From contig CALUWL010000016.1 of the NCBI GenBank assembly GCA_944324445.1, positions 1-32,327 of the forward strand: a stretch of DNA of 32,327 nucleotides, read 5' to 3'. Made by a program: the position numbers and the translations under genes. This DNA comes from Candidatus Gastranaerophilales bacterium. Lineage in GTDB: Bacteria; Cyanobacteriota; Vampirovibrionia; Gastranaerophilales; Gastranaerophilaceae. This document shows, one piece after another, positions 1 to 32,327 of the stretch. How positions within the stretch are numbered: position 1 is the first letter of the stretch; each line of letters opens with the position of its first letter. A model generated the notes under the pieces. It saw only the letters and a program-made list of their open reading frames with translations, ran no database searches and was not told the DNA's origin.

Positions 1-683
1 ATTCTTCTAATGAATTAAAAAAATATAATAAAATCGTGCTTTCAGCCGGATCCAGAGGAACAGAAGATTTAATTTGTTCGTTTGGGCATAATTGTGTTGA
101 ATTTCAACAAGCGCTTTGTGCTTTAAATGTTGCGGATTTTATATTCCCTAAAGGTGTTAGCGTTAAATCGCTTGATGGTGATTTTATATTCACCGATAAG
201 GGAATATCAGGGCCTTTAGCTTTTAAGATATCTTCAATTAATGCATATTCTAAATTCCCTTTTGATATTGAAATTAAGTTGTTTGATGAAAATGAGTTAT
301 ATAATCTTGTTGAAAAGTATCCCAAAAAATCAATCGGAGTTTTAGTATCTTATCTTATTCCAAAATCACTTTCAAAGGTTTTGATTAAAGAATATTATAA
401 AAATGCTTGTGAAATAGCTAAAAAAGAGCTATGCGATTATTCTTTTTTAAAGTTGAAGATTATATCAAAAGCTAAAAATGGCGAAATAGTTAACGCTGGC
501 GGAGTTGATTTAAAACAAGTTGATAAAAATTGTAAATCTAAAATAAAAGAAAATTTATGGTTTTGCGGCGAAATTCTTGATATTGACGGCTTATGCGGAG
601 GGTTTAATTTGCAGAATTGCTGGTCAACGGCTTATGTTGTTGCAAATGATTTAGTAAGTTCTATAATTAAAAATAATGTTTAA
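1..683 (+). CDS. BaiN/HI0933-family FAD-dependent oxidoreductase, C-terminal part (5' end outside window)
   Basis: The frame is open from the first bases (codons read from position 3), so the gene begins upstream of the window. The GTG at 36 that could pass for a start lies inside the conserved stretch KIVLSAGSRGTED, which matches the 'ATGG..GS.G.G' region of this family. The C-terminal FCGEILDIDGLCGGFNLQNC, followed by a W-S-T-A run, is the family signature that contacts FAD. Members are cytosolic flavoproteins of the NAD(P)/FAD-dependent oxidoreductase superfamily with mostly unassigned substrates. The stop is 12 nt before the dihydrolipoamide-dehydrogenase-like gene, on the same strand, so the two are probably co-transcribed. 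Family assignment is good; a specific reaction cannot be given. Confidence 0.85.
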   Translation, partial: SSNELKKYNKIVLSAGSRGTEDLICSFGHNCVEFQQALCALNVADFIFPKGVSVKSLDGDFIFTDKGISGPLAFKISSINAYSKFPFDIEIKLFDENELYNLVEKYPKKSIGVLVSYLIPKSLSKVLIKEYYKNACEIAKKELCDYSFLKLKIISKAKNGEIVNAGGVDLKQVDKNCKSKIKENLWFCGEILDIDGLCGGFNLQNCWSTAYVVANDLVSSIIKNNV

Positions 684-695
684 GGGTATGAAAAT

Positions 696-2000
696 ATGTA
701 TGATTTAGCTGTTATAGGTTTAGGACCTGCCGGATTAGAGGCAGTTGATATTGCTTTAAAAAATAATTTAAAAGTTATCGCATTTGAAAAAAACGAACCG
801 GGCGGGACTTGTCTAAATGTTGGTTGTATTCCAACAAAAGCTCTTTTATATAGCTCTAAAATGTATTCTAAAATGATAAATTCCTCAAAATTAGGTATTG
901 AAATTCAAGGGATAGATTTTTCTTTTGATAAAATGATTGAAAGAAAAAATAATATAGTATCTAAATATACCAAAATTTTAAATTCAGATTTATCAAAAAG
1001 AATTACTCTAATTAAGCATGAAGCTGAACTATGGATTGATGAAAATGACCTTGTTATTTCTTGCGAGGATAATTTATACAAAGCTAAAAATATTATAATA
1101 GCTACAGGCTCTAAACCTGTTGAGCTGCCTGAGCTAAAATTTGACGGTAATTTTATATTGTCTTCCGATGATTTGTTTTCGCTTGTTGATCTACCTAAAA
1201 GTATTACCATAGTCGGAAGCGGCGCAATTGGTTTAGAATGGGCATATATTTTATCAAACCTTGGGGTTGATGTTAATATAGTTGAAAAGGCTAAAACCAT
1301 TGCACCTTTGCTTGATGTTGATATCCAAAAGCGAATTGAGAGAATTTTAAAATCAAATAAAGTAAAAATTTATAAAGATGACTATATAATTTCAGCTAAG
1401 CCAAATGAAATTATTTTAAATTCGAATATAAAGCTTGAATCAGATGTTATATTATCGGCAGTCGGAAGAAAACCGGTTTTGCCTTCAATTAAGGTATCAG
1501 GATGTTCTGAAGAATATAAAATCAATGTCAATGATGATTTTTCAACTGAATTTAACAATTTGTTTGTTATAGGTGATGCTAAATCTGATATAATGTTAGC
1601 TCACTGTGCAAGCTATCAAGCTAAAACTTTAATGGATATGCTTTTATATAATAAAAAGCAATCAAGAAAAACTATTCCATCTGTTGTATATCTAAGTCCT
1701 GAGATAGCTTGCTGCGGTATTAACGGACAAGACATAGATGATACTTATACAGTTAAATCGACTCTTCTTTCCAGGGTTGCAAAATCTTGGTGCGATGAAG
1801 CAAATGATGGAATGATTAAACTGATTTTGAAAGATAATAAACTTAAAGGTGCTCATCTTGTATGCCCTGAGGCTTCAATTTTAGTTACCTTTTTATCCTA
1901 TTTTATAGATAAAAGTATCGACATATCAGAGCTTGAGGATATAATTTATCCCCATCCTTCTTATAGTGAATTATTGTTAGAGGTGCTAAAAAGTGAGTAA
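696..2000 (+). CDS. lpdA: Dihydrolipoamide dehydrogenase-like pyridine nucleotide-disulfide oxidoreductase
   Basis: This is a 434-residue flavoprotein disulfide reductase. The N-terminus has the FAD-binding GLGPAG loop (residues 8-13). The redox-active pair is C39/C44 in GGTCLNVGCIPTK, typical of E3 enzymes. A second dinucleotide fold (GSGAIGLEWA) binds NAD(H), and ATGSKP and FVIGDA are the usual FAD motifs. The C-terminus has HPSYSE, supplying the active-site His420-Glu425 pair of the dimer partner. It should reoxidise dihydrolipoamide on 2-oxo-acid dehydrogenase or glycine-cleavage complexes in the cytosol. At 434 aa it is slightly shorter than the usual 460-475. The 8-nt overlap with lipA supports a lipoate-linked role. 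No lipoylated carrier protein is in view. A Shine-Dalgarno AAGGGT overlaps the previous stop codon. Confidence 0.87.
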   Translation: MYDLAVIGLGPAGLEAVDIALKNNLKVIAFEKNEPGGTCLNVGCIPTKALLYSSKMYSKMINSSKLGIEIQGIDFSFDKMIERKNNIVSKYTKILNSDLSKRITLIKHEAELWIDENDLVISCEDNLYKAKNIIIATGSKPVELPELKFDGNFILSSDDLFSLVDLPKSITIVGSGAIGLEWAYILSNLGVDVNIVEKAKTIAPLLDVDIQKRIERILKSNKVKIYKDDYIISAKPNEIILNSNIKLESDVILSAVGRKPVLPSIKVSGCSEEYKINVNDDFSTEFNNLFVIGDAKSDIMLAHCASYQAKTLMDMLLYNKKQSRKTIPSVVYLSPEIACCGINGQDIDDTYTVKSTLLSRVAKSWCDEANDGMIKLILKDNKLKGAHLVCPEASILVTFLSYFIDKSIDISELEDIIYPHPSYSELLLEVLKSE

Positions 2001-2862
2001 TTCAACAAGACTTCCTGAATATCTAAAAACAAAAATTGCTTCAGTTGATAATAAAGAATATAAATTTGTTCGTCAAATATTAAAGAAAAATAATTTAAAT
2101 ACAGTATGCGACGGAGCAAGATGTCCCAACAAATGCGAATGTTATTCATCTAAAACTGCAACATTTTTAATTTTAGGAGATACCTGTACCAGAAATTGCG
2201 CTTTTTGTAATATCTCGCAAAAGACTCCTTTGAATATTGATAATGATGAACCGTATCATGTAGCGCTTGCTGTTAAAGAGCTTGGACTAGAATATTGCGT
2301 TATTACTTCTGTAACAAGAGATGACTTAAGAAATAATCACGATTTTGGCTCTCTGCATTATGTAAAAACGATTGATGAAGTTAGAAAGTTAAATCCTGAG
2401 GTTAAAATCGAGATTTTAACACCGGATTTTAAAGGGGATAAAGTTGCGCTGGATAGAATAGTTATGGCTAATCCTGATATCTTTAATCATAATATCGAAA
2501 CAATTAAAAGACTTTATCCTATTGCTCGTCAAATGGCTGATTATGACTGCACGCTCAGTGTTTTAAACTACATGAAATCAAAAGGCCTAAAAACAAAATC
2601 CGGTTTTATGCTTGGTTTAGGCGAAAATATGGATGAAATTAAATATTTAATTATGGATTTAAATTCGGTTAATTTAGATATTGTTACGGTTGGACAATAT
2701 ATTCAACCATCCAAGAAGCACTTGCAGGTTTTAAAATACTACACTCTTGAAGAATATAAGGAAATAGAAGAATTTATAAAAAAGAACACAAAAATATATC
2801 CTATCGTATCGCCTCTTGCAAGAAGTTCATATAGAGCTTATGAAGCATATCTTGCTATTTAG
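1993..2862 (+). CDS. lipA: Lipoyl synthase
   Basis: This is a 289-residue radical-SAM enzyme that inserts two sulfurs into octanoyl groups on carrier proteins. The auxiliary [4Fe-4S] cluster ligands are C39, C44 and C50 (C-x4-C-x5-C in CDGARCPNKCEC). The radical-SAM cluster ligands are C65, C69 and C72 (CTRNCAFC). The C-terminal SPLARSSYRA supplies the conserved RSSY motif that closes the auxiliary cluster. The start is GTG, chosen because TAGAGGTG ends 7-8 nt upstream inside lpdA and the N-terminus RLPEYLKTK aligns with the family's RKPxWLR region. It overlaps lpdA by 8 nt (coupled translation). Its last 8 nt overlap the opposing MerR gene. Confidence 0.95.
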   Translation: MSNSTRLPEYLKTKIASVDNKEYKFVRQILKKNNLNTVCDGARCPNKCECYSSKTATFLILGDTCTRNCAFCNISQKTPLNIDNDEPYHVALAVKELGLEYCVITSVTRDDLRNNHDFGSLHYVKTIDEVRKLNPEVKIEILTPDFKGDKVALDRIVMANPDIFNHNIETIKRLYPIARQMADYDCTLSVLNYMKSKGLKTKSGFMLGLGENMDEIKYLIMDLNSVNLDIVTVGQYIQPSKKHLQVLKYYTLEEYKEIEEFIKKNTKIYPIVSPLARSSYRAYEAYLAI

Positions 2863-3253
2863 TTTTTAATTTTCTTCCTCTTTTTGAGGTTTTTTGGATA
2901 TTATTTTCTTGTTCTGTTGTATCGATATTAGCTAATTTAGCTATTTTATCAATATATTCAATATAGTTTTTGGGTTCAATCTTGTTTTCTTCAAGAATTT
3001 TTAGGATAATTTTAACGCCTGATAGATTAAGAGCAAGGTTGCGTGTTAAAAAAAGTACAAGCTTTGCTTTTTCTAAATCGTCAAGACTGTAGTTTCTTCT
3101 GTTTTTATCGCTTCTTTGAGGGCACAATATGCCTTCTTTATCATAGATTCTTAATGTCCTTTGATGAACATTCAGTGCTTGAGCAATTGCGCTTATTGGA
3201 AGTATTGCAAGCGTTGTATCTATATATTGATTATTGTTTTTTTCTTTATTCAT
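2855..3253 (-). CDS. MerR-family regulator, HspR-like
   Basis: A 132-residue DNA-binding protein with an N-terminal MerR winged helix-turn-helix at about residues 17-85. The stretch LPISAIAQALNVHQRTLRIY followed by a short wing and RRNYSLDDL closely follows HspR-type MerR proteins (AELAGMHPQTLRQYDR...RRYS). HspR members repress chaperone operons. No dnaK/dnaJ gene is nearby and no inducer-binding Cys pattern is present. The C-terminal tail ends in a Lys/Arg-rich patch. It is 43 nt downstream of rimO in the same direction, so probably the last gene of that transcript, and its 3' end overlaps lipA tail-to-tail by 8 nt. Family is clear; the target is unknown. Confidence 0.82.
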   Translation of the reverse strand: MNKEKNNNQYIDTTLAILPISAIAQALNVHQRTLRIYDKEGILCPQRSDKNRRNYSLDDLEKAKLVLFLTRNLALNLSGVKIILKILEENKIEPKNYIEYIDKIAKLANIDTTEQENNIQKTSKRGRKLKTK

Positions 3254-3296
3254 ATTAATTCCTAGACCAGATAAATATTATAAAATTATAATTAAA

Positions 3297-4601
3297 TTAT
3301 ACCACTCCATACATATCATAGCATGTAGCATCAGTAATTTTTACATTTACTATGTCGCCGGGGGTTAAATATTCGTCGCTTTTAATGTACACTAATCCAT
3401 CCACTTCGGGAGCATCTTTATAGCTCCTTGCTATAATTGTATTATCTGAATGTATTTCTTCTATTATACATTGAACATATTTTCCTGTATAACTTTTATT
3501 GATTTTTAGTGAAATATCTTTTTGTAATTCCATTAAAAGTTTTTTTCTTTTGTTTTTTACGGATTGTTTAATTTGAGGTTTGAGATTATATGCGTATGTA
3601 TTTTTTTCTCTTGAATATGTAAATACACCGACTTTATCAAATTCCATGTCTTTTACAAAATCATATAAATCTTGAAATTCTTCATCCGTTTCTTGCGGAT
3701 AGCCCACAATAAATGTTGTTCTTATGGATACATTTTTAATATTTTTTCTTATTTTTTGTATGAACTTGCGATAGTCTATAGCGGGGCGTTTCATTCTTTT
3801 TAGAACTTCAATATTAGAATGTTGCAGAGGTATATCGATATATTTAACAACTTTATCTAAGTTATTTATGGTTTTCATCAATTTTTCATCAAAATTGGTA
3901 GGATAAGCATACATTAATCTTATCCAGTTAAGATTTTCTATTTTGTTTAGTTCTTCTAAAAGTTCTGATAGCATTGGTTTTTTGTATATATCAAGCCCGT
4001 AGCTTGTTGTGTCTTGAGCTATCAGTATTATTTCGCTTACTCCTTTATTGGCTAATTCCTTTGCTTCAACTACAATGTCTTCAATTTTCCTTGATTTATA
4101 TTTACCTCTAAGGTTTGGTATAACGCAATAGCCGCAATTATAATAACAACCTTCGGCTATTTTTATATAGCTTGATGAACCAACTGTTATTTGTTCTCTT
4201 TTTATGTCTTCTCTGTAGTTATAGCTTGGGATTTCGGATATTTTTGAATAATTTTTATCTTCAATTGCTTCAATTATTTTATCGTAATCGCAAGTTCCTA
4301 TGAAATTTGTTATTTCAGGTAAAAGTTTTTGCAGTTCTTGTTTGTGTTTTTGAACTAAACAACCTGTTAAAATAATCCTTTTACCTTTTTGTATCATATC
4401 CATTATTGCGCTTATGCTTTCTTTTTCAGCGTCATATATAAAAGAGCAGGTGTTAATTATAACTGTCTTTATATTTTCATCATCAGGATTGAGGCTGTAG
4501 CTATAGCCGTTTTTGGTTAATAGTCCCAGCATAAGTTCCATATCTATTAGGTTTTTGGCGCAGCCAAATTGTAATATTCCGATTGTTTCTTTATTTTTCA
4601 T
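3297..4601 (-). CDS. rimO: Ribosomal protein uS12 methylthiotransferase
   Basis: A 434-residue methylthiotransferase that adds a beta-methylthio group to an Asp of ribosomal protein uS12. The N-terminal MTTase domain carries cluster cysteines C14 (FGCAKN), C52 (NTCSF) and C81 (TGCL). The radical-SAM domain has C152, C156 and C159 in EGCYYNCGYC, followed by IPNLRGKYKSR. The C-terminal 65 or so residues form the TRAM RNA-binding domain. GCAKNLIDME and the short IPNLRG segment favour RimO over the tRNA enzyme MiaB. The start overlaps the upstream membrane-protein gene by 11 nt and has no Shine-Dalgarno sequence, so translation is probably coupled. An HspR-like gene follows. Confidence 0.93.
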   Translation of the reverse strand: MKNKETIGILQFGCAKNLIDMELMLGLLTKNGYSYSLNPDDENIKTVIINTCSFIYDAEKESISAIMDMIQKGKRIILTGCLVQKHKQELQKLLPEITNFIGTCDYDKIIEAIEDKNYSKISEIPSYNYREDIKREQITVGSSSYIKIAEGCYYNCGYCVIPNLRGKYKSRKIEDIVVEAKELANKGVSEIILIAQDTTSYGLDIYKKPMLSELLEELNKIENLNWIRLMYAYPTNFDEKLMKTINNLDKVVKYIDIPLQHSNIEVLKRMKRPAIDYRKFIQKIRKNIKNVSIRTTFIVGYPQETDEEFQDLYDFVKDMEFDKVGVFTYSREKNTYAYNLKPQIKQSVKNKRKKLLMELQKDISLKINKSYTGKYVQCIIEEIHSDNTIIARSYKDAPEVDGLVYIKSDEYLTPGDIVNVKITDATCYDMYGVV

Positions 4602-6171
4602 TTTTCTTAAATATTAATACTTTGTAGCCTTCTTCTATTATAGCTTCTCTTTTATAATTATCCATAATATATGTACAAAAGTTTACTCCGTAATCATAGC
4701 ATATTGTCTGAAAACCGTATTCTTTCGTGTTTCTCGGGTAGAAAATTATATAATCGGTTTTATTGCTATCAAGTTTTTTGATTAAATTTTCTTCTCCAAA
4801 TGTTTCAAAATCAAGCGGAGTAAAAGTTGAATTATAAAATTTCCAAGGTTTTTCATTAATTAAGTTAAAAATTTGCCCCTCGGGGACTACGATAAAATCT
4901 TCGTCATTTTTAATATTTTCTTTTATGTAGTTATTTGTTTTGTTAAATAATACACTATCTTGTTTATTTAGGTATAAATTTCCTATATTTGTTTTTACTT
5001 TGAATTTTGTATGAATGGTGTTGTATCTTGTATTTAAAATTGTAATTAATATTGTAAAAATAATAAAAAATATATCCAGCCACTTTTTATCTAATATTTT
5101 TTTTAACATAAGATATATCGAAAAAACAGCAAAGATATATCCAAAATTTGAATATGCGACAGGTGATATATTAAATATTGATTTATAGTTTAAAATAGTT
5201 GCACACAGGCTTATAAAGACTATTTTTTTATCTAAAAGTTTTTTGTGCTGTAAAATAAAAAACAAAATTACAATAACAAAAATAGCTAAATTAAATAAGT
5301 TGTTTAAATTAAAAAATAAAAGCGATATTGTAATTAGCGCTATTGATGTGTATTTAAAATTTTTTTTATATATAAGATAAGATAATAAAAATAAAGCTGT
5401 AAATATTAAAAGTTCAGTTAGGTTTTTTATTATGTATTCGCTGTTAAAATATGCTCCCATTGATTTATATAAAAAATTTATACTATCTGTATTTATCATT
5501 TTTTTTATATATAACATATTTGTTTTAATGTCTTTTAGAGGAATTTTTTCAAATAGTATTGTGAAAATATAAAGTATCGGAAAAATGAAAAGATGGAATA
5601 TACTTGTTTTTTTGTATGGTCTTTTTTCAAAATAACTAAATAAAAGATAAAATATAGTTAATAATAAAAATAATTCAACTCGATTTATTGCTATAAAACC
5701 AAGGGTTAAAAATAGTAATTTATATTTTTTATTTAGGTAAAAAAGAATTGATAAATATGCTCCTAAATATCCCCATATTGTTGAATATGAATATGGAACA
5801 ACAAAGGAAAAAGTTGAATTTGAAAAAATGGATGCAACAATAAAAAGAATTGAAAATAACAATGCTGATTTTTCTTGAATAAATTTAGTTGCAATAAAAT
5901 AGAATATTAGGACAAAAATATATGCGCAGATATTACTTAAAATCAGCAATATATTAATATTTGAGCTGGTTTTATATAATAGTGCGTTAAATAAATATCC
6001 AAAACCTCCATAGATTAAAAAAATGTCTTTATAAAAAAAACTTCCGTTATTTAATTGATAGGGAATATATGCTTCTCTTGAAAAATCAATTAAAATATTT
6101 CCTGTCTTACCCCAGTATATAATACTAAAACAAAGAAAAATTACGGTTAATATAAAAATATTTTTTTTCAT
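4591..6171 (-). CDS. Polytopic membrane protein, GT-C glycosyltransferase-like
   Basis: A 526-residue, strongly hydrophobic protein with about 10-12 predicted membrane segments between residues 4 and 400 and a soluble C-terminal domain of about 120 residues. The first external loop reads DFSREAYIPYQLNNGSFFYKD followed by IFLIYGGFGYLFNALLY. This resembles the loop in GT-C (PMT/ArnT-like) proteins of the form D.GRE.Y.P..L..G..LY.D...GP...Y.NA, where the Asp is catalytic. It may transfer a sugar from a lipid-linked donor to an envelope component; donor and acceptor are unknown. It is first in the run with rimO. A TTGCCA-17 nt-TATAAA promoter ends 6 nt before the ATG, with no ribosome binding site, so the mRNA is probably leaderless. 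Confidence 0.7.
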   Translation of the reverse strand: MKKNIFILTVIFLCFSIIYWGKTGNILIDFSREAYIPYQLNNGSFFYKDIFLIYGGFGYLFNALLYKTSSNINILLILSNICAYIFVLIFYFIATKFIQEKSALLFSILFIVASIFSNSTFSFVVPYSYSTIWGYLGAYLSILFYLNKKYKLLFLTLGFIAINRVELFLLLTIFYLLFSYFEKRPYKKTSIFHLFIFPILYIFTILFEKIPLKDIKTNMLYIKKMINTDSINFLYKSMGAYFNSEYIIKNLTELLIFTALFLLSYLIYKKNFKYTSIALITISLLFFNLNNLFNLAIFVIVILFFILQHKKLLDKKIVFISLCATILNYKSIFNISPVAYSNFGYIFAVFSIYLMLKKILDKKWLDIFFIIFTILITILNTRYNTIHTKFKVKTNIGNLYLNKQDSVLFNKTNNYIKENIKNDEDFIVVPEGQIFNLINEKPWKFYNSTFTPLDFETFGEENLIKKLDSNKTDYIIFYPRNTKEYGFQTICYDYGVNFCTYIMDNYKREAIIEEGYKVLIFKKNEK

Positions 6172-6177
6172 TTACTT

Positions 6178-6206
6178 TTTATAACAAAAAAGCTTTTTTA
6201 TGGCAA
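6178..6206 (-). promoter_or_regulatory. Sigma70-type promoter of the GT-C-like gene
   Basis: On the minus strand, TTGCCA (6201-6206), exactly 17 nt, then TATAAA (6178-6183). The ATG at 6171 begins 6 nt after the -10 box, so the transcript is predicted to start at or next to the start codon. The -35 hexamer overlaps the -35-like box of the divergent promoter for the gene at 6237. Confidence 0.65.
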
Positions 6207-6232
6207 TTTTTATGTTTTAAAATACTTTATTA
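6200..6232 (+). promoter_or_regulatory. GGCAATTTT-N14-CTTTATTA promoter element
   Basis: GGCAATTTT at 6202-6210, 14 nt, then CTTTATTA at 6225-6232. It can also be read as ATGGCA-17 nt-TACTTT. The same two boxes at the same spacing precede the orphan genes at 8066, 13334, 15996, 16471 and (weaker) 17620. It is followed immediately by the start codon of the gene at 6237. Confidence 0.55.
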
Positions 6233-6236
6233 AGGT

Positions 6237-6665
6237 ATGATGTATGATTATGGAAAAAGATTAGAACCAACAGCTGATATAGGAGGCAGAAAACTCCTTT
6301 CTATGGGCGGATCTTTGATGGGTTATATTCAAACCGGTAACGCCTACCATAAAAATTATTACAAGGATGATTTATATTTGCCTTCTAATCAAAATCGTAG
6401 GCAATCAAGATGTAAAAAATCTGCTGTATCTACGTTTTTAACAGGTTTGAGCGCTGGTCTTGGAGTTGTTGGTTTGTATCAATTATTTAAAAAAGGTAAA
6501 TTTGCGAAAATTCCAGAATTGTTTACAAATCTAAAATCAAAAATTAAGTTTCCGAATTTAAATAAAATTAAAAGCAAGCTGCCAAATATTAGCGATATTA
6601 AATCTAAATTGCCTAATTTTAAAAATATAACTCAAGCTGTTAAAAATTTTTTCAAAAAAAGCTAA
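6237..6665 (+). CDS. Orphan basic protein with IKSKLPN repeats
   Basis: Not recognised. The 142-residue product has a polar N-terminal part, a glycine-rich hydrophobic stretch at about residues 65-81 (STFLTGLSAGLGVVGLYQLF) that could span or dip into a membrane, and a very basic C-terminal part. The tail contains imperfect repeats of the type (L)KSKI-FPNLNK / IKSKLPNISD / IKSKLPNFKN, consistent with an amphipathic repeat. ATG codons at 6237 and 6240 are both possible; AAGG lies too close (1-4 nt) to be a normal ribosome binding site and the CTTTATTA box ends 4 nt before 6237, so a leaderless start is likely. It shares its promoter type with five other orphan genes. The 3' end meets the Spy-like gene across a shared hairpin. 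Confidence 0.6.
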   Translation: MMYDYGKRLEPTADIGGRKLLSMGGSLMGYIQTGNAYHKNYYKDDLYLPSNQNRRQSRCKKSAVSTFLTGLSAGLGVVGLYQLFKKGKFAKIPELFTNLKSKIKFPNLNKIKSKLPNISDIKSKLPNFKNITQAVKNFFKKS

Positions 6666-6691
6666 TTTTAATTTTTAATTGAGCTTTTTTT
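6654..6691. terminator. Bidirectional terminator-like hairpin between convergent genes
   Basis: AAAAAAAGCT (6654-6663) pairs with AGCTTTTTTT (6682-6691) around an AT-rich loop, giving U-runs in both directions. It includes the stop codons of both convergent genes (6665 and 6668). Confidence 0.5.
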
Positions 6692-7126
6692 GTTGTGCAA
6701 TTCGTCTTTAATTTTTTGAAATTCAGTTCTTTGTGATTCGTTTAGCGTGTTTTCAAAGTTCTTTCTGCTTTGTAATCTTATTCTGTTTGCTTCTTGTTTT
6801 AACAGTGCAAGTTCAATTTTAAGCGGTGTTACTTTAAAGTTTGCTTCAAGTTTATTTGTTTCTGTTAAATATATATGTTTTATTCTTTTTCTTAAGAATT
6901 CCATTTGCTGTATGGTTTTTGCCATTTCTTCTCTATATTGTTTTCTGTTTTCTTCAAGTTTAACTTTTTGATCTTCCGTCAAATGAAGTCTTTCATCCAG
7001 AATTCTATCAATTTTTTGTTGTCTTTGTGTTTTTGTATCAGGATTTTTTTGCACTACGGGATTTGCGTACAATGTATTTGTTATAAAAAATATAAGTGCT
7101 ATAAGGTAAAATATTTTTTTCTTCAT
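6668..7126 (-). CDS. Periplasmic Spy/CpxP/CnrX-like LTxxQ protein
   Basis: A 152-residue exported helical protein. Residues 1-21 form a signal peptide (KKK, hydrophobic core, cleavage likely after LYA). The mature part is highly charged and helical with two LTxxQ-type motifs, LTEDQ and LNESQ, the hallmark of the Spy/CpxP/ZraP/CnrX fold that senses or chaperones in the periplasm. No Met/His-rich metal site stands out, so metal sensing is not shown. Its ATG overlaps the stop of the ECF sigma gene (ATGA), so the two are translationally coupled. In the Cnr system of Cupriavidus a periplasmic protein of this fold signals to a one-helix anti-sigma, which parallels this locus. Confidence 0.72.
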   Translation of the reverse strand: MKKKIFYLIALIFFITNTLYANPVVQKNPDTKTQRQQKIDRILDERLHLTEDQKVKLEENRKQYREEMAKTIQQMEFLRKRIKHIYLTETNKLEANFKVTPLKIELALLKQEANRIRLQSRKNFENTLNESQRTEFQKIKDELHNKKSSIKN

Positions 7127-7626
7127 TGATAATCTTCCTCGATTAAAAATTTTAGTTCTTCGGATAAAATTTTTCTTGCTGAATTAATTCTTGATTTTAC
7201 TGTCCCTATTGGTATATGCAGTCTTTCGGCTATTTTTTCGTATGAATAGTCTTCAAATTCATATAGAATTACAGCTTCTTTCATTTTTTTTGGTAGTGAA
7301 TTAACAGCTCTTAAAACTATTTTTTGTCTTTCTTTTGCTGTGTATATAGCTTCTGGTGTTGTTTTTGAGCTGATATTATTTAGATTGTCTTCATCTGTGT
7401 CTATCATTTTTTTGTTTTTGAAATAAGAACTTTTTAGATAATCTCTACATAAATTAGCTGTAATTGTGCATATCCATTGTGTAAACTTGTTTTGCTCTTT
7501 ATATTTTTCAAGATTTTTGTATGTTTTAATGTAGACCTCTTGTTCAAGGTCTTCGTTATATTCTCCTGTAAAATTTTTAATAATCTGTCTTATTTTGTAG
7601 CCGTTTTTAGATATTATGTCTTTCAA
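7123..7626 (-). CDS. ECF-type RNA polymerase sigma factor
   Basis: A 167-residue sigma-70 family protein with only regions 2 and 4. Region 2 (about residues 15-75) contains DLEQEVYIKTYKNLEKY and FTQWICTITANLCRDYLKS. Region 4 (about 105-160) contains LPKKMKEAVILYEFEDYSYE and a helix-turn-helix IAERLHIPIGTVKSRINSAR that would read the -35 box. It should direct RNA polymerase to stress or envelope genes. It lies 2 nt after a 73-residue one-helix membrane protein, the candidate anti-sigma, and overlaps the following periplasmic gene by 4 nt. The three are clearly one operon. Confidence 0.9.
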   Translation of the reverse strand: MKDIISKNGYKIRQIIKNFTGEYNEDLEQEVYIKTYKNLEKYKEQNKFTQWICTITANLCRDYLKSSYFKNKKMIDTDEDNLNNISSKTTPEAIYTAKERQKIVLRAVNSLPKKMKEAVILYEFEDYSYEKIAERLHIPIGTVKSRINSARKILSEELKFLIEEDYQ

Positions 7627-7628
7627 GT

Positions 7629-7850
7629 TTAAAGTCCTAGAACAAAGTCTTTTTCTAATAATTCGGTTTGTAAGTTATTTGTTTCAAGTGCAAAATATGT
7701 ATTATTACCCTCAATATAAAGCTGTAATATACTGCTAAAGAGCATTACAGGGACACTTATTGAAAAAATCATTTTTGCAATTGTTTTTTGTCTTTTTCTT
7801 TTTTTATATAGAGGTTTTGCTTCTTGTAATAAATCTGTTAATTTATCCAT
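7629..7850 (-). CDS. Single-span membrane protein, candidate anti-sigma factor
   Basis: A 73-residue protein: a charged N-terminal cytoplasmic part (residues 1-23, KPLYKKRKRQK giving positive-inside), one transmembrane helix (about 24-46) and a short external tail of 27 residues. No similarity is recognised. Size and topology match CnrY-type anti-sigma factors, in which about 30 cytoplasmic residues grip the sigma factor. The gene is first in the operon, 2 nt before the ECF sigma gene, which implies equal production of both. Assignment as anti-sigma rests on position and topology only. Confidence 0.6.
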   Translation of the reverse strand: MDKLTDLLQEAKPLYKKRKRQKTIAKMIFSISVPVMLFSSILQLYIEGNNTYFALETNNLQTELLEKDFVLGL

Positions 7851-7876
7851 AATTTTATTTCCTTTACATTTATTAT

Positions 7877-7900
7877 AACGGCAATTTTATTTTTTTGTTC
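7877..7900 (-). promoter_or_regulatory. Possible ECF-type autoregulatory promoter
   Basis: On the minus strand, GAAC (7897-7900), 16 nt, then CGTT (7877-7880), resembling the ECF consensus GGAAC-N16-CGTY and placed 27 nt before the first gene of the sigma operon. A TATAAT lies at 7872-7877, so a housekeeping promoter is an alternative or overlaps it. Confidence 0.35.
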
Positions 7901-7998
7901 AAAATTGTTCTTAATATTTCTTAACATACAAATTTTAAGATATATCTGTATTTCAGGTGTATTTGTGAAAAAGTATATAAAATTTATTTAATAAAAAA

Positions 7999-8029
7999 GG
8001 CAATTTTATATAAAGAAAATACTTTATTA
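7999..8029 (+). promoter_or_regulatory. GGCAATTTT-N14-CTTTATTA promoter element
   Basis: GGCAATTTT at 7999-8007, 14 nt, CTTTATTA at 8022-8029. Both boxes and the spacing equal those at 6202-6232; the 14 bases between them differ except for the AAATA before the second box. Confidence 0.55.
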
Positions 8030-8065
8030 ATATATAAAAGATAATCAAGAGAGAGATTAAAAAAA

Positions 8066-8323
8066 ATGTCAAAGATGCAAAAAATAGATTTACTGGATGA
8101 AACTTTTAACCCATTCAATTCGCCAATATCTCAAGAAGAATTGATGGAAAACTTGGAAGATCTTGATAAAGGTAATATAAGAGCCAAGTTCAAAAATACT
8201 CAAGATCCAATAAATCTTGCGTTCGAAGCAATTGAAAAAACTTCTTTGAAAACATTAGCTAAGGATTTTGTTAAAGAAAGTTTTTATGATTTTGTTTCGT
8301 TTATAACAGATGTATGTAAATAA
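8066..8323 (+). CDS. Orphan acidic 85-residue protein
   Basis: Not recognised. The protein is soluble, begins MSKMQKIDLLDETFNPF and is predicted to be largely helical in its second half (NLAFEAIEKTSLKTLAKDFVKESFYDF). It has no signal peptide or membrane helix. GAGAGAG ends about 9 nt before the ATG as a ribosome binding site. It has its own promoter of the GGCAATTTT-N14-CTTTATTA type and its own terminator (8375-8398), so it is a single-gene unit, grouped by promoter with the MGWVTL family and two other orphans. Confidence 0.6.
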   Translation: MSKMQKIDLLDETFNPFNSPISQEELMENLEDLDKGNIRAKFKNTQDPINLAFEAIEKTSLKTLAKDFVKESFYDFVSFITDVCK

Positions 8324-8374
8324 TTATTTTTAATTATTTATCTGAAATGGGGGATTATAGGTAGGTTTATTAAT

Positions 8375-8398
8375 GACGTCATAAGACGTCTTTTTTTT
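8375..8398 (+). terminator. Rho-independent terminator
   Basis: GACGTC-ATAA-GACGTC stem-loop (8375-8390) followed by eight T's. It ends the transcript of the 85-residue orphan gene. Confidence 0.7.
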
Positions 8399-8458
8399 GG
8401 CAATAATTTTTATGTTTGTGTTTTGTTATTATTGCTAATGTTTTATTATGAGGTAAAT

Positions 8459-9571
8459 ATGGAAATTAATTTTAGTAGTTCGTATTTAAAAAATCTTTCT
8501 TTTTCAGGAAAAAAATTTACTAAGAAACAAAATAAAAATTTTATTGAAAGTAGATATCTAAGCCCCGTTAGTAGCGATGTAGACTTGCAGCCAGCTAAAA
8601 AAATGCCAGTTGAATTTTTTTCAGAGGCTTTTTGCCGAGCTAATATTGCTATAAAAAATTTAAATGCTTCACGAAATTCACGTAAGCTTGATGCTTTATT
8701 GCCAGCGTATAATACAGTTCTTTCTTTTAGGAGCGAGATTGGTCATATTGCTAACCAAAGAGATAATTCGATTGAGGATTTTTATACTTTTGCAAAAGAA
8801 TTTTATAAATATGATAATTATTTAAAAAATTCTAATTCAATTTATCGCAACAAACCTTTGGAATATGTTGATAATGACTCTTTTTTGGGACAAAATAGCA
8901 GGATTTATTTTGATAGCGCAAAGGTAACTTTGCCTTTTGATAAAATTCCTCATAATGTGAATCTACCTCGAAAAATAGCATTTGATTATGAAACAAGTGA
9001 TTCTAATCAAATTTCAAGCGCAAGAACCTTGTATGACTTAAGAAATCATATTATGTATGGTGAATACGACAAATATCCAGATAATAGTATTAGAGCTACC
9101 CAAATAAATATTTTTTCTCCTTCAAGAATTACTGAAAAATTTGCAAAATTTGCATCAATATTAAATGCTCCGGCTACTATAAATAATGCAAAGATTTTGC
9201 CAAACGGTGATTTTGTTGCTGATTCAATCGTTCTTTATGATTTGGATGACGAGCAGAATATATTATCTTCTACTGTTTTGTTAAATCCTGTTGTTAAATA
9301 TTCAAATGAAGATGATGAAGAAGAAAGATATTTTACTTTAAGCGCTACTTCTGCCTTTGTTTGCAGTCAAGCTGATGATTCAGATTTAAAAAGTTCTTAT
9401 TTGGTTTCACCAAAAATAATTGCTATGCCTGATGATATTTCCACTGAAGCAAAAGTTGCTCTTATAAACCAAAATGGTTGGATTGATAATGTTTATACGG
9501 ATTATTTAAAAGTTGGTGAACGTGTTTATTATGAAAGCAAGAAACTTATCGATGTTTCACGGATTAAATAA
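8459..9571 (+). CDS. Orphan 370-residue protein with N-terminal FSGKKF motif
   Basis: Not recognised. Start taken at ATG 8459, 5-8 nt after TGAGGT; an in-frame ATG at 8423 would add a 12-residue hydrophobic leader but has no ribosome binding site. The product has no signal peptide or membrane helix. The N-terminus runs INFSSSYLKNLSFSGKKF, Ser/Asn-rich, resembling the SLPSFSAKN segment near the start of the orphan at 23205. The body looks like a mixed alpha/beta soluble protein, with an acidic patch NEDDEEERYF at about residue 280. GGCAATAAT at 8399-8407 recalls the shared promoter box, but no CTTTATTA is at the right distance. A terminator shared with fusA follows. Confidence 0.6.
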   Translation: MEINFSSSYLKNLSFSGKKFTKKQNKNFIESRYLSPVSSDVDLQPAKKMPVEFFSEAFCRANIAIKNLNASRNSRKLDALLPAYNTVLSFRSEIGHIANQRDNSIEDFYTFAKEFYKYDNYLKNSNSIYRNKPLEYVDNDSFLGQNSRIYFDSAKVTLPFDKIPHNVNLPRKIAFDYETSDSNQISSARTLYDLRNHIMYGEYDKYPDNSIRATQINIFSPSRITEKFAKFASILNAPATINNAKILPNGDFVADSIVLYDLDDEQNILSSTVLLNPVVKYSNEDDEEERYFTLSATSAFVCSQADDSDLKSSYLVSPKIIAMPDDISTEAKVALINQNGWIDNVYTDYLKVGERVYYESKKLIDVSRIK

Positions 9572-9580
9572 TTCTATATT

Positions 9581-9611
9581 AAAAAAGCCTCGGATTTTCC
9601 GAGGCTTTTAT
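9581..9611. terminator. Bidirectional Rho-independent terminator
   Basis: AAAAGCCTCGG (9583-9593), loop ATTTT, CCGAGGCTTTT (9599-9609): a perfect 11-bp stem with A-run and T-run on either side. It separates the convergent orphan gene (ends 9571) and fusA (ends 9628). Confidence 0.85.
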
Positions 9612-9627
9612 TTATAGGTTTTAGAAT

Positions 9628-11715
9628 TTATGCTCCTGTTGCATTTTTTGAAATAATTTCTTTTTCAATGTTTGCAGGAACTTGTTCATATTTGCAGAAT
9701 TCCATAGAGAATGTTCCTCTGCCTTGAGTATTTGAACGAAGGTCAGTAGCATATCCGAACATATTAGCCAATGGAACAATACCGCGAACTATAACGTTTC
9801 CTGTATTTCCTTGGGGTTCTTGACCTTCTATGCGTCCTCTACGACGAGAGATATCACCGATGATTGTTCCTGTGAATTCGTCAGGAATTTCGATTTCGAC
9901 TTTCATCATAGGTTCAAGTATGCAAGGTTGAGCTTTTTTGCAACCTTCTTTCATTGCCATAGAGCCGGCAATTTTGAACGCCATTTCTGATGAGTCAACT
10001 TCGTGGAATGAACCATCGTATAATTCAACTTTTACGTCAATTACAGGATATCCAGCTAGGATACCGCCTTCAAGAGCTTCTTCCATACCTTTTCTTGCAG
10101 GTTCAATGTATTCTTTTGGAATAGCACCACCGACGATTTTGTTTTCAAATACAAAACCTTCGTTTTCTCCTGCAGGAGAAATTCTGACTTTAACATGACC
10201 ATATTGACCTTTACCGCCTGATTGACGGATGAATTTAGAGTCTTGATCAGCTGTTCCTCTTATTGTTTCACGGTATGCAACTTGAGGTTTACCGATGTTT
10301 GCTTCAACTTTAAATTCTCTTAACATTCGGTCAACAATGATATCAAGGTGAAGTTCGCCCATACCGGATATAATTGTTTGTCCTGTTTCGACATCAGATT
10401 TAACCCTGAATGATGGATCTTCTTCTGCTAATTTTTGAAGTGCTACGCCCATTTTATCCTGATCAGCTTTTGTTTTAGGTTCAATTGCAACCGAAATAAC
10501 CGGTTCAGGGAAGCTCATTCTTTCTAAAATGATTGGAGCGTTTTCATCACATAAAGTATCACCTGTAGTAGTGTCTTTTAAGCCTACAGCTGCACAGATG
10601 TCGCCGGCGTATACTTCTTGTTCTTCAAGTCTTTGGTCTGCATACATACGAACTAATCTTGAGATACGTTCTTTTTTGCCATTTGTAGAATTTAGAACAT
10701 AAGAACCTGAAGTAATTACACCTGAATATACTCTTAAGAATGTTAAACGTCCGACAAACGGGTCAGTCATTACTTTAAATGCTAAAGCTGAGAATGGTTC
10801 AGAATCTGATGAATGACGTTCTGTTTTTGTTCCGTCTTCAAGTTCACCTTCAATAGCTTTAACATCAACAGGTGAAGGCATATAGTCTACAACGTTGTTT
10901 AATAAGAGTTGTACACCTTTGTTTTTGAATGCTGTACCGCAGCATACCGGAACAATTTTGTTATTGCAAACTGCTTTTCTTAGTGCTGCTTTAAGTTCGT
11001 CAACTGTAATTGTTGAAGGATCTTCAAAGAATTTTTCCATTAATGCGTCATCTTCTGCAGAAATAGCTTCAACCATTTCGTCGTGATATTGTTGAGCTTT
11101 TTCAAGCATATCTGCAGGAATATCCTCTTCTTTAATGTCTGTTCCTAAATCGTTAGTATAGATTTCAGCTTTCATTGTCATAAGGTCAATTAAGCCTGTG
11201 AATTTATCTTCTGCGCCAATTGGTAATTGAATTGGAACAGCATTAGCACCAAGTCTATTTTTTATTTGGTCAACTACACGATAGAAATCTGCACCGGTTC
11301 TATCCATTTTGTTTACAAATACCATTCTTGGTACTTCGTAGCGGTTAGCTTGTCTCCAAACTGTTTCAGATTGAGATTGAACACCACCTACTGCGCAAAA
11401 TACAGCAACTACGCCATCAAGTACACGTAGTGAACGTTCAACTTCAATAGTAAAATCAACGTGGCCCGGAGTATCGATAATATTAATTTGATGACCTTTC
11501 CATTCTGCAGTTACTGCGGCAGATTGAATTGTAATACCACGTTCTCTTTCTTGTTCCATAAAGTCGGTTACGGCTGCACCGTCATGTACTTCACCAATTT
11601 TGTGTGTTTTACCCGTATAGAATAAAATACGCTCTGTTGTCGTGGTTTTACCTGCATCGATGTGCGCAGCTATACCAATATTGCGGATTTTATCCAATGC
11701 TGTTTTTCTTGGCAT
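9628..11715 (-). CDS. fusA: Translation elongation factor G
   Basis: A 695-residue GTPase that drives ribosomal translocation. The G domain has AHIDAGKTT (residues 17-25), the DTPGH switch II motif and NKMD. Domain II, the III/V fold and the domain IV loop ([15 protein letters not shown]) follow, ending with [20 protein letters not shown]. The start is set at [20 protein letters not shown] because AAAGGA lies 8-10 nt upstream and EF-G proteins begin there; a longer frame to 11808 is non-conserved leader. Here fusA stands alone, without the rpsL-rpsG-tuf neighbours it usually has. It reads higher in GC than surrounding genes, as expected of a highly expressed gene. Confidence 0.97.
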
Positions 11716-11893
11716 ATTTAGTTTCCTTTTCTTAAAATAGTATCTTTTATTATATATTAATTTTCGCATAAACAAGTATCTTGACAAGTATTTAGCTAGA
11801 AAATTCAAATTTCTTAAAAAATCCTACAAATATTGGTTTTACTTTTTTAAAAAAATCATTAACATAATATTGAGTATTAACGAGGTATTATTT

Positions 11894-12430
11894 ATGGCTA
11901 AATTAGTTGGAAGCAGTCTTTTTACAGGCGCAATTTCAAGTTTAAATTCAAACTACTTATTACTGTTAAACGGTAATCAAGGTTTAACTTTGGATAATAT
12001 TTTAAATCCGTCTTCTGATAGTATTAAATATTCTGTTAATCAGACATTTAGAAACTATATGATGACAAATTTTAATCAAATGGATATTGATGGTGATGGT
12101 ACAATCTCTCAAGAAGATTTGAGCGGATATACTGCAAAACTTCAAACCCAGGGTATGACATATAATGAATTATCTCAACTTTGTGCTAACGGCGGATCAT
12201 CAATGTCCAGCCTTTTGGACACGGTGTTGTCTAATTTCAGTGAAATAGATACTAATCACGATGGAAGAGTAACACAAAGCGAAATAAATGCTTATAGAAT
12301 GAATGAAGAAATAAAGGAAGTTAAAGAAAAATATCCAAAAATTGACCCTACTAAGATGTCAATGTTTTATGAAACAGATACTGCAAATGATACAAGTTCT
12401 ACTGATAATGACGACAAGGTTTTTAATTAA
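11894..12430 (+). CDS. EF-hand calcium-binding protein
   Basis: A 178-residue protein with two canonical EF-hand loops: DIDGDGTISQED (about residues 64-75) and DTNHDGRVTQSE (about 115-126), each with the D-x-D/N-x-D-G-x-I/V pattern. It probably binds two Ca2+ ions in one paired domain. The N-terminus (MAKLVGSSLFTGAISSLNSN) is mildly hydrophobic but not a classical signal peptide, so location is unknown. The start at 11894 is chosen because GAGG sits 8 nt upstream; an in-frame start at 11870 has no such site. The acidic C-terminal tail (DTANDTSSTDNDDKVFN) looks disordered. It is convergent with the first MGWVTL gene across a shared terminator. Confidence 0.85.
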   Translation: MAKLVGSSLFTGAISSLNSNYLLLLNGNQGLTLDNILNPSSDSIKYSVNQTFRNYMMTNFNQMDIDGDGTISQEDLSGYTAKLQTQGMTYNELSQLCANGGSSMSSLLDTVLSNFSEIDTNHDGRVTQSEINAYRMNEEIKEVKEKYPKIDPTKMSMFYETDTANDTSSTDNDDKVFN

Positions 12431-12435
12431 AAAAA

Positions 12436-12463
12436 AAGGCGGGTTATTCCCGCCTTAATTTTT
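12436..12463. terminator. Bidirectional Rho-independent terminator
   Basis: AAGGCGGG (12436-12443), TTATT, CCCGCCTT (12449-12456), with an A-run before and AATTTTT after. It serves the EF-hand gene and probably the convergent gene ending at 12498. Confidence 0.8.
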
Positions 12464-12497
12464 ACACGTTTATTTTATAAAGAGAGTTGAGATTTTA

Positions 12498-13334
12498 TTA
12501 AGCTAATTTTATTGTTGAATTTTGAATTTCAGAGCTTACAGCTTCTGATACTGCTTGCATTTCTTGACTTACTGCTTCCATTTGTGATTCAACATCTGAT
12601 TGTTCAAGATCGAGCATAGTTTCTTTGTCGTTTGCATCTTCTTCAAGCATTGCAAGCTCGTTTTCATATATTGTTTTTGTATAGTTAACATTGTTTGTAT
12701 ATTCTGTTTGTAAATCTTGACTTTCGATTTGAAGTTGCGAAATTATGTTGTTGACATTGGTTGATATTGAGCTTATATCATCTTCTGTAATTCCGTTTAA
12801 ATCCGGCAAACCGTATTCTGTTACAACTGTGCTTAGATCAACAAAATCAAATCTTGTTAAGCTGTCTGCGGTAATATTAGTAGCGTCAAATTTTTTGTCT
12901 TGTCCCCAATAGTATTGTTCCACATTAGGGTTTACTTCAGCATGGGGTACTGGAATACTATTTCCGTTTTCGTCTTTTTTGCTGAGAATGTTTCCATCTT
13001 TATCTTTGACGTATTTACCATTGTCGCTTGCAACTTGTGCTATATTGTTGTCATCTACTACTATATCTTGGTTACCGTCTGCTACTTCTCTTGCTATTTG
13101 AAGATATTTGTTTAATAAGCTTCTTTTTTGATTAAGCTCATCCATTGCTTCATTATAGCTTGTTTTATACGGTAACAACGCTTTTTCTTGATTATTTTGA
13201 ATAACCGCTGTTTCGTATTGTTTTTGTCTTGCTAATTGTCTTTTTTCGCGAGAAATTTGTAAATCACGCATTTGATAATAAGCATGCGACTGTTTTAATT
13301 CCCTTTTTCTTAATGTAAGTGTTACCCACCCCAT
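12498..13334 (-). CDS. MGWVTL-family coiled-coil protein, paralog A (278 aa)
   Basis: Function unknown. The first 54 residues (MGWVTLTLRKRELKQSHAYY...) are nearly identical to paralog B at 15996, and the last 45 or so (ending SSEIQNSTIKLA) also match it. The middle is unrelated: about 100 residues longer, with segments such as KDKDGNILSKKDENGNSIPV and an Asp/Asn-rich part. Both ends are heptad-rich and predicted coiled coil; no signal peptide or membrane helix is present. Conserved helical ends with a variable centre resemble flagellin- or EspA-like filament subunits, by architecture only. AGAGGT precedes the ATG by 8 nt. Promoter type GCAATT-N14-CTTTATTA with downstream TGTAGGGAT. Confidence 0.75.
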   Translation of the reverse strand: MGWVTLTLRKRELKQSHAYYQMRDLQISREKRQLARQKQYETAVIQNNQEKALLPYKTSYNEAMDELNQKRSLLNKYLQIAREVADGNQDIVVDDNNIAQVASDNGKYVKDKDGNILSKKDENGNSIPVPHAEVNPNVEQYYWGQDKKFDATNITADSLTRFDFVDLSTVVTEYGLPDLNGITEDDISSISTNVNNIISQLQIESQDLQTEYTNNVNYTKTIYENELAMLEEDANDKETMLDLEQSDVESQMEAVSQEMQAVSEAVSSEIQNSTIKLA

Positions 13335-13379
13335 AGTAGTACCTCTTTCTCTCTTGTTTAAGCGTGTTTAAAATTTAAT

Positions 13380-13424
13380 ATCCCTACATAGTAATAAAGT
13401 TTTTTTGGCTTAATTAATTGCTAA
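13380..13424 (-). promoter_or_regulatory. AGCAATTAA-N14-CTTTATTA promoter with TGTAGGGAT, paralog A
   Basis: On the minus strand: AGCAATTAA (13414-13422), 14 nt, CTTTATTA (13392-13399), 3 nt, TGTAGGGAT (13380-13388). As hexamers it reads TTAGCA-17 nt-AACTTT. The predicted transcript begins near TGTAGGGAT and has a leader of about 50 nt. Confidence 0.6.
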
Positions 13425-13433
13425 ACATTTAAT

Positions 13434-13973
13434 TTATTGCTTAATAAAACTTAACAATTCAAGGCAAACTCTGCCGTATTTCTTACTTTTCAGGATATTG
13501 AGGGGTAGGTTATTATTTTTTATTACTTCGTCTAAATTAATTTTATTTATATTATCGTATTCAATAACTATTATTCCGTTTTTATCTAACAATTCTGCGG
13601 CTTTTTTAATAATTGGCGTATAATTATCCTGCCATGGCGGATCTATATAAATTACATCATATTTTTCTGCGGTTTTATAGTTTAGTGCGTTTGCTATTAT
13701 TAAATTGGGCTTGTGTTTTATCTTTGCATAATTTTTTTTAATTAATTCAGCTGCTTTAGTATTAATTTCGATTTCTGTTACTTTGTAGCCTCTTGATAGT
13801 GCTTCAAGACCCATTATGGCACTGCCTGCAAACATATCAAGAAATGTAGTTCCATCGGTATAATATGGCATTAAAATATTAAAAACGCTTTGCCTTACCT
13901 TTGATAGAGTAGGCTTTGCGCATTTTGGTACTTCGATTTTACTCCCTTTATATTGCCCGCCTGTCAGATACAA
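13434..13973 (-). CDS. rsmD: 16S rRNA (guanine966-N2)-methyltransferase
   Basis: A 179-residue SAM-dependent methyltransferase. PTLSKVRQSVFNIL (residues 21-34) corresponds to the RPT.DRVREALFNIL signature. FLDMFAGSAIMGLEALSRG is the SAM-binding motif I region and DPPW (111-114) is the catalytic N6/N2-type motif. It modifies G966 of 16S rRNA during 30S assembly. The start codon is TTG, supported by GGAGA ending 8 nt upstream and by the family's YLTGGxxKGxKL N-terminus. It is divergent from the next gene with only 32 bp between them. Its 3' end is 10 bp from the promoter of paralog A. Confidence 0.92.
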   Translation of the reverse strand: MYLTGGQYKGSKIEVPKCAKPTLSKVRQSVFNILMPYYTDGTTFLDMFAGSAIMGLEALSRGYKVTEIEINTKAAELIKKNYAKIKHKPNLIIANALNYKTAEKYDVIYIDPPWQDNYTPIIKKAAELLDKNGIIVIEYDNINKINLDEVIKNNNLPLNILKSKKYGRVCLELLSFIKQ

Positions 13974-14005
13974 TTTATATCTCCTTTTTGTAATATTAAT
14001 TTATC

Positions 14006-15370
14006 ATGAAAAAAATTGTTATTATAGGCGGCGGAGCAGCAGGTGCTAAAGCTGCATCTAAAGCTAAAAGGTTAAATCCTGAAAATCAGGTCGAACTTTA
14101 CACAAAAGATAATAATATCGCTGTATCATTATGCGGTTTACCCTATTATATTGAAGGTTCTGTCGATGACATTAATAAATTAATCATAAGGACACCTTCT
14201 GATTTTTTAAATATGGGTATTCCTGTGTTTTTGGGTCATGAAGCTCAGGAAATTTATCCGGAACAAAATTGTGTATTAATAAACGGTAATCATATATTTT
14301 ATGATGAACTTATACTTGCTCTTGGTGCTGATGTTAATATTCCTAATATTGAAAATATTAATGCAGGCAATATTTTCACATTAAGGAGTATAGATTCCGG
14401 TGTCAAAATAAGAGAAAAAATGTTAAATTCTAAATCTGTTATTTTGCTTGGTGCCGGATATATCGGAATAGAACTCACTGAAGCATTTATTCAAAACGGG
14501 CTTGAAGTTACTATTATTGAAGCCAAAGAGCGTATTGCAAGTGATTTTGATGAAGATTTTTCAAGGTTGATTCAAGATATTATAGTTTCAAAATGTAATT
14601 CAAAAATTCAAACTTTCTATAGTGAAAAAGCAGTTAAAATCACTGTTGATGAAAATAATAATTTTAGAAGTCTTATAACTGATTCAGGTAAGGAATTTTT
14701 CGCTGATTTTTGTGTTTTATCAACAGGAGCTCATCCTAACGTCGAAATAGCTAAAAAAGCTGGTATTAAGCTTGGTATGACCGGTGCCATAGAAGTTGAT
14801 AACAGAATGAGAACAAATATAAAAAATATTTTTGCCTGCGGTGATTGTACACAAAAGTATGACATTGTTACTCGCGAACCGGCTTATATCGGGCTTGGAA
14901 CAATAGCAAATAAAGAAGGAAGAGTTGCTGCAATAAATGCTACCTGTAAAAAAGAATATGAAGTTTTTGACGGCATTTTAAGCTCTTTTATTACGAGATT
15001 TTTTGATTACACAATATCTAAAACCGGTCTTACTTTATCTAAAGCACTTGAATATTCAAAAAAAGTTAATCTTGAACCAATAAGTGCTACGATTACAAAA
15101 AAAGATAAAGCAAGCTATATGCCGTCTGCAAACGAAATGACTCTTAAAGTTCTTGCAGACAAAAGAAGCGGTGAAATTTTAGGGGCTCAAGGTATTGGCT
15201 GCGTTGGAAATATAGCACAGAGAATTAATACTATTACATCTGCTCTTCAAGCAAGGCTTACTGTGGATGACCTTTTGCATTTGGATTTACCTTATGCGCC
15301 TCCTTATTCAAGTTCAATTGATCCGATTTTAACCGCTGCTTATAAATTAAAAGAACAAATAAAAAAATAA
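14006..15370 (+). CDS. CoA-disulfide reductase / NADH oxidase-family flavoprotein
   Basis: A 454-residue FAD-dependent pyridine nucleotide-disulfide oxidoreductase. GGGAAGAKAA (residues 8-17) binds FAD. The single redox cysteine C43 in SLCGLPYYIEG is characteristic of the CoA-disulfide reductase and NADH oxidase/peroxidase group. GAGYIGIELTEA binds NAD(P)H, and IFACGDCTQ is the second FAD motif. The C-terminal dimerisation domain retains LPYAPPYSSS, typical of Cdr and Nox proteins, in which tyrosines line the active site. The reaction could be CoA-disulfide or polysulfide reduction or NADH oxidation; sequence alone does not choose. No Shine-Dalgarno sequence is seen; TAATAT (13991-13996) lies 9 nt before the ATG. 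Confidence 0.85.
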   Translation: MKKIVIIGGGAAGAKAASKAKRLNPENQVELYTKDNNIAVSLCGLPYYIEGSVDDINKLIIRTPSDFLNMGIPVFLGHEAQEIYPEQNCVLINGNHIFYDELILALGADVNIPNIENINAGNIFTLRSIDSGVKIREKMLNSKSVILLGAGYIGIELTEAFIQNGLEVTIIEAKERIASDFDEDFSRLIQDIIVSKCNSKIQTFYSEKAVKITVDENNNFRSLITDSGKEFFADFCVLSTGAHPNVEIAKKAGIKLGMTGAIEVDNRMRTNIKNIFACGDCTQKYDIVTREPAYIGLGTIANKEGRVAAINATCKKEYEVFDGILSSFITRFFDYTISKTGLTLSKALEYSKKVNLEPISATITKKDKASYMPSANEMTLKVLADKRSGEILGAQGIGCVGNIAQRINTITSALQARLTVDDLLHLDLPYAPPYSSSIDPILTAAYKLKEQIKK

Positions 15371-15394
15371 AAAGTGCCGATAATCGGCACTTTT
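15371..15394. terminator. Bidirectional Rho-independent terminator
   Basis: AAAGTGCCG-ATAAT-CGGCACTTT hairpin with A's before and T's after. It lies between the flavoprotein gene and the convergent paralog B. Confidence 0.8.
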
Positions 15395-15438
15395 AATATG
15401 TTACACTATATTTTTGGTTTTACTTGGTTTTATTTAAA

Positions 15439-15996
15439 TTAAGCTAATTTTATTGTTGAATTTTGAATTTCGGTGCTTACTGCTTCGGATACAGCTTGCA
15501 TTTCTTGGCTTATTGCTTCCATTTGAGCTTCAACTTCTGTTTGTTCCATATCAAGTTGAGTTTCCCTATCGCTTGCTTCTTCTTCAACCATTGCAAGTTC
15601 GCCTTCGTATAATGTTTTTATTTCGTCGCTGCGTTGTGTGTATTCAAGTTGCGCATCTGAAATAAGTTGATTTAAATCAGAGATTGACTCCCCTTTATCA
15701 TTTGTATGATCTGTTTCGCTCCATTTATCATCTTTATTATTTTCATCTGAATTGTGTTCAGAGATTTCTTTTCTCATTGCACTTATCTGTGCTCTGTATC
15801 CATCCCTTGTTGTGTAGTATTTTTCTCTTTCAGCATTTACTTCTGCTTGTTGGTCATTTTGAATTACTGATGTTTCGTATTGTTTTTGTCTTGCCAATTG
15901 TCTTTTCTCACGTGAAATTTGTAAATCCCTTAATTGGTAATAGGCGTGAGATTGCTTTAATTCCCTCTTTCTTAAAGTAAGTGTAACCCATCCCAT
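15439..15996 (-). CDS. MGWVTL-family coiled-coil protein, paralog B (185 aa)
   Basis: Function unknown. Residues 1-50 and the last 50 or so are near-identical to paralog A, including MGWVTLTLRK, the RDLQISREKRQLARQKQYET run and the C-terminal STEIQNSTIKLA. The centre is short and unlike that of A, with a hydrophilic loop (SDENNKDDKWSETDHTNDKG). Heptad patterns suggest two antiparallel coiled-coil arms. No signal peptide or membrane helix. AAAGAGGT precedes the ATG, and the last 25 nt before the start resemble those of paralog A. Promoter of the GGCAATTTT-N14-TTTATTA type with TGTAGGGAT. Confidence 0.75.
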   Translation of the reverse strand: MGWVTLTLRKRELKQSHAYYQLRDLQISREKRQLARQKQYETSVIQNDQQAEVNAEREKYYTTRDGYRAQISAMRKEISEHNSDENNKDDKWSETDHTNDKGESISDLNQLISDAQLEYTQRSDEIKTLYEGELAMVEEEASDRETQLDMEQTEVEAQMEAISQEMQAVSEAVSTEIQNSTIKLA

Positions 15997-16071
15997 AGTA
16001 AAACCTCTTTCCTTGTTCCCCTTGTAAAATATTTGTAACGTGTTTAGAATTTAACTTTAGTGTGTGTAAAA

Positions 16072-16116
16072 ATCCCTACATCCTAATAAACAATTTTTGT
16101 TTTCAAAAATTGCCAA
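16072..16116 (-). promoter_or_regulatory. TTGGCAATTTT-N14-GTTTATTA promoter with TGTAGGGAT, paralog B
   Basis: On the minus strand: GGCAATTTT (16106-16114), 14 nt, GTTTATTA (16084-16091), 3 nt, TGTAGGGAT (16072-16080). A perfect inverted repeat CAATTTTTG-tttt-CAAAAATTG (16091-16112) fills the space between the two boxes and could be an operator. The leader is about 80 nt. Confidence 0.6.
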
Positions 16117-16222
16117 GTTAAGTTGTATTCTTGTTACAAAACTTAATATTTGCTCTGCAAAGTTAGACAGGACAAGAAAAAAGTTTTTACTTGTTAAAAT
16201 ATTTTATTGTATATTAAAAAAG

Positions 16223-16471
16223 CTAGCATAATTGAACTTTTAGATTTTTATTTTCGGATAAAATTCTAAAATCATACAACACTTCTTCTTTGTATAAATT
16301 TTGTTCATCTTTAAAATATTCAGCGGACTTATCTTCAGAATTTAAAGATAAAATCTCGCTCATTAAAAGAAATTTTCTTAAATTTCTGGATGAACTTAAT
16401 TCGCATAATTTTGCACCAACTCTTTTTTTACTAAGCGCACGTTGCTTAGCAGAATTTCCATGTAATGACAT
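16223..16471 (-). CDS. Orphan basic 82-residue protein
   Basis: Not recognised. Start placed at 16471 (MSLHGNSAKQRALSKKRVGA) because GGGGGAACAA ends 6-11 nt upstream, a segment also seen before paralog B. An in-frame ATG at 16489 would add MGEQIF and overlap that site. The N-terminal half is Lys/Arg-rich and the C-terminal half acidic then mixed; no membrane helix. Its promoter carries the same two boxes and TGTAGGGAT as paralogs A and B, which is the main reason to link it to that group. The 140-225 bp flanks hold no other gene. Confidence 0.55.
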   Translation of the reverse strand: MSLHGNSAKQRALSKKRVGAKLCELSSSRNLRKFLLMSEILSLNSEDKSAEYFKDEQNLYKEEVLYDFRILSENKNLKVQLC

Positions 16472-16508
16472 AAAAATTTGTTCCCCCATAAAATTGTGTG
16501 TTACATAA

Positions 16509-16553
16509 ATCCCTACATGGTTATAAAGTTTTTTTGAATTTTTGAATTGCTTT
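16509..16553 (-). promoter_or_regulatory. AGCAATTCA-N14-CTTTATAA promoter with TGTAGGGAT
   Basis: On the minus strand: AGCAATTCA (16543-16551), 14 nt, CTTTATAA (16521-16528), 3 nt, TGTAGGGAT (16509-16517). It precedes the 82-residue orphan gene by about 40 nt. Confidence 0.6.
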
Positions 16554-16629
16554 TTTTGTCTAAATTGTCTTAATATTTCTTAATATTTTGATTGTTTCTT
16601 ACTTTATTTTTTTGTTTTATAATCCGATT

Positions 16630-17148
16630 ATGAAGCACATTTTAGTTATTTCGGGAAAACAATATAGCGGCAAAGACACTCTTGCAAAAATTTTGCTTGA
16701 AAAAATGCCCGAATATAGACGCATTGGTCTTGGTGATGCTATTAAATTTGAATATGCAAAAAGAAAAAATATTTCAGTTGATGAAATTATAAAAAATAAA
16801 CATTTGTATCGAGATGATTTAATTAAATTAGGCAATTGGGGAAGAGATATCGACAATTGTTATTGGATAAAAAATCTTCTCGGCTTTGATAAAATTATTG
16901 TCCCTGATATAAGATTACCGTTTGAAGCGGAATATTTCAAAAATGCCGGCGCTTTTTTAATCAGGGTCGAATCTGATTATTCAAGTCGCTCTCAAAGAGG
17001 CGTTATAGTAAATGATTCTGATGAAACGGAAACTGCTTTGGATAATTATTCTGATTTCAATGTTACGATTTATAATAATTCAACTTATGTTGATTTAGTT
17101 AAAGAAGCTGATAAAGTTTTCTCACTGTACAAAAAATTTATCAGCTAA
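16630..17148 (+). CDS. P-loop kinase of the dNMP kinase / phosphomevalonate kinase-like group
   Basis: A 172-residue P-loop protein. Walker A is GKQYSGKD (residues 9-16). Further motifs YRDDLIKLGNWGRD, IVPDIRLPFEAEYFKNAGA, SRSQRG and LDNYSDFNVTIYN line up in order with the animal phosphomevalonate kinase/dNMP kinase fold (GKRKSGKD, YKEAFRKDMIRWGEEKR, SDTRR..., QRG, LDNFGDFDWVIEN). A nucleotide or small phospho-compound is the likely substrate; which one is open. Start at 16630, because TATAAT (16618-16623) ends 6 nt before this ATG, so the longer frame from 16588 would begin upstream of the transcript. It is probably leaderless. Convergent with paralog C 4 nt downstream. Confidence 0.7.
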   Translation: MKHILVISGKQYSGKDTLAKILLEKMPEYRRIGLGDAIKFEYAKRKNISVDEIIKNKHLYRDDLIKLGNWGRDIDNCYWIKNLLGFDKIIVPDIRLPFEAEYFKNAGAFLIRVESDYSSRSQRGVIVNDSDETETALDNYSDFNVTIYNNSTYVDLVKEADKVFSLYKKFIS

Positions 17149-17152
17149 TTAA

Positions 17153-17620
17153 CTACTTCAGATTAAGTTTAGAGCTATCTATATCAGAGCTAATTTGTTC
17201 ATTTACGGATTCAAGTTCTGATCTCATTGCTTCAAGTTGAGCTTCAAGAGTTGTTTGTTCTTCTTGAATTCTTGTTTCTTCATCTGTTGCAGCTTCTTCA
17301 AGCTCGCTTAATATATCATCATAATAATCATTAATATCTTGTTTTTGAGCTTCATAATCTTCTCTTGCAGCTGAATAATCTAATTGCCAATCTGCGTATT
17401 CATCTGAATCTGTTTTCGGCCTATCGTCTCTTATTTCAAGATAAGCAGATTTAGCTGCATTAAGCTCTTGTTGTTTGCTATTGTTGTATATCGATTGCTC
17501 ATAAGACAAATTACGCTGAATGCTTCGAGTTTTACGTGATAATTGTAAATCACGCAATTCTAAGCTGTTGATTTCAGCTCTCAAGGTTAATTTTCTTAAG
17601 GTGAGTGTTACCCAGCCCAT
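17153..17620 (-). CDS. MGWVTL-family coiled-coil protein, paralog C (155 aa)
   Basis: Function unknown; a diverged third member of the family. It keeps MGWVTLTLRK exactly, then LRDLQLSRKTRSIQRN in register with A and B, and a C-terminal helix (LEAQLEAMRSELESVNEQIS) ending SSKLNLK, where A and B end NSTIKLA. The centre is short and acidic, and almost the whole chain is predicted coiled coil. There is no signal peptide. The ribosome binding site is GAGGT 9 nt before the ATG. The promoter is a weaker match to the shared type. It is convergent with the P-loop kinase, only 4 nt apart. Confidence 0.7.
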   Translation of the reverse strand: MGWVTLTLRKLTLRAEINSLELRDLQLSRKTRSIQRNLSYEQSIYNNSKQQELNAAKSAYLEIRDDRPKTDSDEYADWQLDYSAAREDYEAQKQDINDYYDDILSELEEAATDEETRIQEEQTTLEAQLEAMRSELESVNEQISSDIDSSKLNLK

Positions 17621-17680
17621 TTTTTTTACCTCGTTTTGTAATTAACTCATGAACATTCGACCATTTTTTTGTTCACATAT

Positions 17681-17713
17681 ATATAAAGTATATATTTTTT
17701 GAATAATTTCAAT
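17681..17713 (-). promoter_or_regulatory. Weaker copy of the shared promoter, paralog C
   Basis: On the minus strand: TGAAATTAT (17703-17711), 14 nt, CTTTATAT (17681-17688). As hexamers it reads ATTGAA-17 nt-TACTTT. Three nt later TGTGAACA stands where the others have TGTAGGGAT. Confidence 0.45.
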
Positions 17714-17785
17714 ATATACAAAAATATTTACAAAACTTTACATAAAAAATGAGAAATAAATTTACAAAAATTTATAAATTAAAAA

Positions 17786-18652
17786 TTACTCTTCATAAAA
17801 ATTATTTGTAATTAAATTTATATATTCAACCATGTGTGAAAAATATTCTAAATCGCACTCGCCGTTTATTATAATGTCGCATTTGGGCTTATTTGGTATT
17901 AAATATTTTTGACCGGCTTTTTTAATGTATTCCCAGTGTTTTAGTGCGTTAATTTCATCTTGGTTTCTGATTTTGGCTCTTTTTAAGAAACGGTCTTTTC
18001 GCTCTGTGTCGTCTAAATCTATATATACTTTTATATCGAAAATATCTGAAACTTTGTCATAAATAGAGCACATACCTTCGATTATAATTATTTTATTTGA
18101 TTTAACCGGAATTGACTTTGGTTTTGATTTTCCTGTTCCGTTTACTAAATATTCAGGAGATAGGATATCTTTACCTTTTTGAAGCGTAAGCACATCTTCT
18201 TTTAATAAATCCAAATCAAAGTTATCAGGTGAATCAATGTCATATCCTGCATCCCTTAAAAGGTCGAAGTTTCCATATTTTTCTATTAAATGTGAAATGT
18301 CTCTAAAATAATTATCTGCTGATAATATTGTTATTGGTAAGTTTAATTTTTCTATGCATTCTGCGATTTTTTTGCATATTGTTGATTTTCCGCTTGCGGA
18401 TTCTCCGGATAAAGCAATCAGTATTCTATCTTCGGGACGATTTATTAATCTATCAGTAAAGCTGTCCAAAAAATCTTTTTTATAGTCTACTATAAGTTGT
18501 TTATCGGATTTTTTGTCGTGATTTATTATTTGTTTAAATTTTGTTTGCAGATAAAATGCAAGCAAAGATCTTCCTGTACGGGTTTGACAGTTTGGTTTTT
18601 GTATTTTATCTTTTGTTTGATTTTCTAATAAATCTTTCACTAAAGCGTTCAT
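17786..18652 (-). CDS. Uridine kinase-like P-loop protein with N-terminal extension
   Basis: A 288-residue protein whose residues 75-288 form a uridine kinase/phosphoribulokinase-type domain: Walker A GESASGKST (83-91), ILSADNYFRD as the substrate-binding Asp motif, IIIIEGMCSIYD for Walker B, and a lid-like RDKRFLKRAKIRN-type region (DRFLKRAKIRNQ). It probably phosphorylates a nucleoside or a related hydroxyl compound. The first 75 residues are a family-atypical extension (TRTGRSLLAFYLQTKFKQII) of unknown role. It follows rnpA by 19 nt in the same direction. No Shine-Dalgarno sequence is present; TATATT lies 7 nt before the ATG, so a separate leaderless start is possible. Confidence 0.75.
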   Translation of the reverse strand: MNALVKDLLENQTKDKIQKPNCQTRTGRSLLAFYLQTKFKQIINHDKKSDKQLIVDYKKDFLDSFTDRLINRPEDRILIALSGESASGKSTICKKIAECIEKLNLPITILSADNYFRDISHLIEKYGNFDLLRDAGYDIDSPDNFDLDLLKEDVLTLQKGKDILSPEYLVNGTGKSKPKSIPVKSNKIIIIEGMCSIYDKVSDIFDIKVYIDLDDTERKDRFLKRAKIRNQDEINALKHWEYIKKAGQKYLIPNKPKCDIIINGECDLEYFSHMVEYINLITNNFYEE

Positions 18653-18671
18653 TGTATTTAATATAATAATC

Positions 18672-19040
18672 CTAAATATTTTTATTTGCTATTTTGTTTA
18701 GTAATATTAAAATAGATTTTTCGATTTGAGTGAAATTCTTTCCGATTATCTCTTCTTTTGCAATAAATATAAGACTTTGGTAATTATTTAGGGGCTTAAA
18801 TTTTTCATATTTTATAATTAATCTTATATTTTCTCTTAGCAGTCTTTTGATTTTATTTCTTATTACTGCTCTTTTGTGAATTTTTTTAGAAACAACAAAA
18901 CCTACCCTGGTGGGGCAGTTTTTGTCATCTTTTATTTTTCCTGCATACAAGACAATTAAATTATCCGATACAACATTTTTATTATTATATGTCGCTGAAA
19001 AAGCTTTTCTAGCTTTTAATCGGTTTTCTTTTTTAAGCAC
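18672..19040 (-). CDS. rnpA: Ribonuclease P protein component
   Basis: A 122-residue basic protein that helps RNase P RNA cut the 5' leader from pre-tRNAs. The family signature is [15 protein letters not shown] in the middle, preceded by [12 protein letters not shown], and the N-terminus [17 protein letters not shown] is typical. The start is GTG, placed so that GTGCTTAA is shared with the last codons and stop of rpmH (8-nt overlap). The rpmH-rnpA order is almost universal in bacteria. The usual followers yidD-yidC are absent; a uridine-kinase-like gene comes next. Confidence 0.93.
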
Positions 19041-19185
19041 GATTTTTTGCTGTGATTGCTACTTTATGACGACCTTTTGCACGTCTGGCGTTAATTACGC
19101 GTCTGCCGTTTTTTGTAGCCATTCTTGCTCTAAAACCGCTTACGTTTTGTCTTTTTCTTTTAGTACCTTCTAGAGTACGACGCAT
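19033..19185 (-). CDS. rpmH: 50S ribosomal protein bL34
   Basis: A 50-residue, very basic ribosomal protein: [20 protein letters not shown] at the start, then [20 protein letters not shown], ending in AKNRA. This is the bL34 pattern (K.R..GFRARM.T..GR.V...RR.KGR). AAGGAGA lies 7-8 nt before the ATG. It overlaps rnpA by 8 nt. Confidence 0.95.
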
Positions 19186-19219
19186 TTTATTTCTCCTTGT
19201 GATTTTGTTATATTTTAGC

Positions 19220-19248
19220 TTGACATAGAGATAATGTCGGTATTAACT
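19220..19248 (+). promoter_or_regulatory. Possible proC promoter in the rpmH-proC divergent region
   Basis: TTGACA at 19220-19225, 17 nt, TTAACT at 19243-19248. The 96-bp intergenic space must hold promoters for both proC (+) and rpmH (minus). The rpmH promoter could not be placed with confidence. Confidence 0.4.
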
Positions 19249-19281
19249 ATATTATATTGGACAAAATGAGGTGTCAAGGTT

Positions 19282-20085
19282 ATGAATTCAAATGTTAAGC
19301 TTGGTGTAATAGGTTGCGGAAAAATGGCAAGCGCTATATTGGGCGGTGTGTTTAATAATAATTTTTTACAAAATGAAAATATTTATTTGTTCGATGTAAA
19401 TAAAAATGCATCTTTGCTTTTAAGTGATAAGTTTGGTTTTGTAAGTTGTGATTCTATTAAAGAAGTTGTTGAAAAATGTGATACGCTTTTCTTGGCTGTT
19501 AAACCTTTTGTTGTTGATGATGTTTTAAATGAAATTAAAAAATATTATAGAAATAATCTTATATTATCTATTTTAGCAGGCGTTAAAATAAAAAAATATG
19601 AAGATATTCTTTTAGATTCAAGAGTAGTAAGAATTATGCCTAACACTCCTGCGCTTGTTAATAGCGGCGCAAGCGCAATTTGTTATAGTAATAATGTTAA
19701 TTTAGATGAGATTGAATTTGCTTTTAATTTAATGAAAACTTGTGGTGAAGTTATTAAAACCACCGAAGATAAAATGGATATAATTACAGCGTTATCCGGT
19801 TCTGGGCCTGCTTTTTACTTTAAAATTATTGAAGATTTTGCAAATGCTGCAGTTAAACTAGGTCTTGCTTATGATGAAGCTTTGTTATTATCTGCACAAA
19901 CTGCGCTGGGTAGCGCTAAGCTGCTTATTGAAAGCAAGGTTGGTGTTAATACTTTAATTCAAAATGTTACAACTCCTGGTGGCTGTACGGCTGTTGGAAA
20001 TGATGTTTTAAACAATTCGGATATATCTCAAATAATTGATAAAACTATAGATGAAACTGCAAAAAAAGCAAAAGCACTGGGGTAA
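19282..20085 (+). CDS. proC: Pyrroline-5-carboxylate reductase
   Basis: A 267-residue enzyme that reduces pyrroline-5-carboxylate to proline with NAD(P)H, the last step of proline synthesis. The N-terminal Rossmann motif is GVIGCGKMASAI. RIMPNTPALVNSGAS and the ALSGSGPAFYF segment form the substrate pocket, and the C-terminal TTPGGCTAVG is the family signature. Length is standard. AAGG lies 4 nt before the ATG. No other proline gene is adjacent; uvrB follows 35 nt later with its own -10 box. Confidence 0.95.
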   Translation: MNSNVKLGVIGCGKMASAILGGVFNNNFLQNENIYLFDVNKNASLLLSDKFGFVSCDSIKEVVEKCDTLFLAVKPFVVDDVLNEIKKYYRNNLILSILAGVKIKKYEDILLDSRVVRIMPNTPALVNSGASAICYSNNVNLDEIEFAFNLMKTCGEVIKTTEDKMDIITALSGSGPAFYFKIIEDFANAAVKLGLAYDEALLLSAQTALGSAKLLIESKVGVNTLIQNVTTPGGCTAVGNDVLNNSDISQIIDKTIDETAKKAKALG

Positions 20086-20102
20086 TTGTTTTTTTTACTT
20101 GT

Positions 20103-20111
20103 TGATATAAT
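20103..20111 (+). promoter_or_regulatory. Extended -10 promoter of uvrB
   Basis: TGATATAAT (TG at 20103-20104, TATAAT at 20106-20111) ends 9 nt before the uvrB ATG at 20121. There is no Shine-Dalgarno sequence in that gap, so the leader is predicted to be 0-3 nt. Confidence 0.5.
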
Positions 20112-20120
20112 ATTTAAATT

Positions 20121-22106
20121 ATGAAATATAATCAATTTAAGCTTGTTTCGAATTATAAACCTTCAGGAGATCAGCCTAAGGCAATTAAGCAGTTGACTGA
20201 TGGTATTAATGAAGGTTTTTTGTCTCAAACTTTGCTTGGTGTTACGGGTTCAGGTAAAACTTTTACTATTGCCAATGTTATCCAAAATGTTCAAAAACCG
20301 ACTTTAGTTATTGCACACAATAAAACTCTAGCCGCTCAGCTATATAATGAATTTAAGGAATTATTTCCAAATAATGCGGTTGAATATTTTATTTCTTATT
20401 ATGATTATTATCAACCTGAAGCATATATTCCAAGAACGGATACTTATATAGAAAAATCAGCTTCTATTAATGATGAAATAGATAGATTGCGCCATAATAC
20501 TACAAGAAGCTTGTATGAAAGAAATGATGTTATTGTTGTAGCTTCTGTAAGTTGCATCTACGGTTTGGGTTTACCTGAAAATTATTTTAAAGGAACAATA
20601 ACTCTTTGTGTTGGTCAAGAAGTTTCAAGAAAGGATATTTTAACGTATCTTGTCGGGGTCAGGTATGAAAGAAATGATATAGAATTATCCCGTTCAACTT
20701 TTCGCGTAAAAGGCGATATTATTGAAATTATGCCAAGTTATGAAAAAGTTATCAATAGGATTTCTTTTTTTGGTGATGAAATAGAAAAAATTACAAGAAT
20801 TGATGCTGTTTCAGGTGAAATTATCGATACCCCTGATGAAATTGTTATTTATCCTGCTGTGCATTATCTTTCTTATGATGAGGATGTTGATGAAACAATT
20901 TCTTTAATTAAGCAAGAGCTAAGCGAAAGATTAGCTGAACTAAAAAATGAAAACAAGATTGTTGAAGCTCAACGACTTTCTCAAAGGGTTAACTACGATT
21001 GCGAAATGATAAAAGAGATGGGCTATTGCTCAGGTATTGAAAATTATTCAAGAATTATAGAAAGACGCCCCAAAGGCAGTCCGCCTGCTACATTATTAGA
21101 TTATTTCGGGGATGATTTTTTGGTTGTAATCGATGAATCTCATGTTACTATTCCGCAGCTTAAGGGCATGTTTTTTGGCGATAGAGCAAGAAAAAATGTA
21201 TTGGTTGATTATGGTTTTAGGTTGCCATGTGCTAAGGATAATAGACCTTTAACATTTGATGAATTTTATGAAAAAATCGGTCAAAAGATTTTTATTTCTG
21301 CCACTCCTGCTGATTTTGAAAAACAAGAAAGCGCTCAAATAGTTGAACAAATAATTCGTCCTACCGGTTTGCTTGATCCTGAAATAGATGTAAGGCCTAC
21401 AATTTCTCAAGTTAAAGACTTAATCTCAGAAATTAATACAACGGTTGAAAAAGGTGATAGGGTTCTTGTTACAACTTTGACAAAAAAAATGGCAGAGGAG
21501 CTTACTACATATCTTCAAAATCAAGGTTTGAAGGTCAGATATCTGCATAGTGAAGTAAAATCACTTGAAAGAGTTGAAATATTGAGAGATTTGCGGTTAG
21601 GCGAATTTGATATCTTAGTCGGGGTAAATCTTTTAAGGGAAGGGCTTGATATACCTGAAGTATCTCTCGTTGCAATAATGGATGCAGATAAGGAAGGTTT
21701 TTTAAGGTGTGAAACTTCATTAATTCAAACAATAGGAAGAAGCGCTAGAAACGCCAACGGTAAAGTTATTATGTATGCCGACAAAATAACCGATTCTATG
21801 AATATAGCAATTGAAGAAACGAAAAGACGTCGTGAAATTCAGATGAAATATAATAAAGAAAACAACATTATCCCGAAAACAATTAAAAAGTCTATAGAAA
21901 ATAATTTATTGCAGCTTGTACAAAGTTATAGAAGCGTCGAAGATATTGTAGCTGAGCAAATGGCTGAATTCAAAGTTGATAAAAAAGATTTGCCAAAACT
22001 TCTTGATAAGCTGGAAAAGGATATGCATAAAGCTGCCAAATTACTCGATTTTGAGCGTGCAATTCAAATAAGAGATGAAATTAAGAAGATAAAAAGTTTA
22101 ATTTAA
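20121..22106 (+). CDS. uvrB: Excinuclease ABC subunit B
   Basis: A 661-residue damage-verifying helicase-like protein of nucleotide excision repair. Walker A is GVTGSGKT (40-47). The beta-hairpin that inserts into DNA is [17 protein letters not shown] (about 93-109). DESH is motif II, and the C-terminal half has the helicase motifs [18 protein letters not shown] and QTIGRSARN. The last 40 residues ([20 protein letters not shown]) form the UVR domain that binds UvrC. Complete and normal in length. It ends 1 nt from the convergent kdsD stop. The partner uvrC lies about 2.6 kb downstream on the other strand. Confidence 0.97.
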
Positions 22107-22107
22107 T

Positions 22108-23082
22108 TTATGCTATGCCTTTTTGTAAAAGGTCGTGGATGTGAAGTACGCCAATCGGTTTTTTATCTTCAACTATAAAAATATTTGTTATTTTTCTTTC
22201 GTTTAATATTTTAATTGCCTCTGTTGCAAATATCTCTTTTGAAAGCGTAATCGGGTTTTTTGTCATTATGTTGTTTGCTTTTACTTGCTTTAAATCTTGG
22301 TTTATACATCTTCTCAAGTCGCCGTCGGTAAACATTCCTGTTAATTCACCGTTTTGATTTACAAAACCAACACAGCCAAGTCTTTTTGATGTCATTTCGA
22401 GAATTATTTCGTTAATTCCTGCAGTTTCATCTAAAATAGGCATTTCATCGCCTGTGTGCATTAGATCTTTTACTTTTTGAAGAATTGAACCTAGTTTTCC
22501 TCCGGGGTGTCTTTCATTGAATTGAGTTTTAGAAAAACCGCGTCTTTCAATCATTCCTGTTGTTAAAACATCTCCTAAAACAAGTGTTGCAGTTGTAGAC
22601 GATGTCGGAGCCAACCCCAGCGGACATGCTTCTTTTGCGTTTGGTAATCTTAAAACTATATCACCTGCTTTACCTAACGAGCTTTCAGGGTTTTTTGTTA
22701 TTGCAATTAGTTTTATTCCAAATCTTTTAGAGTAATTCAAAATGTCAATTAGTTCTCTTGATTCTCCGCTATTTGAAATTGCAATAATAACATCATCATC
22801 TGTTACCATACCGAGGTCGCCATGGCTTGCTTCTGCAGGGTGAATGAAAAACGAAGGAGTTCCGGTTGAAGCAAGAGAGGCTGCGATTTTTTTTGCTATG
22901 TGGCCGGATTTTCCCATACCCGATAAAATTATTCTCCCTTTAGCGTTTTCAATTAAATCAAGAGCCTTAGTAAGATTTTCATCAAGGAGATCTTTAAGTT
23001 CGTTTATTGCCTCTATTTCGCAATCTATTGTTTTGATTGCATTTAATATATCTGCATTTTGTAGCTTGTTAATTGTTTGCAT
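22108..23082 (-). CDS. kdsD: Arabinose-5-phosphate isomerase (KpsF/KdsD/GutQ family)
   Basis: A 324-residue SIS-domain isomerase with two C-terminal CBS domains. The SIS domain shows GMGKSGHIAKKIAASLASTG, the HPAEASHGDLGM motif, SNSGES and the SSTTATLVLGD segment. The CBS pair begins about residue 195 (VKDLMHTGDEMP) and repeats near 262 (IMTKNPITL). It converts ribulose 5-phosphate to arabinose 5-phosphate for KDO, implying a lipopolysaccharide-type envelope. Start at 23082 (MQTINKLQN), with AAGGAGA 7-8 nt upstream, rather than the longer frame from 23124. No other KDO gene is in the window. Confidence 0.92.
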   Translation of the reverse strand: MQTINKLQNADILNAIKTIDCEIEAINELKDLLDENLTKALDLIENAKGRIILSGMGKSGHIAKKIAASLASTGTPSFFIHPAEASHGDLGMVTDDDVIIAISNSGESRELIDILNYSKRFGIKLIAITKNPESSLGKAGDIVLRLPNAKEACPLGLAPTSSTTATLVLGDVLTTGMIERRGFSKTQFNERHPGGKLGSILQKVKDLMHTGDEMPILDETAGINEIILEMTSKRLGCVGFVNQNGELTGMFTDGDLRRCINQDLKQVKANNIMTKNPITLSKEIFATEAIKILNERKITNIFIVEDKKPIGVLHIHDLLQKGIA

Positions 23083-23204
23083 AAAGTTATCTCCTTGTTT
23101 ATTTAATTTTATACTAAAAAGCACATATTTGTTAATATTTTGTTAAAAATTGTCAAAAAAAATTGTTTTTTGTTTTTATTATTATTAGGAAGGTTTTTAT
23201 ATTT

Positions 23205-24608
23205 ATGGTTCAAAGCATCGGTAACTATGATTATAGAATTCATAAGTTAAATGGTATGAAATTTAATTCAAATCTTCCTGCCATAAATTCTTTACCTTCT
23301 TTTAGTGCTAAGAATACCGCAAATATTCTTCCTAATGTATCTAAACCTTCCATAATCAATACTTCGCTTAGTGCAGAGGCATATCAAAAGTATATTTATC
23401 TTTTAAATTTTATGAGAAACCTTCCTGTAAGTGAGAATGCTGAGGGGTTTTCTCCTGCAAAGCAGCTTGAATTTTTGCTAAAAAACGGTAAACTTTTATC
23501 TCGATCCAAGCAGGACAATTCATCTACATTGGATAATTTATACGATATTGCAACAAAACCGCGAGCTTTTAATTTGAACCAAAGACATTTAATTTCAAAT
23601 GTATTAGATGTTTTAGTTAATCCAAGAGTTGTAACTCAAACTTTTGGGGATATTCCAAACAATGAAAAAGCTGCTATTTTAGCATCTTTACCTTCTGATG
23701 ATCCTGCAAAATCTAATCCTTCTCTTATGGATGTAGAAGCTTCAGGAACCTGTGCTGCTGCTTCTAATGAGGTTAATTTAGCTGATAATTATCCCGCTGA
23801 GTATGCTCGCTGGGTATCTAAGCTTTCAAGTACCGATAAAGAATTAAATTTAGATATTGATTTATCGGCAATTTCTAAAAATCCTCTTGAAGCAATTTCT
23901 ATCATAAATTTGCTTGAAGCTAAAAAAACCGATTTTAATTTTAACAAGTTAAAAATCAAGGTTAAAACTGACGATAATGCATATATTAGAGCTCAAATAC
24001 AAGATAGGTATTGGGATAAGGGTGAAAGAAATGTAGCCAATGTTTTAATTCAAAGCGCTATAATGCAATTGGGTTCACAGAATACTTATAATTCTTTAAT
24101 TGATGTGCGTGGCGGCAAGTTTAATTCAAATTCTCAAGGTTTAATTGAAATTGAAAAAACTTTCGTTGAATCCTTGATTAAAAATAAAGAAATCACATCT
24201 TTAGTTTATCAAAAGATAGATGACGATCAGAATTTATTGGGATATAATTGCTCGTTTGATAAAATGAAAAAACATATAAAAGACACTATTGATATGGGTG
24301 ATGATGTTATTATAGGTTATGTTTTAACAAATGAAACATCCGGTAGATCCAAACTACCCTTGTATGACCCTAAAGTAGACGGTGCGCCAAATAAAATTAT
24401 TAATGGGCATGAAATAACAATTGTTGATTATAGGTACGATTCAAAAGGTAATATGATATTTGTCTGCGTTGATACTGATGATGACAGCAATGATTTTGTT
24501 GAATACAGTGCAAATTGGTTGCTGCCAAAACTTCATCATGCCGGATATCCTGCTGAAATTGTTGCAGCTGACGAAGAAGAAATAATGAAAAATGCAATGT
24601 CTGCATAA
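23205..24608 (+). CDS. Orphan 467-residue protein with papain-like Cys/His/Asp pattern
   Basis: Not recognised at family level. Start at 23205 because AGGAAGG lies 11 nt upstream; the longer frame from 23163 would begin before it. After a Ser/Asn-rich, probably disordered N-terminus (SLPSFSAKNTANILPNVSKP) comes a helical region. A possible cysteine-peptidase core follows: SGTCAAASNE with C183, GHEITIVDYRYDSKG with H402, and CVDTDDDSN with D423. The G-T-C-A-A and G-H-E-I-T-I-V-D-Y strings resemble the active-site Cys and His strands of papain-like peptidases, but the 219-residue spacing is long and the similarity is short. No signal peptide. Convergent with tRNA-Cys 10 nt downstream. Confidence 0.55.
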   Translation: MVQSIGNYDYRIHKLNGMKFNSNLPAINSLPSFSAKNTANILPNVSKPSIINTSLSAEAYQKYIYLLNFMRNLPVSENAEGFSPAKQLEFLLKNGKLLSRSKQDNSSTLDNLYDIATKPRAFNLNQRHLISNVLDVLVNPRVVTQTFGDIPNNEKAAILASLPSDDPAKSNPSLMDVEASGTCAAASNEVNLADNYPAEYARWVSKLSSTDKELNLDIDLSAISKNPLEAISIINLLEAKKTDFNFNKLKIKVKTDDNAYIRAQIQDRYWDKGERNVANVLIQSAIMQLGSQNTYNSLIDVRGGKFNSNSQGLIEIEKTFVESLIKNKEITSLVYQKIDDDQNLLGYNCSFDKMKKHIKDTIDMGDDVIIGYVLTNETSGRSKLPLYDPKVDGAPNKIINGHEITIVDYRYDSKGNMIFVCVDTDDDSNDFVEYSANWLLPKLHHAGYPAEIVAADEEEIMKNAMSA

Positions 24609-24618
24609 AAAACAAAAA

Positions 24619-24689
24619 AGGCGACACCCAGATTCGAACTGGGGATAAGAGCTTTGCAGGCTCCTGCCTTACCACTTGGCCATGTCGCC
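24619..24689 (-). tRNA. tRNA-Cys (anticodon GCA)
   Basis: A 71-nt cloverleaf on the minus strand: acceptor GGCGACA paired with TGTCGCC, discriminator T (U73, as in all tRNA-Cys), anticodon stem GAGC/GCTC with loop CTGCAAA, and T-arm CCCAG-TTCGAAT-CTGGG. The 3' CCA is not encoded, so it must be added by nucleotidyltransferase. Confidence 0.95.
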
Positions 24690-24744
24690 GAACGCTTTTT
24701 TTATGTTATTAAATAAATAAAATATTGTCAAGTGTTATAAAGTA

Positions 24745-26427
24745 TTATTTTAACATTGATTTGCTTCTCAGTTGTCTATGGAAAGTTATTGCAAATCTGT
24801 GCGCTTCATCTCTGATTCTTTGAAAAAGGTGAAGAGCAGGTGAATTAATTGCAAAAATAACCGGTTTTGATTGGTTAGGAAGAAAAACCTCCTCTTCTCT
24901 TTTTGCTAATGACACAATGTTTAATTTTAAATCGTATTCTTCCATTATTTTTATAACGCTTGATAACTGTCCTTTTCCGCCATCTATAATAATTAAATCC
25001 GGTGCTTGTATTTGGCCTGATTTAATTCTTTTAAATCTTCTTGATAATATTTCTCTCATAGATTTAAAATCATCAACTTCGCCTTTTTCGATTGTTTTTA
25101 ATTTGTATTTTCTGTATTTTGATTTTTTTGGTAATCCGTTTTCAAAATAAACTCCTGATGCTACGGTGTTTGTTCCTTGAATGTGCGAAATATCGTAACA
25201 TTCTATTGTGTGTGGAAATACGGGTAATTTGAGTTTTTCTTGAATGTATGAGCCTACTTCGTTGTAATCGTTTTGAATTTGGGATAATTCTTTTAATTTT
25301 TGTGGTTCAAGATTGTATTTTGCATTTTTTTGAGCAAGCTGAAGTATTTCTTTATCGTTTTTTGTTGCTGCTTTGATTATGTTAACGTCTTTTTTTAGCC
25401 TTAAAGAAAGCCATTTTTTATATAATTCCGTATTTTCAAACAAATCTGAAATAATGATTTTAGACGGAAGCTCCTCGTCATTCAACATAATATAATAGTC
25501 CCTTATAGCACTTTCTATTATTTCATTGGGGTTGATTTCATCTGATATTATTTGTGAATATATAAAATCTTTTTTATTTATTAATCTGCCTTGTCTTATT
25601 TGTAATATACTTACCGATATTATGTTTGCCGATGTTTCTATTGCAAGATAATCGTTGTTTGTGCTTGTTGAATTAAGAACAACATTTTGTTTTTCCATTG
25701 TTTTTTCGATATCTTGGATACTGTTTCTGTATAAAAGAGCTTTTTCAAATTCGCATTTTGCGCTTGCTTTTTGCATTTCATCATTTAATTTTTTAATAAG
25801 CTCTTTTCTTTTTCCTGAAAGAAAAAGTTCGGCATTTTTTATTATTTTTTTATATTCATCAGGAGTTATTTTATTTTGACATGGCGCGCTGCATTGACCT
25901 ATGTCATAATATAGACAAGGTCTTGATTTATATCTTGGTGTTTTGCATTTTTTTAGAGGGAAAATTTTGTTAATGACTTCTAAAGTTGCATGTGCTGCTC
26001 TTGAATCAGTATATGGTCCGTAGTATTTGCCTTTTAGGGTGTTTTTGTTTGCTTTTCTTACAATTAAGATTCTTGGGTAATCTTCTTTTGTGATTAAAAA
26101 ATAAGGGAATTTTTTATCGTCTTTTAGTAAGACATTATATTTTGGTTTGTGTTTTTTAATTAGCTCATTTTCAAGTATAAGTGCTTCGATTTCAGAATTT
26201 ACAACTATGCATTCAATTTTTTTTATTTGAGGCACCATAATCTGTAATTTTGGTGAATCTTTTTTTCCGACAAAATAGCTGTTAACTCTGTTGTATAAAT
26301 TTTTTGCTTTTCCGATATAAATTATTTCATTGTTTTTATCGTAATACTTGTAACACCCCGGTAGTTTGGGCATCAGGTTTACTTGTTCCAGTATTTCTTT
26401 ATCATATTTTCTTTTGCTGTCTGCCAT
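24745..26427 (-). CDS. uvrC: Excinuclease ABC subunit C, lacking the C-terminal HhH domain
   Basis: The 560-residue dual-incision nuclease of excision repair. The GIY-YIG domain (about residues 18-100) has GCYKYYDKNNEIIYIGKAKN. A cysteine cluster follows (C-x6-C...GQCSAPC), then a UVR domain (LNDEMQKASAKCEFEKALLYR), then the RNase H-like second nuclease (ECYDISHIQGTNTVASG, PDLIIIDGGKGQLSS, DEAHRFAITFHR). The chain stops at RQLRSKSMLK, exactly where other UvrC proteins continue into the tandem helix-hairpin-helix DNA-binding domain of about 50-60 residues. No frame downstream restores it before tRNA-Cys. TAATAT ends 6 nt before the ATG with no ribosome binding site. Confidence 0.92.
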   Translation of the reverse strand: MADSKRKYDKEILEQVNLMPKLPGCYKYYDKNNEIIYIGKAKNLYNRVNSYFVGKKDSPKLQIMVPQIKKIECIVVNSEIEALILENELIKKHKPKYNVLLKDDKKFPYFLITKEDYPRILIVRKANKNTLKGKYYGPYTDSRAAHATLEVINKIFPLKKCKTPRYKSRPCLYYDIGQCSAPCQNKITPDEYKKIIKNAELFLSGKRKELIKKLNDEMQKASAKCEFEKALLYRNSIQDIEKTMEKQNVVLNSTSTNNDYLAIETSANIISVSILQIRQGRLINKKDFIYSQIISDEINPNEIIESAIRDYYIMLNDEELPSKIIISDLFENTELYKKWLSLRLKKDVNIIKAATKNDKEILQLAQKNAKYNLEPQKLKELSQIQNDYNEVGSYIQEKLKLPVFPHTIECYDISHIQGTNTVASGVYFENGLPKKSKYRKYKLKTIEKGEVDDFKSMREILSRRFKRIKSGQIQAPDLIIIDGGKGQLSSVIKIMEEYDLKLNIVSLAKREEEVFLPNQSKPVIFAINSPALHLFQRIRDEAHRFAITFHRQLRSKSMLK

Positions 26428-26533
26428 AAATCAATATTAACATATTTTTTAGCTGTTATAAAATTCGATTTTGTGGAATGGTATTACTAAAGTAGCATAC
26501 CGTTAGTTGTTGTCATGGAAAGACAGGTGGAAT

Positions 26534-26818
26534 ATGATTCTTGAATACAAAGTTGATGAATTATCAGTACAAGGTGCGTGGCTTAGGACATTGTATGATT
26601 TAATAGACGAATTAAATTGCAAGTGTCAAACGTTTATGGAAGAAAAATATAACACGAACAGAAATTGTTTTGCTCCCGTTCGTGTTGTTAAAATTTTTGG
26701 TTCCGATACGTTGTTAAGCTGGTTAAAATTGCGTATGGAACGTTATAATCATTTTATTGATTCTTTGAATTCGCAAGATGTTTTCTCTGCTTCATTTTTA
26801 GAAGAAGAAGATGTGTAA
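26534..26818 (+). CDS. Orphan 94-residue protein
   Basis: Not recognised. Start at 26534 (MILEYKVDELSVQGAWLRTLYDL), 3-8 nt after AGGTGGA. The frame from 26507 has no such site. The product is soluble and helical, with a first amphipathic helix at residues 8-25, a short Cys-containing stretch (NCKCQTFMEEKYN) and an acidic C-terminus (FLEEEDV). Its stop directly abuts the stop of rplY on the other strand, with no base between. Two Cys in CKC are not enough to propose metal binding. Confidence 0.55.
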   Translation: MILEYKVDELSVQGAWLRTLYDLIDELNCKCQTFMEEKYNTNRNCFAPVRVVKIFGSDTLLSWLKLRMERYNHFIDSLNSQDVFSASFLEEEDV

Positions 26819-27097
26819 CTATACAGTTGCAAATTCAACGTTTAGATATTCATTTGTTGCGTAGTTTACTTGCAACTCTTGGATTTTTGCGTTGAATTTT
26901 TCTTTACCTAGGCTTAGTTCCCATTCGCCATCTTTGTTGTTTCTGTATGCCATTTCAAATTCATGTGCATTAACTTGGATGTTTTTTGCTTCAATACCTT
27001 TTCCGTATAATGAAGCAGGTAATATACCAGCACTTCTTAATTGGCGTGGGTTTTTGCCTTCTTCACGATTTTCGATTTTTAATTTAGCTTTAGTCAT
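26819..27097 (-). CDS. rplY: 50S ribosomal protein bL25
   Basis: A 92-residue 5S-rRNA-binding protein of the short, E. coli-like form without the CTC C-terminal domain. Landmarks are EEGKNPRQLRSAGILPASLYG (K...R.LR..G..PA..YG), the IQVNAHEFEMAY strand, EKFNAKIQELQVNYATNEYL and the terminal NVEFATV. AAGGAGA lies 5 nt before the ATG. It stands alone, divergent from folP. Confidence 0.88.
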   Translation of the reverse strand: MTKAKLKIENREEGKNPRQLRSAGILPASLYGKGIEAKNIQVNAHEFEMAYRNNKDGEWELSLGKEKFNAKIQELQVNYATNEYLNVEFATV

Positions 27098-27171
27098 TTT
27101 ATTCTCCTTGACTTAATGTTATTCTTAATCTATTAATATAAGTATTCTAATTATATTTGTTGAACAAAAAA

Positions 27172-28323
27172 ATGCAATTTTTATCAAAGACAGTTTTAAA
27201 AAAGTTTATAAATCAAGAAATTTCATCAGTAGGTTTTGACGAAGGGTATATTGAACATGCCGTCAAAAAGCATTTATTTATTTCGATAAAAATCTTTGAT
27301 GTTACCCCTTCGCAAGCTTCAATTATTAAACAAACGGCTCTTTCTTGTGATTGTGATTGTGCTGTTAACAGAGGTGTTATTGATTGTTCTGTCAGTTTTT
27401 CAAATTGCATATTATCAGGTACAGTAAGCCAACTTACTAATGTTGCAAAAAAGCTTGCAAGTCAGCCATTTTCACTATCCAAGCTTTCTGATGTAATTTT
27501 GCAACAGATTGAAATCGAATTAAAGCCTAAGAAAAGAACAAAAATAATGGGTATTTTAAATTTAACCCCAAATTCTTTTTCTGACGGCGGTGAATTTGTT
27601 GAAATTGATAAAGCAATTAATCATGCAATCGATATGATTGAAGCAGGTGCTGATATAATTGATATTGGTGCTCAATCAACAAAACCTCATGCTGATTTAG
27701 TTTCTGTTGTATATGAAATTGAAAAGGTAACTCCCATCGTAACTGCGCTAAAAACTGCTTTTCCTCATATAGAAATCAGTGTTGATACTATGACCCTTGC
27801 ATGTGCTAAAGCGGCTATTGAAGCAGGAGCTGATATTATTAACGATGTAAGTTTTTTATCCAATCCTGAATTTGTTAATATTTGCGCTCATGAAAATAAA
27901 AAGCTGGTTATAATGCATTCTAAGGGTGATGCAAAAACAATGGATAATCTTTGTGATTATGATAATTTAATTGATGAAATTTATTCTGAAATATATAAAA
28001 AGGCTCAATTTGCGCTTGAAAATGGTTTAAATAGAGAGTCTGTAATTATAGATGTGGGTTTTGGCTTTGCAAAAAATATTGGACAAAATTTTGAGCTTTT
28101 AAAAAGGATTAATGAATTTAAATCCATGGGATACCCTATTTTAGCTGGTCTTTCCAGAAAAAGATTTATGCAGGATGTAATTAATACCAAAGAACCTAAA
28201 GACGCAGATTTTGTTTCTGCTGTTGCTGCTTTTTATCTTATGCAAAATGATATTGACTATATTAGGGTTCATAATGTTGAGTTGACATCTCAAGCACTTA
28301 AGCTTAATGATAGGCTTTTTTAA
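27172..28323 (+). CDS. folP: Dihydropteroate synthase with N-terminal extension
   Basis: A 383-residue enzyme that joins p-aminobenzoate to 6-hydroxymethyl-dihydropterin diphosphate in folate synthesis. The TIM-barrel domain starts at about residue 118: IMGILNLTPNSFSDGGEF, IDIGAQSTKPHA, NDVSF, MHSKGD, DVGFGFAKN and LAGLSRKRF. The first 110 residues (ending GTVSQLTNVAKKLASQPFSL) belong to the long DHPS type found in several anaerobes. Start at ATG 27172; an in-frame TTG at 27157 is possible, but no ribosome binding site marks either. Ends with a 4-bp overlap against the YkgJ-type gene. Confidence 0.92.
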   Translation: MQFLSKTVLKKFINQEISSVGFDEGYIEHAVKKHLFISIKIFDVTPSQASIIKQTALSCDCDCAVNRGVIDCSVSFSNCILSGTVSQLTNVAKKLASQPFSLSKLSDVILQQIEIELKPKKRTKIMGILNLTPNSFSDGGEFVEIDKAINHAIDMIEAGADIIDIGAQSTKPHADLVSVVYEIEKVTPIVTALKTAFPHIEISVDTMTLACAKAAIEAGADIINDVSFLSNPEFVNICAHENKKLVIMHSKGDAKTMDNLCDYDNLIDEIYSEIYKKAQFALENGLNRESVIIDVGFGFAKNIGQNFELLKRINEFKSMGYPILAGLSRKRFMQDVINTKEPKDADFVSAVAAFYLMQNDIDYIRVHNVELTSQALKLNDRLF

Positions 28324-28790
28324 TTATTGTCTTCAATAAATTCTTTAATATTTTTTATTGGCCTTTTTGAAATTTTTTTAAAAACTTCTTCAAATTTTTC
28401 AATCGGTTCAAAATGATATCCGCATTCATCTTTTAGTTGAGCGCCCATTTTAAAAATTTCTTCTGACGGATAATTTCTGCATATTGAAGGACGGTTTTTG
28501 TGGTCTTTGCATAATCTTTTTTCTTTATCAAATTTATTGCACTCAAATATTAAACCGAAATCATCTTTTCCAATTGGGGTAATGTGTTTATAGAAGATAT
28601 AGTCATCGTTTTCTTTTATTTTTTTAAATTCTTCTTCTGTTTCGATTACTTTTCTTCCATGGCGAACATATATGTTTTCACAGCAACACCCGCACATACG
28701 GCATTTTCCGTATCTGTAATATTTTCTTTTTAGAATCAGCAAATGATAATGCTTTTTTAAAAACCCCTTTACTTTTTTAAGCAATGTCAT
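28320..28790 (-). CDS. YkgJ-family cysteine-cluster protein
   Basis: A 156-residue protein of the YkgJ type (putative Zn- or Fe-binding). The metal-binding signature is C30-x2-C33-x-C35-C36-C37 (KCRMCGCCCENI), followed by FECNKFD, RLCKDH, RPSICRNYP and a later DECGYHF, giving about nine cysteines. The N-terminus is very basic and hydrophobic in part (KKHYHLLILKRKYY). The biological role of this family is not settled. Its start lies inside the last codons of the 108-residue orphan (14-nt overlap), so the two are coupled. Confidence 0.8.
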   Translation of the reverse strand: MTLLKKVKGFLKKHYHLLILKRKYYRYGKCRMCGCCCENIYVRHGRKVIETEEEFKKIKENDDYIFYKHITPIGKDDFGLIFECNKFDKEKRLCKDHKNRPSICRNYPSEEIFKMGAQLKDECGYHFEPIEKFEEVFKKISKRPIKNIKEFIEDNN

Positions 28791-29103
28791 TTAAAAAATC
28801 TTCATTATTCAATAGTTCTGATAGAAAGTTATCGTCATCAATTGATAAAGCGCCGTCAAATGCTTGTTGTACAACAAGTTCATTGGCAGCTTTTTCGTCA
28901 GTTTCTTTTAAAATTTCAGAGAATTTTTGAACATCGATTTCTCTTTCGTATTTTTGAATTGCAGCAGACGAAATATCTGATTCATCAATAAAAAAGCCGC
29001 TTTCATTTGTTTCAAAGGGGTTTGTTGCAACTCCTTTAATTCTATCCAAACTTTGACTTTGCGTAATAGATTCTGAATTATTGTTTGTAATTTTATCCAG
29101 CAT
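28777..29103 (-). CDS. Orphan acidic 108-residue protein
   Basis: Not recognised. The product is acidic, soluble and Ser/Asn-rich at the start (MLDKITNNNSESITQSQSLD). A helix at about residues 42-65 (DISSAAIQKYEREIDVQKFS) and a C-terminal acidic helix (FLSELLNNEDFLNDIA) follow. No signal peptide or membrane span. It has a strong promoter (TTGCCA-17-TATAAT) with a palindrome downstream of the -10 box, and its 3' end overlaps the YkgJ-type gene by 14 nt, so the two form an operon. No clear Shine-Dalgarno sequence beyond AGGGAA about 5 nt before the ATG. Confidence 0.6.
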   Translation of the reverse strand: MLDKITNNNSESITQSQSLDRIKGVATNPFETNESGFFIDESDISSAAIQKYEREIDVQKFSEILKETDEKAANELVVQQAFDGALSIDDDNFLSELLNNEDFLNDIA

Positions 29104-29162
29104 ATATTCCCTAAGTCTTATCCTTACTATTACAGTATGAATTAAAATAATCTTTTTGTAAT

Positions 29163-29176
29163 TAATCTAAAGATTA
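29163..29176. promoter_or_regulatory. Palindrome, possible operator
   Basis: TAATCT-AA-AGATTA, a perfect 14-bp inverted repeat starting 10 bp downstream of the -10 box of the 29103 promoter, where a repressor could block transcription. No factor is identified. Confidence 0.35.
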
Positions 29177-29186
29177 GTTTATTGAA

Positions 29187-29215
29187 ATTATAGCCGTATT
29201 TTTGAAATATGGCAA
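29187..29215 (-). promoter_or_regulatory. Sigma70-type promoter of the 108-residue orphan and YkgJ-type gene
   Basis: On the minus strand: TTGCCA (29210-29215), 17 nt, TATAAT (29187-29192). It lies directly after the LOG-family stop codon at 29218. Confidence 0.7.
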
Positions 29216-29217
29216 AT

Positions 29218-29817
29218 TTATTTGTTTACTTTTATTTTGTCCCCTAGATAGTTCTTTTCTTTGAATGAATAATTGTTTATGTATTCAATTGCTTCTTTCG
29301 GCGTGTTTGCCACAAAATAAAGTTCTGAGGATATTTTTGGTGCAAATCCGTTTTCAATAATTGAATCAAAAAATTTTATTAAGTTTTCGTAATAATTATT
29401 GGTATTTAAAATAACAATCGGCTTGTTATTATACCCTAATTGTTTTTGAACAATCATCTCGGATAATTCTTCCAGTGTTCCAAAGCCGCCGGCAATAGCA
29501 ATTATTGCTTGTGAAAGTTCATCCATTTTGGCTTTTCTTTCTCTCATTCCTTTAGTTAGAATGAACTTTGTACAGTTACCTGTGTCTATTCCAAAATTTC
29601 TAAGTTTTTCAGGCATAATGCCAATTATTTCGCTTCCTCTGAGTTTTGCAGCACTCGTAACTTCTCCCATTAAACCCAGACTTGAGCCGCCATAGACTAT
29701 GTTGTAATTATTTTGAGCAATTTCTATTCCGAGATTGTATGCTTCTTTAAAATATGTTCTTTCTATATTTGATGATGAGCTTGCAAATATGCATATTGAG
29801 TTAATTTTTTTATTCAT
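29218..29817 (-). CDS. LOG-family protein (TIGR00730 type nucleotide phosphoribohydrolase)
   Basis: A 199-residue Rossmann-like protein. NYNIVYGGSSLGLMGEVTSA binds the nucleotide. The motif MRERKAKMDE...AIIAIAGGFGTLEE gives the catalytic Arg and Glu of the GGxGTxxE signature. Plant and bacterial LOG proteins release the base from nucleoside 5'-monophosphates (cytokinin activation or nucleotide clean-up); the bacterial substrate is uncertain. GGAGAAAGG directly precedes the ATG. It lies between a glycosyltransferase and an orphan operon, both on the same strand. Confidence 0.88.
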   Translation of the reverse strand: MNKKINSICIFASSSSNIERTYFKEAYNLGIEIAQNNYNIVYGGSSLGLMGEVTSAAKLRGSEIIGIMPEKLRNFGIDTGNCTKFILTKGMRERKAKMDELSQAIIAIAGGFGTLEELSEMIVQKQLGYNNKPIVILNTNNYYENLIKFFDSIIENGFAPKISSELYFVANTPKEAIEYINNYSFKEKNYLGDKIKVNK

Positions 29818-29836
29818 CCTTTCTCCAATGATTGCC

Positions 29837-30793
29837 TTATAATATAAAATTATACACTTTTATAAATTTATTGTGTTTTGTTATTAAAAACATTTTTATT
29901 TTGTATTTTAGAGGGATTTCTTTGCATTTATAAAATTCTTCAATCTTGTATGAATTGAAGATTTCGCTGATTTTATCTATGAAATTATTTTTATAATTTT
30001 TATTTATTCTTTTAAAATTCCAGATGTATGCTTTTAATTCAAAGAAAAGTTTAAAAGCTTCTTGTTTATTTGTTTTTGCTTTGAAAAAATTGTTTATGTT
30101 TTTGAATTCTTCTAATATAGCAAAAGCTTTTTCTTTTGAATTAACGCTTGATAGAGGATTATCAAGATTGTAGTTGTAAAGAGGTGTGTCGATTATGCAG
30201 ATTTTTTGTCCTAGATACATACATTTAAATTGAAATGATGTATCTTGAAAGCTTGCTCCTTTTGTTTCCTGAAAAAATATTTGGTTGTTTATTAAAAAAT
30301 CTTTCTTGTATAGAATTGACCAAACGCTTGGTTTTAGGGCTAATATTTGAGGATATTTTTTGGCGTTTGTTGTTTTATTTATTATTTTTTGAGGGTAATT
30401 TTTTTTATGAATTTTTTTCTTATTTTTTATTATGAAAAAGTCGCATTTTGTTATATCCGAATTTGTTTTGAGTGCATTTTTTATTAATGTTTCCAGCATG
30501 GTGCTTTCAATATAATCATCTGATTCAACTATTGAAATATATTTTCCTGTTGCAATTTTTATTGCATTATTTAGATTTTTTCCGTAGCCTTGATTAGATT
30601 TATTTGAAATAATTATTATTCTTTTATCTTTTTCCTTAAAATCTTTAAGTATTTTTTCGGTTTTATCATTTGACGCATCGTTAATTACAATTATTTCAAG
30701 ATTTTCGTATGTTTGATTTAATACGCTATTTAGGCATTTTTCAATATATTTTTCGCTGTTATACGTGGGTATTAATATGCTAATTTTTTCCAT
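29837..30793 (-). CDS. Family 2 glycosyltransferase
   Basis: A 318-residue GT-A fold transferase. It opens with ISILIPTYNSEKYIEKCLNS, then VINDASNDKT (nucleotide-sugar Asp) and ISIVESDDYIE, where ESDD stands for the metal-binding DxD. The C-terminal 100 residues are Lys- and Phe-rich and probably lie along the membrane. It probably adds a sugar to an envelope polysaccharide. TAAAAT ends 6 nt before the ATG with no ribosome binding site. Divergent from rfbC, 74 bp away; with it and the GT-C-like gene it suggests surface-glycan synthesis. Confidence 0.88.
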   Translation of the reverse strand: MEKISILIPTYNSEKYIEKCLNSVLNQTYENLEIIVINDASNDKTEKILKDFKEKDKRIIIISNKSNQGYGKNLNNAIKIATGKYISIVESDDYIESTMLETLIKNALKTNSDITKCDFFIIKNKKKIHKKNYPQKIINKTTNAKKYPQILALKPSVWSILYKKDFLINNQIFFQETKGASFQDTSFQFKCMYLGQKICIIDTPLYNYNLDNPLSSVNSKEKAFAILEEFKNINNFFKAKTNKQEAFKLFFELKAYIWNFKRINKNYKNNFIDKISEIFNSYKIEEFYKCKEIPLKYKIKMFLITKHNKFIKVYNFIL

Positions 30794-30867
30794 TTCTATA
30801 TTTTATCAAGAATTTTACAAGTTTGTATATTTAGTGTAAATTTTATATTATTACTTTGGAGATAACG

Positions 30868-31410
30868 ATGGATTTTGAATTTCACAAGCAAAAGTTGGAT
30901 GGGGTTGCCTTAATTTCAGGAAAAAAATTTTCCGATAACAGAGGTTTTTTATTTGAGTCTTTTAGGAAAAATGTTTTTTTAGATAATGGCATCAATGTCG
31001 ATTTTGTACAGGATAATTTTTCATATTCTGATTTTAGAACTTTAAGAGGCTTGCATTTTCAAAAAGGCATTCATGCTCAGGACAAATTGATTTTTGTTAA
31101 TTACGGCAGCATTTTAGATGTAGTAGTTGATTTAAGAAAGGATTCTCCTACATTTGGAGAGTATTTAAAATTTGAATTGTCGTCTGAAAATCCATCCTTG
31201 CTATATATCCCAAAAGGTTTTGCGCATGGTTTTTTAACATTATCCGATTTTGCTTGTGTTTCTTATAAATTGAGTGCATATTATTGCCCTGAAGCTGAAG
31301 GCGGTATTATTTGGAACGATAAGACGTTAAACATCGATTGGGGAATTGATTATCAACCGATAGTTAGTGAAAAGGATTTACAATTGCCTCAATTTACTTC
31401 TTATTTATGA
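30868..31410 (+). CDS. rfbC: dTDP-4-dehydrorhamnose 3,5-epimerase
   Basis: A 180-residue RmlC-type cupin that epimerises dTDP-4-keto-6-deoxyglucose at C3 and C5 on the way to dTDP-L-rhamnose. Landmarks are FSDNRGFLFESFR, FVQDNFSYSDFRTLRGLHFQ with the catalytic His63, DVVVDLRKDSPTFG, YIPKGFAHGFLTL, YKLSAYY and GGIIWND (149-151), which carries the partner Asp. Start at 30868, 5-9 nt after TTGGAGA; the frame's TTG at 30856 is part of that site. rfbA, rfbB and rfbD are not in the window. Confidence 0.92.
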   Translation: MDFEFHKQKLDGVALISGKKFSDNRGFLFESFRKNVFLDNGINVDFVQDNFSYSDFRTLRGLHFQKGIHAQDKLIFVNYGSILDVVVDLRKDSPTFGEYLKFELSSENPSLLYIPKGFAHGFLTLSDFACVSYKLSAYYCPEAEGGIIWNDKTLNIDWGIDYQPIVSEKDLQLPQFTSYL

Positions 31411-31444
31411 TTTTAATTAAGTACTTGATTTTTGATTTTTAGCG

Positions 31445-31450
31445 TATAAT
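31445..31450 (+). promoter_or_regulatory. -10 box of the initiator tRNA gene
   Basis: Perfect TATAAT at 31445-31450, 31 nt before the mature 5' end of tRNA-fMet. A -35 hexamer is unclear (ACTTGA at 31423, 16 nt upstream, is the best candidate). Confidence 0.5.
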
Positions 31451-31481
31451 AATTATATTGTTACAGGAGTAAATTGAATAT

Positions 31482-31558
<77 letters not shown>

Positions 31559-31566
31559 ATTGATAT

Positions 31567-31603
31567 AACTGGCTTTTAGAGATTTACTAAATGCCAGTTT
31601 TTT
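31567..31603 (+). terminator. Rho-independent terminator after tRNA-fMet
   Basis: AACTGGC (31567-31573) pairs with GCCAGTT (31593-31599), extended by TTTAG/CTAAA after one T-T mismatch; six T's follow. Confidence 0.75.
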
Positions 31604-31633
31604 AGTAAATGTAATTTAACGACCGGTTTTATT

Positions 31634-31856
31634 TGTACGGATACTTTGATTATTTTGGCTTAGTCTGCTCCGTAAGGGCGTTTTCAGGTCGGAAAATTAA
31701 GTTTACCCAAAAAATCAAACTGCCGAACTGGACTTTTTTCGGACTGTACGGATAGATTGAGTTTTTCTTAATATAGCTGAGTTACGCACCGATTTTGAAG
31801 TGTGCGGATAAAATGATTATTTTGGTATAGTCCAGTTGTGCAAAAAGCGTAAGCCG
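31634..31856. repeat. Degenerate ~56-nt repeats headed by TGTRCGGATA
   Basis: Units begin at 31634, about 31687 (degenerate, GGTCGGAAAATTAAG), 31745 and 31801, spaced 53-58 nt. The first and last match at 26 of the first 32 positions, sharing TGATTATTTTGG and TAGTC. The stretch encodes no plausible protein. Confidence 0.5.
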
Positions 31857-32327
31857 TGTGTGAAAATAAAGACAAGCGATGAGCTTGGCTTTATTGAAAC
31901 CAATCGATGGCGACGTTTCAAATTCTTGCCGAAGGCGAATTTGACAGGAGCAAAAAGCGTAAGCCAGAATGAAGACCAAAATGATGAGTTTTGGTCGTAA
32001 CTGTCGATAGCCGCTGCCCAAAATCCCTTAGCGAACTTGTGAGCTTAGGGATTGGAAATACCCTTGGGGTGCGTAGGATAATTGAGCAAACGAACGACAG
32101 CGAAAGCGATAGTGAGTTTTGCGAAATACCCACAGGCGGAATTTTTGAATAGAATTTTAATCTTCCAATTCGGAAAAATTAACACAAGGTTTTGGAAATT
32201 TTAATGATACGAAAACGACATACACTCATTCTTAGCGAGCACAAGCGAGCTTTAGAATGATGGATGCAAAACTCTAACATACAAGCAATTTTAATTGCGT
32301 AAGTATGTTAAGAGTTGTTGCCAAAGC
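31840..32327. other. Hairpin-rich intergenic array, possibly structured RNA or palindromic repeats (runs off window)
   Basis: No gene is seen from 31604 to the window end, and GC rises to about 40-48% against about 30% around it. Hairpins are: 31865-31895 (12 bp, one mismatch, loop GATGA), 31919-31943 (CAAATTC/GAATTTG), 31974-31996 (GACCAAAA/TTTTGGTC, loop GATGA), 32022-32053 (AATCCCT...AGGGATT, one T-T mismatch), 32227-32259 (CATTCT/AGAATG) and 32270-32316 (about 19 bp including GCAATT-TT-AATTGC). Direct repeats are GCAAAAAGCGTAAGCC at 31840 and 31950, and GAAATACCC at 32055 and 32123. Short frames here read through hairpins in both directions and look spurious. The strand is unknown. Confidence 0.6.

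Follow-up and report, generated by a model that had tools for sequence, protein, structure and literature searches.

The gene-free stretch at positions 31610–32327 of the window (the whole of contig C16 of a 1.8-Mb genome, 32,327 nucleotides ending in an assembly break at 32327) is very probably the left end of a transposable element whose preferred insertion site is just 3′ of tRNA genes, together with a transposase leader, with hairpin repeats lodged between the two. Searches against its own genome and 39 relatives resolve the stretch into a composite of three parts with different histories, A, M and B (Table 1). It is a combination of two known kinds of sequence, a transposon end and dispersed palindromic repeats, and the family behind it is what raises its significance. 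Throughout, G-numbers denote the genomes of relatives, C-numbers contigs and L-numbers extracted loci.

Table 1 Features of the tRNA-Met gene and the stretch behind it, in window coordinates
Feature	Position	Strand	Basis or remark
tRNA-Met (CAT)	31482..31558	+	ARAGORN and Rfam; insertion-site landmark, left intact
Part A, element left end, TGT terminus toward tRNA	31610..31843	+	85–93% identical copies behind tRNA/tmRNA genes in relatives
Transposase-site-like repeat 1	31634..31658	+	repeat of TGTACGGATAnnTTGATTATTTTGG type
Transposase-site-like repeat 2	31745..31769	+	6 mismatches to consensus
Transposase-site-like repeat 3	31801..31825	+	repeat of TGTACGGATAnnTTGATTATTTTGG type
Part M, chained hairpin units	31844..32168	+	lacking where A meets B in G007:C1 and G018:C46
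Hairpin unit U1, starts GCGTAAGCC	31842..31916	+	copies in own/related genomes
Hairpin unit U2, starts GCGACGTTT	31905..31965	+	copies in own/related genomes
Hairpin unit U3, starts GCGTAAGCC	31953..32013	+	copies in own/related genomes
Hairpin unit U4, GCGATGCAC in most copies	32008..32074	+	copies in own/related genomes
Hairpin unit U5, starts GCGTAGGAT	32072..32141	+	6 places in own genome
Part B, leader of TnsB-like transposase gene, ends at contig end	32169..32327	+	match to leaders in relatives
Leader hairpin 1	32227..32259	+	folding; conserved in relatives
Leader hairpin 2	32270..32316	+	folding; conserved in relatives

A sequence-only reading had described more than 700 bp of hairpin-packed, gene-free DNA of raised GC content downstream of a tRNA-fMet gene. 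Much of this description stands. The GC content is about 40% as against 30.4% for the window, the ORF listing contains no frame of at least 80 aa downstream of 31410, and direct repeats are present: a 22-mer recurs at 31634, 31745 and 31801, and GCAAAAAGCGTAAGCC occurs twice in identical form. The tRNA itself is called as tRNA-Met (CAT), and an Rfam scan of the window at the gathering score returns two tRNAs and no other structured RNA. On either strand the full stretch folds more stably than every one of 20 shuffles (z −4.4 and −3.8), but the structure is not uniform. The signal is confined to 31846–32166 (z −4.1) and 32167–32327 (z −4.4), while 31610–31845, and with it part A, folds at the chance level set by shuffles (z −0.8).

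The TGT terminus of part A lies 51 bp behind tRNA-Met. Copies that are ~85–93% identical occur in other species, one of them of another family (G029), mostly directly 3′ of a tRNA or tmRNA gene; these start with TGTAATTTAACGACC and hold TGTACGGATAnnTTGATTATTTTGG repeats, which are putative transposase sites. Several transposase sites per end are the usual design of DDE-transposon ends, as in Tn7 and Mu. At the right end, like sites are inverted and the terminus is sharp, at AATCAAACCATGTG-n-TACA. A pattern search locates 25 such termini, spread over 15 of the 28 genus genomes, and no instance of a control pattern. Most genus genomes (Candidatus Gastranaerophilales) carry related ends, and element ends in relatives take the form TGT...ACA, each with several transposase-site-like repeats. 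Two elements are delimited by matching 5-bp flanks: a 53.1-kb element (G034, 721110–774219) with the target duplication TTGAG and both transposase modules, and a 4.2-kb element (G007) with the target duplication ATAAA and one type IIG-like restriction-modification gene. The flanks of the further left/right end pairs tried do not match.

Another part A copy, for which no right end was located, is flanked by a BsuBI/PstI-type restriction pair on one side and a tmRNA gene on the other. Directly inside left ends of the family, G029:C5 (L053 5203–7199) carries a BsuBI/PstI-type endonuclease and a C5 methylase, and G007:C7 (L050 7577–11263) a 1228-aa methylase-specificity fusion. On the latter contig, the 4.2-kb element holds a tRNA-like T-arm and acceptor 3′ part (GGGTTCGGATCCCACCCTTCCCG; L050 11479–11503) immediately within its right end, a place where ARAGORN calls no tRNA. 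A ~1-kb element behind tRNA-Asn (G007:C1, L061 6740–7860) has both of its ends, a single short gene and a transposase-leader remnant.

The orientation of these elements is fixed, with the left end toward the tRNA. Among the 62 transposase loci with at least 1.2 kb of upstream sequence, 38 have a same-strand tRNA or tmRNA gene within 1.2 kb upstream and none has one on the opposite strand, a bias at odds with the weak target preference of Mu-like phages; the other 24 have no tRNA within that distance. Similarly, a same-strand tRNA lies within 400 bp of 19 of the 26 left ends, in 13 of these cases at 39–78 bp. For seven left ends this distance contains no same-strand tRNA, one left end has a tRNA on the opposite strand in that range, and some of those without a nearby tRNA are stacked or have cargo in between. 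Several loci are stacked at one tRNA, either as tandem left termini or with a right terminus abutting a truncated left end. Because many isotypes as well as tmRNA are used as targets, what is recognised is likely a feature common to tRNA and tmRNA genes, such as the T-arm.

Part B is 97–98% identical to the transposase leader of G007:C1 and G018:C46, in both of which the leader adjoins part A almost directly. This near-identity places the part B hairpins in the 5′ leader of a transposase gene, where a regulatory role for them is plausible. The sequence-only reading had the structure continue past the window end; in relatives the structured part extends for some tens of bases, up to the transposase start. 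The gene beside A and B in the relatives (transposase 1, outside the window) encodes a protein of the Mu/TnsB group (phrog_310, E 1e-87). Intact relatives of this protein measure ~665 aa, with Mu-transpos_C and rve domains and TnsB as best solved relative (E 1e-4). The adjoining gene encodes a TniB-like ATPase (PF05621 TniB, E 8.6e-10; AAA_22, E 3e-19) and the next protein X (225 aa). In many loci these are followed by transposase 2, whose best solved relative is MuA, and then by MuB, GemA and Mor. Phage structural genes were checked on one contig (G042), where terminase, tail sheath, head maturation protease, tape measure, baseplate and tail fibre genes lie downstream. MuA, MuB, GemA, Mor and virion genes are features of the relatives, and none is present in the window. 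The related transposase loci come mostly from Candidatus Gastranaerophilales or Melainabacteria.

TnsA endonuclease is present in many, not all, Tn7-like transposons. None is among the ten element proteins looked at, and the genes scanned, which cover part of the element, include no Cas effector genes. A 912-aa ORF in G007 was dropped as a candidate TnsAB fusion, only about residues 31–537 matching the transposase family, as was the 712-aa AAA ORF that follows it as a candidate TnsC, its matches being to other AAA families. In G007:C1 (L049 4339–7077), the transposase frame runs into ~370 residues with DANHNGIPDFLE repeats that are foreign to the transposase family, which suggests a fusion by rearrangement. 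Locus L198 holds two transposase 1/TniB modules back to back on opposite strands.

Protein X, encoded directly behind TniB, is by this position the likely target selector. A review describes TniQ as near-universal in Tn7-like elements, TnsE being the sole other known selector family (PMC11406308). None of the 28 genus genomes and none of the six element-bearing ones matches the TniQ profile PF06527; among 117 genomes drawn from the phylum, which served as positive control, 18 do. The predicted structure of protein X (pLDDT 90.5) contains a winged helix at residues 1–63. Compared with Pfam, a small TniQ profile and PDB folds, protein X matches as a winged helix only, with no TniQ chain among the matches listed, and the protein X and TniQ profiles do not match each other. 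For the C-terminal part of protein X, Foldseek yields nothing below E 1; integrase-like matches at E >1 are not evidence. The element acts like a Tn7-like homing transposon but, since no TniQ was found, we do not class it as one.

Protein X, alone or with the ATPase, may recognise a feature common to tRNA and tmRNA genes, for which the T-arm is a candidate. Such recognition would direct the module of transposase 1 (module 1) to insert ~40–75 bp downstream, so that the tRNA stays intact. The Mu-type set would carry out replicative transposition during lytic growth. Small elements that share these ends but have a restriction-modification gene as their sole cargo may be satellites mobilised in trans. 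We put forward, as a tentative model that falls somewhat short of probable, one transposable-phage lineage with two complete systems of transposition, in which TnsB/TniB and a TniQ-unrelated selector X place the prophage behind tRNA or tmRNA genes, the Mu set serves replication, and restriction-modification satellites share the ends. Rather unlikely, in our judgement, is that the 53-kb elements are two nested ones, a Tn7-like transposon (module 1) carrying a Mu-like prophage (module 2) with its own ends. Each module is a complete set, and at several loci the available sequence contains module 1 but no module 2. Against nesting, one order and spacing recurs in many loci across families, with transposase 2 starting ~3.7–4 kb after the start of transposase 1, and no Mu-end-like repeat pair is seen between the modules in three loci.

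The window copy is best read as one end, now decayed, of a Mu-like prophage or satellite that homes to tRNA genes. The window itself has one end only and no transposase, and the contig stops before any second flank. Elsewhere in the same genome, a transposase 1 fragment (residues 54–260), followed by unrelated sequence, lies at the end of contig C3; going by gene order, this contig is probably the neighbour of C16 across a short gap. C37 carries a further partial left end and C39 a right end, and a search of this genome for transposase 2 gave no match. With its TnsB-like gene reduced to a disrupted fragment and a second transposase not detectable in the genome, the copy is probably a decayed, dead element.

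Part M consists of five units of 60–75 nt each that split the A–B junction, and is, by alignment, a later insertion between left end and leader. The sequence-only reading had taken recurring GCGTAAG strings as marks of related units; the strings prove to be unit starts, and copies of the units occur, reordered, at other loci of this and related genomes. Two of its options divide the stretch between them: the edge of an inserted element accounts for the flanks, A as left end and B as transposase leader, and a palindromic repeat family for the middle 325 bp. In C30 of this genome (L013 2039–2345), a ~130-bp unit bearing U5 stands in tandem between two ribosomal protein genes, which we take, by reading, to be rplF and rplR. 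In C11 (L010 2515–2840) and C14 (L012 2380–2615), U4–U5 lies between a partial tRNA 5′ copy (upstream) and a complete tRNA gene, as if an insertion had struck the D-arm and a ~30–40-nt duplication had restored the tRNA. The contig ends of C66 (L015 1–640) and C18 (L014 1–320) are rich in the hairpin units and in a repeat around TTCACTTTTTCTTTTTG, and the two kinds of repeat seem to limit the assembly of this genome.

Units also lie between A and B in the element copies of G001, G007:C2 and G016, as would be expected if they were intrinsic to the element, an RNA or a site that it uses, and not independent repeats. We consider this improbable, as several elements lack units and units occur far from any element end, as between the ribosomal protein genes. 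A slightly weaker case can be made for REP-type repeats moved by a Y1 (RAYT) transposase. The units are short, palindromic and intergenic, and U5 contains a GTAG string, but Y1_Tnp is found in 1 of 27 genus genomes and the Y1 (TnpA-REP) profile PF01797 has no match in the genome of the window, the five control genomes being matched, which makes this origin very unlikely. In a covariation check on eleven versions of U5, 7 of the 17 predicted pairs have both partners changed, and the covariation energy term is near zero; the paired changes support hairpins and are not strong evidence of one fixed structure. The remaining option, one large structured non-coding RNA spanning the whole 720 bp, was dropped as scarcely credible, despite the folding of the full stretch beyond shuffles and the paired changes in U5, since Rfam gives no match, part A folds at chance level, relatives join A and B without M, and the hairpin units are found apart and reordered elsewhere.

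If the model is true, tRNA/tmRNA homing without a detectable TniQ would offer a new target selector, and one system for settling alongside one for replicating would show how Mu-type phages can gain site specificity. Within this order of gut bacteria, the element family accounts for stretches downstream of tRNA genes that lack genes, and probably for many contig breaks.

Mu-like transposable phages integrate with little target preference. Like Mu, the relatives of the element have MuA, MuB, GemA and Mor in order, with contractile-tail and packaging genes on one contig; they differ from it in a second transposase/ATPase pair adjoining the left end, in an insertion that is site-directed, behind tRNA genes, and in the structural genes examined, which lie partly on the opposite strand. 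A literature search of open-licence papers found no description of a phage with two different transposition machines. Units U1–U5 resemble REP elements and other small dispersed palindromic repeats (PMC3116915, PMC3733652) in being short, intergenic, hairpin-forming and multi-copy, but belong to several types, joined at GCG junctions in an order that varies, have long flanking duplications, and occur in a genome with no detected RAYT gene. The element shares with tRNA-homing Tn7-like transposons (CAST I-B2, I-D and V-K; CyCAST, PMC10293859; reviewed in PMC11406308) a TnsB-like transposase with a TniB/TnsC-like ATPase, TGT...ACA ends with several transposase-site-like repeats, a 5-bp duplication, a fixed orientation at a short distance behind diverse tRNA genes, and defence cargo. 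In contrast to these, protein X takes the place of TniQ, which was not found in the element family, the insertion lies mostly 39–78 bp behind the tRNA as compared with 30–33 nt for CyCAST, and at many loci the element is joined by a Mu-type set of phage transposition genes.
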